Assembly: GCA_902500775.1 (NCBI GenBank)
Contig: CABVRZ010000001.1
Span: 91,182-155,181 of the forward strand
Reading direction: 5' to 3'
DNA: 64,000 nucleotides
Source of the DNA: an uncultured Nitrospira sp.
GTDB taxonomy: Bacteria > Nitrospirota > Nitrospiria > Nitrospirales > Nitrospiraceae
Shown here piece after piece: positions 1-64,000 of this stretch (positions are counted from its first letter, which is position 1; each line of letters begins with the position of its first letter). Made by a program: the position numbers and the translations under genes. The notes beneath the pieces are model-generated. The model ran no database searches and had not been told where the DNA came from. It was given only the letters and a program-made list of their open reading frames with translations.

Positions 1-55
1 CCTCCGCCCCCTCGCTGTAGGCCCGACTGTCCCCACTCAAGCTCGTGATCGTCGG
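1..55. repeat. Exact copy of the 55-bp adhesin repeat start (second unit)
   Basis: Bases 1-55 are identical to 925-979. The spacing of 924 bp equals 308 codons, so the adhesin carries repeat units of about 308 residues and this is the start of the next unit. The identity at DNA level points to recent duplication or gene conversion. Confidence 0.85.
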
Positions 56-1789
56 GGCATCGTTCACGGCTGTGACCGTCACATCCACGGTATCCGTGGC
101 ACTGGAGAAGGCCGTGGTGCCCCCGTTCGTCGCCGTGCTCACCTTCGTCCCCGCCGTGCCACTGGTCTGATCCCACGCCCGGACGGTGAGCGCTGCGAGA
201 CTCGCCCCGTTGTAGTTCGCCCTCGGCGCAAAATACAGCCGCGTGCTGACATTGTCCGCCAACAGCAAGGCCGACGTGTTGCTCACCGTTCCTACCGCCG
301 TCCACGTCGTGCCCCCGTTTCTGGTGTAGTACCACGTCCCGTTCGTTGCGTTACTCCCCGTAATCGCGAGGCCCTTCGAGGTCCCAGTATCCACATCACT
401 GATCCCACCGGTGAACGCGCTGATCGGAGCGCCCACCACCCCACTAGGCCCCCCGGCATCCTCGGCCACCGTCAGCGTCAACGCCGTATCCGCCAGCACG
501 GGCGCATCATTGACGGCACTCACGGTCACGGTCGCGTTGTAGTTCGGACTCGTGCCGCCATCCCCATCGGTCAGCACAAACCGGACCGTGCGCGCCCCCG
601 TGGTCGGCGCATGCGTGTCGGTGTTCTGATAGGTGATGTTCCGAACCAGTGCCGTTACCGCCGTGGAGGTCGCACTGGCATTCAACGTGATGACGAGGTT
701 GCTGCCGCTGCTGCCCCCGGTGAAGGTCCCGATGGTCACGCCTTGATAGGTGACGTTCGCCCCGCTCACTCCGATCTGGCCCGCCCCCGTCCCCTGGTTG
801 CGGATCGCCAGCACATCTTCGGCGCTGTCACTCCCCGCCGTGAAACTTACGGTCAACGTCCCGGTATCGAAGTTCGTCGAGTCAACGTCGGCGACCACGG
901 CATTGCCACTTTCGATCACCACCGCCTCCGCCCCCTCGCTGTAGGCCCGACTGTCCCCACTCAAGCTCGTGATCGTCGGAGGCGTTTCGCCCGCCAACAG
1001 CCCAACCCAATCAACCTGCGTGTCGTTGCTAACGACGATCTGCGTTTCGATGGTCCCGGTCTGGAGTTCAAGGTCCCAATCGCCTCCAAGTCCGGCATAT
1101 CCCGTATCGTCGACACTCGCTGCCACATCAGCACCGGTCAGTTGGCTCAGCAACGTGGCCGCATCCTGACCGGCTTGGCCTTCGGCAAAATCGCAGCCAT
1201 AGACCAGGATGTCAGCCTGCTCTGACAACGCCTGCTTGATATTCGCAAGTTCATCCGCATACCGACCAGTCATGGATGCTTGCGTTAGCGTGCCGGTACC
1301 GAGTGAGAGTTGGCCTTCGGCTCCATGGCTGATGATGTGGATGGCATCGATCCCGGTTCGCCCCGTAAGCGATGCGGCAATCCGCTCCATCCCGTCCTGT
1401 CCACCGTCGAGCATCACGATCTGGACATTGGACCCCATCCCAGCGATGAGGGCTTGATAATCCGGCACGGTAGGATCCACGAAGGCGATTTCGGTGGGCG
1501 TCTCGCCGGGTGAATAGCTGGCAATCGCTTGTAGTAGCCCTTGGCTTTCAACAGACGCCTGGCTTACCGATACCAACGTGCGGTCGCTCGATACCGCTGC
1601 TTCAGCCTGCTCTTGTGCGACTTGTTCTTGATTGACTTCCACTTCCGTCGTAGCAGCGGCTGCATCAAACATGAGACGGGATTCGAGGGAGAGGAGCGAT
1701 GCCTTGATTCGGGACGTTCCTGACGGTTTTTGAACCGGCTTCGGCTTGCTCTTCTGCGGTGGAGCGATGCGTCTTTTTGGTCCGAACAT
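1..1789 (-). CDS. Giant repeat adhesin, N-terminal part (LEPR-like motif + DUF4347 + cadherin-like repeats), runs off the left edge
   Basis: The reading frame is open from an ATG at 1789 to base 1, about 596 residues, and continues outside the window. Residues 1-30 are rich in Lys, Arg and Pro. Residues 35-44 read LESRLMFDAA, close to the LEPR-type N-terminal motif of very large secreted repeat proteins. Residues about 100-245 resemble DUF4347, with HIISHG near 151-156, a YGC near 197-199 and a final GGDWDLE. From about 266 onward come Thr/Ser/Gly-rich modules ending in AVNDAP, typical of cadherin-like and VCBS adhesins. There is no Sec signal peptide. It is probably surface-exposed or secreted, and the export operon at 3295-9144 on the same strand is a candidate exporter (inference). 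The C-terminus is not visible, so RTX or other secretion signals cannot be judged. Confidence 0.8.
   Translation of the reverse strand, partial: MFGPKRRIAPPQKSKPKPVQKPSGTSRIKASLLSLESRLMFDAAAATTEVEVNQEQVAQEQAEAAVSSDRTLVSVSQASVESQGLLQAIASYSPGETPTEIAFVDPTVPDYQALIAGMGSNVQIVMLDGGQDGMERIAASLTGRTGIDAIHIISHGAEGQLSLGTGTLTQASMTGRYADELANIKQALSEQADILVYGCDFAEGQAGQDAATLLSQLTGADVAASVDDTGYAGLGGDWDLELQTGTIETQIVVSNDTQVDWVGLLAGETPPTITSLSGDSRAYSEGAEAVVIESGNAVVADVDSTNFDTGTLTVSFTAGSDSAEDVLAIRNQGTGAGQIGVSGANVTYQGVTIGTFTGGSSGSNLVITLNASATSTAVTALVRNITYQNTDTHAPTTGARTVRFVLTDGDGGTSPNYNATVTVSAVNDAPVLADTALTLTVAEDAGGPSGVVGAPISAFTGGISDVDTGTSKGLAITGSNATNGTWYYTRNGGTTWTAVGTVSNTSALLLADNVSTRLYFAPRANYNGASLAALTVRAWDQTSGTAGTKVSTATNGGTTAFSSATDTVDVTVTAVNDAPTITSLSGDSRAYSEGAE
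925..979. repeat. Exact 55-bp direct repeat in the adhesin (first unit)
   Basis: This is the partner of bases 1-55. It encodes the start of the first repeat module (TITSLSGDSRAYSEGAEA) directly after the DUF4347 region. Confidence 0.85.
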
Positions 1790-2242
1790 GGCTCGGATCT
1801 CGTGGTTTTAACAGAGCGTTGTCAGGGCTTCATCGGCTCATGCGGTTCAGTGCTGTAGATCTCCTTATTACTGTGCAGGATTAGTGTGCAGGTTTTGGTC
1901 CAAAGCAGCCCGCAGCAATGGGCATGAACCCACTACAATGGATTTCAACAGAACAGCAATCGAGCCTGAGGCTCATCTGACCGCACGAAATGTGTCTCAA
2001 CGACAAAAAACGGCTCTAGCAGTCTGCTGAAAAACTCAATATGTGTGCTTCGACAAGCTCAGCACGAACGGAACACCTCAATAGTTTTAATGGCTTCCCC
2101 GTTCATCCTGCGGCCCTTGCAGGATGAACGAAGGGTTTATCAGCAGGCTGCTAGAACTGGACAAGGACCATCAAGATATCTACGCCAGCAACCGATACGA
2201 CAGGTAGAGTTCCCCGATCACTTCTGAAAGGAACACGACGCC
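1790..2242. other. Intergenic region between the adhesin and the TIGR04255-like gene
   Basis: This is the divergent upstream region of both flanking genes, about 450 bp, so both promoters should lie here. Apart from the inverted-repeat element at 2015-2155, no gene or clear regulatory site was recognised. Confidence 0.6.
2015..2155. repeat. MITE/REP-like inverted-repeat element, copy 1
   Basis: The left end TCTAGCAGTCTGCTGAAAAA is mirrored by the right end, whose reverse complement starts TCTAGCAGCCTGCTGATAAA. The element spans 141 bp. Inside, 2101-2129 form a perfect 11-bp stem (GTTCATCCTGC/GCAGGATGAAC). Both ends carry a TA before GCAG, compatible with a TA target duplication. It shares termini with the copies at 2966, 3168, 15551 and 26092, but its interior differs from theirs. 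Confidence 0.75.
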
Positions 2243-2968
2243 ATGAATTCTGCTTGGGAACAGTCCACACACTCACCACTCCTTTCTGTGACCTGTCAGG
2301 TTCAGTTCCCAACGATTTTGAAGATTAGCCGAGAGCTGCCCACTTTCTTTCAGGAACAGATTCGAAAGGATTATCCGCTGTTTCAACCGACCCAGGATCG
2401 CCGAGGTTACCGCCTGGGCAGTCAGGACAGCGATCATGAAATCCTCTTGCTCCCGGACTCGCTGGCGGTCAGGACCAGCCGCTACACCGGATGGCCACCC
2501 TTCCAGACTCAGATTTCAGAAGTCGTCCATGCCTTACAGGTCTGTTATGAGCCGGCCTTCTGCGCTCGAACCAGCCTGCGTTTTCAAAGTCTCTTGCGCC
2601 CGACTCTCTATGGTTTTACGAAGATTCAGTGGGCGGCACTCATCAACGCCAAGATACTCGGTCCGTTTGGGCTTCCAGGCCACAAAGGGCAACTGCAAGG
2701 CAGCCGCCATGACGTGGTTGTCGCCCTGCCGAAGAGTTCAGACCGATTTCGCTTCATTCATGGATTCGTCCAGTACCGTGAAGCGAAGCAGGCTCATCAG
2801 CCGGGAGTCCCAGCCTACCTGCTCGACCAGGACTACTTCACGACGCAGCAATTAGCATGGTCAGATCTCTTCTCTACGTTGGATCGATTTGAACAGGAAG
2901 CGAGACAGTTCTTCCGACTCTGCGTGACGGATCAGTTTCATCAAGCGATGGCCGGCAAAGCTGCGTAG
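2243..2968 (+). CDS. TIGR04255-like protein of unknown function
   Basis: A 241-residue soluble protein without signal peptide or membrane segment. The N-terminal SPLLSVTCQVQFPTILKI, the central SRYTGWPPFQTQI and the later RTSLRFQSLL resemble the layout of the sporadically distributed TIGR04255 family, whose role is unknown; some members occur in defence or mobile contexts. The ATG follows AGGAACACGACGCC, a usable ribosome site. Its TAG stop at 2966-2968 is the first three bases of the repeat element that follows. It stands alone on the plus strand between the adhesin and the export operon. The family assignment is moderate and no function is claimed. Confidence 0.6.
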   Translation: MNSAWEQSTHSPLLSVTCQVQFPTILKISRELPTFFQEQIRKDYPLFQPTQDRRGYRLGSQDSDHEILLLPDSLAVRTSRYTGWPPFQTQISEVVHALQVCYEPAFCARTSLRFQSLLRPTLYGFTKIQWAALINAKILGPFGLPGHKGQLQGSRHDVVVALPKSSDRFRFIHGFVQYREAKQAHQPGVPAYLLDQDYFTTQQLAWSDLFSTLDRFEQEARQFFRLCVTDQFHQAMAGKAA

Positions 2969-3070
2969 CAGGATGTTGAAAAACGACTCTAACGGCATTC
3001 CCTCATCGCTCAGACGCTCACCGTACAGCCTAGAGTACAACTCGTCTCTTCACACGCTGCGGCCTTGTCT
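2966..3070 (-). repeat. Inverted-repeat element, partial copy 2
   Basis: It starts TAGCAGGATGTTGAAAAAC (2966-2984). Read on the minus strand, the interior matches the copy at 15551, including the AAGGCCGCAG segment at about 3059-3068 and a GTACGGTGAGCGTCTGAGCGA-like core. The distal terminus is missing. The first TAG is the stop codon of the gene ending at 2968. Confidence 0.7.
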
Positions 3071-3167
3071 GAGGAGCGGCGCGTCTTGGCGCGCCGGGAA
3101 TAGTACCGGTTAATAGCAAATGGGCCGCGTGAAGTGTATCACGTGAAACGGGCAACACCACGTACTC

Positions 3168-3297
3168 CAACAGGATGTTCAAATGACCCTTCCGGTACGA
3201 CCACCGCGCGCGGAAGGACAGAGGCATACGCGGTTGGTACGTTGGGGCCTTGAGCGTCGTGAGAATGCCCCAGGATGCTTTTCCCAACCTCCTGTCA
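3168..3297. repeat. Inverted-repeat element, degenerate copy 3
   Basis: The left end is CAACAGGATGTTCAAA. Read on the minus strand, the right end is TGACAGGAGGTTGGGAAAA. The interior keeps the TACG...GTACGTTG...TTGAGCG...GAGAA.GCC pattern of the better copies and the length is 130 bp. The TGA at its right end (3297-3295) is the stop codon of the M50-HlyD gene. Together with the copy at 2966 it fills the convergent gap 2969-3294, where no gene was recognised. Confidence 0.6.
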
Positions 3298-5436
3298 GAA
3301 TCCGCTCTCTCTGATCAGAGTAGCTGCCACCTGATCCCACGCGCGCCGAGCCACACTTGATGGTTGCCCCTCGATCTGAACATGACCGGGAAGGATTTGA
3401 TCGGGAGCGTTCAAGGCGTCGTCCGGACTCAGTCGGACACGATAGACCGAGACCTCAGGCTTGAGCCGCCCCTTCTCATCCTTTCTCACCGGAACATCGC
3501 CACCATAGACTGATGCCAGATAGGGCACCGTAAACTCGTGCTCATCCACCTCGGCAATCTCTGTGACATGCGCCCCAACCGATGGCCTGGTAAGATCGAG
3601 CGGGATAAATCGCGCCGCCTGCCCGACTTCAACATAGGTGAGTTCATTGACGGGAATGAAGCTTTCAATCTCCGACCGGCCGTTATTCACCAGATACGCA
3701 ACGGGAACTTTCTGATCAATCCAGCGTCCAGCGGTAAGTGAATCCTCTCGATCCCGGACAACCCCGGCGATGGGTGCCTTTAAAGTTAAATTGTCTCGTT
3801 TCGCCTCAAGCCCCGTTAGCTCGGCGAGTCCTGCCCGGAGTGATTCCGCAATGACCTGTCGCTGGTCACGATCCTGTCCGTAGCCGGCCAACCGGCCAAG
3901 GCGGTAGTCCCACATGGTCACTTTGGTTTCCGCCAGCCGCACTTCCTTGTCCAACGAGGGATTGTCCAGTACGACGAGCGCATCCCCTGCCTTGACGACC
4001 TGCCCATCGCGTACGAATACCTCCTGGATACGGCCGGCGGTCGGTGCAAAGATCGTCGCATAGGACGAAGCTTGCAGGACAGCTGGAATCGAGATGCTTG
4101 TGTGTAATGGAATCAAGGTCATTGCACACACCGCCAGCAGACATGCTGTGCTAAACCGCGCCCGTGGTGACGCCGCATACAGGGTTCGGTTGTTCCACCA
4201 GGCGGTCAGCTCCCGATAAATCGGCATGGCGATAAACCAGACAATCTCGACCAAGAAAAGAACAATTCCCAGGGCTTTGAAGAAATAGTGATAGACCATC
4301 ACCGCGATGCCGGTGAACAAGATCAGGCGATAGAGCCAGATCGCCCACGCATAGACCACCATGGTGTGTTGCACCCGCGCAGATACGATTTCTGGAGCTG
4401 CACCATGACGACCGAATAACAGATTTCGCAATCGCCACTGTCCGAAGGCAAATGCCCGATCTTGAAGATTCGGCAGGCCCAATCCATCCGCCAACACGTA
4501 GTAGCCGTCGAACCGCATCAGCGGATTCAGATTGACGACCAAACTCATCGCGAGACTGGTCGTGGCCACGATGAAGGCAATGCTCCGCAACGTCCCTTCC
4601 GGCAGGAACCCCCACACGAAGAGCGCCAGCGCCGCGAGTCCAAGTTCGGCGATGACTCCCCCCGCAGCGATCAGGAGTCGCTTCCGTTTGGATGTCAGGC
4701 GGTAGGAATCGGTCACGTCCGAATACATGACCGGCATCATCACCATAAACGCCACGCCCATAGTCGGCACTCGACACCCAAACCTGGTCGCCGTATAGGC
4801 ATGACCTAACTCGTGCACGACCTTCACGGCACCAAGCGACAGGCTGTAGAGAATGGCTCCGCGCCAATTAAAAAAGTAGAGGAACGTCGAGACGAACGTG
4901 TCCCATTGTCGTCCGACCAGAATCAGCCCGATGAGCCCGAGCGTGCCGAACGTCCACCCTGAGACGGCAGTGTACAGCGGCTCCACGAACGGGAGTGTGC
5001 GCTTCAGAAACATATGGGGATGGAACAGTGGAATCTTGATGAACAGATAGTGGTGAACCAGCCACATCACCCAATTATGTTCACCGGCTTGAGCCTGGCT
5101 CTGATAGTCCGTGTGTTTCCCGCTGGCTGATTGCTCCGTGAGATTATTCGTGTAGAGGAACTTGACCAGATCTTCGACATCCGCCATGGACGTCTGGCAG
5201 GTCGTCTCCTGCGTCATCGCCGCATGGAGCTTTTCAATGGTTCCAGCATTCCACCGCTGGATCATCTGATAGACCGGCCATTCGATCTGGAAATAGCGAT
5301 TGCGAACCGGATCAACGATGGTCCAGGTGGGGACCCCGTCAGGCGTAGGTGTTCCGCGGTTGAATTGCAGATTGGGCCGTAGGGTCGGCAGTTTCCGTTC
5401 TTGCGGCTTAGCACCTGGAGAGCCGGGAGTGACCAT
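3295..5436 (-). CDS. Membrane M50 (site-2) protease fused to a HlyD-type adaptor, with PqqD-like N-terminus
   Basis: 713 residues in three parts. Residues about 36-105 (TIVDPVRNRYFQIEW... to FLYTNNL) resemble a PqqD-like domain. Residues about 150-440 are polytopic membrane with the M50 zinc motif HELGH at 208-212 and NPLMRFDGYY at 304-313, which supplies the third ligand Asp in this family. Residues about 450-713 carry a biotinyl-lipoyl/HlyD barrel (APTAGRIQEVFVRDGQVVKAGD). It is the last gene of the export operon, 3 bp after the GAF-HlyD gene. Known M50 enzymes cleave within membranes; fusion to an adaptor suggests processing or gating of an exported substrate (inference). It ends in a repeat element that provides its TGA. 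Confidence 0.85.
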   Translation of the reverse strand: MVTPGSPGAKPQERKLPTLRPNLQFNRGTPTPDGVPTWTIVDPVRNRYFQIEWPVYQMIQRWNAGTIEKLHAAMTQETTCQTSMADVEDLVKFLYTNNLTEQSASGKHTDYQSQAQAGEHNWVMWLVHHYLFIKIPLFHPHMFLKRTLPFVEPLYTAVSGWTFGTLGLIGLILVGRQWDTFVSTFLYFFNWRGAILYSLSLGAVKVVHELGHAYTATRFGCRVPTMGVAFMVMMPVMYSDVTDSYRLTSKRKRLLIAAGGVIAELGLAALALFVWGFLPEGTLRSIAFIVATTSLAMSLVVNLNPLMRFDGYYVLADGLGLPNLQDRAFAFGQWRLRNLLFGRHGAAPEIVSARVQHTMVVYAWAIWLYRLILFTGIAVMVYHYFFKALGIVLFLVEIVWFIAMPIYRELTAWWNNRTLYAASPRARFSTACLLAVCAMTLIPLHTSISIPAVLQASSYATIFAPTAGRIQEVFVRDGQVVKAGDALVVLDNPSLDKEVRLAETKVTMWDYRLGRLAGYGQDRDQRQVIAESLRAGLAELTGLEAKRDNLTLKAPIAGVVRDREDSLTAGRWIDQKVPVAYLVNNGRSEIESFIPVNELTYVEVGQAARFIPLDLTRPSVGAHVTEIAEVDEHEFTVPYLASVYGGDVPVRKDEKGRLKPEVSVYRVRLSPDDALNAPDQILPGHVQIEGQPSSVARRAWDQVAATLIRESGF

Positions 5437-5439
5437 CGT

Positions 5440-6807
5440 TCACCAGCCCACCCATTGTCGAAGGGCGGTTAACGGACGGCGCAGCAACAAATAGGCCAGT
5501 GGTCCTTGCTCCCCGTACACCTTGGCCGTGCCTTGCCATCCAATCCGAATACGCGGATCTGGCGTGGTGAGCTGAGCCGTGACGCGGTAGGCTAAGACAT
5601 CACCTGGCAAGACCTCGGCATGGTAGCTGGCATGGACCACGGTCGCAGGGAACGACTCCAGGGCAAGTGCGTTGAGAAAGACAAGCGCCTCGGCTCCCTC
5701 TTTGAGCACAATGGCATCGGCCACCGGCAGATCAATGCGCAATTCGATCTGTTTGGGATTGGCGAGCTCCATAATCCGTTCCCCCACGGTCACTGGCCGA
5801 CCGATCCAATCAGACTTGTCCGAATAGAGCAACAGACCGGCTTGTGAGGCAGTAACGGTGACCTGGCTCAGCATTTCCTTCGCGTATTGCAGCTCGGTTT
5901 GGCGAAGATCGACCTCGGCCTCTTTTAACGGCACCTCGGCTTTTCGCTGTGGGTCGCCAAACCCCGCTTGAATCGACTGACTTTGTTCTGCTCGAGCTAC
6001 GGTTAATTGCTTTTCGGCGATGAGAAATTGATTGCGTAAATTCGTGTCTTCGTACTGAAACAACGCCGTCCCGGCTTGCACCATTTGGTTGGGATGCACG
6101 AGCATGTCCGCGATTACCCCATCGATCGGCGCACTCACGACGACTGGGTCTTTGGCCATCACTTTGACCGGCGCCACAGCCGAAATCCTGATCGGAAAAC
6201 ACAGTGCGCCGACGATGGCAAGCGGAATCATCCACCAGCTCGGCTTTTTGATCTTCTTCGACCAGCGCTGCTCCTTTTTCGAGAGCGCCTTCCACGCGTA
6301 TGCATAGCTCCCGGCCAGCCGATGGACGATCGCCATGTCGTTTTCCTGCCAGGAGAAATCCCGCTCAAACCACCAGGCGCCGAGCACCGTTTCGTCCGGA
6401 TGCTGCAATGGACACCAAAACACATGGCCCTTCACAAACTCCCGCCAGCCACCCCGAAGCGGCTCTGGTAACAGCTCTTCTGTAACCACTATCGGCTGTC
6501 TCTTGCTCTCTTCCGTCTGGAAGAGCGCCTGCACCGCCTGTTCAAGCCAAACAATCATCGGTGCATGCCGATCGACCACGGCCACACTGGAGGCATTGAG
6601 TACGTGACAGTTCTCCTTGTCCCCGTCTGATGGACTCAGGAGCAAGGCCTGATCGTAAGGAATCAATCGTCGCGTTTCATTCACGGACAGGAACTGCAAC
6701 TCTTGGACGGTTTTCGCCGCGCGAATCTGGCCCTCCAGATGCGTGAGCGCCGCCAGATGGATCAACGTCGGGATTTGTTGTGCGGTCGGTTCAGCGGTCG
6801 TCGCCAT
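5440..6807 (-). CDS. GAF-like sensor domain fused to HlyD-family adaptor
   Basis: 455 residues. Residues about 25-170 (IRAAKTVQELQFLSVNETRR... to DMAIVHRLAGSYAYAWKAL) look like a cytoplasmic GAF-type fold. One membrane segment follows at about 188-205 (WWMIPLAIVGALCFPI). A periplasmic HlyD part then holds a lipoyl motif (VVVSAPIDGVIADMLVHPNQMVQAG), a coiled-coil hairpin and a beta-barrel. It is the third gene of the operon. A canonical adaptor links an inner-membrane pump to TolC; here a cytosolic sensing domain is attached, so export could respond to a ligand (inference). Confidence 0.8.
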   Translation of the reverse strand: MATTAEPTAQQIPTLIHLAALTHLEGQIRAAKTVQELQFLSVNETRRLIPYDQALLLSPSDGDKENCHVLNASSVAVVDRHAPMIVWLEQAVQALFQTEESKRQPIVVTEELLPEPLRGGWREFVKGHVFWCPLQHPDETVLGAWWFERDFSWQENDMAIVHRLAGSYAYAWKALSKKEQRWSKKIKKPSWWMIPLAIVGALCFPIRISAVAPVKVMAKDPVVVSAPIDGVIADMLVHPNQMVQAGTALFQYEDTNLRNQFLIAEKQLTVARAEQSQSIQAGFGDPQRKAEVPLKEAEVDLRQTELQYAKEMLSQVTVTASQAGLLLYSDKSDWIGRPVTVGERIMELANPKQIELRIDLPVADAIVLKEGAEALVFLNALALESFPATVVHASYHAEVLPGDVLAYRVTAQLTTPDPRIRIGWQGTAKVYGEQGPLAYLLLRRPLTALRQWVGW

Positions 6808-6815
6808 TGTCAGAG

Positions 6816-7592
6816 CTACTCCACAAATTGTGCGGACCCGCTCATTCCGCTCAGGACGTTTTTGGGAAGTGTGTCGAACACGCCGGTTACTTTCACTGTC
6901 TGACTTGCGGCATCGACCGCCGCACCGATTTCCTTGACCTTCGCCGAATAGCCCTTACCCGTCTCATCCACGATGAATGTGAAGCGTGCTTGTCGCTTAA
7001 GCCACGTCAACGCCATGGACGGCAAGACCAGTTCAATCTCCAAACTCGTATCATCCAACACACTCAGCAGTTTATCGTTTGGAAATACGTTTTCATGCTC
7101 ATGCACCATCACGTCGACGATACGTCCACCAAATGGAGCAGCCAGGTGACACCCGCGCACATTGATTTCCGCGATTCGCCTTGCAGCCCCAGCTTTTTGG
7201 GCATCCGCCTCCGAAACCTCCAGATCCAACGTACTGACCGCATTGAGTTTGGCGAGCTCCTTATTGTTTTGGAACGTCTTGCTCTTGCCTTCGTGCTCCG
7301 CGGCCGCCGCCGCCAATTCGGCCTGGTACTTGTCACATTCCAGTTGGACGAGCGTCGCTCCTTTGACGAATCGCTGTCCTTCCTTGTATGGAACCTGATT
7401 GACGCGCCCCTGGATCTGGGCATAAAGCACCGCCTGTGAGACGGCTTTCACAATTCCGCGAGCGACACCTGGTTCCTTGGCCCCCTGCTGAATTAATCGA
7501 TCTCCCTTCGACCATCCCGTTGCAGGAACCCCCATTGCCGTTGCCGTTAGGAGCAGGGCTGCTACTGTACTACTGTGCCACCGGTGTCGCAT
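6816..7592 (-). CDS. HlyD/RND-type periplasmic adaptor protein
   Basis: 258 residues from the ATG at 7592, which has AAAGGAG and CGGAG upstream. A GTG at 7604 lies inside that Shine-Dalgarno and was not chosen. An N-terminal signal peptide (HRWHSSTVAALLLTATAMGV, cleavage near AATG/WS) is followed by a lipoyl half-motif (VSQAVLYAQIQGRVNQVPYKEGQ), a coiled-coil hairpin and a second lipoyl half (AAPFGGRIVDVMVHEHENV). It acts in the periplasm between an inner-membrane component and TolC. The start overlaps the end of tolC by 23 bp, so translation is coupled. Confidence 0.82.
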   Translation of the reverse strand: MRHRWHSSTVAALLLTATAMGVPATGWSKGDRLIQQGAKEPGVARGIVKAVSQAVLYAQIQGRVNQVPYKEGQRFVKGATLVQLECDKYQAELAAAAAEHEGKSKTFQNNKELAKLNAVSTLDLEVSEADAQKAGAARRIAEINVRGCHLAAPFGGRIVDVMVHEHENVFPNDKLLSVLDDTSLEIELVLPSMALTWLKRQARFTFIVDETGKGYSAKVKEIGAAVDAASQTVKVTGVFDTLPKNVLSGMSGSAQFVE

Positions 7593-9144
7593 GAGGCTCC
7601 GCACTCCTTTCTGTTCCCGACATGGTGAACCCAGTAGATTCCCAGTATCGCCTGATTGATTGTGCCAGTTGCGTTACACTCTGTTCAGCCATACTGACGG
7701 GAACGGCTTCTTCTCCCACGGAGGCCATCAAGGTGGCATAGGCCGTTTCCAAGCCTGCACGTGCCGTATCCAAACGCACATCGGCTGCAACATCGTTGGC
7801 CCGTTCCCGAATCAAGGTGAGATCGTTCGTCCGTTGAGTCAGCCACAAATTCCTCGTCTGCTCCACAATTGCAGTCTGTGTCTGTTGATAGTTTCTTGCA
7901 TCCTGGTATTCTTGCTTCGCCAGCACAAACTGCGTGGCGCCGACATGCACCTCCGTCAGAATAGACAGGCTGAGCGCCATACTTTGGACATCCAACATAT
8001 GCCCATTTGCGTCGATTGCTTTGAGCTTGGCCGGAGTCCGAAACACCGACAGCAAGTTCCAACTGGCCTGGGCGGCATAGCTAAGCCAATTTTGATACAA
8101 CAGAAAACTGTTACCGTTGTAGTAGCCGCCTAATGAGAGTTTCAGACTCGGAAACAGTTCCAGAAACACGGCCTTGGCTTCCTTGGCGTTAATGCGCTTT
8201 TTATAGTCGATGGTGCGTAACTCCGGCCTGAGCAGGAGTGCTTGCTCTTCCATCTTCTGAACATCCAAATTGACCACGGGAATCTCGGTTTCTCTGGATG
8301 GCACGACGAGATCGAACGACGATCCTGGCGGCAACCCCATCATGGAGGCCAGCTGCGCTTTCGCGGTACTGAGCTCACGAAATAGTCGCCGCACCTCACG
8401 CTGAATATTGAGTAAATCTCGCTGGTAGTTGAGCGGCGTCAACGGAGCCTGAAGTTTCTGGCCGACGATCCGTTTCGTGCTCTCCAACGCCTTGCTCACC
8501 GAGTCATCCAAGAACTGAATTCGCGGAAGCACCCGCTCTGCACTTACTGCCCGCCAATAGGCCCCTCTCACATCCTGGATTAACCGTACCGCCAGACGTC
8601 GCTTTTCTTCCTCGGCCACCATCACGTTGTCGGCCGCCTGTAGCGCACGCACAAACGACAGACCAAAATCGAGCACATCCCAACTCAACGCGAGATTGCC
8701 GGACGTGACGTTTTTTTCAGAGGAGGTGAACGGTTCAACCGCCGGGCGGCCTGTGAGAATAGATTGTCCAACTCCACCAGCGAAATTATTCCGTCCATCG
8801 AACCCGGCATTAGCCGCGACGTGAGGAAGCAGTGAATAGTGCGCCACATTCAATTGCTGATGCGCGAGTTGAACTTGAATCGTTTTGACCTTTGCCTCCA
8901 GGTTGTACTTGACGGCCCGTGCCATCGCCTCATATAAATCGATCGGCCCGGAAAGCGGTTCTTCAACTGCGGAGATCGCAAGAAAATCTTTCACGGCCCG
9001 AGACTGGATCTCCCCAGTATCCAGTGGATGCGGCTTAATGAGACATCCACTCATCATGAGCAGTGTCGTCACCCCTAGGATGGCCCATGGGGTTGTAGGC
9101 TTTCCTCGACGCTGCATGCCTAATAACAGGTAGATCGCTGGCAC
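7570..9144 (-). CDS. TolC-family outer membrane export channel (lipoprotein)
   Basis: 524 residues from a GTG at 9144 with a strong GAGGGGGG site. A later ATG at 9117 would give a more usual signal peptide. The lipobox is LLMMSGC. The rest is the alpha-helical TolC/OEP repeat pattern (YEAMARAVKYNLEAKVKTIQ near the N-terminus and a second OEP repeat in the C-terminal half, including ELRTIDYKKRINAKEAKAVF). It is the first gene of the four-gene export operon and forms the outer membrane duct. No ABC ATPase or RND pump is encoded in this operon. Confidence 0.88.
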   Translation of the reverse strand: MPAIYLLLGMQRRGKPTTPWAILGVTTLLMMSGCLIKPHPLDTGEIQSRAVKDFLAISAVEEPLSGPIDLYEAMARAVKYNLEAKVKTIQVQLAHQQLNVAHYSLLPHVAANAGFDGRNNFAGGVGQSILTGRPAVEPFTSSEKNVTSGNLALSWDVLDFGLSFVRALQAADNVMVAEEEKRRLAVRLIQDVRGAYWRAVSAERVLPRIQFLDDSVSKALESTKRIVGQKLQAPLTPLNYQRDLLNIQREVRRLFRELSTAKAQLASMMGLPPGSSFDLVVPSRETEIPVVNLDVQKMEEQALLLRPELRTIDYKKRINAKEAKAVFLELFPSLKLSLGGYYNGNSFLLYQNWLSYAAQASWNLLSVFRTPAKLKAIDANGHMLDVQSMALSLSILTEVHVGATQFVLAKQEYQDARNYQQTQTAIVEQTRNLWLTQRTNDLTLIRERANDVAADVRLDTARAGLETAYATLMASVGEEAVPVSMAEQSVTQLAQSIRRYWESTGFTMSGTERSAEPHATPVAQ

Positions 9145-9512
9145 AGTCCCCCCTCATCAATATGAGAGCGCTTTGCAGTAACGATATCGGCTCGGCCAAT
9201 ACGGAACTTGATCAAACTGAGGGAAATGGACTTAAACCATAAGGAGATAAGGAGAAACAGCTAAGAATAGAACAAAATTGAACATGAACGGCTCTTATCT
9301 GTCATACAACAGGACATCCCCATCAGCCTCCGCCCCTACCATATTTAGGAGTACAAGATTCGCCAATCTCCTGCACATTGAACATGGCGCTGCCTCACCT
9401 GCACCTCCCTTCTTCCAGGGTACTTCCTTGGTGTCTACCTGTTCCTCTCCTGCTTGGCTACCCTTCTTCTAACAGACACCAGCCACGCAACCCTTTCACC
9501 GGGAGGATGACC
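9145..9512. other. Divergent intergenic region upstream of the export operon
   Basis: About 370 bp between the tolC start (minus) and the zinc-ribbon gene (plus). It must hold both promoters. No ORF, repeat or convincing operator was recognised. Confidence 0.5.
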
Positions 9513-9758
9513 ATGAGCTGTTCACGTTGTCAGGGGCTAATGGTAAGGGAACATTTCTTGGATTTTGACGGCACCATTGGACATATGTGGGCGAGCGGCC
9601 ACCGTTGTATGAATTGCGGGAACGTTCATGATCCGGTCATCGAGCAACACCGCCGGACGAGACCAGAGCCAGTGCTCACCATCCCAAGCGGTGACAAGGA
9701 CTACAGTGAAGACGAGTTCGAAACAGACCTGCCTTCCGTCATGAGGCAAGCAGCATGA
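9513..9758 (+). CDS. Small zinc-ribbon protein, CSRCQGLMV family
   Basis: 81 residues. Two Cys pairs, C3/C6 (CSRC) and C32/C35 (CMNC), suggest a zinc ribbon. The ATG at 9513 is preferred to 9507 because GGAGG at 9502-9506 gives correct spacing only for 9513. A clear paralogue sits at 33831-34133, sharing CSRCQGLMV and the RC..CG.V.D.VI pattern. The C-terminal tail is acidic. It lies 67 bp upstream of a receiver-only protein on the same strand and is probably co-transcribed. The function is unknown; a nucleic-acid or protein-binding adaptor is possible. Confidence 0.7.
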   Translation: MSCSRCQGLMVREHFLDFDGTIGHMWASGHRCMNCGNVHDPVIEQHRRTRPEPVLTIPSGDKDYSEDEFETDLPSVMRQAA

Positions 9759-9825
9759 CAGCGACGTACTACAGCATCTCGGCCTCGAGGTATTCGCTCA
9801 TCTGTCTAGTTGCGGGGAGGGCAGC

Positions 9826-10188
9826 ATGGCTTCCATCTTGATCGTCGATGATGACGATTCACTCAGAGTGCTCTTACGCCGCATACTCGAGGACGATGGA
9901 CATCAGATTCGAGAGGCTGCAAACGGTCACGTTGGGCTCACGCTCTATCGCGAGAAACCCACCGACCTTGTCATCACCGATATCTTGATGCCGGAACGGG
10001 ACGGGATGGAAGTCACCCTGGCTTTGACTCGGGAATTCCTAGACGCCAGAGTCATTGCCATGACCGGGGCAACTGGTGACCAGAGTTTTTTGAATATTGC
10101 GAAACTCTTTGGCGCCAGGCGGGTGATTCAGAAGCCTTTTTCGCCACCGGAACTCCTTCGCGCAGTGCGATTCACGCTGAGTCATTAA
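9826..10188 (+). CDS. Single-domain response regulator (CheY-like receiver)
   Basis: 120 residues with only a receiver domain. Acidic residues D9/D10, the phospho-acceptor D52 (VITDILMPERDG), T80 and K103 (QKPF) are all present. There is no output domain, so it would act by protein contact or in a phosphorelay. The start has GGGGAGGGCAGC before ATG. It follows the zinc-ribbon gene and no histidine kinase is nearby. Confidence 0.88.
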   Translation: MASILIVDDDDSLRVLLRRILEDDGHQIREAANGHVGLTLYREKPTDLVITDILMPERDGMEVTLALTREFLDARVIAMTGATGDQSFLNIAKLFGARRVIQKPFSPPELLRAVRFTLSH

Positions 10189-10234
10189 CGTGACCAACAT
10201 AGCCCTCAGGCGAATAGGTGAGGAAGCCACCCAG

Positions 10235-11680
10235 CTATGAGTCGGCGTTCGCTTTCCCCTCCTGTCTTGTGGATCGAGATGCCAATGGCGGTAGGAGTGA
10301 CCCTGCGACCATCCCGATGCCCGCCACCAGGAACCCAACCAGTTGCGGAGGCCATACATCGGTCGGTTGACTCACCAGTTCCAATAGCAGCCAACTCACA
10401 AGCCCGGCTATGATGGCACATCCAGCTCCTTGCGCTGTGGCTCGCTTCCAATAAAGCCCCGCAAAGAGTGGGATAAACGCCGCCACCAAGGTCACTTTGT
10501 ACGTACTGACAACAAGCTTGTAGATGGTCGCATCGGACCAGAGTGCAACGACCAACACGAGTGAGGCAAATGCTACCAAGACTATGCGCATCAGGCGCAG
10601 AAACTCCGAGTCATTCACGTGTTGAAACAATGGTCTAAGCACATTCTCACTGAGCGCCACCGACGGCGCCAACAATGTCGCACTGGAACAGCTCATCACG
10701 GCTGACAGCAGCGCCCCGAAAAAGATCACCTGCGCAGCCACCGGCGTATGCTGCAAGATTAACGTCGGCAACACTAGCTGGGAATCCTGCTCCAGCAGGG
10801 CTCCAAACTTGTCAGGATCCACCAACGTGGCCGAATAGGCGAGAAACATCGGAACAAAGCAGAATGCGAAATAGAGTCCGGCCCCCAATAGCGCCCCCCG
10901 CACGGCTGTCTGCTCGTTCTTCGCCGAGGTGATCCGCTGGAACACATCCTGCTGTGGGATCGATCCAAGCATCATGGTTATCCAAGCACCCAGAAAAGGA
11001 ATCCACTCTACGAGCGTCGGCGGCGGAAACAGGTCGAGCTTACCGGCCTCCGCTGCGTGGGTGATCACCGCAGGCACACCGCCAGCCAGATCACCAACAA
11101 TGGTGGCAATATAGAGAAGCCCTCCCATGATCACTGAGATTTGTACGAAATCGAGAATGGCAACTGAAAACATCCCTCCAAACGTCGTATAGGTGAGCAC
11201 AATCATCGCGCCAATCATGATCCCAACCGGTTGGCTGACTCCACCATCTGTCACCACATTCAGGACCAGCCCCAGCACCTTGAATTGGGCCGCCACCCAA
11301 CCTACGTATGAGGCGACGATGCAGAGCGTGCAGAGGACTTCGACCGTACGGTTGTACCGGTAACGATAGTAGTCTCCCACCGTCAGTAGATTGAGGCGAT
11401 ACAAGCGAGGAGCGAAAAACAGCCCGGCCAGCATCAAGCACATGCTGGATCCAAATGGATCAGCCACGACGCCACGAAGACCCTCTTTGACGAATGTGGC
11501 AGAGATGCCCAGCACCGCTTCCGCACCGAACCACGTCGCAAACACGGTGGCGATAACCACCGGCAGGGGTAGACTCCGCCCGGCTACGGCAAAGTCCTTG
11601 GAATTCTGCACGCGTGTCGCGGCGAATAGCCCAATGCCGATAGAAAGGAGGAGGTAGAGCGTGACGAACCAGAAGACCAC
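10235..11680 (-). CDS. Sodium:solute symporter (SSS family)
   Basis: 481 residues, about 13 membrane helices. The N-terminal KDFAVAGRSLPLPVVIATVFATWFGAEAV pattern and GDYYRYRYNR are typical of the SSS family, which imports organic solutes or ions with sodium. The substrate cannot be read from the sequence. The start is a GTG with no clear Shine-Dalgarno. The gene converges on the receiver gene with a 46-bp gap. Confidence 0.82.
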   Translation of the reverse strand: MVFWFVTLYLLLSIGIGLFAATRVQNSKDFAVAGRSLPLPVVIATVFATWFGAEAVLGISATFVKEGLRGVVADPFGSSMCLMLAGLFFAPRLYRLNLLTVGDYYRYRYNRTVEVLCTLCIVASYVGWVAAQFKVLGLVLNVVTDGGVSQPVGIMIGAMIVLTYTTFGGMFSVAILDFVQISVIMGGLLYIATIVGDLAGGVPAVITHAAEAGKLDLFPPPTLVEWIPFLGAWITMMLGSIPQQDVFQRITSAKNEQTAVRGALLGAGLYFAFCFVPMFLAYSATLVDPDKFGALLEQDSQLVLPTLILQHTPVAAQVIFFGALLSAVMSCSSATLLAPSVALSENVLRPLFQHVNDSEFLRLMRIVLVAFASLVLVVALWSDATIYKLVVSTYKVTLVAAFIPLFAGLYWKRATAQGAGCAIIAGLVSWLLLELVSQPTDVWPPQLVGFLVAGIGMVAGSLLPPLASRSTRQEGKANADS

Positions 11681-11722
11681 GCGCGCAGAATACGTCTATC
11701 TCGGTTTGCAATCAATCGATAA

Positions 11723-14071
11723 TCAAGAAACCTGCCTGCATTGAGGGGGACCGCTCAAGCATCTCGGCTGATACAGGAGCGCCAACCAGTCCGTCTCCTT
11801 CCCAAAAAACTCAGAGGTAGGAGTCGGCACAGGCCCGTTAATCTCGATCACCGTAGCCGGCCGATCTTGAGAAGTGGGATTCCGCACGAGGTTCCACTGA
11901 CTGGTCACTGCAACCTTCGATCCGTCACGACGCACATGGATAAGCTGCCCTATCCACCGCCCCTTCGCGTAAAGCTCCTCCTGTATCACCTTAAGCGGAA
12001 CAGGGAACAGTGTCTTGAGCAGTTGATGGGAAGTGGTCCCCAATGCATCCTGAGGCTCCCAGCCGTACAGTGTCTTAGCCTCAGGGCTCCAGTATCGGAT
12101 AGTACCATCTAGATTTCTGACCATAAGCGCTTTAGTAACGACGGTGCTGTTGCTGGATGATATATCCGCCGCTTGAGAAGGAATTGCTGCATGCGCGCTT
12201 GCCAAAATGCCATGTGTCAATTCCGCTACGAGCGTGGATCCTGGAACAGTTAAATGAAGTCGATCCCCAAAGTACACCACCCCGTCCTTCACCACTCCAC
12301 ATTGAGATCGCGCACAGAACAACTGGGAGATATCGACAAACTCAAACCCAAATTTATCAGACTCTTCAGAGAGCGCAGCATTCACCGTATCCAAGCTCTC
12401 GGTCCCCAGCTCAACAGTCTTTGGAAGCTCCCTCGTGAACGTCTCGAGCTTATAAAGATAGCGGTGCGTATCGGCTGAGAGCCGGGCTACCTGGGAATAG
12501 ATAACGACTCGATGGCCCTTTAATTTCTCAAACAATGCATCGAGTTGAACTCGAAATTCTTCGTCGCCGATTTGTTCATATAGCCGCAACCAGTTGGATG
12601 ATACAATAATTGCATCCATTTTATTGTTAGGGACATAGCTATCCACAAACCAGTCGTAGAAGTCAGCACACCGCCCCTCCGTCACACGCACGGCCCAACA
12701 AGACCCACCGGTTAGCTGTACGATGTGACCCTCGCCAAGCACCCGCACAAGCCCTGGATATAAGTGAGCAGCGAGGCTATCGCCATACAACACCAATCTC
12801 TTAGGGGATCGAGACGCATCGTCATTGGCCTGAGCGGATGCCTTCGATACCATGTCACAGTGGTTCTGCAAGAGTGTGGTATAGGGCTGGTCCACTTCAA
12901 AAAAACACGTGTAGATTCGCCATTGTGCTTCCATCTCTGTCGCAAGCTTGGTTTTCCCTTCCACGGTAACCAGTCGCAAACCGACGGTGGAGACCATGAG
13001 CACCGCCGCAGAAGCCAACGACACTCTCCACAGTAATTGTTTAGAGATGAGCGTCCCTCGACGAAACGGCATTTCAACATACCGCCAGGTCACATAGGCG
13101 AGGCCGAACGCAAGAACCACAAGGGCTGCGATAACCACTTCATCAGGCTCAGCCAGGCTTCGATGGCGGGCAAACGCCAATAACGGCTGATGCCATAAGT
13201 AGGCACTGTAGCTGACCAGCCCAACCCCAACGAGCACTTTACTCATCAACAACCGCCCAACGAACGTGTCCGGTAGCGCAAACACGATTATCAAACCAGC
13301 GCCTACTGTTGGTATCAACGCATACACACCAGGGAACGGGGTCTCTTTACTAAAAGTCAGTACTCCGATAGCGATCAATCCGAACCCAATGACACTGAAC
13401 ACTTGCTTGAGAGCCAGAGGAATCCGGTCATGCTCGTTCGTTTCCAGGTAGAACGCGATGAGGGAACCCACCGCCAGTTCCCATGCACGAGTTGGTAATA
13501 AAAAAAACGCCGCTATCGGTTTCGTGCTGGTCAGATACACAGCCACCGCGAAGCTGAGGAGCGCCACAACTGCCACAAGTCTTACAATCCGCTTTCGCCC
13601 CATGCGCCAGGCCAACATCAAAACGAGCGGAAATAGCACGTAAAACTGCTCCTCTACCCCTAAACTCCACGTATGCAGCAGCGGCTTCAACTCTGTGCCT
13701 GCATCGAAGTAATTACTGTGCTGCCAAAAGAAGATGTTCGACGCAAACACCACGACCGCTATCGCACTATTCGCAAACTCTATCGCGTCGCTCGGCATAA
13801 GCCACAGCCAGGCAAAGGGCAGACACACCGCCATGACCACGTACAACGCGGGCAGGATACGCCGCGCACGTCGTTCATAAAACTTCAGCAGTGAAAACTG
13901 ACCGGTCTCAAGTTCCTTGAGGATAATCGTGGTAATCAAGTACCCGCTAATGACAAAGAACACATCCACGCCAATAAAGCCCCCACTGAACAGTTGGACA
14001 CCGGCGTGGAATAATATGACGGGAATGATGGCGATGGCTCGCAAACCATCTATTTCAGGACGATACCGCAT
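11723..14071 (-). CDS. OafA-type acyltransferase + SGNH esterase + C-terminal PAS domain
   Basis: 782 residues. Residues 1 to about 345 are the ten-helix acyltransferase-3 domain (RPEIDGLRAIAIIPVILFHAG with its conserved His). Residues about 390-620 are a periplasmic SGNH-type domain (VLYGDSLAAHLYP with the catalytic Ser, FGDRLHLTVPGS with the His). Both parts are known together in O-acetyltransferases that modify surface glycans. Unusually, residues about 640-750 form a PAS-like domain (MVRNLDGTIRYWSPEAKTLYGWEP...HVRRDGSKVAVTSQW). It appears monocistronic with no clear ribosome site. Surface polysaccharide or peptidoglycan acylation is inferred from the family. Confidence 0.83.
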   Translation of the reverse strand: MRYRPEIDGLRAIAIIPVILFHAGVQLFSGGFIGVDVFFVISGYLITTIILKELETGQFSLLKFYERRARRILPALYVVMAVCLPFAWLWLMPSDAIEFANSAIAVVVFASNIFFWQHSNYFDAGTELKPLLHTWSLGVEEQFYVLFPLVLMLAWRMGRKRIVRLVAVVALLSFAVAVYLTSTKPIAAFFLLPTRAWELAVGSLIAFYLETNEHDRIPLALKQVFSVIGFGLIAIGVLTFSKETPFPGVYALIPTVGAGLIIVFALPDTFVGRLLMSKVLVGVGLVSYSAYLWHQPLLAFARHRSLAEPDEVVIAALVVLAFGLAYVTWRYVEMPFRRGTLISKQLLWRVSLASAAVLMVSTVGLRLVTVEGKTKLATEMEAQWRIYTCFFEVDQPYTTLLQNHCDMVSKASAQANDDASRSPKRLVLYGDSLAAHLYPGLVRVLGEGHIVQLTGGSCWAVRVTEGRCADFYDWFVDSYVPNNKMDAIIVSSNWLRLYEQIGDEEFRVQLDALFEKLKGHRVVIYSQVARLSADTHRYLYKLETFTRELPKTVELGTESLDTVNAALSEESDKFGFEFVDISQLFCARSQCGVVKDGVVYFGDRLHLTVPGSTLVAELTHGILASAHAAIPSQAADISSSNSTVVTKALMVRNLDGTIRYWSPEAKTLYGWEPQDALGTTSHQLLKTLFPVPLKVIQEELYAKGRWIGQLIHVRRDGSKVAVTSQWNLVRNPTSQDRPATVIEINGPVPTPTSEFFGKETDWLALLYQPRCLSGPPQCRQVS

Positions 14072-14382
14072 ATCAATAATGCAACTATCTAATTGAAGCG
14101 ACCAAAAACGGGGCCTTCATTTATCGAGACAGCATTAACCTTTAGGAAGATCTAATTCGTTCTGCTTTTCTATTATCCCCCACTCAAACACGGAGATTCA
14201 ACCAGTCTCCATTCACAGTTGTGATACCAGCAGACTCAACCTCACTGATTACTGATCTTTTACACTTCAGACCAAACTCGCGATCATCACATGACACCTC
14301 GATCTAGCAGATTATTGACAAACTCTCTCCCCAACTAAAAGCTGGTGTGATCGGCAGGGTTCTCATCAGAAGGACCTCACCG
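14072..14382. other. Intergenic region upstream of the acyltransferase
   Basis: About 310 bp, relatively AT-rich. It presumably carries the acyltransferase promoter on the minus strand. No gene or repeat was recognised before the transposase remnant begins. Confidence 0.5.
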
Positions 14383-14385
14383 ATG

Positions 14386-15225
14386 ATGCGCACTGCTGAT
14401 CCGTAGGTAGCCCTGTTCTACCACCTCAATGTGGGGCAGTTTGTCACTGCCGATCACCCGATGCGGAAGATCCAACCGTTGATCAACATCACGCGCATTC
14501 GGCAACTCTCCCCGTCTCTCTATTCGGACACGGGTTGTCCCTCGATTCCGCCGACGCAAGTGTTCCTGGCGCTTGTGGTGGATCTCTGTTGGGCATTACC
14601 TCGGAGCGGGCCGTGGTGTGTGAGTTGACCGGGAATCTGGTGCTGCGGTGACTTGTCGGATTGAATCTGGACCAGCAGCCATGGGATCACTCCACGTTCT
14701 GGCAGAACCGGAAGCGGAGGTTTTTATGGAGAGCGGCATCCTCAAGCGGCTCCTTGATGAAACAGTGGCCCACACGATGACGCAGACGCTGGTCTCGCCA
14801 CGTACAACGCTCAATGGGACTCTGGTGCCGGCCAATGCCTCCCCTCAGAGCTTCGTGCCCCGGGCAGTCTTCTTGAACCCTGAGGAATACAAGAGCTGGC
14901 TTCGATCGTTGGAAGCGGGGCCGGATTCGGACCAGGCCTCGGGTACTCCCACGGTCCCGCCTCAACCACGAATCCCGCTGCCAAGCTGGTGAACAAGGGA
15001 ACTGGCACGACAGCGATGGTGGGCAACACCGTCAATGGCCTGATCGCGAATCCTCACCGGCTCTTACTGGGAATCAATGTCGAGATGTTCCGAGGCCCGG
15101 TTTCTGAGACAGACGAGGGACACGCGTTACTCGAGGCCTTCCCTCAGAAACACCCGGTGAGGATTCAGACGGTCGGAGCCAATAAGGGCTACTTTGCGAA
15201 ATACTTCCTGACGGCACTCGTGAGG
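14386..15225 (+). pseudogene. Decayed DDE transposase (IS1182/IS5-like)
   Basis: Pieces of one transposase lie in order but in different frames: QFVTADHPMRKIQPL (from about 14434), then LGITSERAVVCELTGNLVLR-stop-LVGLNLDQQPW, DHSTFWQNRKRRF, ESGILKRLLDETVAHTMTQ, SFVPRAVFLNPEEYKSWLRS, and NKGTGTTAMVGNTVNGL to NKGYFAKYFLTAL. There is an in-frame TAG at about codon 7, a TGA in place of a Trp codon, at least two frameshifts, a likely internal deletion near 14945, and loss of the 3' end after about 15225. The order and motifs match transposases with an InsH-type N-terminus. It is inactive. Confidence 0.85.
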
Positions 15226-15470
15226 TTAAAATTCCCGCGAGTCCTGGATGACCATTTTAAGATATTCTACTATTCCGAGCACGAGGATGTCCCACGGATA
15301 CGGGGTCACCCATACCAACCGGTACTGAGTCTGGAAGACCATATACGCCTGTCAATGGAGTTTCATCGATCGCTATCATCGCACCAGGGAAGTAGCAGAC
15401 GGATCTCTACGCCCCACAGTAGGGAACTCGCGCACCATTTAGAGATCACGGGAGGTAGGATCAGAAACAA

Positions 15471-15681
15471 TCTAGCAGTGTGTTGACAAACCCCGTGACG
15501 ACCTCGGAAAGGGCGTCGTGTCTGAGATCACGGATGACATTGGCGCGCCCCACAGGCTGTTCAGAAAGGCTGTCCAGCAAGGCCGCAGTGAGCGAAGAGG
15601 CGAATCGTACTCTCTGCCGTACGGTGAGCCTCTGAGCGAGGCGAGAACGCCGCTGGCGGCCTTTGTCAACAGCCTGCTAGT
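15471..15681. repeat. Nested inverted-repeat element, copy 4
   Basis: The outer left end TCTAGCAGTGTGTTGACAAA (15471-15490) mirrors the right end, whose reverse complement is ACTAGCAGGCTGTTGACAAA. Inside, a standard-length element starts near 15551 (ACAGGCTGTTCAGAAAGGC) and carries the shared core: AAGGCCGCAG, GAAGAGGCGA, a GTACGGTGAGCCTCTGAGCG segment and GAACGCCGCTGGCGG. A half element therefore seems to abut a full one. The TAG at its right end (15679-15677, minus) is the stop codon of the PilZ-like gene. Confidence 0.75.
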
Positions 15682-16144
15682 GATGTGCAAGAAATGTTGG
15701 TTCGTGCGTTCTGACTTGAGACCTTATCCGGCGGACCTTCGTTGGCTTGGGTAAGAATGCCCAGTATCGAGATGCCCCTAGTAAGAGGCGACAACCAACC
15801 AAAAAGAGGTTGCCGCGCGACTCGACGGGCAGGCGCTTTGTCCACCGCACCTCATAGAGGTTCAGGGCATATTCCCATCGAGTCTGAGGTACATGGAGTT
15901 CGAGTAGTTGTCGATTGCGAGGCTGACTACCCATGAGTACAAGAATCCCATGCTCACTACGATCAAGACTGTACACCTCCCCCTGTTCGATCACCATCCG
16001 CTCACCCTCGATCGATTCACAGAGACCATAAGCACAGACATTGGACTCATGAACTCGAACCTCTTGCCGGCGATCGAGAAACGAGCCGTCCGATTCCTCG
16101 TTCGTAGCACCCGACGTCACAACCATGGCATTCAGATCCTTCAT
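15677..16144 (-). CDS. PilZ-like domain protein
   Basis: 155 residues. The N-terminal DRRQEVRVHESNVCAYGL, the central EVYSLDRSEHGILVLMGSQP and the later LYEVRWTKRLPVE...FLVGCRLLLG follow the pattern of PilZ-type beta-barrels (Arg-rich start, S.xG, VxW, VGc). The exact RxxxR...D/NxSxxG c-di-GMP signature is imperfect, so ligand binding is uncertain. The start has GAGAGGTGACCAA before ATG. The reading frame ends exactly in the terminus of the repeat element. It appears monocistronic. Confidence 0.6.
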   Translation of the reverse strand: MKDLNAMVVTSGATNEESDGSFLDRRQEVRVHESNVCAYGLCESIEGERMVIEQGEVYSLDRSEHGILVLMGSQPRNRQLLELHVPQTRWEYALNLYEVRWTKRLPVESRGNLFLVGCRLLLGASRYWAFLPKPTKVRRIRSQVRTHEPTFLAHH

Positions 16145-16710
16145 TTGGTCACCTCTCGATTCAAGAACACGTCACTCGGAACATCACTTGAGAGCATTCC
16201 TCAATACGGGCATCAGCACCTACCACGATGAATGTTGAGCAAGTGTCATACCTGTGCAGCGCTTATGGAGTTCCTGCAGCGATCCAACTGGAGAATCATT
16301 GGGACTCCTTTGTTTCCGTTGGAGGGGTCAGTATTGAAAAACGAAGGAAAATGGATTCACCCTTCGGGTGGACTACTTTCAGATCTAGTTGATTCTGCTA
16401 AACAATTTCACGTGAATCAAAAATCATACAAGGGTGTGGGAACGGCTAGACCGAGAAGATCTCATTCGCATTACATTGAGGGCTAAAGGGGCTGACGAAA
16501 CCGTATGATCCCACATTTACACTTCCTCAATACAGGCAAGCGGCATGGAAATGAGCCTGTCTTGTCACGCACATCGCGTTTGTCGCAGGATAGCGAGAGA
16601 ACCCCTCATAAATCATGTGAGCTACGCATGCTTGATGCATTCACCATCATTGAGCATCGTCAGCCTTGTCCCAATTACTCGCTGGGGTAACAATGGACCA
16701 AACGGGATCG
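16145..16710. other. Intergenic region between PilZ-like gene and dinB
   Basis: About 565 bp, more AT-rich than its surroundings in 16300-16450. It holds the minus-strand promoter of the PilZ-like gene. An 84-codon plus-strand ORF at 16232-16486 has no recognisable features or ribosome site and was not accepted. Nothing else was seen. Confidence 0.5.
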
Positions 16711-17787
16711 TCATGTCAGCTTTTCCACACGAACGCCAAGCAGACGGATCAGTTTGCGATGCGGATTCTCACGGCGATCGAGGAACGGCATGAGCAGCTT
16801 CAAACCCTCCCGACGCAGCGTAGCCATATCCCCGACTGGCTCCGCCATCGTGTGGGCACGTGACGTCGTTTTGAAATCGGCGAATCGGACAGTCAGCACG
16901 ACTGTCCTGAATGACTGAAACCCCTCCTGCTGTAACCGATCCATCACGCCCTGACCGAGAAGATTGAGTTGACTGAGCAATTGCTGACTATCGAGCGTAT
17001 CGACCTCAAAGGTGTGCTGCTCACTGATCGACTTGATCTCAGCATCTTCCTCGAGTGGAGCGAGATCTCGTCCCCGAATCTTTTCATAGAGATCCACGCC
17101 TCGTTTTCCAAGCAAGGCGTCAAGTTGAGCCACCGTCAGCGATTTCATCTCTCGAATAAACCGAAATCCATGTTGCGAAAGCAGGACTTCCGTCTTGGGG
17201 CCAATGCCAGGAATGGTGCGCAGCGGAAGCGGGGCAAGAAACGACTCGGCTTCCTCTTCGCAGACGACCGTCAGTCCATCCGGTTTAGCCATACCGGACG
17301 AAATCTTCGCGATCAGTTTGTTGGGCCCAATGCCGACCGAGGCAGTGAGCCCGGTTTGTGTCTGGATCGCCGTCTTCACTTCTCGACACAATAGTTCTGC
17401 TGCCTGGTAGGACTCCGTAAAGCTCAGATCGCCATAGGCTTCATCGATGCTGGCCGGCTCCACAAGGGGGATGAACCGTCTGACGAGATGCATGATTTCA
17501 CCAGAGACACGCGCGTACTTTGGCATATCGACTGAGACAAAGATCACCGCCGGCTTCCCAGCCCGACGTGCGGCCTCTGACAACCGCCACGCCACAGAAA
17601 TCGGTGTTGCGGAATGAATCCCGTACTCGCGCGCCAAATAATTCGACGTAGACACCACCCCACGCCCTCTGCCGCCCAATGGGTCAGCCCCTACGACAAG
17701 CGGCCCCCCCCGAAAGGCTGGGGTATCCCGCTGCTCGATGGCTGCGAAGAACGCATCCATATCTAAATGAGCGATTATCCGAAGCAT
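16711..17787 (-). CDS. dinB: DNA polymerase IV (Y family)
   Basis: 358 residues from the ATG at 17787; a GTG at 17802 would add five residues and is closer to a GGGGAG site. The catalytic palm shows LDMDAFFAAIEQRD near the start and EPASIDEAYGDLS, which carries the Asp-Glu metal pair. The HhH region (LRTIPGIGPKTEVLL) and the C-terminal little-finger domain are complete. It performs error-prone translesion synthesis past damaged bases. No SOS box was identified upstream. The standard beta-clamp motif at the C-terminus is not obvious. Confidence 0.93.
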   Translation of the reverse strand: MLRIIAHLDMDAFFAAIEQRDTPAFRGGPLVVGADPLGGRGRGVVSTSNYLAREYGIHSATPISVAWRLSEAARRAGKPAVIFVSVDMPKYARVSGEIMHLVRRFIPLVEPASIDEAYGDLSFTESYQAAELLCREVKTAIQTQTGLTASVGIGPNKLIAKISSGMAKPDGLTVVCEEEAESFLAPLPLRTIPGIGPKTEVLLSQHGFRFIREMKSLTVAQLDALLGKRGVDLYEKIRGRDLAPLEEDAEIKSISEQHTFEVDTLDSQQLLSQLNLLGQGVMDRLQQEGFQSFRTVVLTVRFADFKTTSRAHTMAEPVGDMATLRREGLKLLMPFLDRRENPHRKLIRLLGVRVEKLT

Positions 17788-17993
17788 CTGGTTTTCCCAC
17801 ACACTCCCCGGTTCATCTTAGGCACCACGTAGCCCTCGGAGAGATAGTCACCCAACTAGCGTCGTCCTGCTGTTTTCCCCGTAGATTTTTGTGATGGGCA
17901 TGACGTACAATTCCCACCCAGTGACCTGCTGAAAGCACAAGGAAAAGCCTCTGAGACCGGCGGCTGCCTAACCGCTAATGAAAGGTACTTCCT

Positions 17994-18179
17994 ATGGCCA
18001 TTTACTGGTTTAACCTCGTCGGATTTGCGATGCTGTTCGGTGCGCTCTTCTTCAATGAGGTCGTGTACCTGAACGTGTGGTACGATTTCAATCTTTCGAC
18101 CGTATTCCCAGCGATTGTCTACATGGCTATTGCGATCTGGCTTTCTTTACGGGAAAAATCGAGCCAGCAGGAGGCCTGA
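17994..18179 (+). CDS. Small two-helix membrane protein, sister 1
   Basis: 61 residues with two predicted membrane helices (NLVGFAMLFGALFFNEVVYLN and FPAIVYMAIAIWL) and a short charged tail. GAAAGGTACTTCCT precedes the ATG. It shares W/NxxGFxML...LFxNE...W..xN with the next gene (18315-18503), so the two are tandem paralogues. The function is unknown. Confidence 0.65.
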   Translation: MAIYWFNLVGFAMLFGALFFNEVVYLNVWYDFNLSTVFPAIVYMAIAIWLSLREKSSQQEA

Positions 18180-18314
18180 CGAGCTTCGGCCACTCATGAT
18201 CGTAAGGAGCCAAAGTTCTGGGGCGCAGTTCAACATCGTCAGCGGCCGTTTGCTATGATTAGGTAACAGGGGTTCAAGGGCAGAATACATACCATCACTG
18301 AAAGGAGACAACCC

Positions 18315-18503
18315 ATGGGCATGAGTTTCATCAATTGGATTGGGTTTGTGATGTTGGTCCTGGGACTTTTCCTAAACGAACTATTCCTTGGGATGAACGC
18401 TTGGTATGAGCTCAATATGGGGGCCATCACCATTGGTATCGTCTATCTGGTGGTTGGAGCCTCATTGTCTCTCTGGCCAAATGCCAGCGACACAACCGCC
18501 TGA
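18315..18503 (+). CDS. Small two-helix membrane protein, sister 2
   Basis: 62 residues, again with two hydrophobic segments (INWIGFVMLVLGLFLNELFLG and IGIVYLVVGASLSL). The start is supported by CTGAAAGGAGACAACCC. It aligns along its whole length with the 61-residue protein upstream, spaced by 135 bp. The duplicated pattern argues that both short ORFs are real. No family name was recognised. Confidence 0.65.
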   Translation: MGMSFINWIGFVMLVLGLFLNELFLGMNAWYELNMGAITIGIVYLVVGASLSLWPNASDTTA

Positions 18504-18952
18504 TCAATATCTGATTCAGAATCTTGCTTACGAATCCATAGGACATGGGGAGGGCTTGATCTCTCCCCCCTCTCATTTTGTGAACCGTGCTCGTCTCCTG
18601 GGAATCGGACAACCCCTAGTCATATCCATTCGCTGCTTCACGTCCCCCTTCTCGCGGGAAGACGCACCAAATACCCGTGTCTATCCACCTGCAGCAAATC
18701 TTGCCCTCGGACACCGGCACATTAAGTCGGACCTTGAAGGCGCAGCCACAGGCTACCACCAGTCGAGGCCACCGCACATCAAGAGTTGATCTCCCTAGAC
18801 GAATCCACTACCATCGCAGTGAACGTGAGCCAGATGAAAGATTCGGTGCAACCCGAGTAGGGAACGTACGACCGTGCCGGTAGAGTCCCATGGCTTCCCG
18901 GGCACGAGCACTAATCATCACGATCCCACTCTCAAACCAGAGGAGGCGAATC
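18504..18952. other. Intergenic region before the DUF1059 gene
   Basis: About 450 bp without a supported gene; the plus-strand ORF at 18406-18789 is out of frame with its neighbours and lacks features. The promoter of the DUF1059 gene should lie in the right part. Confidence 0.5.
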
Positions 18953-19159
18953 ATGGCAGACAAACAGTACAAGCAACTCGGCTGTCTAGACGTACAACCA
19001 TCCGGAGGCTGCGGGTTCCAAGTACGCGCTGAAACGGAAGCGGAGCTGATGCAGCTCGTCGCCACTCACGCAAAGCAATGCCATAAGTTGGAGTCAATCC
19101 CTCCGGAAATGGCAGCGAAGGTTCAGGCAGCCGTGCAAACTGTGACCGTCAAGGTCTAG
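18953..19159 (+). CDS. DUF1059 family small protein
   Basis: 68 residues (MADKQYKQLGCLDVQPSGGC start). The internal ATG at 18953 with AGGAGGCGAATC was chosen over an upstream one at 18890. The GCGFQVRAETEAELMQLVATHAKQCH pattern matches the DUF1059 family, short cytosolic proteins of unknown role found widely in soil bacteria. A double hairpin follows directly. The Cys and His spacing (C11, C20, H39, C43) may bind a metal (inference). Confidence 0.75.
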   Translation: MADKQYKQLGCLDVQPSGGCGFQVRAETEAELMQLVATHAKQCHKLESIPPEMAAKVQAAVQTVTVKV

Positions 19160-19167
19160 TACGCACC

Positions 19168-19212
19168 TCTCACAAGTGAGAGACCTCCCCCGTCAGTGTG
19201 GTGGGAGGTCTC
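19168..19212 (+). terminator. Overlapping hairpins, probable terminator
   Basis: Two mutually exclusive stems lie just after the DUF1059 stop: CTCTCAC/GTGAGAG (19168-19183) and the longer GAGACCTCCC/GGGAGGTCTC (19180-19189 with 19203-19212). No T-run follows, so termination may be weak or need a factor. Confidence 0.5.
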
Positions 19213-19249
19213 CTCATGCTCAACATGCCTCTTGGAGAAAGGACCGCAT

Positions 19250-19684
19250 ATGGGATGGAACGGACGATTTGTTTTCATAGCGCTACTCCTACTGAGCACA
19301 AGCGGCTGTAGTTATCTCTTTTACCCTCACGCCAAGGAGTTTACCGCAAAGGCGAAGGGTGCGACCGGCGTCGAAACACTGATCAACCTGACGAGTATGG
19401 CTGAAGCGACCGCCCAAAAGGCAAAAGGCGGCAAAGGGGTCGATCAGGTGTTCGACGATCTCCATAATCAGTTCCATGCCATCGACAACAACATCTGCTC
19501 CGTCGAGAAATCGTTGAGAGAGCAGCCATCCTATGCCCTGACAGTCACCCACAACAAAGAACTCGGAACGATCTTCAAACGGCTCTGGAAGTTCAAGGAT
19601 GATCAACCGCAACGGGATCAACATCTAGACCTGTTTGTGTCTGAGCTCCAGGAAATGCGCCAGACCTTGCAAACATTGAGGTGA
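19250..19684 (+). CDS. Putative lipoprotein of unknown function
   Basis: 144 residues. The ATG at 19250 is preferred because TTGGAGAAAGGACCGC precedes it and it begins a signal peptide (MGWNGRFVFIALLLLSTSGC) with a lipobox ending at Cys20. The mature part is mostly helical and Lys-rich, with no known motif. The next gene begins 3 bp later, so the two are probably co-transcribed. Confidence 0.7.
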   Translation: MGWNGRFVFIALLLLSTSGCSYLFYPHAKEFTAKAKGATGVETLINLTSMAEATAQKAKGGKGVDQVFDDLHNQFHAIDNNICSVEKSLREQPSYALTVTHNKELGTIFKRLWKFKDDQPQRDQHLDLFVSELQEMRQTLQTLR

Positions 19685-19687
19685 TTC

Positions 19688-20545
19688 ATGGCTTCGCCAT
19701 CACCACAACAAGTCATTGAGAGTCAACGGCAGGATTGGAACCGCGTCGCCGGCGGCTGGGAGAAGTGGGATCGGTTCTTTGACGAACAGATGGCATACTT
19801 GAATCACCGGCTGGTCGCCGATGCCCGAGTACGAGCAGGTATGAACGTGCTCGATCTCGGATCCGGTACTGGCTACCCAGCCCTGCTCGCCGCACAGACG
19901 GTCGGATCAACCGGCAGTGTCACAGGAATCGATCTGGCTGAGCAGATGCTCGAAGCCGCGAGGCGAAAAGCTGCTTCGCTGAAACTATCGAATACCACAT
20001 TCCAAACGAGTGATGTCACGACGTTGCCGTATGAGGCTGCTTCGTTCGATGCAGTGACAACCCGCTTCTGCCTGATGTTCTTGCCGGAGATTCCCAAGGC
20101 AGTTGCCGAGATCGCCCGCCTCCTTAAACCGAACACCTGGCTCGCGGCTGCAGTCTGGTCTGCGCCGGACAAAAACCCGTATCTCAGAATTCCCATGGAC
20201 GTCATCAAGCAATTTATCGATCTGCCGCCCCCCGATCCAACAGCGCCGGGAATTTTCCGGCTCGCGAAACCAGGCGAGCTAGCCGGCATGCTGCAACAAG
20301 CAGGATTCATTGACCTCGCCGAACAAGAATTTCTGGGTGATGTGCGATTCGTCGAAGCGGCTGAGTACTTCTCTAGCCTCATGGATATTGCCGCACCGAT
20401 TCAAAATCTATGGACCAAGCTCAGCTCGACGCAACAGGCAGAAGCGAGGCAACGGATCATTGCAACGGCTGGGCAATACCAGAAAGGGTCAGTCATCGCC
20501 TTGCCCATCGCAGTGCGAATGGTTGCGGGACGCAAACCCGGATAA
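19688..20545 (+). CDS. Class I SAM-dependent methyltransferase
   Basis: 285 residues. Motif I is NVLDLGSGTGYPALLAA near residue 55, followed by an acidic strand end (GIDLAEQMLEAARRK), QTSDVTTLPYEAASFDAV and a C-terminal substrate domain; this is the UbiE/Methyltransf_11 layout. GAGGTGATTC precedes the ATG. The substrate is unknown. It starts 3 bp after the lipoprotein gene and ends 3 bp before the TfoX gene, forming a tight operon 19250-21412. Confidence 0.85.
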   Translation: MASPSPQQVIESQRQDWNRVAGGWEKWDRFFDEQMAYLNHRLVADARVRAGMNVLDLGSGTGYPALLAAQTVGSTGSVTGIDLAEQMLEAARRKAASLKLSNTTFQTSDVTTLPYEAASFDAVTTRFCLMFLPEIPKAVAEIARLLKPNTWLAAAVWSAPDKNPYLRIPMDVIKQFIDLPPPDPTAPGIFRLAKPGELAGMLQQAGFIDLAEQEFLGDVRFVEAAEYFSSLMDIAAPIQNLWTKLSSTQQAEARQRIIATAGQYQKGSVIALPIAVRMVAGRKPG

Positions 20546-20548
20546 GGC

Positions 20549-20860
20549 ATGCCGGCAAAACATACGGGCTTCAAAGATTTCGTGCTGGATCAGCTAGCCG
20601 ATATCCGGAGCATAACCGTACGTGCCATGTTCGGCGGGTACGGACTTTATCGCGAGGCCACCTTCTTCGGCATCATTCACAAAGACCGCCTGTATTTCAA
20701 AGTCACCGAGACTACGCTGTCTCGCTACAAAGAACAGGGCATGAAACCATTTCGCCCAAACGCCAAGCAGACACTCAAATCCTTCTACGAAGTCCCGATT
20801 GATGTCCTCGAAGACGCGGAAGCCTTGGCCCAGTGGGCAACAGAAGCAGCTGAGAGATGA
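20549..20860 (+). CDS. TfoX N-terminal domain protein
   Basis: 103 residues matching the TfoX/Sxy N-terminal domain alone (VRAMFGGYGLYREATFFGIIHKDRLYFK, then KPFRPNAKQTLKSFYEVP). Full-length TfoX controls competence in gamma-proteobacteria; stand-alone N-domains have no settled role. It sits in the methyltransferase-TfoX-DUF488 operon. Confidence 0.85.
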   Translation: MPAKHTGFKDFVLDQLADIRSITVRAMFGGYGLYREATFFGIIHKDRLYFKVTETTLSRYKEQGMKPFRPNAKQTLKSFYEVPIDVLEDAEALAQWATEAAER

Positions 20861-20866
20861 TCAGCC

Positions 20867-21412
20867 ATGTCCCATATTCTCTGGACCATCGGTCATTCGA
20901 CAAGACCGATTGACAAGTTTGTCGCACTACTGAACGCGCACCACATTCAGCAGCTTGTCGATATCCGAACTATTCCCCGCTCACGATACAACCCACAATT
21001 CAACACCGAGGCGTTGGCACATAGCCTAGCTGACGCAACCATCAGCTATCAGCATGTAGCGAGTCTCGGTGGATTACGAAAGCCCAAGAAAGATTCGATC
21101 AACACCGGCTGGCGCAATGACAGTTTTCGCGGCTACGCCGATTACATGCAGACAGGCGAATTTTGGAGAGCGTTAGAGGCGCTCCTGGCTGACAGCCGAG
21201 AGCAGAGGACTGCCATCATGTGCGCAGAAGCAGTCCCTTGGCGGTGCCATCGATCCTTGATCGCAGACGCGTTCGTGACGAGAGGTTACGAGGTTCAGCA
21301 TGTTATGTCCGAGACGAAAGCTGACCTGCATCAACTTACGTCTTTCGCTAGAGTGAAGAATGGCTTATTGCATTACCCGGAACCAACAGGCGGTCCCAGC
21401 TTGTACCGATAA
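20867..21412 (+). CDS. DUF488 domain protein
   Basis: 181 residues. It starts with the DUF488 signature WTIGHSTRPIDKFVALL and continues with VDIRTIPRSRYNPQFN, then AIMCAEAVPWRCHRSLIA, whose Cys and His residues are conserved in the family. The biochemical role is unknown. GAGAGATGATCAGCC precedes the ATG, 6 bp after the TfoX gene. It converges on the toxin gene at 21430. Confidence 0.85.
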   Translation: MSHILWTIGHSTRPIDKFVALLNAHHIQQLVDIRTIPRSRYNPQFNTEALAHSLADATISYQHVASLGGLRKPKKDSINTGWRNDSFRGYADYMQTGEFWRALEALLADSREQRTAIMCAEAVPWRCHRSLIADAFVTRGYEVQHVMSETKADLHQLTSFARVKNGLLHYPEPTGGPSLYR

Positions 21413-21429
21413 CCCGCTTGAGCGTTCAA

Positions 21430-21675
21430 TTACTTGGGATGAGGAATGATCGACAAGAGAATGTACCTGCCTCCGTCGATCTGAAAATAAAATCGATAGT
21501 CGTCATCCACCCGCGCCTGCCAGATATCGTTCGCCTCATCGTATTTCTTCGCCCGTAGCGATGGGTGTCGAAGATTGGAAAGGAGAAAGGTGAACTGCTT
21601 ATCAAACCTGGTTTGACGATCTTCAGAAAGTTTCTGATACTGCTTGCGAAAACGGAGCGTGAAGGACGCTGTCAT
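21430..21675 (-). CDS. RelE/ParE-type toxin
   Basis: 81 residues of the RelE/ParE fold: TLRFRKQYQKLSEDRQTRFDKQF helices, then IWQARVDDDYRFYFQIDGGRYILLSIIPHPK strands with the C-terminal HPK. RelE-type members cleave mRNA on the ribosome. Its ATG overlaps the stop of the upstream antitoxin gene by 4 bp (ATGA), the usual arrangement of type II toxin-antitoxin pairs. Whether it is active cannot be told from the sequence. Confidence 0.82.
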   Translation of the reverse strand: MTASFTLRFRKQYQKLSEDRQTRFDKQFTFLLSNLRHPSLRAKKYDEANDIWQARVDDDYRFYFQIDGGRYILLSIIPHPK

Positions 21676-21920
21676 GCCGGCCGGCGTCGGAGGGCACGGA
21701 TCGTTGCCTGAGCAGTGGGAAATGGGCCTTTGACCCGGCCACGCTTGACTTCGCCGAGCGCCAATGCCAACTCGCGGTCAATTAAACGTTTTGGAACCAA
21801 GGTGATCGTTCTTCCTTGAACCTTTGCTTCAAAGAGATCACCTACCTCAACCCCTGCTTTTGCACGAACTTGTGGCGGAAGTGTCAGCTGGTAGTGCGAT
21901 TTGACTTTGACAACAGCCAT
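21672..21920 (-). CDS. AbrB/MazE-type antitoxin
   Basis: 82 residues. The swapped-hairpin DNA-binding domain is visible (MAVVKVKSHYQLTLPPQVRAKAGVEVGDLFEAKV), followed by a C-terminal Arg-rich tail for toxin binding. The internal ATG at 21920 has AAGGGGGCGTTTG upstream and begins exactly at the domain, so it was preferred to the upstream candidate at 21983. It precedes the toxin with a 4-bp overlap and likely represses its own promoter. Confidence 0.8.
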   Translation of the reverse strand: MAVVKVKSHYQLTLPPQVRAKAGVEVGDLFEAKVQGRTITLVPKRLIDRELALALGEVKRGRVKGPFPTAQATIRALRRRPA

Positions 21921-22258
21921 CAAACGCCCCCTTACAGAGCTAGCCACGCGACTCACCGGTGTAGGTTCACTATAGGACCGCATCCTTCAGGCTGTCAATG
22001 ACGAGGGTTGATCTTGACATCATGGCCATAATTCGACATGTGGTTCCAGAGAGGACTGCCGGCAAAAACCCCGAACGTCAGTCTGATAGATTCAGCACCA
22101 CCAGCCGAGATGTTGAAGTAGTAGACTTCGGCTTACATCGCTCTAATCAATGAAACCGAGCAAACCTGGACACAGGTATTGGCTTAAGAGAAGATAGGCA
22201 CAATCTAAAACGGCATGGCAGTAGGCTCTCATCGTATCCGTAAAACAACAAACATCTG
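21921..22258. other. Intergenic region upstream of the toxin-antitoxin pair
   Basis: About 340 bp with the antitoxin promoter (minus) near 21930-21980. No ORF with features or repeat was recognised in the rest. Confidence 0.45.
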
Positions 22259-22552
22259 ATGAATATTCGTGAAGTTGCTGGGCTTATTCTCTTAGTCATT
22301 TCTCTCATTCTATTTCCGTTTGGATACTGGATCCACCGCGCATAGTACCTTGTGGCACTCGTGCTGGCTTGTATTGGTGCATTCATGTTCTTTACCCGCC
22401 GTATCAGTGGAAAAATTCCGCCAAGGCTTCCCGACACGGATCACCTCAACTCCCCTTTAATCCCGAGCCATCTCCGCGGCTTTCCCGGTGGACGGATCAG
22501 AGAGCACCACAAAACTGATTCAGAGACTGACATCGATGGCGACGGAGAATGA
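22259..22552 (+). pseudogene. Small two-helix membrane protein interrupted by TAG
   Basis: One frame runs from ATG 22259 to the stop at 22552 with a single TAG at 22343-22345. Before it: MNIREVAGLILLVISLILFP, FGYWIHRA; after it: YLVALVLACIGAFMFFTRRI, then a polar tail ending in acidic residues. Two hydrophobic helices separated by a short loop give a coherent 97-residue protein if the TAG is ignored. A point nonsense mutation is the simplest reading. Restart at the GTG at 22352 could still give a one-helix product. Confidence 0.55.
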
Positions 22553-22558
22553 TCCTGC

Positions 22559-24187
22559 TCACACACTCTTAAATTTTGTGAGCTTGGCGAACAGGATGGC
22601 TGAGAATGGAATGACCAACCCCAGCAGAAGCTGCACGATCAGCAGCTCGCCGAGTTGGCTGTAATCCGCAGGGGTTTGAATCGTACCAGTGGCTTGGTCT
22701 TTGACTCCTCGTGTGATGACGAAGATCTCATTGAGGTACTTAGTCCCGAGCTGGCCGAGCGAGAGTGCCAGGTTCGTGAATGAGGCCATGACCGCGAAGA
22801 ACGTGGCCTTGAGATTCGCCGGAGCCGAGTTGGCGATCCAGGCCAGCATGGGAATCATGGAAATCTGCACCAACGGGGATTCCAATGCTGTATCGATCAG
22901 CGCGATAAATCTCGCATCAACAATTCCACCGGTGAGACTGGCCGTCCATTCGTGCAATCCGTAATACATCCCCGTAATCGGCAAGGCAAGGATCGTCCCC
23001 ACGATCGTCAAAAACCCGACCACGTAGGCAATCGAACGCTCGGCCATAAATCGACGGAAGACAAACATACCGAGGAGCGCCACGATGCCGCCGATGAGTG
23101 ACAGCACCGAGAGAAACTGTTGATCGAATTTGAGATCGTCGATCATCCACCATGTGGCGCCAGGGCCCGACCCCGGAATCGCGCGTAACGAAAAAACCAC
23201 TGCGGCGGTACCGACCAATGTGAGCCGTTTATCCGGCTCCAGCTCCCGCATGAGCCGCGACATCAAAAACAGAACAATGGTCATAGAGCCGGCAAAGACG
23301 ATCTCCTCCCGGTACGGGAAACCGCCGAGCCCCACGGTCAACGTGAACAGCACGAAGGTCAGGCTGCCACCAAGAATCCACCAGTTGGGCTTCGTTGGTT
23401 CACCTTCCACATCTCGCACATTGACCATCTGCTCTACCTGCTCGACTGAAAACCCTTGTTGAACAAGGTTCTGCTTCTGGCTTCGCTGTAACCACCAAGC
23501 TACCCCCACACCAATCACCGAAACGAAAGGAATGACCATCGCCATCAGGTAGATTCGCTTGTAGAGCAGAATGAGGTCAGCTTGCGGCATCCCCTCGGTT
23601 CCGCTGAAGGCATACACATTCACCAACGCGACCGCGATCCCGCCGCCGACGATGGCGACACGGCCGAGCGTCTGCATCGTCGTGTGCATCAACTTGCGTG
23701 TCTGGTCGTCGAACACTCGTCCCTGCTCGTCGACACGGGGAACGGCCTCGACCGTCATGGCATCGGCCACAGCATCCTGTACGACATACCCGATGGGAGC
23801 CAGCAACACGCTGATCACGTACCACACCTCCGCCGACAGGATAGCGGTCATCGCCTCACGATTACCTATCAACAAGGCCATAATGCCAAGACTCACTGTC
23901 AGGAGCCCTGCACCAAGCCCAACCAGCCAGCTCTTCCATCGCCACAAAAGGTCGACGGTATGGCCAATCGGCATCTTCAGGGCCCAGGGAATCCCAGCCC
24001 AGAATCCCAGCGCCGCGAGGAATGAAGCGGATAAGCCAAGATAATCTTTGACGAAAAACGTGCCAACGATCCCGGTGAGACCGGAAATCCCGTAGGCGAC
24101 GTAGACCATCAGCGGCGGGAGATACGACAGCCGCATGTCACGACCAAGGGAAAGAATGTTGCGATCGATCCAATGCGCGACTGACAT
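22559..24187 (-). CDS. MFS-type transporter, folate/biopterin-transporter-like
   Basis: 542 residues with about 12 hydrophobic segments. The N-terminal half has GFWAGIPWALKMPIGHTVDLLWRWKSW in the place of the MFS loop 2-3 motif, and VQDAVADAMTVEAVPRVDEQGRVF resembles the BT1/folate-biopterin transporter group. The substrate is unknown. It begins 8 bp after the ferredoxin/MBL gene and is the last gene of the long minus-strand run that starts at 33358. Confidence 0.65.
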   Translation of the reverse strand: MSVAHWIDRNILSLGRDMRLSYLPPLMVYVAYGISGLTGIVGTFFVKDYLGLSASFLAALGFWAGIPWALKMPIGHTVDLLWRWKSWLVGLGAGLLTVSLGIMALLIGNREAMTAILSAEVWYVISVLLAPIGYVVQDAVADAMTVEAVPRVDEQGRVFDDQTRKLMHTTMQTLGRVAIVGGGIAVALVNVYAFSGTEGMPQADLILLYKRIYLMAMVIPFVSVIGVGVAWWLQRSQKQNLVQQGFSVEQVEQMVNVRDVEGEPTKPNWWILGGSLTFVLFTLTVGLGGFPYREEIVFAGSMTIVLFLMSRLMRELEPDKRLTLVGTAAVVFSLRAIPGSGPGATWWMIDDLKFDQQFLSVLSLIGGIVALLGMFVFRRFMAERSIAYVVGFLTIVGTILALPITGMYYGLHEWTASLTGGIVDARFIALIDTALESPLVQISMIPMLAWIANSAPANLKATFFAVMASFTNLALSLGQLGTKYLNEIFVITRGVKDQATGTIQTPADYSQLGELLIVQLLLGLVIPFSAILFAKLTKFKSV

Positions 24188-24195
24188 ATACCCCG

Positions 24196-25077
24196 TTAGG
24201 AAGCGATACCACGCCGTTGACGACGTTCGAGAAGAGACCGCACCGCTGAGTGCATCTCCTCCACGGACAGATGCACCCGATCACCATGTCCGGCCAGCAC
24301 CCATTCAAAACGATAATCCAGGAGCTTGCCGATGGAATCCAGTAAGGCGGCTTTGTTCCAGATCAAGCGCGTAGGGGCTTCAAGTGCTTTCGTATGAGGA
24401 TTCCACCACAGATGATCGCCGGCAAACAAAAACGTCTCTCGATAGAGCAATGCCATGCTGCCCGCGGTATGACCCGGCACAGGAATAATCCGGAAGTCTG
24501 ATCCAACGCTGCTCGTCTCTTCTCCATCGATGAGCTGTTCCGCGGTTGGAGCCACGCCCGCATCCGCCCGATGAATGATCCGTTTAGCACCGAAATGCGC
24601 CGCATACTTCTCGGAATCGGCCACATCGTCTTCATGCGTGAGAAAGATATAGGTAATCCCGCCTCTTTGCTCAAAGGCCTCAACGAGATGTTTGATATAT
24701 CGAGGAGAGTCGATCAGCCAATTCCCACCCGGATGCTCGATCAAAAAACAGTTGGCCCCGAACGACTTCTCAGAATTGAAACCGCAATAGCTCACTCCTC
24801 CTTCGACCAGCAACGGGAAGCTGGCCATCGCGGTTTGCAGCAAGACCGTATTATTCTGTTCAGTCCCGATAGCCCCAACAGGGCAGGCCAGCAACGCCTG
24901 ATGCGCCTGATGAATCTCCGATCCACTCACTGGCTGATGGCTGACCGCCGAATATCGGCCGATTTCCTCAAAGTTGGCTGGTGCCAGCTGGCGACAAGTA
25001 TCGCAGTTAATGCAAGTGGCATCGACATAGAAATTCCCAGACACGTTAGAATCGAGACGTTTGTTTCGATCAGCCAT
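24196..25077 (-). CDS. Ferredoxin-like domain fused to metallo-beta-lactamase fold
   Basis: 293 residues from the ATG at 25077. Residues 22-65 hold a single cluster motif, C22, C25, C28 and C65 followed by Pro, as in 4Fe-4S ferredoxins. Residues about 85-280 have the beta-lactamase fold: FLTHEDDVADS, VPGHTAGSM, FAGDHLWWN and LAGHGDRVH. The first motif departs from the canonical HxHxDH: only the first His remains in place, so metal binding may be altered. The start codon overlaps the TAA of the upstream glycosylase gene (TAATG), so translation is coupled. The function is unknown; a redox-linked hydrolase is possible. Confidence 0.75.
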   Translation of the reverse strand: MADRNKRLDSNVSGNFYVDATCINCDTCRQLAPANFEEIGRYSAVSHQPVSGSEIHQAHQALLACPVGAIGTEQNNTVLLQTAMASFPLLVEGGVSYCGFNSEKSFGANCFLIEHPGGNWLIDSPRYIKHLVEAFEQRGGITYIFLTHEDDVADSEKYAAHFGAKRIIHRADAGVAPTAEQLIDGEETSSVGSDFRIIPVPGHTAGSMALLYRETFLFAGDHLWWNPHTKALEAPTRLIWNKAALLDSIGKLLDYRFEWVLAGHGDRVHLSVEEMHSAVRSLLERRQRRGIAS

Positions 25078-25721
25078 TACGAGACCTGCTTTGCCCGATC
25101 GGCCGCTCTCCAGAGATACCACGCTGCTACTGTACGATAGGGCTTCCACCGTTCGCCATACCGTAACACCTGTTTCGGCGTCGGCATCGAGCGACGCCCA
25201 TAGGCGAGGCGGAATCCGTTCCGCACACCAAAGTCATCAACCGGCAACACATCTGGTCGCCCTAACTGAAAAATCAGCAACATCTCGACCGTCCAACGTC
25301 CAATCCCGCGCACCTCAATCAATCGATCGATAATCTCGTCATCCCCAAGCTTCTGAATGACTCGACTCGTCGGTACCGTGCCATCAAGGGTCTTCGCTGC
25401 AAGATCACGCAACGCCACAATCTTCGACCTTGAGAAACCGGCAGCTCTGATCGAGCGTGTATTCACGGCAAGGAGATCATCGGGGTGAGGAAACCTCCGG
25501 CCAGGGAAAAGCCTCATGAATCGCGTGAGGATGCTCTCCGCTGCCTTGCCATGCAGCTGCTGATGGGCGATCGCTCGGGCCAGTGATTCAAATGGGGAAC
25601 GGCGGGCGTTCGGTCTCAACGTGCAGGGGCCAATATCCTCGATCAACCTTCTCATGACCGGGTCGACCATCGCCAGATGGGCCACGGCAGGATCGCTACC
25701 CGACAACGGCATCTGCCTCAA
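25077..25721 (-). CDS. AlkA-like DNA-3-methyladenine glycosylase (HhH-GPD)
   Basis: 214 residues. The helix-hairpin-helix [17 protein letters not shown] and the following [12 protein letters not shown], with the catalytic Asp, are diagnostic of the HhH-GPD family. Such enzymes excise alkylated bases in base excision repair. Without the N-terminal AlkA_N domain it is of the short type. Its start overlaps the RidA gene by 26 bp, and the MBL gene starts at its stop codon. Confidence 0.85.
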
Positions 25722-26079
25722 TTTCCACGAGCATATCCGGATCGATCAGCCGCTTCACTTCGACCATAGTCGTCGCTGGTCTGATGGCGCCAAACACTTC
25801 TCCATGCGCCCGTCCGACGTCTTGCCATTGATCGATATTCGCCATATAGATCCTGGTTCGAACCACGTCGGATAACGACGCACCGGCCTGCTGAAGAGCC
25901 GCTTCGATCGTCTTCAAGGTCTGAATAGTCTGCGCGTAGGGATCTCCTTTGCCGACCAGGCCCGATGGGGTCATCGCCGTGGATCCAGACACAGAGATGT
26001 AGGCACCTACCCGAACCGCTCGCGAATAACCGATCTTTCCCTCCCACTGACCACCGCTTGAGATATTGTGTCTCGCCAT
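25696..26079 (-). CDS. RidA family enamine/imine deaminase-like protein
   Basis: 127 residues from the ATG at 26079 (CGGAGGTGTC upstream); a longer frame starting at 26226 would cross the repeat element and was rejected. The motifs [45 protein letters not shown] and [24 protein letters not shown] are typical of the RidA/YjgF family, which hydrolyses reactive enamines; R/E positions of the pocket are present. The gene lies 12 bp after the repeat element. Confidence 0.85.
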
Positions 26080-26091
26080 GACACCTCCGAT

Positions 26092-26209
26092 TAACAGGAT
26101 GTTCAAACAAGAGGTCAGCAAGGCCACAGCGAGTGAAGAGGTGAGACGTACTCTGCTCTGTACGTTGAGCCCCTGAACGACGCTGGCGGCCTGTTTCAAC
26201 ATCCTGTTA
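26092..26209. repeat. Inverted-repeat element, copy 5
   Basis: A compact 118-bp element with the left end TAACAGGATGTTCAAAC and the right end whose reverse complement is TAACAGGATGTTGAAAC: 16 of 17 bases match and TA lies at both borders. The interior shares AAGGCC.CAGCGAG, GAAGAGG and GACGCTGGCGGCC with the copy at 15551. The right-hand TAA (26209-26207) is the stop codon of the SDR gene. It sits inside the RND-to-transporter gene run. Confidence 0.8.
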
Positions 26210-26938
26210 CATGACGATACCACCACCAGCCTGTATCGTCTGTCCGGTCAGCCATTGTGCTTCTTCACTGACGATGAACGCGACCACATCAGCGATATCT
26301 TTCGGATGACCAAGTCGCTTCAGGGGCGTCAATTGGAGGCCGATCTGTCGGTACTCCTCGGTCATCATGCCGGTCTCCGTAAAACCAGGAGACACCGTAT
26401 TCACCGTCACCCCTTTCGAAGCCAATTCCTGCGCAAGTCCTCTGCTAAATTGCTCTAGCGCCGCCTTACTCCCGAGATACGCCGTCGCCCCGGGAAAGCT
26501 CAGATGCGTTCCGCAAGTAGAAATGTTCACGATACGCCCACCGTCTTTGAGTACCCGCGCCGCTTCCTGCATCGCAAAGTACGGTCCCTTCGCATTTAAG
26601 GCGATCACGCTCTCGAAATCCTCTTCAGTTGTTTGCTCAAGAGATTTCGGCATAAACTTACCCGCATTGTTGACCAAAATATCCAGCCGGTTGAATTGCT
26701 TCAGGGTATCGACCACCAGACGCCGTGCATCTGAGACCTGTCCCATGTCGGCTTGGGTCGCGAGAGCTTTTCCGCCCTTGGCCTGAATCAGCGTGACCAC
26801 TTCCTTCGCCCTGTCCTCGCCCCGATTGTAATTCACGACAACAATAGCACCCTCGTCCGCCAATCGCTCCGCAACGGCACGACCTATTCCACTGGAGGCT
26901 CCGGTGACGATCGCAACTTTTCCGCTCAATGATTTCAT
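26207..26938 (-). CDS. Short-chain dehydrogenase/reductase
   Basis: 243 residues, a classical SDR. The cofactor motif TGASSGIG is at residues 12-19, then NNAG, a Ser in NISTCG, the YLGSK of the active site and [10 protein letters not shown]. The family oxidises or reduces alcohols and ketones with NAD(P); it resembles FabG-type enzymes but the substrate is unknown. AGGAGGAGTCGTATCA precedes the ATG. The stop codon lies in the repeat element at 26092-26209. It belongs to the minus-strand run downstream of the RND pump. Confidence 0.88.
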
Positions 26939-26977
26939 TGATACGACTCCTCCTTCAGAGACAGTATGGTACTGTAT

Positions 26978-27568
26978 TCAGTAGGGCATTCCCCACTGAC
27001 CTGAAAACGTCCATTCGCCGATAGGACGGCGACTCCTCGGTTGGAGTTCCCGCTCGCGCAGTTGGTCAGGGAGGATATCCGGGCTACCAGGATAGCCGAT
27101 CGCAATCATGGCAACCGGTTCATAGCCGGAAGGAATCTGGAGCTCCGCTCGGGCTTTTTCCACATCAAATCCTGCCATCTGACGGGCCATCAACCCATGG
27201 ACCGCCGCTTGCAGCACCAAATTCTGCGTCGCCAAGCCCGTATCATGAAAAGCATGCCGATTGGGCTTCCCATTCATCGCAAAATACATACTGGCGACCG
27301 AAAGGATCAAGACCGGAGCACGGAAGGCCCATCGGCGGTTGCTTTCCATCAAACAATCGACGAGCCGCGTCCAGGCTGCTTCCTGGTCCTTCGTGGCCAC
27401 CACAAACCGCCATGGCTGCTCGTTATTCGATGAAGGCGCCCATCGGGCCGCTTCGAACACAACGCGCAAGAGCTCGGTCTCGACCGCTCGCTCATCGAAG
27501 GCACGAGGGCTCCACCGACGGGCCAGTAACTCATGAATGGGGGGGTGAATGTGCCCCTGCTGATCCAC
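26978..27568 (-). CDS. Nitroreductase family protein
   Basis: 196 residues from a GTG at 27568, chosen because it lies one base after the TAA of the OMF gene with AAAGG upstream, whereas an earlier GTG at 27622 would overlap it. The flavin fold signature is clear: LLARRWSPRAFDERAVE at the N-terminus, EAARWAPSSNNEQPWRFVV, GLATQNLVLQAAVHGL and AIGYPG. Such FMN enzymes reduce nitro compounds or act as NAD(P)H oxidoreductases. It follows the RND pump in the same run. Confidence 0.85.
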   Translation of the reverse strand: MDQQGHIHPPIHELLARRWSPRAFDERAVETELLRVVFEAARWAPSSNNEQPWRFVVATKDQEAAWTRLVDCLMESNRRWAFRAPVLILSVASMYFAMNGKPNRHAFHDTGLATQNLVLQAAVHGLMARQMAGFDVEKARAELQIPSGYEPVAMIAIGYPGSPDILPDQLRERELQPRSRRPIGEWTFSGQWGMPY

Positions 27569-27569
27569 C

Positions 27570-28982
27570 TTATGACCTTTTGTTCTCCTCGACTGACAGA
27601 TTCTCCGGATTCCACCCGCCACCGAGCGCCTTATAGAGCTGCACTGTCGACGCCAATAGTAACCGACGTGTACTCGTCAAGGCTAGCTCCGATTCGAAGA
27701 GATTTCGACGCGCGACCAACACATCCAGATAATTCGCCAGCCCCCCCTTATAACGCAGTTCAGCTAACTTGAGCGCCGACTGTAATGCGGCAACCTGTTG
27801 TTGTTGCGCCTCACCCTGCACACGGGCCGTACGCACGGCGACGAGCGCGTCTTCAACTTCTCGAAAAGCCGTCAAGACCGTTTGCTGATATTGCGCCAGT
27901 GCTTGCTTGCTTTGCGCCTCAACGGCTTCCTGTTGAAAGCCCAACACTTGCGCGTTCAACAGAGGCGCGGCAAGACCAGCACCGAACACGCCAAAGGTCG
28001 AGGGATCATTGAAGATCAAGGATAATTCTGGATGAGCCAAGCCGGCTAGTCCGGTCAACGTAATTCTCGGGAACCGCTCCGCCTTGGCCGCACCGATGCG
28101 AGCCGTGGCTGCCGCTAACTGTTGCTCAGCAACCAAGATGTCAGGCCGCCGCTGCAACAACTCAGATGGGAGACCAGCAGGAATTGTGGGAGGCATAATT
28201 TGTTCATCCAATGAACGACCGCGTGCAATGCTAAGAGGCTTTCGTCCCAGCAAGACGCTCAAGTGATTCTCCGCCTGGATCATCTGCCGCTCAAGCTCCG
28301 CCGTACGGGCTGCGGCATTCGCGCGCTCCGCTTCAAACTGATCGGCATCCAGTTTCGAGGTCATCCCTTGGCGTAGCCTGGCTTGGGCGATCCGCACCGA
28401 CTCTTCCCACGATTGCAGCGTCCGCTTTGCGATGTCGAACTGCAGGTCGAACTGGCGCAAGTTGAAATACGCCTCGGCGACGGCACTGACCAGCTGAATC
28501 GTCACCGCTCGGCGGTTTTCTTCTTTGGACACCAGATCAGCACGCGCCGCTTCATTCATGCGCCGGACTCGGCCCCACAGATCAACCTCCCAGGCCAGAT
28601 TGCCCAGTAAGTAATAGTTAAAGGGACTCGCAAAGCCGGGGATCAAGAACTCGGCCTTGCGACCAGCCGGCGCACTACCCGCAATCGTGATGCCCGGCAC
28701 ATAGTCCATCTTCGCAATCAGAGCTCTTGCACGAAATTCTTCGACCGTGGCGACCGCGCGCTGGAGATCCTTATTCTCAACGAGCGCGACGCGAATAAGC
28801 TGCTGGAGCTGCTCATCATGAAGAAGGTCCCACCAGGGCAAATTCGCCAACGACGGGACATCCGACGGGCCGTCGGCCATGCGGAAGCGATCGTCGACAT
28901 CGGCCTGCGACCGTTTATAGTCCGGGCCAACGGCACAAGAAACAAGAGCAAAGGCAAGTCCGACAGCTAAGAGTGTACGCAC
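27570..28982 (-). CDS. NodT-family outer membrane efflux channel (RND)
   Basis: 470 residues from the GTG at 28982: AGAGGAG lies 10 bp upstream, and this start yields a perfect lipoprotein signal (RTLLAVGLAFALVSC, then AVGPDYK). The longer frame from 29123 overlaps the RND gene by more than 100 bp. NLPWWDLLHDEQLQQLI and two OEP repeats (PELSLIFNDP... and YQQTVLTAFREVEDALV) match the NodT/OprM group. It is third in the operon after the adaptor and the RND pump, completing the tripartite system. Confidence 0.92.
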   Translation of the reverse strand: MRTLLAVGLAFALVSCAVGPDYKRSQADVDDRFRMADGPSDVPSLANLPWWDLLHDEQLQQLIRVALVENKDLQRAVATVEEFRARALIAKMDYVPGITIAGSAPAGRKAEFLIPGFASPFNYYLLGNLAWEVDLWGRVRRMNEAARADLVSKEENRRAVTIQLVSAVAEAYFNLRQFDLQFDIAKRTLQSWEESVRIAQARLRQGMTSKLDADQFEAERANAAARTAELERQMIQAENHLSVLLGRKPLSIARGRSLDEQIMPPTIPAGLPSELLQRRPDILVAEQQLAAATARIGAAKAERFPRITLTGLAGLAHPELSLIFNDPSTFGVFGAGLAAPLLNAQVLGFQQEAVEAQSKQALAQYQQTVLTAFREVEDALVAVRTARVQGEAQQQQVAALQSALKLAELRYKGGLANYLDVLVARRNLFESELALTSTRRLLLASTVQLYKALGGGWNPENLSVEENKRS

Positions 28983-28989
28983 GCTGGCA

Positions 28990-31900
28990 CTACTCCTCTG
29001 AAGAATGTGGAGATAACGACGGAGGATTCGCATCGACCTCCGGCTTGACATGAGGCTTAGAAAGTTTCCGCAACAAGACAAAAAACAGCGGCACGAAAAA
29101 GATCGCCAAAAACGTGGCGGCAAACATGCCGCCCATCACACCGGTCCCGATCGATTGACGACTCACCGCCCCAGCCCCGCTCGCCACGACTAACGGAACC
29201 ATGCCGAAGATGAACGCCAAGGACGTCATGATGATCGGACGGAACCGTAATCGCGCCGCCTCGATCGCCGCCTCGACCAACGAACGCCCCGCTTCGTACC
29301 GAGTATTGGCGAATTCGACGATCAGAATCGCATTTTTCGCCGCCAACCCGATCAGCGTCACAAGCCCGATTTGGAAATACATGTCATTCTCGAAGCCCCG
29401 CAACCAGACGGCCGTCAGCGCCCCGAATACGGCGAAGGGGACCGCCAGAATCACGGCAAACGGCACCACCCAACTCTCGAATTGTGCCGCCAACACCAGA
29501 AAAACCATCAACAATCCGATCACGAATACCTGACTGGATTGCCCGCCGACCCGGCGCTCCTGGAAGGAAATGTTGCTCCAATCGATCGCATAGCCTTGAG
29601 GAACGAGCACTTCATCCGCCGCCCGTTCCAAGGCTTCAAGTGCCTGTCCCGAACTATAGCCAGGAGCCGCAGCACCCAACACCAGCGCCGTATTATACCC
29701 GTTAAAGTGGTTCACGGGATCCGGCCCGCTCTGATATTCCGGCGTCACCACCGTGTCGAGCGGCACCATGTTCACGTCGCGTCCGCTTTGCGCACGCACA
29801 TAGACTTTTGAAAGATCCTGCGGGGTCGATCGATACTCGGCATCGGCTTCAGTCTGCACGTGATACACCCGACCGAATTTCACGAAATCGTTGATGTAAT
29901 AATTCCCGAAGTAGGCTTGGAGCGTATCAAAGATATCCGAAATCGGAATACCCAAGGCCTTTGCCCGCTCCCGATTGACGTCGGCATAGAGCCTGGGCGA
30001 GGACACTCGAAAATTCGTCCCGGCACGCCCGATCGCCGGCTCTTTCTGCGCCCGTTCGACGAACTGTTGCGTCACCATGGCGAACTTCTTGAAATCCCCG
30101 CTGCTCGGGTCCTGAATCTGTGCGGAAAACCCTCCCACCGCGCCGACCCCACGAATCGACGGCGGATTAAATGCGAGGAGCAACGCCTCTGGAATTTTCG
30201 CAAACTCTCCGTACGCTGCCCCGATGAGCGACTTGGCGTCAGACTGTGGCCCTTTCCGTTCATCCCACAACACCAATGGAACAAACATCGTCGCGGAGTT
30301 TGACCCTCGGGTACCGAACACGAAATTCTGCCCGGTTAACGCATCCGTGGAGTGAACCGCCGGAAACCCCTCAAAAAATCCCTCGATCCGCTCAAGCACT
30401 GAAATGGTCCGCTGAACCGACGCCCCGTCCGGCAATTGCGCGACCACGATAAAATAGCCTTGATCTTCTTCCGGCAAGAAACTCTTCGGCAGCTTCTGGA
30501 AGAGTCCGACGCACGCAATGAGTAACAGCCCGAACACCACCATCACACGAATCGGACGAGTCATGAGTCCGGTGATGGCGCTCACATACCCGTGCTGCGT
30601 TCGGCCGAACAGACGATCGAAAAGATCCCAGAACTTACCCCGTTTCCCATGCTGGGGCGTGAGCACGACACCACAGAGCGCAGGGCTCAGGGTCAAAGCC
30701 ACAAATCCGGACACGGTGACTGAAATCGCGATCGTCGCGGCAAATTGCTTGTAGAGCGCCCCGGTGATCCCGCCGATAAACCCGACCGGAGCAAAGACCG
30801 AGACCAAAACCAACACGATCGCAATGATCGGTTCCGTCACTTCATTCATGGCCCGCTTGGCCGCGATCTTCGCGGAAACCCGCCCCTCACGCATGTGGCG
30901 TTCGACGTTCTCCACGACTACGATGGCATCGTCCACCACGATCCCGATCGCCAACACCATCCCGAAAAGGGTGATCGTATTGATGGAGAACCCAAGCGCA
31001 TAGAGTCCGACAAAGGTTCCGATCAATGACACCGGGACAGCCACCGTGGGAATAATGGTGGCGCGCCAGGTCTGCAAAAAGAGATACACGACGAGCACCA
31101 CCAGTACCATCGCTTCCGCCAGCGTCTTGACGACTTCTTTGATCGAAATTTCGATGAACTTCGTGGTGTCATACGGAGTGTCATACGACACGCTTTGAGG
31201 AAAGCTCTCGGCCAACTCATCCATCTTCGTGCGAATACGGCTCACGGTATCGAGCGCGTTCGCTTCAGGAGACAAGAACGTCAGGATAAACGTCGTCGGC
31301 TTGCCGTCCTGCCGTCCCTCCAAACCATAGGCTTGAGCCCCAAGCTCGATACGTGCCACGTCTTTCAGGCGAACGATCGACCCGTCGGGAAGAGCACGCA
31401 CGATCAGCTCTTCAAAATCTTTCACCTCGGTCAGACGACCCTTCGTAATGATGGGGATCGTGAGTTCGGTCCCTTTCGGAGCGGGCTCTCGTCCGATCGT
31501 TCCCGAAGGGTAGTCTCGATTCTGTTCGCGGATGATCGTCGTAATGTCGCTTGGGGTCAGATTCAACTTGGCCATCTGCAACGGATTGATCACGATCCGC
31601 ATGCTGTAACTCTGCTGGCCGAATACCTGCGCATCCCCGACGCCTTTGAGCCGCTTTAACTCATCCACGATTCGAAGCGTGGCGTAATTCGAAAGGAACA
31701 CGGCGTCATGACGAGGATCGGTCGAATTCAGCGCCACGACCAAGACAAGATCCGGAGACATCTTTTTGACGGAAATACCCTGACGAATGACTTCCGGAGG
31801 CAACTGCGGTTCGGCAAGCTTCTCACGATTCTGCGTCTGCACCTGGGCGATGTCGGGATTGGTGCCGATCTCAAACGTCAATTTGATGGTGACGTGCCCA

Positions 31901-32157
31901 TCGTTACTGCTGTTTGATTCGTAATACAGGAGATTATCGATGCCCGGCAACATGACCTCTATCGGACGGGCGACCGCCTCTGCCGCGACTTCTGCGCTGG
32001 CGCCGGGATAGTCCGCATCGATCTGCACCACCGGTGGTGTGATTTCTGGGAATTGAGCAATCGGGAGGAACTGCATCGCAAGCAGTCCCATCACCACGAT
32101 GACGATAGACACGACCGATGCAAGGATCGGCCGATCGATAAAAATGTTCGAGATCAC
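28990..32157 (-). CDS. RND efflux pump, hydrophobe/amphiphile type (AcrB-like)
   Basis: 1055 residues with the standard twelve-helix RND layout and two large periplasmic loops. The proton-relay Asp pair is seen in GIVVDDAIVVVENVERHM, and the N-terminal SNIFIDRPILASVVSIVIVV and the PIAQFPEITPPVVQIDADYPGASA segments are typical of AcrB/MexB-type pumps. It exports drugs, dyes or detergents through the outer membrane with the neighbours at 27570 and 32177. The actual substrates are unknown. Confidence 0.95.
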   Translation of the reverse strand: MISNIFIDRPILASVVSIVIVVMGLLAMQFLPIAQFPEITPPVVQIDADYPGASAEVAAEAVARPIEVMLPGIDNLLYYESNSSNDGHVTIKLTFEIGTNPDIAQVQTQNREKLAEPQLPPEVIRQGISVKKMSPDLVLVVALNSTDPRHDAVFLSNYATLRIVDELKRLKGVGDAQVFGQQSYSMRIVINPLQMAKLNLTPSDITTIIREQNRDYPSGTIGREPAPKGTELTIPIITKGRLTEVKDFEELIVRALPDGSIVRLKDVARIELGAQAYGLEGRQDGKPTTFILTFLSPEANALDTVSRIRTKMDELAESFPQSVSYDTPYDTTKFIEISIKEVVKTLAEAMVLVVLVVYLFLQTWRATIIPTVAVPVSLIGTFVGLYALGFSINTITLFGMVLAIGIVVDDAIVVVENVERHMREGRVSAKIAAKRAMNEVTEPIIAIVLVLVSVFAPVGFIGGITGALYKQFAATIAISVTVSGFVALTLSPALCGVVLTPQHGKRGKFWDLFDRLFGRTQHGYVSAITGLMTRPIRVMVVFGLLLIACVGLFQKLPKSFLPEEDQGYFIVVAQLPDGASVQRTISVLERIEGFFEGFPAVHSTDALTGQNFVFGTRGSNSATMFVPLVLWDERKGPQSDAKSLIGAAYGEFAKIPEALLLAFNPPSIRGVGAVGGFSAQIQDPSSGDFKKFAMVTQQFVERAQKEPAIGRAGTNFRVSSPRLYADVNRERAKALGIPISDIFDTLQAYFGNYYINDFVKFGRVYHVQTEADAEYRSTPQDLSKVYVRAQSGRDVNMVPLDTVVTPEYQSGPDPVNHFNGYNTALVLGAAAPGYSSGQALEALERAADEVLVPQGYAIDWSNISFQERRVGGQSSQVFVIGLLMVFLVLAAQFESWVVPFAVILAVPFAVFGALTAVWLRGFENDMYFQIGLVTLIGLAAKNAILIVEFANTRYEAGRSLVEAAIEAARLRFRPIIMTSLAFIFGMVPLVVASGAGAVSRQSIGTGVMGGMFAATFLAIFFVPLFFVLLRKLSKPHVKPEVDANPPSLSPHSSEE

Positions 32158-32176
32158 GATTGGATCCTTTTGATCG

Positions 32177-33358
32177 TTACTGAGAAATGATGGGAGGGGT
32201 CGACTCGTCTCGCTTTGCGGTGACCCAGGGAACCGCTTTGACCGGTGCCCCAGGTCCGATCTTCATCAATCCATTGACTACAACACGATCGCCGGCCTCC
32301 AAGCCTTTGTCGATGAGCCACTGATTGCCTCTCCAGTCGGACGCCGTCACACCCCGAATTTCAATTTTCTCTTCCCCGTTGACCACGAAGACAAACGGAC
32401 CTTGAGGCCCCTGCAACACCGAGCGTTGCGGGACAAGAATCGCGTGGGTCTTCGTATCACCGGTGAAGCGAACCTTCACAAATTGCCCGGGAAGCAAGGC
32501 GCGCTTCGGATTCGGAAAGGTCATCCGCATTTGACGAGAACTGGTCTCCGTACGCAACCCGGGCTCCAAGAGGTCGAGTACTCCTTCCTGCGGATACAGC
32601 GAGCCGTCCATCAACGTGAGCCGTCCACGTAATTGGTAGTCGCCCGGATGATCGATTCTCTTGTCTTCGATATCTCGTCGCCGTTTGAGAAGAAAAGTCT
32701 CGGGCACGCTCACGACCACATACATCGGATTCACGCGGTGGATCGTGGTCAATAAATCGGTCTGCGCCGACACCAATCGTCCTTCGTAGTAGCGGCTGCG
32801 TTCGATAATGCCGTCGATCGGCGCCGTGATGAGCGTGTTGTCCATGTCGAATTGCGCCTTGATCATGTCGGCTCGTGCGCCTTCCAGCGCAGCGTTGGCC
32901 GATAACTCCTCCGCGACGGCATCATCGACGTCCTTTTGGCTGACGGCTTGATCAGCCAGCAGCGGCTTGACTCGAGCCAGATCCTGCTTCGCCTGGACGA
33001 CCCGAGCTTCCGCCTGAGCAATCTTGGCCCTCGCACTCGCTGCGGCGGCCTTAAAGGGAACCGGGTCGACCTGATAGAGACGATCGCCTTTCTTCACATC
33101 ACGACCTTCCGGATAGAGAACCGCTTTCAAAATTCCCGTGACCTGGGGACGGATCTCCACGGGACGGGAGGCTTCCGCTTGCCCGATAAACTCCGGTTCA
33201 TCGGGCACGACCTGGGTCTGCACCGTGACAATTTCAACTTGAGGAAGCTCTTGAGCGAGAGTCGACCCAGCCTCCTGATCTTTGCAACCGGCCATTCCGA
33301 GCATCGAAAGAACGAGAGCGGCCGCAACGTACCCTAACAACTGATGGCTATTTCCCAT
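32177..33358 (-). CDS. RND periplasmic adaptor lipoprotein (AcrA-like)
   Basis: 393 residues from the ATG at 33358, which has AAGGTGG 8 bp upstream (a GTG at 33370 is less likely). Signal peptide with lipobox LGMAGC. Then AcrA-type lipoyl motif halves (RPVEIRPQVTGILKAVLYPEGRDVKKGD and APIDGIIERSRYYEGRLV), a helical hairpin and a barrel with GQFVKVRF. It is the first gene of the RND operon; the pump gene starts 19 bp downstream. No local regulator gene is adjacent. Confidence 0.93.
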   Translation of the reverse strand: MGNSHQLLGYVAAALVLSMLGMAGCKDQEAGSTLAQELPQVEIVTVQTQVVPDEPEFIGQAEASRPVEIRPQVTGILKAVLYPEGRDVKKGDRLYQVDPVPFKAAAASARAKIAQAEARVVQAKQDLARVKPLLADQAVSQKDVDDAVAEELSANAALEGARADMIKAQFDMDNTLITAPIDGIIERSRYYEGRLVSAQTDLLTTIHRVNPMYVVVSVPETFLLKRRRDIEDKRIDHPGDYQLRGRLTLMDGSLYPQEGVLDLLEPGLRTETSSRQMRMTFPNPKRALLPGQFVKVRFTGDTKTHAILVPQRSVLQGPQGPFVFVVNGEEKIEIRGVTASDWRGNQWLIDKGLEAGDRVVVNGLMKIGPGAPVKAVPWVTAKRDESTPPIISQ

Positions 33359-33519
33359 GTTCCGTACCACCTTGTGATGTGCCTAAATTGATTCACGTTC
33401 ATAAAAACCAGTAACTATACCGAAACGTTCCGTTGGCGGCAACTCAAGCTGAACGTCCGCTCATCGGCCGTTACCTTCTCCACGATCGCACCGCTATCAT
33501 TACTTTGCATGGTGACGAC

Positions 33520-33837
33520 TCAGCCGGCACGGTCACGGATTCCATCCGACGCATCGGTCAGACTCATCCCGGTGATCTCTGCCACAACACATCGATTTAA
33601 ACATCCGGTCGCCCGAAGCGGGACACCCTGCCGCCACAATCGGCTTAAGAGCACCTTCCCGTCGGCATCGATAAACGTCACGCCCGTCAAATCAATCATC
33701 GAGCACCGCTGCCGATTGAGCGCCATCGCACTGCAATACACCTCCAGCTCTTCAACCCAACAACCCGCCAATCGTCCCTCCAGGATAAGCGCGACGCTTC
33801 CGGAGTCTTGCTCTTGCTGTTCGGTAATCTTCAGCAT
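33520..33837 (-). CDS. STAS-domain protein
   Basis: 105 residues. EGRLAGCWVEELEVYC and MIDLTGVTFIDADGKVLLSRL match the STAS fold of anti-sigma factor antagonists; a Ser/Thr phosphosite at the usual position (D-S-S/T) is replaced by DADGK, so partner switching may not use phosphorylation. The start overlaps the end of the upstream zinc-ribbon gene by 7 bp, so these two genes form an operon. The RND operon begins 162 bp downstream and may be separate. Confidence 0.8.
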   Translation of the reverse strand: MLKITEQQEQDSGSVALILEGRLAGCWVEELEVYCSAMALNRQRCSMIDLTGVTFIDADGKVLLSRLWRQGVPLRATGCLNRCVVAEITGMSLTDASDGIRDRAG

Positions 33838-34133
33838 AGCGAACGTTGCATCGGGTTTGGATGCTGCACCGCCTTGCCGCGTAGTCCTCGCTTACCACCC
33901 TGCGCATCCTCCTGACTCTCTCGCTGAGCGCGGCGATTGAACAAAATGACCGCATCCGTGACCTCTCCGCATTGCACGCATCGCCGAAGCGGCGTAGAAA
34001 CCTCTGCTGCCCCGATCATCGAATCAAATCCGTCCTCGATGACCATAAGTCCCTGACATCTGGAGCACCGTGTGAAATCAGCGTTCGTTTCATTGATGCT
34101 CAGTGATTGCTCAGATGATCTCATCATCGCCAT
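33831..34133 (-). CDS. Small zinc-ribbon protein, CSRCQGLMV family (paralogue)
   Basis: 100 residues with C23/C26 (CSRC) and C52/C55 (CVQC). It shares CSRCQGLMV and RC..CG.V.D.VI..RR with the 81-residue protein at 9513-9758, but has a longer N-terminus and a Gln/Arg-rich tail. GGGAGGTTCCC precedes the ATG. It overlaps the STAS gene by 7 bp. The function is unknown. Confidence 0.75.
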   Translation of the reverse strand: MAMMRSSEQSLSINETNADFTRCSRCQGLMVIEDGFDSMIGAAEVSTPLRRCVQCGEVTDAVILFNRRAQRESQEDAQGGKRGLRGKAVQHPNPMQRSLC

Positions 34134-34280
34134 GGGAACCTCCCTTTACCAAAGGGGTTACCTAGCGTATAGAGCAACTTATGTTCCACCCACGAGAGAT
34201 AATACCAATACGACTCAACTATTTGATTGATTGATAAAATAGGCTTTCAAATGGAACTGACTGGTCAAAACACATGGAAA

Positions 34281-34325
34281 GGATGCCGATCCGGCGGCAC
34301 GCTGCCGATGTATCGGCAGCGCCTG
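34281..34325. repeat. Hairpin repeat, family 2 copy A (left of ABC cluster)
   Basis: A perfect 10-bp stem CGCTGCCGAT/ATCGGCAGCG (34300-34309, 34312-34321) with a 2-base loop. The flank and left arm, GCCGATCC.GCGGCA..CTGCCGA, match the repeat at 38278-38326 in the same orientation. It lies after the permease stop codon and could also serve as a terminator. Confidence 0.6.
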
Positions 34326-34401
34326 ACTCTCAGCGACACGGGTACGAGAACTCATAATTCACGTGATACATCGAAACGACTCACAGGGCCGTGCCGCATC
34401 C

Positions 34402-35544
34402 TTAGTCCAGCGTCTGTCGATATCGCGTCACCCCAATCACCAACACCACTGCGGCAAACAACGCAATTTGCCAGAGTTGAAGGACCACTTCTTCCACGCC
34501 ATTTCCCTTCAGCATGATCCCTCGGACAATTCGCAGAAAATGCGTCAGCGGCAGCATCTCGCCGATCGACTGTGCCCATTGCGGCATACCGCGAAACGGG
34601 AACATAAACCCGGACAACAGCAGGGACGGCAAAAAGAAAAAGAACGAGAGCTGTATGGCTTGGAGTTGGTTTTGTGCCAAGGTAGAAAATGTAATCCCCA
34701 TCGCCAAGTTCGCCACGATAAAGACCAAGGCCGACACAAAGAGCATCGACATATTGCCGTATATCGGTACGTTAAACAGAAAATGAGCCGCCAGGAGAAT
34801 CAGGATGACTTGAATGTACCCGATCAGGATGTAGGGCATCACCTTGCCGATCATGACCTCAAACGGCCTTGTGGGCATCGACAGGAGATTTTCCATCGTG
34901 CCTCGCTCCCGTTCACGGGTAATGGCGAGGCCGGTGATCATCACCATGGTCATGGTCAGCACCACACCCATCAGCCCAGGCACAATGTTGTATTGCGTGA
35001 TAGCTTCGGGGTTATAGCGGGCATGAATGCGCAACTCGACGGGATCGTGACGTCCCGCCACATACTCCAATGGTCCCCTCAGGTCCTGCTGAAGCGCGGA
35101 CGTGACCAACACACGTAAGGAGCCGATCGCATTGCTCGTCGCGGCAGGATCGGTCGCATCGGCTTCGACGAGGATTGCCGGGCGCTCGCCGCGAAGCACA
35201 TCGCGCGAAAAGTTGGGAGGGATATTGATGACGAACTGGGCTTCCCCCCGTGCCAACACCTCCTCAGCTTCCTGCTCGGTCGCGATCTCCCGCACGAACT
35301 CAAAGTAGTTGCTGTTGCGAATAGCGTGCAGAAGCGTCCTCCCATGGACACCGTAGTCGGCCTGCAGCACCACCGTCGGCAGATGTTTCGGGTCGGCGTT
35401 GATCGCAAACCCGAATAGAACAAGCTGGATCAACGGGATACCAATCATCATCCCGAAGGTCATCCGATCGCGACGCATTTGAATGAACTCCTTCACGACG
35501 ATCGCCCCAAAGCGGGAGACGGAAAATAGTGAATGGATTTTCAT
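34402..35544 (-). CDS. ABC-2 type efflux permease
   Basis: 380 residues from the ATG at 35544, chosen because it overlaps the ATPase stop (ATGA) and begins the first helix region. One N-terminal helix, a large periplasmic loop and five C-terminal helices; TRERERGTMENLLSMPTRPFEVMIGK and LPSLLLSGFMFP are typical of YbhR/YhhJ-type ABC-2 permeases. Only one permease gene is present, so it would act as a homodimer. It exports an unknown compound with the ATPase at 35541 and adaptor at 36479. Confidence 0.9.
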   Translation of the reverse strand: MKIHSLFSVSRFGAIVVKEFIQMRRDRMTFGMMIGIPLIQLVLFGFAINADPKHLPTVVLQADYGVHGRTLLHAIRNSNYFEFVREIATEQEAEEVLARGEAQFVINIPPNFSRDVLRGERPAILVEADATDPAATSNAIGSLRVLVTSALQQDLRGPLEYVAGRHDPVELRIHARYNPEAITQYNIVPGLMGVVLTMTMVMITGLAITRERERGTMENLLSMPTRPFEVMIGKVMPYILIGYIQVILILLAAHFLFNVPIYGNMSMLFVSALVFIVANLAMGITFSTLAQNQLQAIQLSFFFFLPSLLLSGFMFPFRGMPQWAQSIGEMLPLTHFLRIVRGIMLKGNGVEEVVLQLWQIALFAAVVLVIGVTRYRQTLD

Positions 35545-36482
35545 GATGCGACGCGATCCGATGAGTGTTCCATCAGATGGATGAACACGTCTTCCAGCCC
35601 TGTATTGACCCGATGCCACTCATAGGGGCTGGTGCGAAACAGCGCCACCGCAGCTTCAAGCCTAATCGGATCGGTACCGCTGACATGGAGTCGATCGCCA
35701 AACGCCACCGCCTGCTGAACCGCGGACTGGCGGCGAAGTTCCACGGCCAATTGATGAAGATCGGGGCCACTGACCGACCATGTCGTTAGTCGTGCCTGTT
35801 GAATCACGTCGGAGACCGTTCCATCGGCGAGCAACTTGCCGTAGGAAATATATGCCAGCCGATGGCACCGCTCAGCTTCATCCATGTAATGAGTGGTAAT
35901 CAGAAATGTCAGTCCATCTGCAGCCAGCTCATGGATCTGCTCCCAGAACTCTCGTCTCGCTTTCGGATCGACTCCCGCAGTCGGTTCATCAAGCAACAAC
36001 AATCGTGGTTGATGGATCAAGCACGCGGCCAACGCGAGCCGCTGCTTCCAGCCACCCGAAAGTTGACCGGCCAGCTGCTCTCGCCGACCAGCCAGCCCAA
36101 GCCGCTCAAGACTCCTCGTCACCGCAGCCCGTCGATCAGGAATTCCAAACATGCGCGCGACGAAGTCCAGATTCTCCGTGATACTCAGGTCCTCATAGAA
36201 ACTAAACCGCTGGGTCATATAGCCGACGGCAGCCTTGATCGCTTCACTTTGACGGATGACGTCATACCCGAGGCAGGTTCCGCTGCCTTCGTCCGCTCGA
36301 AGCAGTCCGCACAACATGCGAATAAAGGTCGTCTTGCCGCTACCGTTCGGACCGAGAAATCCATAAATCTCCCCGCGACGCACTTGCAGCCCAATATGAT
36401 CGACCACGGTCCGTGTCCCGAACCGCTTCGTCATCCCGCTCACATCGATGGCCAATTCCTGCCCGTCGATCGTAGTGGTCAT
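35541..36482 (-). CDS. ABC transporter ATP-binding protein
   Basis: 313 residues. Walker A GPNGSGKTT near residue 45, signature LSGGWKQRLAL, Walker B LLLLDEPTAGVD and a switch His in TTHYMDEAERC. The C-terminal extension after residue 230 (SVSGPDLHQLAVELRRQ) is typical of the YbhF/CcmA-like drug exporters. It overlaps both neighbours by 4 bp (ATGA), giving tight translational coupling. It powers the permease at 34402. Confidence 0.93.
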   Translation of the reverse strand: MTTTIDGQELAIDVSGMTKRFGTRTVVDHIGLQVRRGEIYGFLGPNGSGKTTFIRMLCGLLRADEGSGTCLGYDVIRQSEAIKAAVGYMTQRFSFYEDLSITENLDFVARMFGIPDRRAAVTRSLERLGLAGRREQLAGQLSGGWKQRLALAACLIHQPRLLLLDEPTAGVDPKARREFWEQIHELAADGLTFLITTHYMDEAERCHRLAYISYGKLLADGTVSDVIQQARLTTWSVSGPDLHQLAVELRRQSAVQQAVAFGDRLHVSGTDPIRLEAAVALFRTSPYEWHRVNTGLEDVFIHLMEHSSDRVAS

Positions 36483-37468
36483 TGCACACCATTGAATCGC
36501 ACATCCACCGGCTGGCCAGGATGCAAATTCATCGCAACAGCCTGGTCGAACAACGCTTCGACGAGGAAGACCAGCTTGTCACGACTGCCCTGGCTGTAGA
36601 GCACAGGCGGCGTATATTCAGCTTTCGGTGAAATGTAGGCGATCTTTCCCAGGATCGAACCGTGAACCCCGTCAACCATAACCTGCACTGGATCACCCAG
36701 CTGAATCCTCCCAAGCCTAGCTTGAGAAACAAACATGCGGACCTTGATATGATCGGGAGGCAACAGCACGACGACAGGACGGCCCGCCGGCACCCATTCG
36801 CCCTCCCGATACAGCGTATCGAAGACAAACCCGCTCTTAGGTGCGAGCTGACGCTTTTGAGCAAGATCCCACTCAGCTTTGACGAGAGCGGCCTCCTTTG
36901 CTCGAACCTCCGCCTCGGCCGCAGTAACTTGATCCGTGCGAGAGCCTAAGAGAGCCGTATTCAAGTCTGCTTGGAGTTGTGAGACCCGCTGTTGGCTTTG
37001 ATCCCGTGCTGATCGGGCTCGATCTACCTCAAGTTCCACTGCCGCACCGGATACTGTCGCGAGTCCTTCTTGGCGAGCCATTTCTCGCATCGAGAGTTGC
37101 AACGCCGCCTGGGCTTGTTGAAGTTGGGCGCGGAGGGAGGCAATTTCGGAGGGTCGTTTCCCTTTTCTTCGGTCTTCGAGATTCGCTCGCGATTGACTCA
37201 GTGTCCGTTCCGCTTCATCTCTCGTGGCGTTCTCGGAGATGTGCTCGAGCGCGAACAGAGGATCACCACGCTTGACCTGCATGCCACGCTGCACCGATAA
37301 GGTCGTGAGAGCCCCGCCGTAGGGAGACGCCACATGGACATACTCTCCTTCGACATAGCCCTGGACCAGATCGGAAGCAGGTCGATTACAGCCTATCAAG
37401 ACACTAACGCCCACGATCGCAACCGCACCTGAGAGAATCAGCCTCACACCCGTTCCACTCTGTGTCAT
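36479..37468 (-). CDS. HlyD-family adaptor of the ABC exporter
   Basis: 329 residues with a signal peptide and probable lipobox (SVLIGC). Lipoyl half-motif HVASPYGGALTTLSVQRGMQVKRGD, a long coiled-coil hairpin with EVEVDRARSA-like heptads, second half KSGFVFDTLYREGEWVPAG, and a barrel ending HPGQPVDVRFNG. It is related to YbhG. It starts 4 bp after the TetR gene, so the four genes form one operon. Confidence 0.9.
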   Translation of the reverse strand: MTQSGTGVRLILSGAVAIVGVSVLIGCNRPASDLVQGYVEGEYVHVASPYGGALTTLSVQRGMQVKRGDPLFALEHISENATRDEAERTLSQSRANLEDRRKGKRPSEIASLRAQLQQAQAALQLSMREMARQEGLATVSGAAVELEVDRARSARDQSQQRVSQLQADLNTALLGSRTDQVTAAEAEVRAKEAALVKAEWDLAQKRQLAPKSGFVFDTLYREGEWVPAGRPVVVLLPPDHIKVRMFVSQARLGRIQLGDPVQVMVDGVHGSILGKIAYISPKAEYTPPVLYSQGSRDKLVFLVEALFDQAVAMNLHPGQPVDVRFNGVQ

Positions 37469-37472
37469 GATC

Positions 37473-38087
37473 TCAACGCCGCTGGAGCGCCCCCTCTAGA
37501 ACGAGACGAATGACGGACAAATAACCATGCTCCACGGTGAGTCCCAACTCCATGAGTTTGGGTGGGTTCATGATGGCCTGGACGGCACCCAGCAAGATTT
37601 CGATGATAAGGTGGGTCGGGATGTCCGTACGAATCACACGGGCTTTCTTCCCGTCCTCAAACAGCTCACCGAAATAGAGTCGGATCAGTTCACGACGCCG
37701 TTGCTCGATCAACTGAAACAGCTCCGGAGTCTCACGCCCAATGTCTCTGACAAAGGCCGGTTGAGCTTCCGCCGCGTGTCGCTGCAGACAGATGAGAAGT
37801 TGGTGGAGCGCCTCCTCGACATTGGCCGCGCGATCCTTCGCCAACCGTTCAAGATCCGCTTCAACCTCTCTAAACTTGTCCTTCACCACGGCCTCAACAA
37901 GCGCGAATTTGCTTGGAAAGGCGACATACAGCGTCTTCTTGCTCATGCCCAATTCAGCAGCGAGGTCGTCCATGCTCACGGTACGAAATCCATGAGCCAG
38001 GAATTGGCGGCGCGCGACGGCAATCACTCGTCGAACGACGGCCGGATCGATTGATGGGTCTTGCTGTGTAGGCTTTCGAGTGGACAT
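37473..38087 (-). CDS. TetR-family regulator of the ABC efflux operon
   Basis: 204 residues from the ATG at 38087 (a TTG at 38096 is possible). The N-terminal helix-turn-helix is FRTVSMDDLAAELGMSKKTLYVAFPSKFALVEAVV, the usual TetR form with a C-terminal ligand-binding helical domain. It is the first gene of the operon 34402-38087 and an inverted repeat 20 bp upstream is a candidate self-operator. The ligand is unknown. Confidence 0.9.
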   Translation of the reverse strand: MSTRKPTQQDPSIDPAVVRRVIAVARRQFLAHGFRTVSMDDLAAELGMSKKTLYVAFPSKFALVEAVVKDKFREVEADLERLAKDRAANVEEALHQLLICLQRHAAEAQPAFVRDIGRETPELFQLIEQRRRELIRLYFGELFEDGKKARVIRTDIPTHLIIEILLGAVQAIMNPPKLMELGLTVEHGYLSVIRLVLEGALQRR

Positions 38088-38107
38088 GATCCTCAAAGGT
38101 CACTATA

Positions 38108-38124
38108 GAAACTATTATAGTTTC
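38108..38124. promoter_or_regulatory. Candidate TetR operator
   Basis: A perfect inverted repeat GAAACTA-TTA-TAGTTTC lies about 20 bp upstream of the tetR start, within the expected promoter. Palindromes of this size at this place are typical of TetR self-regulation. Binding is inferred only. Confidence 0.5.
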
Positions 38125-38277
38125 ACAAGTTTCCTCAAGGTTTGTCAACCCACTTGTTTTACAGTATGCCCTCCACTTCAGACACCGCCCGAGATGATGC
38201 CGAGAGGACTCATCCGTTTGAGTGTTTGATCGGATAGATTCTCGAGTGGAGTCGATCTGGCCGAAGCGTTTAAAGAG

Positions 38278-38326
38278 GGGTACCGATCCAGCGGCATACT
38301 GCCGAACCATCGGCGCATGCCGCTGG
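38278..38326. repeat. Hairpin repeat, family 2 copy B (right of ABC cluster)
   Basis: Outer stem CCAGCGGCAT/ATGCCGCTGG (38288-38297, 38317-38326) with an inner stem TGCCGA/TCGGCG. The left flank ACCGATCC.GCGGCA..CTGCCGA matches the copy at 34281-34325. The two copies bracket the TetR/ABC operon. It also lies 14 bp after the stop codon of the secreted protein at 38340. Confidence 0.6.
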
Positions 38327-38339
38327 ATGATCGAATGTA

Positions 38340-38879
38340 CTACGGTAACGTATACGTCAGATTGGGCCAGACTGCGTATCCGATCGCTTGACCGTTATTC
38401 CCTTCCTTCAATTCAAAGATGATACTGGTCTGAAAAGGCGTGGTTCCTGACATTCCAGTGAATCCACCAGATCCACCGGTAAAGGTAAACTCGCCCACGC
38501 ACTCTTTTAAGTTGCCGACGCACTTCCAGTGGCCATACCCGACATCCTTGCCCTCGTGAGCCACCATCGTACAGAGTCCCTCGATGGCCTGAGTGTCCTT
38601 CTGTCGGTTAAGATTCACGCGCACCGGACAGGCTAATTGGGACGAATGGACGATCATCTTGCCTCCGTCTTTATGACGGGAGATCAACACTCCTTTCACC
38701 ATTCCGTTGACGACCTGGTCTCCACTGCCAAGCTCCATGAACTCGCCGGTTCCGCTCCAACTGGAACTGGAGTCTCCTGCTTCAACGGTTTTTGCGTGGG
38801 CTGAAGAGCCCACGTCCTGCCCAAGAATGAACGCCATCCCCATCACGCATATTAAGCAATTGACTTTCCTCACGTGCAT
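38340..38879 (-). CDS. Secreted protein of unknown function
   Basis: 179 residues with an N-terminal signal peptide (VNCLICVMGMAFILGQDVGSS, cleavage near AHA). The mature part is beta-rich with four Cys (LACPVRV, GLCTMV, WKCVG, KECVG) and a repeated GGSGGFTGMSGTTPF-like turn, resembling allene-oxide-cyclase-like barrels in outline only. The start has a clear GAAGGGAG site. It appears monocistronic on this strand; no known family was recognised. Confidence 0.6.
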   Translation of the reverse strand: MHVRKVNCLICVMGMAFILGQDVGSSAHAKTVEAGDSSSSWSGTGEFMELGSGDQVVNGMVKGVLISRHKDGGKMIVHSSQLACPVRVNLNRQKDTQAIEGLCTMVAHEGKDVGYGHWKCVGNLKECVGEFTFTGGSGGFTGMSGTTPFQTSIIFELKEGNNGQAIGYAVWPNLTYTLP

Positions 38880-38969
38880 CTCCCTTCTAGAATGCCAACC
38901 GAATGAGCATTTTGTGATTGTCCAGTTCGGCCTGATCCTGCTTTATTCTTCATGCTGATTCACTTTTCC

Positions 38970-39038
38970 TTACGCCAACACCGACTTCACTATCACTACC
39001 AACACACCCACCAAAAATATGATGACAGGCCACACCAT
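38970..39038 (-). CDS. Micro-ORF, 22-residue single-helix protein
   Basis: The peptide (MVWPVIIFLVGVLVVIVKSV...) is almost one hydrophobic helix with a Lys near the end. AAGGAGAAC precedes the ATG. It lies 24 bp after the DoxX stop codon, so a small accessory subunit is possible. It is too short for family evidence. Confidence 0.4.
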   Translation of the reverse strand: MVWPVIIFLVGVLVVIVKSVLA

Positions 39039-39062
39039 GTTCTCCTTATTCGCTTCTTCCGA

Positions 39063-39548
39063 TCAGGCCGTTTGTGCCATCAGTCGATCTGGAGCCGCAT
39101 CGCCCTGTTCAAGCCGGCGAGCGATGACCCCGTCTAATGCCCACTTGCCGCCGCCGACGATGACGAGTGCCGCACTCATGGCGATGACCAAGAGATGGTA
39201 CTCAAACCCTTCGCCCTGTTGCTGTCCGAACCAATTCATGAAAAACCCGTTCGGTCCGTGCACCAACGTAATCGCCCCGATCATGATGGCGATAAAACTG
39301 GCCGCCGTGAACCGAGTAAGCAATCCCGCGACTAATGCGGCGCTCCCAAGAGACTCCCCGATGATGACGAGAAAGGCCACGAGCCAGGGTAATCCCATCT
39401 GCTGAGTAAAGAACCCCATTGTTCCATCAAAGCCGTAGCCGCCGAACCAGCCGAAAAGCTTTTGGGCGCCGTGCGGGAGCATCACCGCTGCAAGCCCGAC
39501 ACGCAAGACCAGTCCCGCCCACGAATCATCTGTTTTGAAGAATGCCAT
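39063..39548 (-). CDS. DoxX-family membrane protein
   Basis: 161 residues with four hydrophobic segments and the DoxX pattern: LVLRVGLAAVMLPHGAQKLFGWFGGYGFDGTM, LVAFLVIIGESLGSAALVAGLLTRFTAASFIAIMIGAI, then GGKWALDGVI. The family sits in the inner membrane and is linked with redox or respiratory functions in a few species. ATTAGGAGGGCGTC precedes the ATG. Its start overlaps a small upstream ORF (39526-39696) by 23 bp and a micro-ORF follows. Confidence 0.85.
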   Translation of the reverse strand: MAFFKTDDSWAGLVLRVGLAAVMLPHGAQKLFGWFGGYGFDGTMGFFTQQMGLPWLVAFLVIIGESLGSAALVAGLLTRFTAASFIAIMIGAITLVHGPNGFFMNWFGQQQGEGFEYHLLVIAMSAALVIVGGGKWALDGVIARRLEQGDAAPDRLMAQTA

Positions 39549-39696
39549 GACGCCCTCCTAATCTCTGCCTGACGAAAGAAGACCGTTGCCGCGCCGCAGC
39601 CCTCTCCAGTGCATGCGTGATCAGCAATCGTGTCACCGCGAGCGGCAAGGTCGCGAGCATCCCGTACCAGAGACTCCACTGAATCATTTCATTCAT
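39526..39696 (-). CDS. Small membrane-anchored protein upstream of doxX
   Basis: 56 residues, about MNEMIQWSLWYGMLATLPLA in the N-terminal half, which forms one hydrophobic helix, and a highly basic C-terminal half (Arg-rich). GCGGAGGTGGCACT precedes the ATG at 39696, and the frame overlaps the doxX start by 23 bp. These features suggest a real gene translated with doxX; the function is unknown. Confidence 0.5.
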   Translation of the reverse strand: MNEMIQWSLWYGMLATLPLAVTRLLITHALERAAARQRSSFVRQRLGGRHGILQNR

Positions 39697-40032
39697 AGTG
39701 CCACCTCCGCTTCTTTGTGTGATGCTGTTAAGACCTATCGCAAGAGACGTTCCAGATTTCTTGACTTAAGAGACCGATGCGCTAACAGGTTGAACTGAGA
39801 GGGAATATTGTTCGATAGAAGAATGAGTCGATGCATTGTGCTGGAGAATACCGAAATAGCGGTGACGAAGGTTCGTCACGTGCCGAAACCAGTCGTCAAA
39901 GTTGAGCGATTGTCTGTTCTGTACGGGAGAGTAGACGTGGAGGTGTATGCTCAAACTTCCGATTCCGATGATCGAGGCACCAGGCGGGAGAGATTCCCTC
40001 CCCCGCCTCCGGAGGCTTGAGTAGTTGTCGTC
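39697..40032. other. Intergenic region between catalase and the doxX cluster
   Basis: About 335 bp, upstream of the doxX cluster on the minus strand. Two ORFs (39808-40020 plus, 39766-39954 minus) have no family features. The katA terminator candidate lies at its right end. Confidence 0.5.
39983..40007 (-). terminator. Candidate katA terminator hairpin
   Basis: Stem GGCGGGGGAG/CTCTCCCGCC (read on the minus strand, one G-T pair) with a 5-base loop, 26 bp after the catalase stop. No T-run follows, so it may instead protect mRNA ends. Confidence 0.4.
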
Positions 40033-41490
40033 CTAGGCCGGCAGATCCGTCAATGCAATACCCAAGGCACTGGCAATGCCCTTGCCATACGCAGGATCCG
40101 TTTTCAGACAGTGGGCGATGTGGCGCAGCTGAATCTCTTTCGGCGCGTTGCCAATTGAGCGTGCGGTGTTGTCAAAAAGCGCCTGCTGTTGATCCTTACC
40201 CATCAGGCGAAAGAGCGCGCCAGGCTGGGAGTAGTAATCCTCGTCTTCTCGATGATTCCAGTGGTCTGCAGCTCCTGCGAGCGACAACGGCGGCTCGCGG
40301 AAGTCCGGTTGCTCCTTCCACTCACCGGAGCTGTTCGGCTCGTAACTGAGGGTACTGCCGTGGTTGCCGTCCACACGCATGGTGCCGTCTCGATGGTAGC
40401 TGTGCGCCGGACAGCGTGGGGCATTCACCGGAATGAGATGGTGGTTGACACCAAGGCGATAGCGCTGGGCATCGCCATAACTAAACAGGCGTCCTTGCAG
40501 CATCTTGTCGGGCGAAAAACCGATACCCGGCACCACATTTGCCGGGTTGAACGCAGCTTGTTCGACCTCGGCAAAGAAGTTCTCCGGGTTTCGGTTGAGC
40601 TCCATCACGCCGACATCGATCAAGGGATAGTCCTTGTGCGGCCAGACCTTGGTGAGGTCGAACGGGTTGTACGGTACTTTTGCCGCATCTTCCTCCGGCA
40701 TAATTTGCACTTTGAGTGTCCACTTGGGATAGTCGCCTTTTTCGATGGCGCTGTACAAATCGCGTTGATGGCTTTCGCGATCCTTGCCGATCAAGGCTTC
40801 GGCCTCAGCATCCGTCAAGTTTTTGATCCCCTGCTGGCACGCAAAGTGGAACTTGACCCAGTGACGTTCGTTTTTTGAATTGATGAAGCTGAAGGTGTGG
40901 CTACCGAATCCATGCATGTGGCGATAGCTCGCCGGGATGCCACGGTCGCTCATCACGATCGTAATCTGATGCAACGCCTCAGGCAATGAAGTCCAGAAGT
41001 CCCAATTATTCTTCGCGCTACGCAAGTTGGTGCGAGGATCGCGTTTCACCGCATGGTTCAAATCGGGGAATTTTAGCGGGTCACGCAGAAAGAAGACGGG
41101 CGTATTGTTGCCCACCAGATCCCAGTTCCCCTCTTCAGTATAGAACTTGAGAGCGAACCCACGAATGTCGCGCTCAGCGTCGGCAGCCCCACGTTCCCCT
41201 GCAACGGTGGTGAAACGAGCGAAGAGTTCCGTCTTTTTCCCGACTTGACTGAAAATCTTCGCACGTGTGTACTTCGAAATGTCATGCGTCACCGTGAACG
41301 TGCCGTAGGCGCCGCTGCCTTTGGCATGCATCCGGCGTTCAGGAATGACTTCGCGATCGAAATGCGCAATCTTTTCCAGAAACCAGACGTCCTGAAGCAA
41401 CTGTGGGCCACGAGGCCCCGCCGTCATGACGTTTTGGTTATCGGTCACCGGGCAACCGGCGTTCGTCGTCAGTTTCTTCTCGTCGCTCAT
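40033..41490 (-). CDS. katA: Monofunctional haem catalase, small-subunit (clade 3)
   Basis: 485 residues, complete. [14 protein letters not shown] carries the catalytic His, NNTPVFF the distal Asn, and [14 protein letters not shown] the proximal Tyr that binds haem. The length and the absence of a C-terminal flavodoxin-like domain place it in clade 3. It breaks down hydrogen peroxide in the cytoplasm. GAAGGAGGAAGTATC precedes the ATG. A leader-like ORF and two inverted repeats lie upstream (41543-41848). It appears monocistronic. Confidence 0.95.
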
Positions 41491-41542
41491 GATACTTCCT
41501 CCTTCATAGATCGAGATGAGTGGAAGACTGTTTACGAGACAT

Positions 41543-41704
41543 TCATTGGGACACGTCTAGGGATCCATGACGTTGCTGCCAGAAGATCACGACTCGTGTT
41601 TCTGATTCAATCGACAGGCAATCATGGCTGTCGGACGCGTTTACGTCAGAGGTGCGCCGATCATCGGCAAGAACCTAATCCGCCCGTGTGTTCTTCACTC
41701 TCAT
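41543..41704 (-). pseudogene. Short ORF with strong ribosome site and in-frame TAG (catalase leader?)
   Basis: AGGAGGATATC precedes an ATG at 41704 on the minus strand; a nine-residue peptide MRVKNTRAD then stops at TAG (41677-41675). Read through that TAG, the frame continues for 43 more codons (VLADDRRTSDV...) to a TGA at 41545-41543, 52 bp before the catalase start. It is either a leader peptide or a decayed small gene. The long leader of katA may carry it. Confidence 0.35.
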
Positions 41705-41989
41705 GATATCCTCCTAATAGTTGATTATCGTCAGTGGATTCTCCTGCGTGCTTGCGTGCAAGATAACTGATGCCGATCACCCGGTCTAATTGATAAAATA
41801 TGCGATCAAGATAAGTAAGACTTATCGATGTGCTATGTGACTGTCACAATAGAGAAGACCTCGGCGTGAAGATTCTGCTCGTGAACCTGCTGCTGGTGAT
41901 GCAACACAGAACATACATCCAGTCTCTTAAAACACATTCTGTCGCTGCCTACCCAACATTTGATCCGAAAGTAGCTGAAAGACAGTGAT
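41705..41989. other. Upstream region of the catalase leader, AT-rich
   Basis: About 285 bp between the leader ORF and the Kelch gene end. AT-rich at 41760-41850, where two inverted repeats lie; otherwise no ORF was recognised. Confidence 0.45.
41810..41848. promoter_or_regulatory. Two inverted repeats upstream of the catalase leader
   Basis: GATAAGT-AAG-ACTTATC (41810-41826) and TGTGAC-T-GTCACA (41836-41848) lie close together in an AT-rich stretch. They look like operators. The spacing of the second does not match CRP or FNR half-site spacing. Which factor binds is unknown. Confidence 0.35.
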
Positions 41990-43102
41990 TCAACGATCAA
42001 CGAACTCAAACACATCGTGCGACTCTGTTACCACCCGCATACCGGTGATCCCGGCGGATTGGATATCTCCGCTCGCCAGATAGAGTCGATTGCCGACGAC
42101 CGCACCGGCCAACCCATGTCGAGGCATCGGCATCATGGGGAGTTCAGACCAACTGTTCGTCGACGGATCGTACGCTTCCAAAGCACGAAACGCCGCCATC
42201 AGATGGCCGTCCTGGTGTTCCCCTCCCGCCACGAGAATACGCCCGTTATAGACACCCCAGGCTCCACCGCTCCGCTCGGTCGGCATGCGGGCTCTGACCA
42301 AACCCCACTGGTCGGTCGCAGGATCGTATTCTTCAACCACGTTGGTGTTGCTGGCCGTGAAAATGAACGCGCTGCCCAGCCGGCCACCGATGACATAGAT
42401 TTTGTTATTCACCGCACCAATGGCGGCGTGATTGCGCGCGGTCGGCATCGAAGACCGTACGGACCAGCGATTGGTCTGGGGATCGTATTCCTCCACGGTA
42501 TCGACCGACCGATGGGGACGCGCCGGATACAACGCGGTTTCGCGTGAAGCAGGATGCAGCGCCGCACCCCCGATCACATAGATTTTGCCGTTCACCGTGG
42601 CGGCCACGGCAGACCCGCGTTTGGATGGCATCGGCGCCAACGCCTTCCAGCTGTCGTTCGTCGGATCATACTCCCAAGCCTGATTGATCGGCGCCCAGGC
42701 CGGCGGTCCCGACTCGGGCGGCACGAACCCCCCGAAGGCATAAAACTTTCCGTTGAGCTCGGCGAATGCCACATGATGGGCCGGCAGCGCCATCGGTTTC
42801 TTCTTCGTCCACATGTCGGCGCTCGGATTGTACTCATACACAAGTCCTTGAGGGATCCACCCGGGCCCAAGTCCGCCGAACACGTAGAACTTCCCCCCGG
42901 TCGCCATGCCGACTAATTCCTCGGACGGCTCCGGAAACGGAGCGAGCTTCACCCACTTTCCCGTCATTTGCGCCTGGACTGGAGTACTCATCATGACCAG
43001 TCCAACGATGGCCATCACGACCAGGGTCAGCATCACGTTCTTGCTTGGGAGAGATGGTGAGTCGCCGAAGAAACAACGATCGTATCTTCTTGCCGTTGCC
43101 AT
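41990..43102 (-). CDS. Secreted Kelch-repeat beta-propeller protein
   Basis: 370 residues, signal peptide around residues 24-45 (MLTLVVMAIVGLVMMSTPVQA). The mature part has about six Kelch motifs, each with a GG pair and spaced Tyr/Trp: GGKFYVFGG, NGKFYAFGG, NGKIYVIGG, NNKIYVIGG, NGRILVAGG, then GNRLYLASG. Such propellers act as enzymes or ligand binders. CAGGAGTCACAGC precedes the ATG at 43102. It lies 159 bp downstream of the duplicated-domain protein on the same strand. Confidence 0.85.
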   Translation of the reverse strand: MATARRYDRCFFGDSPSLPSKNVMLTLVVMAIVGLVMMSTPVQAQMTGKWVKLAPFPEPSEELVGMATGGKFYVFGGLGPGWIPQGLVYEYNPSADMWTKKKPMALPAHHVAFAELNGKFYAFGGFVPPESGPPAWAPINQAWEYDPTNDSWKALAPMPSKRGSAVAATVNGKIYVIGGAALHPASRETALYPARPHRSVDTVEEYDPQTNRWSVRSSMPTARNHAAIGAVNNKIYVIGGRLGSAFIFTASNTNVVEEYDPATDQWGLVRARMPTERSGGAWGVYNGRILVAGGEHQDGHLMAAFRALEAYDPSTNSWSELPMMPMPRHGLAGAVVGNRLYLASGDIQSAGITGMRVVTESHDVFEFVDR

Positions 43103-43261
43103 GCTGTGACTCCTGTGAGTTTTCGACCGATTTGCAACGCATTTCCGATTCTCATGAGCAGATCTGCATTGACAGTCGTCGTATTGTCGTTTCTTTCAAC
43201 TTCAACCTTTGGGCGAGGAGCGAACCGGCCGTGCCAACGACGGTCGGTTCGCCCTGCACAG

Positions 43262-44191
43262 CTATTGAGCCTTCCTGAGATCAATCACGGTGCCGTCCTC
43301 GTTGAGTTCTACGACGATGTTCGACCCTTCCGGAATTGGCTTGGTTTTGACTTCCAGGCGATCCAACGGAAACATTCGTTCGCCTTCAGGAGTCTGGAGC
43401 TTGATCTGCTTCTTCCCTTTGCCGGCATAGACCAACTTCCCGAAAATGAGACGGTGCATGCCTGCTTGTCGCTTCTCTCCGTGGTGGTCGATGACCAATC
43501 CTTCTTCGTTGATCCATAGTGAGACCTCATCGCCGACCGCCGCATCGGACGGAGCAACTGTAGCCGGGACGGTATACCGTCCGGTCGGCGTTTTGATGAA
43601 GATGAGACTCGATTGAATCTTCTCGACTACCCCATGGGCTTGAATCCCGTATCCCGGTCTCGTACGTGGATTATCGGCAAATGCCATTTCGACCGTGAAC
43701 TTGTGAACATCGATGACTTTGCCTGCCTCGTTCACTTCGACGGTGATCGGTGCACCTTCTTGGAATATGGATAGCTGAGATTGTCCTGCTTGCACGTCGA
43801 AAGACTTCTCGCCTTCAGGAGTCCACAGCTTAACTTCCTTCTTGTCAGGCGAAGCATAGACGAGGTTGCCGGTGACATATCGATGGGCATGCCCCTTCTG
43901 ACCTTTACGATGGACATCAATGACGGTGTTGTTTTCGTTGACCTGCATGTCCACGTCATCCCCGACTGCCAGGTCTTTGGGCGTGGCGGTTGACGCGATG
44001 GTCATCCTGCCCCATGGCGTCTTGATGGTGGTCAGACCTGATTCGATCTTAGAGATGACGCCGCTGACATGCATATGTGTCGACTTACTCCCATGCGCGG
44101 CGCCCTCATCGGCAAAGCCATACGGTGAACCCGTGACGATGCTCAAGAACATGGCACTGAAACTTATTGCCATCCAACTCGACAGCTTCAT
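43262..44191 (-). CDS. Secreted protein with two tandem copies of one domain
   Basis: 309 residues from the ATG at 44191 (AAAGGAGGTCACC upstream). Signal peptide: MKLSSWMAISFSAMFLSIVT, cleavage near GFADE. Residues about 38-160 and 185-309 are copies of the same beta-rich domain: both show GVI.KI(E/Q)S.L..IKTP.GR, AVGD.V...(V/I)NE....ID.H, G.LVYA..KK.(V/I)KL.TPEGE, and a final (I/V)(D/E)V/VVELNE.G.VID. The Asp and His pattern hints at metal binding (inference). No known family recognised. The Kelch gene follows. Confidence 0.75.
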   Translation of the reverse strand: MKLSSWMAISFSAMFLSIVTGSPYGFADEGAAHGSKSTHMHVSGVISKIESGLTTIKTPWGRMTIASTATPKDLAVGDDVDMQVNENNTVIDVHRKGQKGHAHRYVTGNLVYASPDKKEVKLWTPEGEKSFDVQAGQSQLSIFQEGAPITVEVNEAGKVIDVHKFTVEMAFADNPRTRPGYGIQAHGVVEKIQSSLIFIKTPTGRYTVPATVAPSDAAVGDEVSLWINEEGLVIDHHGEKRQAGMHRLIFGKLVYAGKGKKQIKLQTPEGERMFPLDRLEVKTKPIPEGSNIVVELNEDGTVIDLRKAQ

Positions 44192-44532
44192 GGTGACCTC
44201 CTTTAATTGTTGTCGGTACGCTGTACCCTGACCATCTTCAAAATCCGATAGACTCAATTTCGTTTGGGGAGCGGCCCGTTGTCGCCCCACCAATTCATAT
44301 TCATAGAGCAACGTTCATTCCGTCTTTTCAGGTCCAGAAAGATGAACGCCAACTTCTTGAATCGTAAAGTGTATTGGGGAAAGTGTTTGCGCGAGACGAG
44401 GTTGACGATTAATGGGATGACGAGTTCTGTGCCGAGGGATCGTCAGGTGACGAAGCGATCGTCATGGAATTGAAAGTCTTACGGGTAGGCGGACGGTTGA
44501 AATAGGTGCACCGATTCGGATTACCAACTTCT
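44192..44532. other. Intergenic region upstream of the duplicated-domain gene
   Basis: About 340 bp between the end of the HxlR gene and the start of the 309-residue protein. No ORF with features; the promoter of the minus-strand gene should lie at the left side. Confidence 0.45.
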
Positions 44533-44865
44533 TCAAGAGTGTCGATATTCTCCTTTAACGTTTGGATGGGCTACTGCCCACTCATGCATCGCCAACAAAA
44601 TAGGTTCGAGGGAGCGGCCCAGCGGGGAGAGGCGATATTCGACGCGCAGTGGAGTTTCTTTGAAGTCATGCCGTTCTACTAAACCATCGGCCTCCAATTC
44701 ACGCAACTGCTTGGCCAGGGTCCGATGCGTGATCCCGCTCAGATCGCGCTGCAACTGATTGAAGCGCCGATCGCCTTTGAGCAGCCAATAAATGACCATC
44801 GCTTTCCAGCGACCGGCAATCAGATCGAGGGTCTGTTCCGTCGGGCAACCGGTCTGCTTCGTCAT
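44533..44865 (-). CDS. HxlR-family transcriptional regulator
   Basis: 110 residues with a winged helix-turn-helix: CPTEQTLDLIAGRWKAMVIYWLLKGDRRFNQLQRDLSGITHRTLAKQLRELEADGLVER, then the wing and EYRLSPLGRSL. An N-terminal Cys (C7) is at the position that senses thiol-reactive electrophiles in many HxlR proteins. AGGAGGATACTGCCG precedes the ATG. It is divergent from pirin with a 109-bp shared promoter region, so it likely controls it. Confidence 0.9.
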   Translation of the reverse strand: MTKQTGCPTEQTLDLIAGRWKAMVIYWLLKGDRRFNQLQRDLSGITHRTLAKQLRELEADGLVERHDFKETPLRVEYRLSPLGRSLEPILLAMHEWAVAHPNVKGEYRHS

Positions 44866-44974
44866 CGGCAGTATCCTCCTGGACCGTACTTGAAAGTTGT
44901 TTCTGCGAACCTATCTACCGTACAACAGGAGACACAGGATCACGCCATCGCATCACATGAAGAAAGGAGCCGCC
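44866..44974. promoter_or_regulatory. HxlR/pirin divergent promoter region
   Basis: A 109-bp gap between two divergent starts. The direct repeat ACCGTAC occurs twice (near 44883-44889 and 44919-44925), a candidate HxlR binding site. Direct evidence for promoters was not resolved. Confidence 0.4.
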
Positions 44975-45856
44975 ATGACGAAGAAAATTGCCGACGTTCT
45001 GCGGTCCCAGGGTCACCATTGGGTCGGAGACGGGTTCCCGGTTCGATCGCTGTTTTCATACCACGATGACAGCGCGACCGTCAGCCCATTCCTGCTGTTT
45101 GACTATGCGGGGCCCCATCAGTTCGAGCCCACGACCACACCACGCGGAGTGGGACAGCACCCGCATCGCGGCTTTGAGACCGTCACCATCGTCTACGACG
45201 GAGAAGTCGCCCATCGCGATTCGGCCGGCAATGGCGGCGTCATCGGGCCTGGTGACGTGCAATGGATGACCGCAGCCCGCGGCATTATTCATGAAGAATT
45301 TCATTCGCCCAGCTATACCAAGACCGGAGGCCCGTTCCGCATGGTTCAGCTGTGGGTCAATCTTCCGGCAAAGGACAAAATGAGTCCTCCCGGCTACCAG
45401 GGCATCACCGACAAGGACATCCCGACCGTTCGTTTGGCGGGCGGAACAGCGCGGATCATCGCAGGAGAATTCCAAGGGACTCGAGGTCCGGCTCATACAT
45501 TTACTCCGGTCAACTTGTGGGACCTTCGGCTGAATCAAGCCGCGGATCTTACACTGGATCTCCCCGAAGGGCACAATGTCATGATTGCGGTGCTCTCCGG
45601 ACGCGTCACCATCAACGGAACGCAAGCCGTCGGTGAGGCGGAAATCGTTCGCTTCGAGCGTGATGGAAGCAAGGTGGCTATCCATGCCGATCAGGATGCC
45701 ATCTTCCTGGTGTTGACGGGCGAGCCGATCAATGAACCGGTGGTTGGGTACGGCCCGTTCGTCATGAACACACAGGAGGAAATTCGGCAAGCTTCGTACG
45801 ATTTCAACAGCGGGCGCTTTGGCCAGGTCACCGCGCCTCAACCGCTGACCCGGTAA
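44975..45856 (+). CDS. Pirin-family protein (cupin)
   Basis: 293 residues from the ATG at 44975 (AAAGGAGCCGCC upstream). The N-terminal cupin holds the metal ligands HPHRGFETVTIVYDGEVAHRD and, further on, MTAARGIIHEE; the second cupin follows at GEFQG...HTFTPVNLWDLRL. Some pirins are iron-dependent quercetin-type dioxygenases or redox sensors. It is divergent to the HxlR gene and ends at a strong convergent hairpin. Confidence 0.9.
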   Translation: MTKKIADVLRSQGHHWVGDGFPVRSLFSYHDDSATVSPFLLFDYAGPHQFEPTTTPRGVGQHPHRGFETVTIVYDGEVAHRDSAGNGGVIGPGDVQWMTAARGIIHEEFHSPSYTKTGGPFRMVQLWVNLPAKDKMSPPGYQGITDKDIPTVRLAGGTARIIAGEFQGTRGPAHTFTPVNLWDLRLNQAADLTLDLPEGHNVMIAVLSGRVTINGTQAVGEAEIVRFERDGSKVAIHADQDAIFLVLTGEPINEPVVGYGPFVMNTQEEIRQASYDFNSGRFGQVTAPQPLTR

Positions 45857-45922
45857 GCCTTCCGTGTCGGGCGCTGTATAGTACGCACGGTCGGCCTAAC
45901 AACGACGCTCGATCCTCCCGAT

Positions 45923-45963
45923 GATGACGGAGGTTTCCCATCCAATCGGAATCCTCCGTCATC
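45923..45963. terminator. Bidirectional terminator-like hairpin
   Basis: An 11-bp perfect stem GATGACGGAGG/CCTCCGTCATC (45923-45933, 45953-45963) lies between the pirin gene and the convergent hydrolase fragment. The right arm runs into the fragment's stop codon. There is no T-run. Confidence 0.55.
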
Positions 45964-46333
45964 AAGACTCACAAAAGTACTTCATATACGTCGCGAAGAA
46001 GGCAAGAATTTTCTCCGGATATCGTCCGAAGTAGTTGTAGCCATCTCTGAAGCGGTGGGTCGTATCCTCAACCCAGATCATCTCTTTCTCCTTACTCCCA
46101 AGCATATCGAACGTCTTCTGCCCGTCTTCCGGGTTCTTGGTCCAGGCGTCGTTCCGCACCTGAAGCGACAAATTAGGCATGGTGACCTTCGAGGCATAGG
46201 GCTGCCCAGTCATATCGGCAGCCGGAAAGGCGCCCATCTTCAGCAGTTCCAGATCAATAAGCTCCTGATACTGTGAAACCTTCAGCAGCTCGGAGAACGC
46301 CTGAAAGATCGCTGTTATCGAACTTGGCTCCAC
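45962..46333 (-). pseudogene. C-terminal fragment of an alpha/beta hydrolase
   Basis: A 123-codon frame begins at GTG 46333, directly after the stop of the intact hydrolase. It resembles the last third of an alpha/beta hydrolase (SLQVRNDAWTKNPEDGQKTF, then WVEDTTHRFRDGYNYFGRYPEKILAFF). The nucleophile elbow and the oxyanion region are missing, so it cannot be a whole enzyme. It may be a decayed gene whose 5' part was lost, or a recently truncated duplicate. No Shine-Dalgarno of its own is clear. Confidence 0.5.
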
Positions 46334-47263
46334 TCAGCCGAGGTTTTCCTTGTAGAAAGGGGCTAGCTTGGCCAAGGCCAGGCGCACCGGCTCAGGCTTA
46401 TCGTACAAGTCGTAATGTGACCAACCCGCAAGAACCACCAGCTCTTTCTTCTTCGACGCCGCACGACCAATGATTTCGCAGCCGTCTCGATACGCACCGA
46501 AGGCCCCAACCTTGTCGCCAACCACAACCATCAACGGCTGGGTGAGGAGCACTTCGGCCAGATGGAACGCATCCCAGCCCACTGCGGCAGCCTGGTGGGA
46601 AAAAAGCGAACGATTGAGACCGCACGGCTGTTGACCTCGTGACGTGCGGTAGTAGTCCGTCGCTTCGTACACATCGATTTCCGTGATGCTGCGTTTCTTC
46701 GCTTCATCCGGAGAAGGCGGCAGAAGATCGTCGACCCGTAGTTTCTCGCCACGAGCTTCGGCCGTGCGCTGTTTGGCCATCGATTCCAGGGCACGGATGG
46801 GATCGTATCCACTGAATCCTTCACGCATCAGCCGGCCGTAATTCACCCCGGTGATGGTTCCCACCACCTTGATGCGGCGTTCGGTCATCGCCGCATTGAT
46901 AGCGTATCCGCCACCGCCGCAGATGCCGAGCACGCCGATACGGTCTTCGTCCACGTAGGACAGCGTGACCACGTAGTCGGCGACGTGGCGAAAATCCTCA
47001 ACGCTGAGGGTCGGGTCCTCGATAGAGCGCGGCTCACCACCGCTTGACCCTTGGAAACTACGGTCGAAGGCGATCACGACGAAGCCTTCCTTCGCCAGCA
47101 CCTGTCCGTAGACATTGCCCGACGTCTGTTCCTTGCAACTGCCGATCGGGTGCGCACTGATGATGGCGGGGTATTTCTTCTTCGTGTCGAAATTGGGCGG
47201 GAAGTGGATAGCGGCGGCGATCTCCCAGTGCATGTCTTTGTTTCTGATGTTCACGGTTTCCAT
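46334..47263 (-). CDS. Alpha/beta hydrolase
   Basis: 309 residues. The nucleophile elbow is GICGGGGY, where Cys stands in the usual place of Ser or Cys. The oxyanion strand AHPIGSCKEQ and the late WSHYDLYDKPE with the catalytic His complete the set. Such Cys-elbow enzymes resemble dienelactone hydrolase. GAGAAGACAC precedes the ATG. The substrate is unknown; it stands upstream of the truncated relative. Confidence 0.82.
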   Translation of the reverse strand: METVNIRNKDMHWEIAAAIHFPPNFDTKKKYPAIISAHPIGSCKEQTSGNVYGQVLAKEGFVVIAFDRSFQGSSGGEPRSIEDPTLSVEDFRHVADYVVTLSYVDEDRIGVLGICGGGGYAINAAMTERRIKVVGTITGVNYGRLMREGFSGYDPIRALESMAKQRTAEARGEKLRVDDLLPPSPDEAKKRSITEIDVYEATDYYRTSRGQQPCGLNRSLFSHQAAAVGWDAFHLAEVLLTQPLMVVVGDKVGAFGAYRDGCEIIGRAASKKKELVVLAGWSHYDLYDKPEPVRLALAKLAPFYKENLG

Positions 47264-47437
47264 GTGTCTTCTCCTTGGCTAAGGGGTATTGATGCACGTG
47301 CCAGCGACTCACAAGCCTTTCTCGATCTGGCCCACACGTTCTTGGAGTCACGACGTACTGTATAGATGCCCAAACCGAGACTCCGTTTCCTCGATGAACC
47401 ATTCTGAATCGATGGCGCTGACCATCCATACGCTCAG

Positions 47438-48061
47438 TTATCCACGCGTCGTGAGCTGTAGATGCGAGTAGTCTTCCGGAGTATCAATGTCAGTAAGACC
47501 TTGTGAAAAGGGCACGCCCACAACGTCTCCAGGGTGAGCGGCAATGATTCGTTTCGCACCACTGTCACCGCTTAGCGTCGCGAGTTCAGGAAAGTACTCG
47601 CGGCGAAACAATGCCGGAACACCCACCGTACCGCCGTATTCAGACGCGACAATGCCTTTGCCGGTCGTACGAGATGCTCTAACAAGATCGTCGATGAGGG
47701 CCGTTGTCACAAATGGTTGATCGCACAGCATCAGTACCACGGTCTTCGTCGTGCCCTCACGGTTGCATTGTTCGAGGGCGTGCAGTCCTGTGCGGATCGA
47801 CGCGCCGATCCCTTCGGCCCACTGGTTGTTGATGATTTGCTGCACAGGGAGATCGTCAATCTGGCACCGAAGCTGGTCCGCATGGGCTCCCAACACAACC
47901 AGAATCGGTCGACACACAGAGGCGAGGGCGATCTCTGCTGCGTGGCGCATCAAGGCCTGTCCACCATAGGTCAACAGTTGCTTGGGCCTGCCCATCCGGG
48001 TCGATGCCCCTGCAGCAAGGATGATGACGGCCGCCGATGGCGCAGACCGTTCTTCCCGCAT
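47438..48061 (-). CDS. MocA-like nucleotidyltransferase (molybdenum cofactor maturation)
   Basis: 207 residues from the ATG at 48061 (AGAGGAAACGGCCGAT upstream); a start at 48118 inside the XdhC gene is also possible. The glycosyltransferase-A-type motif IILAAGASTRMGRPKQLL and MLCDQPFVT match MocA/MobA-like proteins. MocA adds CMP to molybdopterin for xanthine-dehydrogenase-type enzymes, which fits the neighbours XdhC and the molybdopterin oxidoreductase. Confidence 0.82.
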   Translation of the reverse strand: MREERSAPSAAVIILAAGASTRMGRPKQLLTYGGQALMRHAAEIALASVCRPILVVLGAHADQLRCQIDDLPVQQIINNQWAEGIGASIRTGLHALEQCNREGTTKTVVLMLCDQPFVTTALIDDLVRASRTTGKGIVASEYGGTVGVPALFRREYFPELATLSGDSGAKRIIAAHPGDVVGVPFSQGLTDIDTPEDYSHLQLTTRG

Positions 48062-48083
48062 ATCGGCCGTTTCCTCTGCCGAC

Positions 48084-49280
48084 TCAGTATTCCTCTTGGC
48101 CACAGGACAGCACCCCATTGATCGTTCCGGATCGCATTGCCACGGTCTCGACGTGGCTCGGTTCGTGAAGGGCAGACTCCCGGTTGCGTAAGAACCCGCC
48201 TAACCGGCCAGAGAGGACCGCTTGGATCTCAGCCACAATGGCCAAGGCGATCTCCTCAGGCGTATCGGCTCCGATGTCCAGGCCAACGGGGCCATAGACC
48301 CGAGCGAGCAGGTGATCGCTGAGCGATCCGGCGTTCTCCTGAAGTTCGCCTAATAACCTCTGCCTCCGCCGCTTGGGCCCGAGAATGCCGAGGTAGCGCA
48401 AGGGCGAGGGTAAGAGTGCTTTGAGCAGCTCTGAGTCATGGAGCATGTTATGCGTCATGATGGTGGCCACTGTGCGCGCATCCATCTTGACGCGCTCCGA
48501 TACCTCTTCTGGCCGACAGACAATCAGGGTATCGGCCGAAGGAAATCGCATGCGCGTCGCGTAACCTGGGCGTGGATCGACCAGCGTGACATGCCATCCC
48601 AGTTCCTTTGCGATCCGGACGAGCGGGACTGCATCGTGTCCCGCCCCGAAAATCACCAGCGGAACCGGCGGCTGGATGACTTCGATGAATACGTCCGCCC
48701 GACTGGTGCCGATTTCATATGATTGTGTGTGCGACGCGCCGCTTGCCAGCGCACACCGGGCGTCACGGAGGATTGCCTCCGCAAGATCGCCATCTCCGAT
48801 GTCATGTCTCACAGGGTGCTGCTCGCGCAGCATTACACGGTTTCCGACGGTCGCTCTGGTTTCGCCTTCGACCGCGAACAGGGTCGCTAACACTCCCACC
48901 TGCCGGTCTCGCAGACAGTCGGCGAGAAATGTCATGTGGTCTCGTTCCCCATGATGAGGGAACGGCTCAATGAGCACGTCCACGATCCCGCTGCAGCCGA
49001 GATTAAATTCCCAGACGAGATCATCGTCAGACATCGAATCGTAGGTGACCACCCGGGCTTCGTTCGATTGCAGCACCCGCCTGGCTTGGTTGACCACATC
49101 GCGTTCCAGGCACCCTCCGCTTACCGAGCCGACGGTGTGTCCGTTGGCGGCGATCAGCATCCGCGCGCCAGGCCGGCGGTAGGCGGACCCTGTGACCCTG
49201 ACGACCGTCGCGAGCGCGGCCGGCGTGTTGGTCCGTTCGAGCTCGTGTGACGCGTCGATGATGGATTGCAACTCCTTCAT
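48084..49280 (-). CDS. xdhC: XdhC/CoxI family molybdoenzyme maturation protein
   Basis: 398 residues. The N-terminal domain has RRPGARMLIAANGHTVGSVSGGCLERDV with the SGGC motif; residues about 190-350 form a Rossmann domain (VIFGAGHDAVPLVRIAKELGWHVTLVDPRPGYA). XdhC proteins bind molybdopterin and insert the sulfurated cofactor into xanthine-dehydrogenase-type enzymes. GGAGGAACC precedes the ATG. It lies just downstream of the catalytic subunit gene. Confidence 0.9.
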   Translation of the reverse strand: MKELQSIIDASHELERTNTPAALATVVRVTGSAYRRPGARMLIAANGHTVGSVSGGCLERDVVNQARRVLQSNEARVVTYDSMSDDDLVWEFNLGCSGIVDVLIEPFPHHGERDHMTFLADCLRDRQVGVLATLFAVEGETRATVGNRVMLREQHPVRHDIGDGDLAEAILRDARCALASGASHTQSYEIGTSRADVFIEVIQPPVPLVIFGAGHDAVPLVRIAKELGWHVTLVDPRPGYATRMRFPSADTLIVCRPEEVSERVKMDARTVATIMTHNMLHDSELLKALLPSPLRYLGILGPKRRRQRLLGELQENAGSLSDHLLARVYGPVGLDIGADTPEEIALAIVAEIQAVLSGRLGGFLRNRESALHEPSHVETVAMRSGTINGVLSCGQEEY

Positions 49281-49307
49281 GGTTCCTCCGCAGGCTAGAG
49301 TGTCTTT

Positions 49308-51512
49308 TTACAGGGTCAACGGCAGATGGCGCAGCCGCTTGCCGGTCGCTGCGAAGATGGCGTTACCGATGGACGGAGCCACCGGTGGCACGCCCGGCTC
49401 GCCGATCCCGGTCGGTCGTTCAGCCGACTTGACGATATGCACCTCGACCTTTGGCATCTCCGGCATCCGCGTCGGTTCATAGTCGTAGAAATTATTTTGC
49501 TCGACCACGCCCTTGTTGAGGGTAATTTGGTTGCGTAACACTGCCGACAAGGTAAACCCGATCGCACCCTGAATTTGGGCTTCGATCACATCTGGATTGA
49601 CGGCAATCCCGCAATCGACGGCGGCTACGATACGATCGACCGTGATCGCCTTGCCCTTGACCGACACTTCAGCCACCATGGCCACGCGCGTGTTGAATGA
49701 GCGGTGGTACGCGAGGCCGCGTCCGTGTCCGTTCGGCAGGGCATACGTCCATCCCGATTTTTCGGCGGCGAGTTTCACCACCGCCGCGTCCCGCGGCTGT
49801 TGGGCGAGCAAATCGAGTCGGAAGTTCAAGGGATCTTTCTTCGCGAGATGCGCCAGGTCATCGAGTATCGTCTCCATGACGAAGGCGGTATGGCTATGTC
49901 CGACGGAGCGCATCCACAGGACCGGCACGGGGGTCTTCACATTGTGCCAGTCGACCGAGAGGGCGTTGATCGCATAGGGTGTATCAGCGATCCCTTCAAC
50001 GGCGGTGGCGTCAACTCCATCTTTGACAGCCATTGGTTCAAAGGCTGTGCCCATGATGATGGATTTGCTGACGGTCGCATGCTGCCACCCGGCGATGTGT
50101 CCCTTGGCATCAATCCCTGCTGTGACCTTGTGCAACGCCATGGGCCGATAGAAGCCGCCCTTGATATCGTCCTCACGTGTCCACAGCAGATGCACCGGCG
50201 CACGACCCTTGATCGTTTTGACAATCTCTGCCAGTTCGATGATCCAGTCGCCGACCGGATTGCCGGGCTGACTGAAACTGCCGCGCCGTCCGAAACTGCC
50301 GCCGCCGTAGAGCGTGTGGATCTTGATCTGCTCAGGTTTCAATTCAAGAATGTTCGCCAGCGTGGCCTCATCGAGGGTCTTCAACTGACAGCCCGACCAC
50401 ATTTCCGCGCCGTCGCTGCGGAGTTCGAGCGTCGCATTGAGCGGCTCCATCGGCGCATGGGTCAGATAGGGCATCGTGAATTCGGCTTCGACGGTTTTTA
50501 CGGCATGCTTCAATCCTGCCGTGGCATCGCCACGCCGCAACGCCTGCACCCCGGGCTTGCCGGCGAGGGCGCGATACTCGTCGAATATGTCGGTCGTCGA
50601 GCGCGTTTCGGCCTGGCTGGTCTCCCACGTCACCTTGAGCATGTTTCGGCCGCGAATCGCGGACCAAGTGTCCTTGGCGAGCACAGCCACTCCGGTCGGA
50701 ATCTGCACGACATCGACGACACCGACGATCTTCATGGTCTCGGTCGGATCGAATGAGGCCACGCGGGCGCCGAAGAGCTCGGGATGTTTGATCACCGCCG
50801 TTAACATGCCGGGGCGGCGAATATCCAATGCATAGACCGCTTTGCCGGTAGTTTTGTCCAGAGAGTCCAATCGCGGAAGTTTGGTGCCGATCAACGTCCA
50901 AGCTTTCGGATCTTTGAGCGGGACGTCGGTCGGAACCGGCACGCGCATTGCCGCGTCGGCTAACTCGCCGAACGTGGCCGTCTTCCCGGATGCGGCGTGA
51001 CGCAACACCCCTTTGCGCACCGTGATGTCGGCGGCAGGCACTTGCCATTGTTTGGCCGCTGCTGTGACGAACATCATCCGCGCGGCTGCCCCGACCTGGC
51101 GCATCTGTTCCCATGCTTCGGTGGTCGAGGTCGACCCGCCCGTGCCCATGACGGGCCCAAACGCAAGGTTGTTGTACAGCTTGGCGTTGTTGGGCGCGAA
51201 CTCAATGCGCATGGACGACCAGTCTGCTTCGAGCTCTTCGGCCACCAGAGTGGCCAGACCAGTCGGAGCCCCTTGCCCCATGTCGAAATGCTTGCTGAGT
51301 AACGTGACAGTATTGTCGGTGCCGATTTTCAAGAACACGTTCGGATCGTAGATCCCCTTGGCCATGCCGCTGTTTTCCTGAGCGAAGGCGCGTTTGGGGA
51401 AGGGAATGTAAGCACCAAGCACAAAGACTCCTGCCGTCGCCGCAGCGCCGATCAAGAATTCGCGGCGCGACGGGGTCGGAGCCGCCAGCTTGTTGAAGTT
51501 GATTGGGTGCAT
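49308..51512 (-). CDS. Molybdopterin-binding subunit of a periplasmic xanthine-dehydrogenase-type oxidoreductase
   Basis: 734 residues with a Tat signal peptide (SRREFLIGAAATAGVFVLGAY). Domain order is that of the one-subunit-b isoquinoline 1-oxidoreductase (IsoB) group: an aldehyde-oxidase/xanthine-dehydrogenase half with the GGGSFGRRG motif, and the C-terminal GIGEPGVPPVAPSIGNAI, which carries the catalytic Glu. The enzyme hydroxylates an aldehyde or N-heterocycle in the periplasm. It is paired with the 2Fe-2S subunit 11 bp upstream. The substrate is unknown. Confidence 0.92.
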   Translation of the reverse strand: MHPINFNKLAAPTPSRREFLIGAAATAGVFVLGAYIPFPKRAFAQENSGMAKGIYDPNVFLKIGTDNTVTLLSKHFDMGQGAPTGLATLVAEELEADWSSMRIEFAPNNAKLYNNLAFGPVMGTGGSTSTTEAWEQMRQVGAAARMMFVTAAAKQWQVPAADITVRKGVLRHAASGKTATFGELADAAMRVPVPTDVPLKDPKAWTLIGTKLPRLDSLDKTTGKAVYALDIRRPGMLTAVIKHPELFGARVASFDPTETMKIVGVVDVVQIPTGVAVLAKDTWSAIRGRNMLKVTWETSQAETRSTTDIFDEYRALAGKPGVQALRRGDATAGLKHAVKTVEAEFTMPYLTHAPMEPLNATLELRSDGAEMWSGCQLKTLDEATLANILELKPEQIKIHTLYGGGSFGRRGSFSQPGNPVGDWIIELAEIVKTIKGRAPVHLLWTREDDIKGGFYRPMALHKVTAGIDAKGHIAGWQHATVSKSIIMGTAFEPMAVKDGVDATAVEGIADTPYAINALSVDWHNVKTPVPVLWMRSVGHSHTAFVMETILDDLAHLAKKDPLNFRLDLLAQQPRDAAVVKLAAEKSGWTYALPNGHGRGLAYHRSFNTRVAMVAEVSVKGKAITVDRIVAAVDCGIAVNPDVIEAQIQGAIGFTLSAVLRNQITLNKGVVEQNNFYDYEPTRMPEMPKVEVHIVKSAERPTGIGEPGVPPVAPSIGNAIFAATGKRLRHLPLTL

Positions 51513-51523
51513 CGTCGTGCCTC

Positions 51524-51979
51524 CTAGGCTAAGGTCTTCGCGGCTTCATGGATTGCCTGGCGAATACGGACATAGGTTCCGCAACGGCAGATGTTACCTC
51601 CCATGCCGGCATCGATCTCTTTGTTGGTTGGTTTCTTGTTGATCGTCAGCAGCTTGATCGCCGACATGATCTGTCCAGACTGGCAGTAGCCGCATTGCAC
51701 GACATCGAGTTGTTGCCAGGCCTTGGTCACCGCGTCTGCGACCTTTCCAGACAGACCTTCGATCGTGGTAATGGTTCTTCCGGCCACTTGGCCGACCGTG
51801 ATCGTGCAGGATCGTACTGCCTGGCCGTCGACATGCACTGTGCAGGCGCCGCACTGGGCCACTCCGCACCCGAACTTGGTGCCGGTGAGGTTGAGGGTAT
51901 CCCTCAGTGCCCATAGCAGAGGCATGTCAGGATTGACATCGAGCTCCTGGGATGTACCGTTGACCTTAAGAGTGATCAT
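51524..51979 (-). CDS. 2Fe-2S subunit of the molybdenum hydroxylase (IsoA-like)
   Basis: 151 residues from the ATG at 51979 (GAAGGAGGCTTCG upstream). The plant-type cluster is [21 protein letters not shown]; the second, alpha-helical cluster is [12 protein letters not shown] and [13 protein letters not shown]. It passes electrons from the Mo centre. With the large subunit, XdhC and MocA it makes a complete maturation and catalysis block. Its start codon overlaps the end of an SDR remnant. Confidence 0.93.
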
Positions 51980-52101
51980 CGAAGCCTCCTTCGTATGGTT
52001 GGGGCAGCAGAGCGAGTGCCACATTTTTGGGCGCCGGCCAGCATCCAGATTACCCACTGGGCGATCTGCCCGCCGGCGCCGAGCATGAGAACATTGTTCA
52101 T
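51976..52101 (-). pseudogene. Remnant of an NAD(P)-binding reductase
   Basis: A 41-residue frame starts [20 protein letters not shown], then diverges. The first 22 residues carry the GxGGxI dinucleotide-binding motif seen at the start of NAD(P)H-binding SDR-like proteins; the rest has no similarity and ends in the IsoA start. It looks like the first tenth of a gene lost by deletion or by insertion of the oxidoreductase block. Confidence 0.5.
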
Positions 52102-52164
52102 ATTGCTCACAGTTGAGTTGACATGAGCCAAGCCAACAGTTGTTCAGCTGTCAGGTGATGGTCC

Positions 52165-53040
52165 TCAGCCCTGGCCGACTTCTTTCAGAAGCGCCTTGGC
52201 TGCTGCCTTGCCGACATTGTTGGAGGCAAAGGGGCTGTCGCCGGTGATGAGCTTTCTATCCTGATGCGTTTGGCCGGTGATGTCGCTGTTGAGAATTTCC
52301 ACACCCAGCTCCTTCAGCTTCTCGCCGATGAACCATGGCAGCGCGCCCGGCATGTACCCGATCTCAGGCGTCTTCTTGTCGATGGCGTCCGGGAAGACAC
52401 AAATCTTGTATCCCTTGAACATGTAGTCGTTCTTCGACTCGTCGACCGCCGCTGCCAACAGCGAGGCCGGGCCATGGCAGAGCGAAATGATATGCTTGTC
52501 CTTCTCCATCGCCCACTTCAGGACGGCTTTGACGTCCAGGCTGTGCGGAATGCCGACTAACGCACCGTGGCCGCCGGGGATGAACACGCCGATATAATCT
52601 GAGTTGTCGCCAAGATTCTTCTCGATCACCTCGGACAACTTGAGTGGACTTTTCAGTTTCTCGAGATAGGTATGGTAGATGCTCTGAACCGCCTCGTCTT
52701 CCTTCGGCAGTGCCCAGAGTTCCAGCTTGACGGGGTTCCCTGACAGTGTGGCAATGTCGAAGTCGAACCCGGCTTTATGCATGTGATACATCGGCAGTAA
52801 CATTTCGACGGGATGGTTGCCGGTCGAGAACATCGTGCCGTTCTGCATCAGGAGGTAGCGCTCGTCAGTGGCGACGATCAGCACCTTCCATCTGCCTCCT
52901 CGGTAGGCATTCGGATAGTCCGTGTCGTCCAGATCGGATTTGGTTGACGTGAATTTTCCCAACGAGTACTGAGAAGGAAAGAACGCGTTCTCTTCAGCCT
53001 GGTCGGGAGTGGGTTTCTTGTCGAGTTGTTCAGTCGTCAC
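52165..53040 (-). CDS. hchA: Hsp31-type glyoxalase III / chaperone of the DJ-1 superfamily
   Basis: 291 residues from a GTG at 53040 with GAGGAGAGACCT upstream. The fold has the catalytic Cys in [15 protein letters not shown] and the PGGHG turn, and the N-terminal extension [18 protein letters not shown]...[16 protein letters not shown] is that of HchA. HchA degrades methylglyoxal and protects proteins. It belongs to the electrophile-detoxification neighbourhood. Confidence 0.88.
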
Positions 53041-53175
53041 AGGTCTCTCCTCATTATTATGATGTTGTGTGCAGTTCCTCGGCTCACCCTATGCAAAAAA
53101 AGATGTGCTCCATATATGTATGGATGCTCCGCACAGGGCACTCGGCGAAACCCTAGTAATGACCCGCTCACTCGT

Positions 53176-54234
53176 CTAGGTGGATTTCACCGACGCCATG
53201 TCAATCGAGAAGCGGTACTTTACGTCGGACTTGAGCAGACGATCGTACGCCTCATTCACTTTCTGGATTGGAATGACTTCGACATCGGAGGTGAGGTTGT
53301 GTGTTCCACAGAAGTCGAGCATCTCCTGCGTTTCGGCAATGCCTCCGATGATCGATCCGGATAAACTCCGCCGACCGATGAGGAGCGAAAAGGCTCGAAC
53401 AGCAAGCGGCTTCTCCGGCGCGCCGACGAGCGTGATAGTGCCGTCGCGACCCAGGAGATTGAGGTAAGCGTCGATGTCGTGATCGGCGGAGACCGCGTCC
53501 AAGATGAAGTCGAAGCTGCCTGTGTGCTTGTTCATCTCGTTGGCATGCCGGGAGACGACGACTTCATCGGCTCCCAATCGAATGGCATCGTCTTTCTTAT
53601 TGGGCGACGTGGTAAAGACCACCACATGAGCGCCGAATGCATGGGCAAACTTGACCGCCATATGGCCTAGTCCTCCAAGCCCGACGACGCCGACCTTTTT
53701 TCCTTTGGTCACGCCCCAATGCCGCATGGGTGAGTAGGTCGTGATGCCGGCGCACAGCAGGGGGGCGGCTCCCGCCAGGTCGAGATTGGCCGGGACGCGC
53801 AGGACAAATCGTTCATCGACCACAATGCTGTCGGAATAGCCGCCGTACGTCACACCATTCAGGTGTTTGTCCGGCGAGTTATAGGTGAACACGGCATTGG
53901 GGCAGAACTGTTCGACCCCCGCCGCGCATTCGCGGCAGGTGTGATCGGAATCGACCATACATCCGACCGCGGTGAGATCGCCGGGCTTGAATTTCGTGAC
54001 TCCGGATCCGACCGCGGTCACACGGCCCACGATTTCGTGCCCCGGCACGCAGGGGTAGACCGTGGGCATGGCGCTCTTCCATTCATTGCGAACCGTATGG
54101 AGATCGGAGTGGCAGATACCGCAGAACAGAATGTCTATCCGCACATCCTGTGCGAGCGGCTCACGGCGTGAGATCATTGTGGGCGCCAGCGACGAGGTCG
54201 CATTAGCAGCGGAATAGGCCTTTGCATTGTACAT
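53176..54234 (-). CDS. Zinc-dependent NAD(P) alcohol dehydrogenase (YahK/CAD-like)
   Basis: 352 residues. Catalytic zinc ligands lie in FCGICHSDLHTVRNEW and CVPGHEIVGRV; the structural zinc site is C...DHTCRECAAGVEQFC. The cofactor motif is VGVVGLGGLGHMAVKFA and the pocket MRHWGV. It reduces aldehydes to alcohols, like E. coli YahK/YjgB. AGGAGGATTGATCC precedes the ATG. It is divergent from the AraC regulator, which probably controls it. Confidence 0.93.
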   Translation of the reverse strand: MYNAKAYSAANATSSLAPTMISRREPLAQDVRIDILFCGICHSDLHTVRNEWKSAMPTVYPCVPGHEIVGRVTAVGSGVTKFKPGDLTAVGCMVDSDHTCRECAAGVEQFCPNAVFTYNSPDKHLNGVTYGGYSDSIVVDERFVLRVPANLDLAGAAPLLCAGITTYSPMRHWGVTKGKKVGVVGLGGLGHMAVKFAHAFGAHVVVFTTSPNKKDDAIRLGADEVVVSRHANEMNKHTGSFDFILDAVSADHDIDAYLNLLGRDGTITLVGAPEKPLAVRAFSLLIGRRSLSGSIIGGIAETQEMLDFCGTHNLTSDVEVIPIQKVNEAYDRLLKSDVKYRFSIDMASVKST

Positions 54235-54355
54235 GGATCAATCCTCCTCTATGCAGAACAGCATTCAGAAAACGCACTCGTGGAGTATACCCAGGGAACA
54301 ATGACAGACCACTAGACCGATCTTGCGCATTTCTTGCCTAATCGTCCGAGTCCTT

Positions 54356-54373
54356 CAAGCAAATGGTTGCTTG
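54356..54373. promoter_or_regulatory. Candidate operator between adh and araC
   Basis: An inverted repeat CAAGCAA-ATGG-TTGCTTG lies about 120 bp upstream of adh and 40 bp upstream of araC. It is a candidate AraC/XylS site or another factor's operator. Binding is inferred only. Confidence 0.4.
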
Positions 54374-54411
54374 CATGAAAATGGAACGAGTACTATTGCA
54401 TAGCGGTATCC

Positions 54412-55347
54412 ATGGATGAGCAGGCGATCAACACACGGAGGGAGCCCGATCACATGGTAGATACGCTCGCGGCATTAGGGGAGAGCCTTGCCCGATGGAC
54501 CGAGCACGGCGATCAACTCACGACTGCCATTCCAGGCTTATCGCTGTTTCAACGGAACGCAGCGACGCCCCCGACGACCTACTTGTACGAACAGAGCGTC
54601 TGCCTGATCGCGCAGGGCGTGAAACGGGTCATACTCGGAAGCGAGACCTATGTCTACGACCACCGGCATTTCTTGATCACATCGGTGGACCTTCCCGCCG
54701 TCTGCGAAGTACTTTCCGCAAGCCGAGAACAACCGTACCTGAGTCTTCTGCTGAAGATCGATCAACTCGAGGTCTCGCAATTGATGGCGGACAACAATCT
54801 GCCCCCACCGCGCGCGCAGCAATCCAGCCGCGGCATGGCCGTCGGCGAGGTTACCACGCCGCTGCTCGAGGCCTTTCACCGGCTGCTTGGTCTTCTGGAC
54901 GAGCCCAAGGACATTCCGATTCTCGGGCCGATCATCCAGCGGGAAATCGTGTACCGTCTGCTCATGGGCGATCAAGGCGCGCACCTGCGCCAGATGGCAC
55001 TGGCGGGAAGCCAGAGTCGGCAGATCGCGCAGGCCATTCACTGGTTGAAAAGAAACTACACCAGACCATTTCGTATCGAGGAACTGGCCGGTCGAGTCAA
55101 TATGAGCACCTCAACCTTTCATCATCATTTCCGAGCAGTGACGGCGATGAGCCCACTCCAGTATCAAAAATGGTTACGCTTGAACGAAGCCCGTCGCTTG
55201 ATGCTCGCCGAGCGGTTGGATGCCACGACAGCGGCGTTTCAGGTCGGCTATGAAAGCCCCTCTCAATTCAGCCGTGAGTACAGTCGTTCCTTCGGCGCAC
55301 CACCCATACGCGACCTCGAACGGTTGCGAACCCCCGCCCCGCGTTGA
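54412..55347 (+). CDS. AraC-family regulator (YqhC-like)
   Basis: 311 residues (a start at 54454 with GGAGGGAG upstream would give 297). Residues about 20-190 form the AraC_N cupin-like domain (PTTYLYEQSVCLIAQGVKRVILGSETYVYDHRHFLITSVDLPA) of the YqhC group, which in E. coli senses aldehydes and activates yqhD and dkgA. The C-terminal double helix-turn-helix is complete (RIEELAGRVNMSTSTFHHHF, QVGYESPSQFSREYSRSFG). Its divergent position to a zinc alcohol dehydrogenase fits that role. Confidence 0.9.
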   Translation: MDEQAINTRREPDHMVDTLAALGESLARWTEHGDQLTTAIPGLSLFQRNAATPPTTYLYEQSVCLIAQGVKRVILGSETYVYDHRHFLITSVDLPAVCEVLSASREQPYLSLLLKIDQLEVSQLMADNNLPPPRAQQSSRGMAVGEVTTPLLEAFHRLLGLLDEPKDIPILGPIIQREIVYRLLMGDQGAHLRQMALAGSQSRQIAQAIHWLKRNYTRPFRIEELAGRVNMSTSTFHHHFRAVTAMSPLQYQKWLRLNEARRLMLAERLDATTAAFQVGYESPSQFSREYSRSFGAPPIRDLERLRTPAPR

Positions 55348-55558
55348 TGACCGGTGGGATATGGGCCTACTCGTCGAGATTCGCCTGACAGCGATATCTG
55401 TACTGGGCACAGCAGGCCGATCGGTCATTCAGGAATCGACAGGGAATACGGGTCGAGGCCGGCGATATCCACTCTGACGCGCATGCCGCTCTAGGCTTCG
55501 TCGGCGCACATGATGCACTTCCTACAGCAAGACGGTCTTCAGGCCTTCGCGCGATCTG

Positions 55559-57406
55559 CTATCCGCCTTTCTGCACGCCTTCTGTCTGTTCTCGTTCAGC
55601 TGTCCACCACAGAACTGCACATCCCAGAACGGCCGCAAGGATCGATGCCGAGAAGATTGCCAGCTTTGCGGCGTTGAAGTCGGCTTCCGATGGAAACGCT
55701 TGGCCGGCGATGAAGAGCGACATGGTAAAGCCGATTCCCGCCAGAACGCCGGCTCCGCTCAATTGCCCCCAGGAATAAACATCCGGCTTTTCGGCCAAAC
55801 CGGTCCGGACCGCCAACCACGAGGCGGCGATTAATCCAATCGGCTTACCGAGAAGCAAGCCGACCATGATGGCGGCCAGCATCGCGCCATGTCCGCTCCA
55901 GGCTTCGGCCGAGATCGACACGCCGGCGTTTGCGAACGCAAACACCGGGAGCACGAGATAGGTTGATCGGGCGCCGACGTGGCGCAAGACACGATCAGCC
56001 GGTGATTCCAAGCGGTCATGAATCTCATCGAGTGCGCGCAGAGCCGGCAGGGACGGTCCGTGCCGCAGCACCTGATGGCTGTGTTCACTTTCAGCCGTCA
56101 GGATCACATTGGCCTGCGCCACCAAGACCGACAAGTTGGGCGGAGGCCGGGTCGGAATGAAGAAAGCGAGTAAGACGCCGGCCAATGTGGCATGTAAACC
56201 ACTCTCATGGACGCAGATCCACAAGAGCGCGCCGACCGCCATGTAGGGCATGGCCTGATAGACTCGAGCCCGGTTCAAGAACGCTAGGGTCGCCACGCAG
56301 AGCACCCCGCCGGCGAGATAGCTCAGATGGAGCGTGCCGGAATAGAAGGCGGCAACCACAAGGATGGAGCCGATGTCGTCGACAATGGCGGCGGCGGTCA
56401 AAAAGACGCGCAGCTCGATCGGCACACGCGAGCCCATCATGGCAATCAGCGCAATCGCAAAGGCCGTATCGGTGGCCATCGGAATGCCCCATCCGTGCGT
56501 CCATGGGCCGTCGGGAATCATCAGGAGATACAGCACGGCGGGGATGACCATGCCGCCGAGCGCGGCGGCAATGGGCAGGGCGGCCGATCGCCGGCTCGCC
56601 AGATGGCCGACGGTAAATTCGCGTTTGATCTCCAGGCCGACGACAAGAAAAAACACCGTGAGAAGTCCGTCGTTGATCCAGTGACGGAGGGACATCTGAA
56701 ATCCTGTGTCCCCGAAGAGCACTCCAAGGCCGTAGTGCCACAAGGTTTCAACCGCAGCCCCCCAAGGAGAGTTCGCCAGCACCACCGCCAAGAGCGTGCT
56801 CAGGAACAGCAACACGCCGGCTGAGGGGCCCCATCGTGCAAAGTCGAGCGCGGCCGCACGCACGCGATAATCCAGCGTGCAGGACATGGCGTCCACCAAC
56901 GAGTGCTCGTCCCAGGGCCCATCGTAGCGACGATTGTTGATGAAAAAGGCGGGTGTACCCAGGGCTCCGCTGGCCTGGGCGCTGGTCTCGTCGGCGATGA
57001 CCCGTGCCCGCGCTCGTCGAGCCTCTTCGCTTGTCACAATTTCTTCTTGGGAGAGGCGCAAGTCGGCGGCGACCGCACGAAGATCCTCCTCGGTCAAGGA
57101 GTCAGACCGGGTCATGAGCGCGAGGTGCACATCCCAGAACCGATCTCCCTCGGCCCGTTCCGCGAGTTCGGCGGCGCGCCGCGCGAGATCATTATTCGGG
57201 ATCGGACGCTGGCGAAAGACATAGCGCATGCGATCGCCGAATTGATCGCGGACAGCGGCGATGCTCTCGTTGGCAGCCCGACAATAGGAACAGGCGTAGC
57301 TACCGTATTCCACAAGCGTGATGGCTGCATCGGCTGGTCCCAGGATATGGTCCCGGCTGTTGTCGATGGGAGGATCGATATGTCCGCTTTGCATAGGTTG
57401 TGACAT
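55559..57406 (-). CDS. nhaA: DsbA-like thioredoxin domain fused to an NhaA Na+/H+ antiporter
   Basis: 615 residues. Residues about 20-180 are a thioredoxin-fold DsbA-like domain with CSYC at 39-42 and a cis-Pro in GTPAFF. There is no signal peptide in front of it, so its side of the membrane is uncertain. Residues about 185-610 are the NhaA domain: VGLEIKREFTVGHL, ATDTAFAIAL, and VDDIGSILVVAAF, which corresponds to the Asp pair of E. coli NhaA. NhaA exchanges sodium for protons; such fusions are known in several phyla. The gene is monocistronic. Confidence 0.92.
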   Translation of the reverse strand: MSQPMQSGHIDPPIDNSRDHILGPADAAITLVEYGSYACSYCRAANESIAAVRDQFGDRMRYVFRQRPIPNNDLARRAAELAERAEGDRFWDVHLALMTRSDSLTEEDLRAVAADLRLSQEEIVTSEEARRARARVIADETSAQASGALGTPAFFINNRRYDGPWDEHSLVDAMSCTLDYRVRAAALDFARWGPSAGVLLFLSTLLAVVLANSPWGAAVETLWHYGLGVLFGDTGFQMSLRHWINDGLLTVFFLVVGLEIKREFTVGHLASRRSAALPIAAALGGMVIPAVLYLLMIPDGPWTHGWGIPMATDTAFAIALIAMMGSRVPIELRVFLTAAAIVDDIGSILVVAAFYSGTLHLSYLAGGVLCVATLAFLNRARVYQAMPYMAVGALLWICVHESGLHATLAGVLLAFFIPTRPPPNLSVLVAQANVILTAESEHSHQVLRHGPSLPALRALDEIHDRLESPADRVLRHVGARSTYLVLPVFAFANAGVSISAEAWSGHGAMLAAIMVGLLLGKPIGLIAASWLAVRTGLAEKPDVYSWGQLSGAGVLAGIGFTMSLFIAGQAFPSEADFNAAKLAIFSASILAAVLGCAVLWWTAEREQTEGVQKGG

Positions 57407-57618
57407 TAATACCTTGATCTGTGCTGACGTTGGTCCTGCTCCGGCTAGATCGCGTATCTACTGTGCGTCTCCATGATAGCCGCGTTTACTCGCCGAGTGT
57501 CCCGCTGCTCTCGGTTCCTATCTGGTTCGGCTGATGGTATGGTGCTATATAGTATGTCCTAGCGCACGGTTCAACCTCTGATGGACTGTCATGATGGCGT
57601 GGGAAGGAAGGATGTCTT

Positions 57619-58173
57619 ATGCATGCTCTTACCAATATCTTGTGGCGTCGATTCGGTTGGATATGCCTGACGGTGTTGTTCGCGATGGGGCACAGTATCT
57701 CGTCGCCTGCCGGAGCATCGGCTGAAAATGTGACCGTGTCAGCGCAGTCGTTCGGGTGCATTCTCGACATGCCGAAAGTCAGAAATACGCGATTCAAACA
57801 CGCCGATCCTCAGAAACTGAAAGAAGCCATGGCCATCTTTCGCGAGAGCGTGCCCGACAAGGACTACCCTGTCGGCACTATTCTCCAGCTCGTCCCGTTC
57901 GAAGCCATGGTCAAGCATCCGCGCGAGAAATTTCCCACGACCAACGGCTGGGAGTTCTTCTTTCTAGACGTCTCCGAAAAAGGAACCATCATTCAGGACC
58001 GTGGTGATAAGGTCGTGAATAAGTCGCAAGGCGTCGAGTGTTTAGGCTGTCATCAACCCGCGGCGAAGTTCGACTTTGTCTGTGAAAAGGGACATGGCTG
58101 CGCCCCGATCCCATTCGATGATCAGAAGATCGCGGAGATTCAGAAGAGCGACGCTCGCTGCACTAAAAAGTAA
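57619..58173 (+). CDS. Cytochrome P460-family protein
   Basis: 184 residues with a signal peptide (WICLTVLFAMGHSISSPAGASA). One c-type haem motif CLGCH lies at 141-145. The family pattern VGTILQLVPFEAMVKHPREKFP...TNGWEFFFLDVSEKG and the C-terminal FDFVCEKGHGC are seen. Known cytochromes P460 of ammonia oxidisers oxidise hydroxylamine; members without the Lys-haem crosslink have unknown roles, and the crosslink Lys was not identified here. Periplasmic. A convergent sigma-54 activator follows. Confidence 0.82.
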   Translation: MHALTNILWRRFGWICLTVLFAMGHSISSPAGASAENVTVSAQSFGCILDMPKVRNTRFKHADPQKLKEAMAIFRESVPDKDYPVGTILQLVPFEAMVKHPREKFPTTNGWEFFFLDVSEKGTIIQDRGDKVVNKSQGVECLGCHQPAAKFDFVCEKGHGCAPIPFDDQKIAEIQKSDARCTKK

Positions 58174-58270
58174 CGAGTATGCAGAAGAATGCTCGTGCGA
58201 CGACGAGTCTGCGTAGAAAGAGGAAGTGACTCTCGTTCGTCGCCTTGTCATTCGACGAAGCGTCATCATG

Positions 58271-59809
58271 TTAGTACGGACGAGTGATGCCGAGTTTCTG
58301 CATCTTTGATTGAAGTGTCGTTCGCTTCAGCCCCAGACGCGTCGCAGCCCCCCCCGGCCCACCGATGGTCCACTTTGTTTCCTGCAACGCACGCAAGATT
58401 TGCTCTCGCTCAGCCTCTTCAAGCGTCAGCGTCGAGACAGCGGTCAGATGGTGGTCCGCCCGCAGTTCGCTGAGAGGCACTTGCAAGTCCGTTCCTTGCG
58501 TGAGAATCACGGAACGTTCCACCAAGTTCTCCAATTCTCGAATATTTCCCGGCCATGTATACCGTGACAGCGTCTCAAGCGTTGTGGTGGGAACCGTTTG
58601 AATGTTCTTTTTCATTCGGCCGGCATGGCGTTGCGTGAAGTACCGCACAAGGATCGGAATGTCCTCGGACCGGTCGCGGAGCGGGGGAGCGGTAATTGGG
58701 AAAACATTCAATCGATAATACAAATCGCTCCTGAACTGTTTCTCTTCCACCCAACTCTTGAGATCTCGATTCGTGGCCGCGATCAGGCGCACGTTCACTC
58801 GAATGGTCTTCGTACTGCCTAGTCGCTCGAACTCCTGTTCCTGCAAGACACGCAGCAATTTCGATTGCAATTCGAGCGGGATTTCTCCCACTTCGTCCAG
58901 GAAAATGGTGCCCTTATCGGCCAATTCAAATCGGCCTGACTTTTGAGAAATGGCGCCCGTGAACGCCCCTCGTTCATGCCCGAACAACTCACTTTCCAAC
59001 AACCCGGTGGGGATCGCGGCACAGTTCAGCTTGACGAACGTATGCTCGCTGCGACCGCTGAGTCGATGGATGGCGCGGGCGATCAGTTCCTTGCCGGTCC
59101 CGGTTTCTCCTTGGATCAAGACCGTCGAATCGGTCGGCGCCACAACTTCGACTTGCTTGAGGACCTGCTTGAGGGGCTTACTCTCCCCGATAATATCCTC
59201 AAACCCGTGTTCGATGCGGAGCTCTTCTTCGAGATACAGCTTCTCTTTGGCCAGCTTATCTTTGAGCTCGCCGATTTGTTGAAAGGCTAAAGCGTTTTCG
59301 ACCGCCACCGCCACTTGCTTGGCGACCTGCTCGAGAAACTCAAGATCTGTGTCGTGGTACGCTTCCTTCTGCAAACTCAGAAACCCCATCGCGCCCAATC
59401 GTCCTCTCGCCGTCGTCAGCGGAACGAAGCAAAAGGACTGCGTGCTATCCTCCATCATCGATCTGATGACGCTCGGCCAACGTGTTTCCTCCGACAGATC
59501 GGCTACAAGGAGCGGCTGCTGTGCTTGCCACACGATTCCGGATGGACAGCCGTCAATGGGCTTTTCATGCCCCCCGATAAGATCGGCCGGCACATTCGCC
59601 TGAATGGTATGCAGGCGCATCACCTTCTTGATGGGATCGTAGAGCGACAAATCGACATAGTTCACCTGCACCACCCGAGGAAGGAAGTGCGCGAGCTCCT
59701 GGAACAGTTCATCAAGATCTCGATGCGCGGCAATCGCCTGCGCCACCTCAAGCAACGCCTGATATCGCTCCGCCAGCGTCTCGCAGGGAGTCAATGACAG
59801 CTCATCCAT
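58271..59809 (-). CDS. GAF-AAA+-Fis sigma-54-dependent activator
   Basis: 512 residues. Residues about 20-180 are a GAF domain (FHLA-like sensing). The AAA+ core at about 205-440 has GETGTGKELIARAIH, the GAFTGA loop that contacts sigma-54, and FLDEVGEIPLELQSKLLR. The C-terminal Fis-type helix-turn-helix is present. It would activate a promoter with a -24/-12 element; no such element was identified nearby, and the target is unknown. It is convergent with the P460 gene. Confidence 0.93.
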   Translation of the reverse strand: MDELSLTPCETLAERYQALLEVAQAIAAHRDLDELFQELAHFLPRVVQVNYVDLSLYDPIKKVMRLHTIQANVPADLIGGHEKPIDGCPSGIVWQAQQPLLVADLSEETRWPSVIRSMMEDSTQSFCFVPLTTARGRLGAMGFLSLQKEAYHDTDLEFLEQVAKQVAVAVENALAFQQIGELKDKLAKEKLYLEEELRIEHGFEDIIGESKPLKQVLKQVEVVAPTDSTVLIQGETGTGKELIARAIHRLSGRSEHTFVKLNCAAIPTGLLESELFGHERGAFTGAISQKSGRFELADKGTIFLDEVGEIPLELQSKLLRVLQEQEFERLGSTKTIRVNVRLIAATNRDLKSWVEEKQFRSDLYYRLNVFPITAPPLRDRSEDIPILVRYFTQRHAGRMKKNIQTVPTTTLETLSRYTWPGNIRELENLVERSVILTQGTDLQVPLSELRADHHLTAVSTLTLEEAEREQILRALQETKWTIGGPGGAATRLGLKRTTLQSKMQKLGITRPY

Positions 59810-59892
59810 AATATTTCAGTATGGACTATCGAGAGGCGACGGCTCAAGAGGCCACGACACACGGAGCACCGCCTGGGATGCCATACCGGACA

Positions 59893-60129
59893 TCAGAGCG
59901 TCTGGTGCGTACCGTCGCAATACGGCGGAGTTTTCGTGTGCTTGCATTGACACAGCGCGACTTCTTTTGTCTCGTTCACAGTAAACTCACGCGGTTCAAA
60001 CCCGGTGCCCTCATGAGACCCGTCGCAGAACGGTTGGTCCCTCGAGCGTCCGCACGTACACCAGTAGTAGGTCCCCGCTTCCAAGGTCAGCACGGACGGC
60101 TCTTTCGCGGCAATGCGTGGCTTTTCCAT
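59893..60129 (-). CDS. CDGSH iron-sulfur protein with two motifs
   Basis: 78 residues from the ATG at 60129 (GGAGGGAGCC upstream). Two motifs in the order C24, C26, C35, H39 (CTC...FCDGSH) and C60, C62, C71, H75 (CQC...YCDGTH), so it can bind two [2Fe-2S] clusters with one His ligand each, as in MitoNEET-like bacterial proteins. It probably handles electrons or iron-sulfur transfer in the cytosol. It lies 83 bp upstream of the sigma-54 activator on the same strand. Confidence 0.9.
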   Translation of the reverse strand: MEKPRIAAKEPSVLTLEAGTYYWCTCGRSRDQPFCDGSHEGTGFEPREFTVNETKEVALCQCKHTKTPPYCDGTHQTL

Positions 60130-60319
60130 GGCTCCCTCCATTTTTGTCAACTCGACCAAGCTCTACGCTGCAGGTCTTGAGTATACCGTTTCATCGTGAT
60201 GACTTGAAAGTCAGCGATACTATTTCCCTCCGCTTGTGGTAAGTACGTCGGCGGCGTTGTTGGTCTTGTTGCGTGGCAACACCATTTATGGCAACCATGT
60301 TTGCATCAAGAGGTCCTTC

Positions 60320-62020
60320 GTGGAGCCCAATCCCATATTCTTCGGAGATCTTGCCATCGTCTTCCTCGCCGCTGTCGCAGGCGGCGTGCTTGCGTGGCTG
60401 ACTCGACAACCATTGATCCTAGGCTATGTGCTGGGCGGGATCGCCATCGGTCCATTCACCCCTGGCCCGACCGTCTCGGACCCACACTCATTCGAGTTAT
60501 TTGCAGACATCGGCGTCATTCTCTTGATGTTTTCGATCGGGCTCGAGTTTTCCGTCAAGGAACTCGCACGTGTCAAATGGGTCGCCCTCGCGGGCGGCGT
60601 GCTTGGCAGTCTCCTGTCTATCGGATTAGCCGTCGCAGTGGGACATCTGATCGGGTGGCCGACCACACAAAGCATCGTCATCGGGGCGGTCACGTCGATT
60701 GCGAGCACCATGGTCCTTGTCCGCTTACTGGTCGATCGGGGGGAGCTTCGTTCAGTACATGGACGGGTAATGATCGGCATCGTCCTGGTCGAAGATGTCG
60801 CCGTTGTGGCGATGACCGTGCTCATGCCAGTCCTGGGAGAAGTTGATTCCGGACGACTACTGTTGATCGGTCAGGCCTTAGCCAAAGCCTTGCTCATTTT
60901 AGTGCCGTTGGGCTACTTGGGGGCCAAGGTCATTCCACACATCCTGACACACATTGCCAGAACCCAGAACCAAGAACTCTTCCTCCTTGTCACGCTCGCC
61001 ATCAGCCTGGGAACCGCTGCGGTCACCCAAACGGTCGGCTTATCCCTCGCGTTAGGAGCCTTCTTGGCCGGCCTCATCATCAGTGCGTCGGAATATGCGC
61101 ATGAAACCTTGGCTCGGTTGCTCTCGCTCCGTGACGCGTTTGTCGCGCTCTTCTTCGTCACCATTGGGATTCTGATCGACCCGCGTATTATCGTCGATAA
61201 CCTTGCTCTCCTTGCTGCGATGATCGGCTTGATTGTGATCGGAAAGTTTTTGACACGGACAGCCATCGTGCGATTGTTCGGCTATCCATGGGTGACGGCC
61301 ATTCTCGTCGGGACCGGACTCACACAAGTCGGCGAATTTTCGTTTGTCTTAATCCAGACAGCCCGATCGGCAGGTCTTGTTGGCAGTGAGGTGTACAACG
61401 CAACGCTCGCCGCCTCTCTTCTCACCATTCTGATTAATGCGTTTCTGGTTCGGGCTGTGCCAAGTTGGATCAGTCGGAGGCCTTTGGTTCGTACTCAACT
61501 CGACCCATCACCCTGGCCCTCCGAAAGCGACATACTGCATCAGCATGTCGTCTTATGTGGATTTGGACGAGTGGGGAGCTCTCTCGGGAAAGCGTTGGAA
61601 GCCTTTAATCTTCCGTATGTCGTCATCGATCGTAATCCGGATACCATTCGCCGACTACAGGGCCGGGGCACGCCCTGCCTCTATGGCGACGCGTCGCACC
61701 GCGAGTTACTGCTGACAGCCGGATCGGCAGACGCGTCTCTGATTATTGTCGCGTTGCCTGAAATTGAATCCGCTACCCTCGCGGTGGGTCGCATTCGTGA
61801 TCTGAATCCCAACGTTCCCATCTTGGCCCGTGCACATGGGTCGACAGAAGCGGAACGACTTGGTGCCCTTGGCGTGACGGAAGTCATCCAGCCTGACGTC
61901 GAGACGTCGGCGACGCTCATCCGACATGCCTTAGCTTGGTTTGGAATACCGAAGGACCACATTCTGGATTATGTGGAACGGTACCGACAGTCGATGGATA
62001 AAAAGCAGCAACAGACGTAA
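60320..62020 (+). CDS. CPA2 cation:proton antiporter with TrkA-N domain (KefB-like)
   Basis: 566 residues from the GTG at 60320, which has AAGAGGTCCTTC upstream and starts at the first helix; the earlier GTG at 60236 has no ribosome site. The first 390 residues are the 12-13 helix antiporter (LILGYVLGGIAIGPFTPGP, VLVEDVAVVAMTVL), followed by an NAD-binding RCK domain (HVVLCGFGRVGSSLGKALEAFNLPYVVIDRNP). It exports K+ or Na+ in exchange for protons and is gated by NAD(H) or by glutathione adducts in Kef proteins. Confidence 0.92.
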   Translation: MEPNPIFFGDLAIVFLAAVAGGVLAWLTRQPLILGYVLGGIAIGPFTPGPTVSDPHSFELFADIGVILLMFSIGLEFSVKELARVKWVALAGGVLGSLLSIGLAVAVGHLIGWPTTQSIVIGAVTSIASTMVLVRLLVDRGELRSVHGRVMIGIVLVEDVAVVAMTVLMPVLGEVDSGRLLLIGQALAKALLILVPLGYLGAKVIPHILTHIARTQNQELFLLVTLAISLGTAAVTQTVGLSLALGAFLAGLIISASEYAHETLARLLSLRDAFVALFFVTIGILIDPRIIVDNLALLAAMIGLIVIGKFLTRTAIVRLFGYPWVTAILVGTGLTQVGEFSFVLIQTARSAGLVGSEVYNATLAASLLTILINAFLVRAVPSWISRRPLVRTQLDPSPWPSESDILHQHVVLCGFGRVGSSLGKALEAFNLPYVVIDRNPDTIRRLQGRGTPCLYGDASHRELLLTAGSADASLIIVALPEIESATLAVGRIRDLNPNVPILARAHGSTEAERLGALGVTEVIQPDVETSATLIRHALAWFGIPKDHILDYVERYRQSMDKKQQQT

Positions 62021-62035
62021 CTACATCAACGATAT

Positions 62036-62482
62036 TTAGAGATACAGCGGCTTGATGGGCGAGAGGACCGCCTCCGGGTTATTTTTCCATACAGACTCGT
62101 CCGCATCCACATAGAGTTCCACTTCATTCCCATCGGGATCTCTGAGATAGAGGCTCTGGCTGACGGTGTGATCACTCATGCCATCGATCGGGATCCCTGC
62201 GCGCTCCAATTCACCCTTGGCTTGGCGCAACTCATCAAGGCTGTCTCCCACCTTAATCCCGACATGATACAACCCTCGGCGACGCCCTGTCGGCGGCCCA
62301 GGCACGTCGCCCACTTGAATCAACAATAATTCGTGGTGCGTCCGTCCGGAAGTCAGCGCAGCAGCGGCCCCGTTGAAGGCCGCACCCACTTCCTTGAACC
62401 CCAAGAGGTCTCGGTAAAATGCGAGCGACCGTGCTAGATCTTTCACATAGAACACCACGTGTCCGAGATAATGTGCGTTCAT
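62036..62482 (-). CDS. VOC family protein (glyoxalase/extradiol dioxygenase-like)
   Basis: 148 residues in two VOC modules: HVVFYVKDLARSLAFYRDLLGFKEVG, then YHVGIKVG...DHTVSQSLYLRDPDGNEVELYVD. The GNxxEL motif with a metal-binding Glu in the last strand is present. It is closest in pattern to CatE/glyoxalase-type proteins, substrate unknown. GAAGAGGAGTCGAT precedes the ATG. It converges on the antiporter gene. Confidence 0.85.
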   Translation of the reverse strand: MNAHYLGHVVFYVKDLARSLAFYRDLLGFKEVGAAFNGAAAALTSGRTHHELLLIQVGDVPGPPTGRRRGLYHVGIKVGDSLDELRQAKGELERAGIPIDGMSDHTVSQSLYLRDPDGNEVELYVDADESVWKNNPEAVLSPIKPLYL

Positions 62483-62576
62483 ATCGACTCCTCTTCGGTC
62501 ATCTAAACGTCCGCTCGGCCATCATGCGCACAGAACGGTATCGAATCCGGCTCTGCACGAATCAGGTGCGTAATTC

Positions 62577-63461
62577 TCACAGCCCAAGGCCGGAAAGGTT
62601 GAGACGCGCTTCATGGACAGGAGGGCACCAGTAATAGCTGCCCGTCAATGGTGTGGAGAAGGTAAAGAGCGCATCGACAATGCCGTCATCCAATCCGACC
62701 ATCCGGCGCAACACCCGTTCAAATCGATCGAGCGACTCCACGTACGCGATGAACTCTAAACCCTGTCGATGAGCGGCCGCCCAAGGCATAGAACGACGCA
62801 CCATAAAAGCCGGCGGATCGTAACTTTCCTGCGCGCTCCGCTTCACATGTGCGGACGCCGGTGCATCGTCGATCTCGGCATTCGTATCGGCGCGCCGGCC
62901 CATGACAGCGTCGCGCCGATTCGGCGCGAGCGAACGAAAGCGAGTCAGATCATGTTCCCATCGTTGAACGGCGACAAAGCTCGATCCCATCAACGGACGT
63001 CCGGCAGGGACGAGAGCCGCCTCCTGTGCAGCATCACCTTGAGGATTCTCCGTGCCGTCTTCATACCCAGTGAGGTCTCTACCACCACCGTAGACAAACG
63101 TATCCAATGCGTCATCGAGCATGAACGCTCCATCGAGCATAATTCTGATCCGTTCGGTGCGGTCAAACAGCGCACCACGATCTTGTCCTCGCAGGAAACA
63201 CCAGAGCCCCTGTTGAGTAGAAGGAATACTGCACGAGGCACCGGCAAGGCTCGGAAACACCCGCAGACCTTCCACGCTTTTCCCCAGCGCACGGACTACC
63301 GGCTCGCCGATGCCGATGACGCCCCAATCGAGCATAAACCCGTCTCGCAATCGTTTCAGCGCGGGACGAAGGTCGGCATCCGGCACCACCCGAAACGTCA
63401 CCGATCGGCCGACCGGCATTGGAACGGCAAGAATACCGGGTTGAGAAGAGTCGCTCGTCAT
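62577..63461 (-). CDS. Dyp-type haem peroxidase
   Basis: 294 residues. The GxxDG motif GYEDGTENPQGD carries the distal Asp; the proximal His lies in ASAHVKRSA, and RRSMPW and an EFIAYVESLDRFERVLRRMVG helix complete the fold. Members use hydrogen peroxide to oxidise dyes and phenols. AAAGGGACTCATAT precedes the ATG. It shares no gene with neighbours; its peroxide role fits the catalase and other redox genes nearby. Confidence 0.92.
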   Translation of the reverse strand: MTSDSSQPGILAVPMPVGRSVTFRVVPDADLRPALKRLRDGFMLDWGVIGIGEPVVRALGKSVEGLRVFPSLAGASCSIPSTQQGLWCFLRGQDRGALFDRTERIRIMLDGAFMLDDALDTFVYGGGRDLTGYEDGTENPQGDAAQEAALVPAGRPLMGSSFVAVQRWEHDLTRFRSLAPNRRDAVMGRRADTNAEIDDAPASAHVKRSAQESYDPPAFMVRRSMPWAAAHRQGLEFIAYVESLDRFERVLRRMVGLDDGIVDALFTFSTPLTGSYYWCPPVHEARLNLSGLGL

Positions 63462-63560
63462 ATATGAGTCCCTTTCAGAAGTGTGATGGGAGCGTGTTTG
63501 GACTTACGCCGATTCACGGCATACGCATGAAGTCCGTTCGATACCGTGCTTCCCAACGAC

Positions 63561-64000
63561 TCAGGCAACAGAATCGGCTGCTTCTACAATCAAGGACGAG
63601 ACCTCGCGCGGACGCGAAGCCAACGACGCGTGACCGGCTTCCAACGTCACCGTCTTTTTCGGCTTGATACGCTCGGCCATCCAGGCTTGGGTTTCCGGAG
63701 GAATCATGCGATCATGCTTGGAGACTTGATACCAGCTTGGCTTACTCTTCCACGCCGATGCGCCTGATCTATCCTCGAAGCAACGCCCTGCAATCGGTTT
63801 TTGCGAGACCGCCATCACCAGCGCCTCCTGCGCATCGAGGTCCTGCCCGAAGCTTTCCCGAAAGGAGTCTTGAGCGATCCACAAGAAGCCGTCTTTGTCG
63901 GGGTGAATGCTGCTCGCGCCGGACGGCGGTTCGCGCCTGGCAAACAGACTTCCCAAGCTGTCCCCTTCATCGGGTGCAAACGCAGCGATGTACACGAGCC
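63561..64000 (-). CDS. Alpha/beta hydrolase, C-terminal part, cut by the right edge
   Basis: The frame is open to the last base; about 146 residues are visible. LVYIAAFAPDEGDSL is the strand after the nucleophile elbow; the catalytic Asp region and the His in GHASLASRPREV are present, and the elbow lies outside the window. The pattern is of salicylate-esterase/methylesterase-like hydrolases. The substrate is unknown. Confidence 0.8.
   Translation of the reverse strand, partial: LVYIAAFAPDEGDSLGSLFARREPPSGASSIHPDKDGFLWIAQDSFRESFGQDLDAQEALVMAVSQKPIAGRCFEDRSGASAWKSKPSWYQVSKHDRMIPPETQAWMAERIKPKKTVTLEAGHASLASRPREVSSLIVEAADSVA

Follow-up and report, generated by a model that had tools for sequence, protein, structure and literature searches.

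Four tightly coupled genes from an uncultured Nitrospira probably encode a tripartite exporter dedicated to the giant LEPR/DUF4347 protein whose gene lies beside them, and this exporter would operate without a type I ABC transporter. The genes lie within the 64,000-nucleotide stretch of DNA that we analysed (the window) and specify an outer-membrane factor, a periplasmic adaptor and two adaptor fusions (Table 1).

Table 1. Positions of the module, its neighbours and key motifs in the window
Feature	Position	Strand	Description
tolC	7570..9144	-	TolC-family outer-membrane factor, 524 aa; PF02321 OEP E 4.6e-23
hlyD	6816..7604	-	HlyD/RND-type periplasmic adaptor, 262 aa; TIGR01730 110.7 bits, exceeding the cut-off of 94.9
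GAF-hlyD	5440..6807	-	GAF-HlyD fusion, 455 aa; single transmembrane segment ~aa 193-211
M50-hlyD	3295..5436	-	M50-HlyD fusion, 713 aa; probable PqqD/RRE-like domain, M50 core and HlyD/MacA-like adaptor
HELGH zinc-binding motif of M50	4801..4815	-	aa 208-212, from sequence
TIGR04255 gene	2243-2968	opposite to module	between module and adhesin gene
Giant LEPR/DUF4347 protein, N-terminal part	2..1789	-	cadherin-type surface protein; probable substrate
LEPR-like leader motif LESRLMFDA	1661..1687	-	aa 35-43; L35, E36 and R38 unchanged across 25 aligned relatives
DUF4347 domain	995..1489	-	aa 101-265; PF14252 E 1e-54

The order and tight coupling of the four genes, first described in an earlier note on this DNA, are borne out by their open reading frames (ORFs): tolC and hlyD overlap by 35 nt, and gaps of only 8 nt and 3 nt separate hlyD from GAF-hlyD and GAF-hlyD from M50-hlyD. 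Three of the encoded proteins match HlyD_3 (Pfam, E 1e-13 to 1e-17). The same note reported that no ABC transporter accompanies these genes, and indeed neither the operon nor the 64-kb window contains a type I ABC gene; the sole ABC genes found in the window form a drug-efflux ABC-2 cassette (~34.4-37.5 kb) beside an RND pump. None of the four module proteins has a plausible Walker A P-loop. SecA-like ORFs are absent from the window and from those loci of this SecA-less module class that were read, a class that encodes no energy source of its own.

The M50-HlyD fusion consists of an N-terminal domain (~aa 14-103), an M50 core and a C-terminal HlyD/MacA-like adaptor (~aa 445-695). The core matches Peptidase_M50 (Pfam, E 1.6e-8), and residues H208, E209, G211, H212 and D310 are invariant in an alignment of 17 diverse relatives. 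This membrane core thus carries both the HExxH motif and the aspartate zinc ligand by which M50 proteases are recognized, and the zinc motif is kept as HExxH in a sister module class. In an AF2 model (pLDDT 82), the core resembles RseP (Z 10.7) and the adaptor resembles MacA (Z 15.9). The fold search with the whole model was filled with adaptor matches and thereby did not probe the N-terminal domain, for which a direct PDB profile search returned no significant match, to PqqD or otherwise. The corresponding sister-class profile matches PqqD structure 3g2b (E 3e-5), the window-class domain aligns with its sister-class counterpart (hhalign E 4e-6, probability 87%), and its modelled topology is beta-beta-beta-alpha-alpha-alpha. 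From this sister-family link and the model, the domain is likely to be PqqD/RRE-like.

A protease of this kind might instead belong to a module for both synthesis and export of a small modified peptide of a daptide or epipeptide-like kind, with the adhesin gene as a chance neighbour. The M50 part does resemble the daptide protease NF041824 (158.7 bits) and the YydH/LiaK protease profile (35.6 bits), both scores being below the respective cut-offs of 300 and 225, and the PqqD-like domain is in keeping with such a role. However, no modifying enzyme was recognized in the neighbourhoods read, the link to the adhesin recurs across phyla with its gene in varying slots, and the LEPR motif tracks the module, as described below. 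We consider this reading highly improbable.

The GAF domain is less distinct in the window protein, which yields no Pfam match to GAF, than in its kin: PF01590 matches 5 of 18 aligned relatives, and the domain is clear in the sister-family fusion (E 9e-11).

The neighbouring adhesin had been credited with a LEPR-like motif and no Sec signal. Both observations hold, as the motif is present near the N terminus and the encoded stretch (2-1789) has no Sec-like hydrophobic segment. The gene is cut by the window edge and then enters a run of N, an assembly gap, just beyond it. A second LEPR/DUF4347 giant is encoded further along the same contig, and a histidine-kinase gene recurrently adjoins the giant gene. 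The window adhesin has no match to LEPR-XLL (NF012209), which is matched by its positional counterparts in SAR11, sphingomonads, Hydrogenophaga and Gammaproteobacteria. Its DUF4347 domain scores 184.8 bits against a gathering score of 24.6 and has a caspase/CHAT-like fold (Z 12.7 to Tce1, PDB 9qpe; 8.3 to CHAT; 6 to 7 to caspases), as is typical of clan CD. Among 25 aligned sequences C199 is invariant and H155 is present in at least 90%, making these residues a candidate catalytic pair. RTX repeats are ruled out as the export signal, given that complete module-linked giants contain 0 GGxGxD repeats and no RTX family was found in the giants scanned. C-terminal cleavage by M50 was likewise dropped as a general model because the C-terminal hydrophobic stretch of Nitrospira giants is absent from those of SAR11 and Hydrogenophaga.

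Co-occurrence of the module with LEPR/DUF4347 proteins, anticipated in the earlier note, is found in Nitrospirota, SAR11 and Gammaproteobacteria. Among 217 Nitrospirota genomes, 30 have both, 3 have DUF4347 only and 183 have neither; the sole module-only genome has Ns at the end of its M50 gene. In SAR11, the 5 of 157 genomes that have the module are precisely those that have DUF4347 (Fisher p 1.3e-9, with genomes treated as independent and shared ancestry ignored). The gammaproteobacterial counts are 37 with both, 22 with the module only, 10 with DUF4347 only and 300 with neither, and some of the 22 genomes with an M50 relative but no DUF4347 may reflect gaps, distant relatives or the presence of another LEPR protein.

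The two are also physically close. In Nitrospirota, 29 of 33 copies lie at most 15 kb apart on the same strand, mostly at 0.3-1.8 kb. The giant gene follows M50 in Nitrospira, precedes tolC by 15 nt in sphingomonads and precedes hlyD by 15 nt in the SAR11 chromosome G273; in Hydrogenophaga it is flanked by hlyD and GAF-hlyD and shares 8 nt with GAF-hlyD. It thus resides inside the module operon in several lineages. The link between module and giant protein is strongly supported and holds despite operon rearrangement.

Within the giants, it is the leader that follows the module. All 12 gammaproteobacterial DUF4347 proteins that adjoin a module carry a LEPR-like motif, versus 2 of 10 in module-free genomes (Fisher p 1.4e-4, shared ancestry likewise ignored), and both LEPR/DUF4347 proteins from genomes without a detected module sit on short contigs. 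The remaining module-free proteins have Sec-like signal peptides or nothing in the leader's place. DUF4347 itself is therefore ruled out as an export tag, because it comes with Sec-like signals or alone where the module is absent.

The fully read chromosome G273 carries the module and a single LEPR motif in 1,533 ORFs, that of a 7,341-aa LEPR/DUF4347 giant. It has one SecA only and no type I ABC transporter; its one fused ABC exporter is a 579-aa MsbA-like protein, and six SAR11 homologues score best against TIGR02203. Since the pairing recurs in distant bacteria, including SAR11 without another type I exporter, the module is the probable exit route of the giants.

We also weighed whether a canonical type I ABC transporter encoded elsewhere exports the giant, leaving the M50/GAF module only to process, retain or regulate it. 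The earlier note had named a dedicated ABC transporter elsewhere as a competing explanation. This explanation is contradicted in G273, but the source Nitrospira genome encodes, outside the window locus, three type I ABC transporters, of which two are HlyB-type and one is PrtD-type, and therefore an ABC could serve giant export in this organism. Furthermore, RTX domains have been reported at the C terminus of a LEPR-XLL giant from Vibrio (PMC10868602). The lack of GGxGxD repeats in complete module-linked giants, together with a TolC and a separate HlyD carried by the module itself, argues against this route, which we regard as improbable. Slightly less probable still is a module that, in the manner of LapD/LapG acting on LapA, controls whether the adhesin is kept on the surface or shed instead of exporting it. 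The GAF domain, the recurrent histidine-kinase gene and the protease would fit such control, whereas the complete adaptor and TolC set and the lack of any other type I exporter in G273 would not.

For the dedicated exporter that we favour, SecA is the best candidate for driving export. A SecA-like ATPase gene adjoins the M50 gene in the sister module class, and SecA is present as a single copy in G273. The same two observations are consistent with passage of the giant across the inner membrane via SecA/SecYEG, wherein LEPR serves as an unusual signal, M50 acts as leader peptidase and the adaptors function only from periplasm to TolC. M50 proteases such as RseP are able to cleave signal remnants, which also accords with this route. 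However, the N termini of module-linked giants for the most part show no normal Sec hydrophobic core (maximum KD15 mostly 0.6-1.7, with one at 2.1; the median for co-encoded HlyD is 2.1). Moreover, DUF4347 proteins without the module often have Sec-like signals, and so a protein seems to carry either LEPR or a Sec signal. On this route there would also be no need for a full set of adaptors linked to the inner membrane. We therefore view the SecA/SecYEG route as rather unlikely.

The proposal that the export system is new stands in part. A SecA_DEAD / M50-HlyD / GAF-HlyD / HlyD locus without an ABC transporter, corresponding to the sister module, was described in 2015 with its role called unknown, and M50 was proposed as a pore (Kamneva, Poudel, Ward; PMC4452313). 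That text gives no substrate, mentions neither LEPR nor DUF4347, and contains no SecA-less class. Our search of the open-access PMC literature found no account of the SecA-less class, its LEPR/DUF4347 link, the PqqD-like domain or the caspase-like DUF4347 fold in this setting; it likewise found no report of DUF4347 in export and nothing useful on Pelagibacter giant genes or SAR11_0932.

In the model we propose, M50-HlyD would use its PqqD/RRE-like domain to read the LEPR leader of the unfolded giant in the cytosol. The membrane M50 part, which runs on into the periplasmic HlyD part of the same protein, would then let the leader in and probably cleave it. M50-HlyD, the separate HlyD and GAF-HlyD would join TolC to form a conduit, for which the GAF domain may provide a cytosolic control input. 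Outside the cell, the caspase-like DUF4347 domain beside the leader may self-process the giant. The drive would most likely come from a SecA ATPase, namely the housekeeping protein in the SecA-less class and, in the sister class, its own dedicated SecA-like protein, with added drive from cadherin/Ig repeats folding outside. More tentatively, and with somewhat more doubt than confidence, these systems could represent a separate kind of one-step Gram-negative secretion in which an M50-adaptor gate with PqqD-like reading of LEPR passes proteins of several thousand residues to TolC, driven by SecA rather than by an ABC transporter.

This model ties together a published ABC-less, type-I-like locus, the LEPR motif seen in giant proteins, and DUF4347, and assigns to each a role that can be tested. 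It suggests how the giants of Nitrospira and sphingomonads could leave the cell, and likewise the giant of certain SAR11 bacteria, among which at least one lacks a type I ABC transporter. Should its leader, gate and SecA components prove right, this would be a new way of secreting giant proteins.

Several known systems share parts with this module. Like the 2015 locus (PMC4452313), it encodes M50-HlyD, GAF-HlyD and HlyD together without an ABC transporter, but the window locus has tolC and no SecA-like gene. The M50-HlyD adaptor fold is closest to MacA/EmrA/MexA; unlike in the MacAB-TolC and EmrAB-TolC pumps, the inner-membrane partner is an adaptor-fused M50 protease rather than MacB or EmrB. 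The accessory SecA2/SecY2 system for serine-rich adhesins, which is Gram-positive, SecY2-based and devoid of M50, HlyD or TolC, resembles only the sister class, in dedicating a second SecA to a giant adhesin. Daptide M50 proteases and PqqD/RRE leader readers share the M50 core and, probably, the N-terminal PqqD-like domain, whereas the M50 part here falls short of the daptide cut-off, is fused to HlyD and has no recognized peptide cluster. The DUF4347 fold is that of the type VI protein Tce1 and of caspase/CHAT proteases, although here it follows a LEPR leader and forms part of a giant surface protein. Finally, canonical type I systems (HlyBD-TolC, LapBCE) likewise combine HlyD adaptors and TolC with a giant adhesin bearing cadherin/VCBS/Ig repeats, but the window module has no ABC ATPase, complete giants linked to such modules lack RTX GGxGxD repeats, and the conserved leader is N-terminal.

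ORFs and Pfam matches confirm the parts and order of the module that the earlier note had read at 9144–3295: four genes that overlap or stand 3–8 nt apart. Its M50 protein is present as one full-length copy in the genome. The neighbouring giant, a LEPR/DUF4347 surface protein, is truncated by the window edge and, beyond that, by a run of Ns; a second such giant lies further along the same contig. The 64-kb window yielded no type I ABC transporter; its ABC-2 drug cassette and RND pump are roughly 20 kb or more from the module, and a sequence check revealed no P-loop protein in the window class of operon. This genome also encodes a LEPR/DUF4347 orphan (L007, 934 aa), and module genes are absent among the ORFs read around it.

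Positions of the module and associated features (window coordinates unless a locus, L, or contig, C, is named)
Feature	Position	Strand	Remarks
tolC, hlyD, GAF-HlyD fusion, M50-HlyD fusion	9144-3295	minus	ORFs and Pfam
Giant, N-terminal part	start 1789	minus	LESRLMFDA motif, DUF4347 domain, cadherin-like repeats
TIGR04255-family gene	2243-2968	plus	opposite to module; between module and adhesin
Orphan LEPR/DUF4347 protein (L007)	G000:C26:42710-45514		own genome
Histidine kinase	L004:6476-8419 = C1:69472-71397		own contig
Histidine kinase	L051, L052, L053, L054, L059, L038, L043, L195, L265		
LEPR protein next to sister module	L193:14850-16997		

When species genomes were scanned with the M50 protein, 278 relatives emerged; 80 were kept, from Nitrospira, sphingomonads, Erythrobacter, SAR11, Hydrogenophaga, Zooshikella, Parvularculaceae and Geobacteraceae. 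A single-sequence search found DUF4347 at 43 of these 80 loci and LEPR only at two more; 21 carry a giant ORF whose start falls outside the locus, and most of the other 14 contain Ns or end at or near a contig end. By profile search, DUF4347 occurs in 26 of the 31 non-Nitrospira genomes in this set. Counted without correction for kinship, the module and DUF4347 co-occur in 30 of 217 Nitrospirota genomes (full-length modules counted; one is module-only, with Ns at its M50 gene end, and three are DUF4347-only), in the identical five of 157 SAR11 genomes and in no others there, and in 37 of 369 Gammaproteobacteria (M50 relative alone in 22, DUF4347 alone in 10). The giant gene follows M50 in Nitrospira, lies 15 nt before tolC in sphingomonads (L183), between tolC and hlyD in SAR11 (L179, L180) and between hlyD and GAF-hlyD in Hydrogenophaga (L097). 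Because the link persists though the slot differs by lineage, chance or simple descent would be hard to invoke as its cause. The substrate link that the earlier note had inferred is well supported, as are the module's parts.

Near their start, 58 of 59 module-linked DUF4347 proteins match L-E-x-R followed by three hydrophobic residues, D or S, and A or G; the 59th carries a V variant. DUF4347 was rejected as the export tag: in module-free genomes, such proteins mostly lack LEPR and have a Sec-like signal peptide or DUF4347 itself at the N-terminus. Among Gammaproteobacteria, LEPR occurs in 12 of 12 module-linked versus 2 of 10 module-free DUF4347 proteins, the 12 including two variants read by eye (10 of 12 by strict pattern, P = 0.005). 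Since module-free proteins mostly lack it, the sequences indicate that the leader, rather than DUF4347, is the tag. A sister module, whose M50-HlyD class scores about 300 bits against the window-class profile and is encoded with GAF-HlyD and HlyD, also adjoins LEPR proteins in which DUF4347 was undetected (L192, L193, L276). The L193 protein weakly matches Planc_extracel (PF07595, E = 0.03), hinting that this planctomycete N-terminal motif may be the same signal.

The earlier note allowed that a dedicated ABC transporter elsewhere might explain export of the giant. Its own genome cannot settle this, because two HlyB-type and one PrtD-type transporters are present. Most module-bearing SAR11 genomes have a single full-length PF00664 protein (~580 aa); the six tested match MsbA best, yet under that model's cut-off. 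One SAR11 chromosome, G273, was read whole (1,308,759 bp, 1,533 ORFs): it encodes one fused ABC exporter, one SecA (854 aa) and one each of tolC-like, hlyD, GAF-hlyD and M50-hlyD, and its single LEPR motif among all ORFs lies in a 7,341-aa giant. No type I ABC route is therefore open to that cell, and the ABC explanation fails there.

The module itself would export the giant. Its M50 core retains HELGH and the aspartate ligand and resembles RseP (structure comparison, Z 10.7), the leader may be cleaved, and the C-terminal adaptor structurally matches MacA and EmrA. The N-terminal domain, for which the model gives three strands and three helices, aligns profile to profile with that of the sister class, which has a PqqD match in the PDB (E = 3e-5). 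Because PqqD-type domains bind leader peptides, this putative PqqD-like domain would read the LEPR leader. SecA would be the best candidate to drive export, since the sister class recruited one, and the GAF domain may act in sensing.

Cadherin, VCBS and Ig repeats are present in the giants; sequence and profile checks found no RTX repeats in them. Their DUF4347 is predicted to adopt a caspase/CHAT-like fold and has an invariant cysteine, the only one in many giants, which suggests that DUF4347 could cleave the giant itself after export. In L058 and L059, the candidate catalytic His is replaced by Glu (LITEGNEA, LIAEGNEA) and the Cys is retained. At the C-terminus of several Nitrospira giants (L043, L029, L033, L038, L051, L065), a conserved hydrophobic stretch is followed by basic residues and a short tail; SAR11 and Hydrogenophaga giants share a different C-terminal motif, PLxxQ ... 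YGxxLI. In both module classes, histidine kinases that resemble one another in their N-terminal part repeatedly adjoin the giant gene, often immediately downstream, and are possibly regulators.

Ten of the 16 sister loci read encode a SecA-like protein of 658–703 aa whose Walker A motif is intact. The sister module was described as the SecA_DEAD locus by Kamneva, Poudel and Ward (2015; PMC4452313), who noted its lack of an ABC transporter, suggested that SecA serves as the ATPase and M50 as the pore, and termed its role completely unknown; neither LEPR nor DUF4347 appears in their text. The window class shares the missing ABC transporter but has no SecA gene. Lacking SecA but including TolC, it represents a variant of this poorly known ABC-less module, for which a likely substrate and signal are now proposed.
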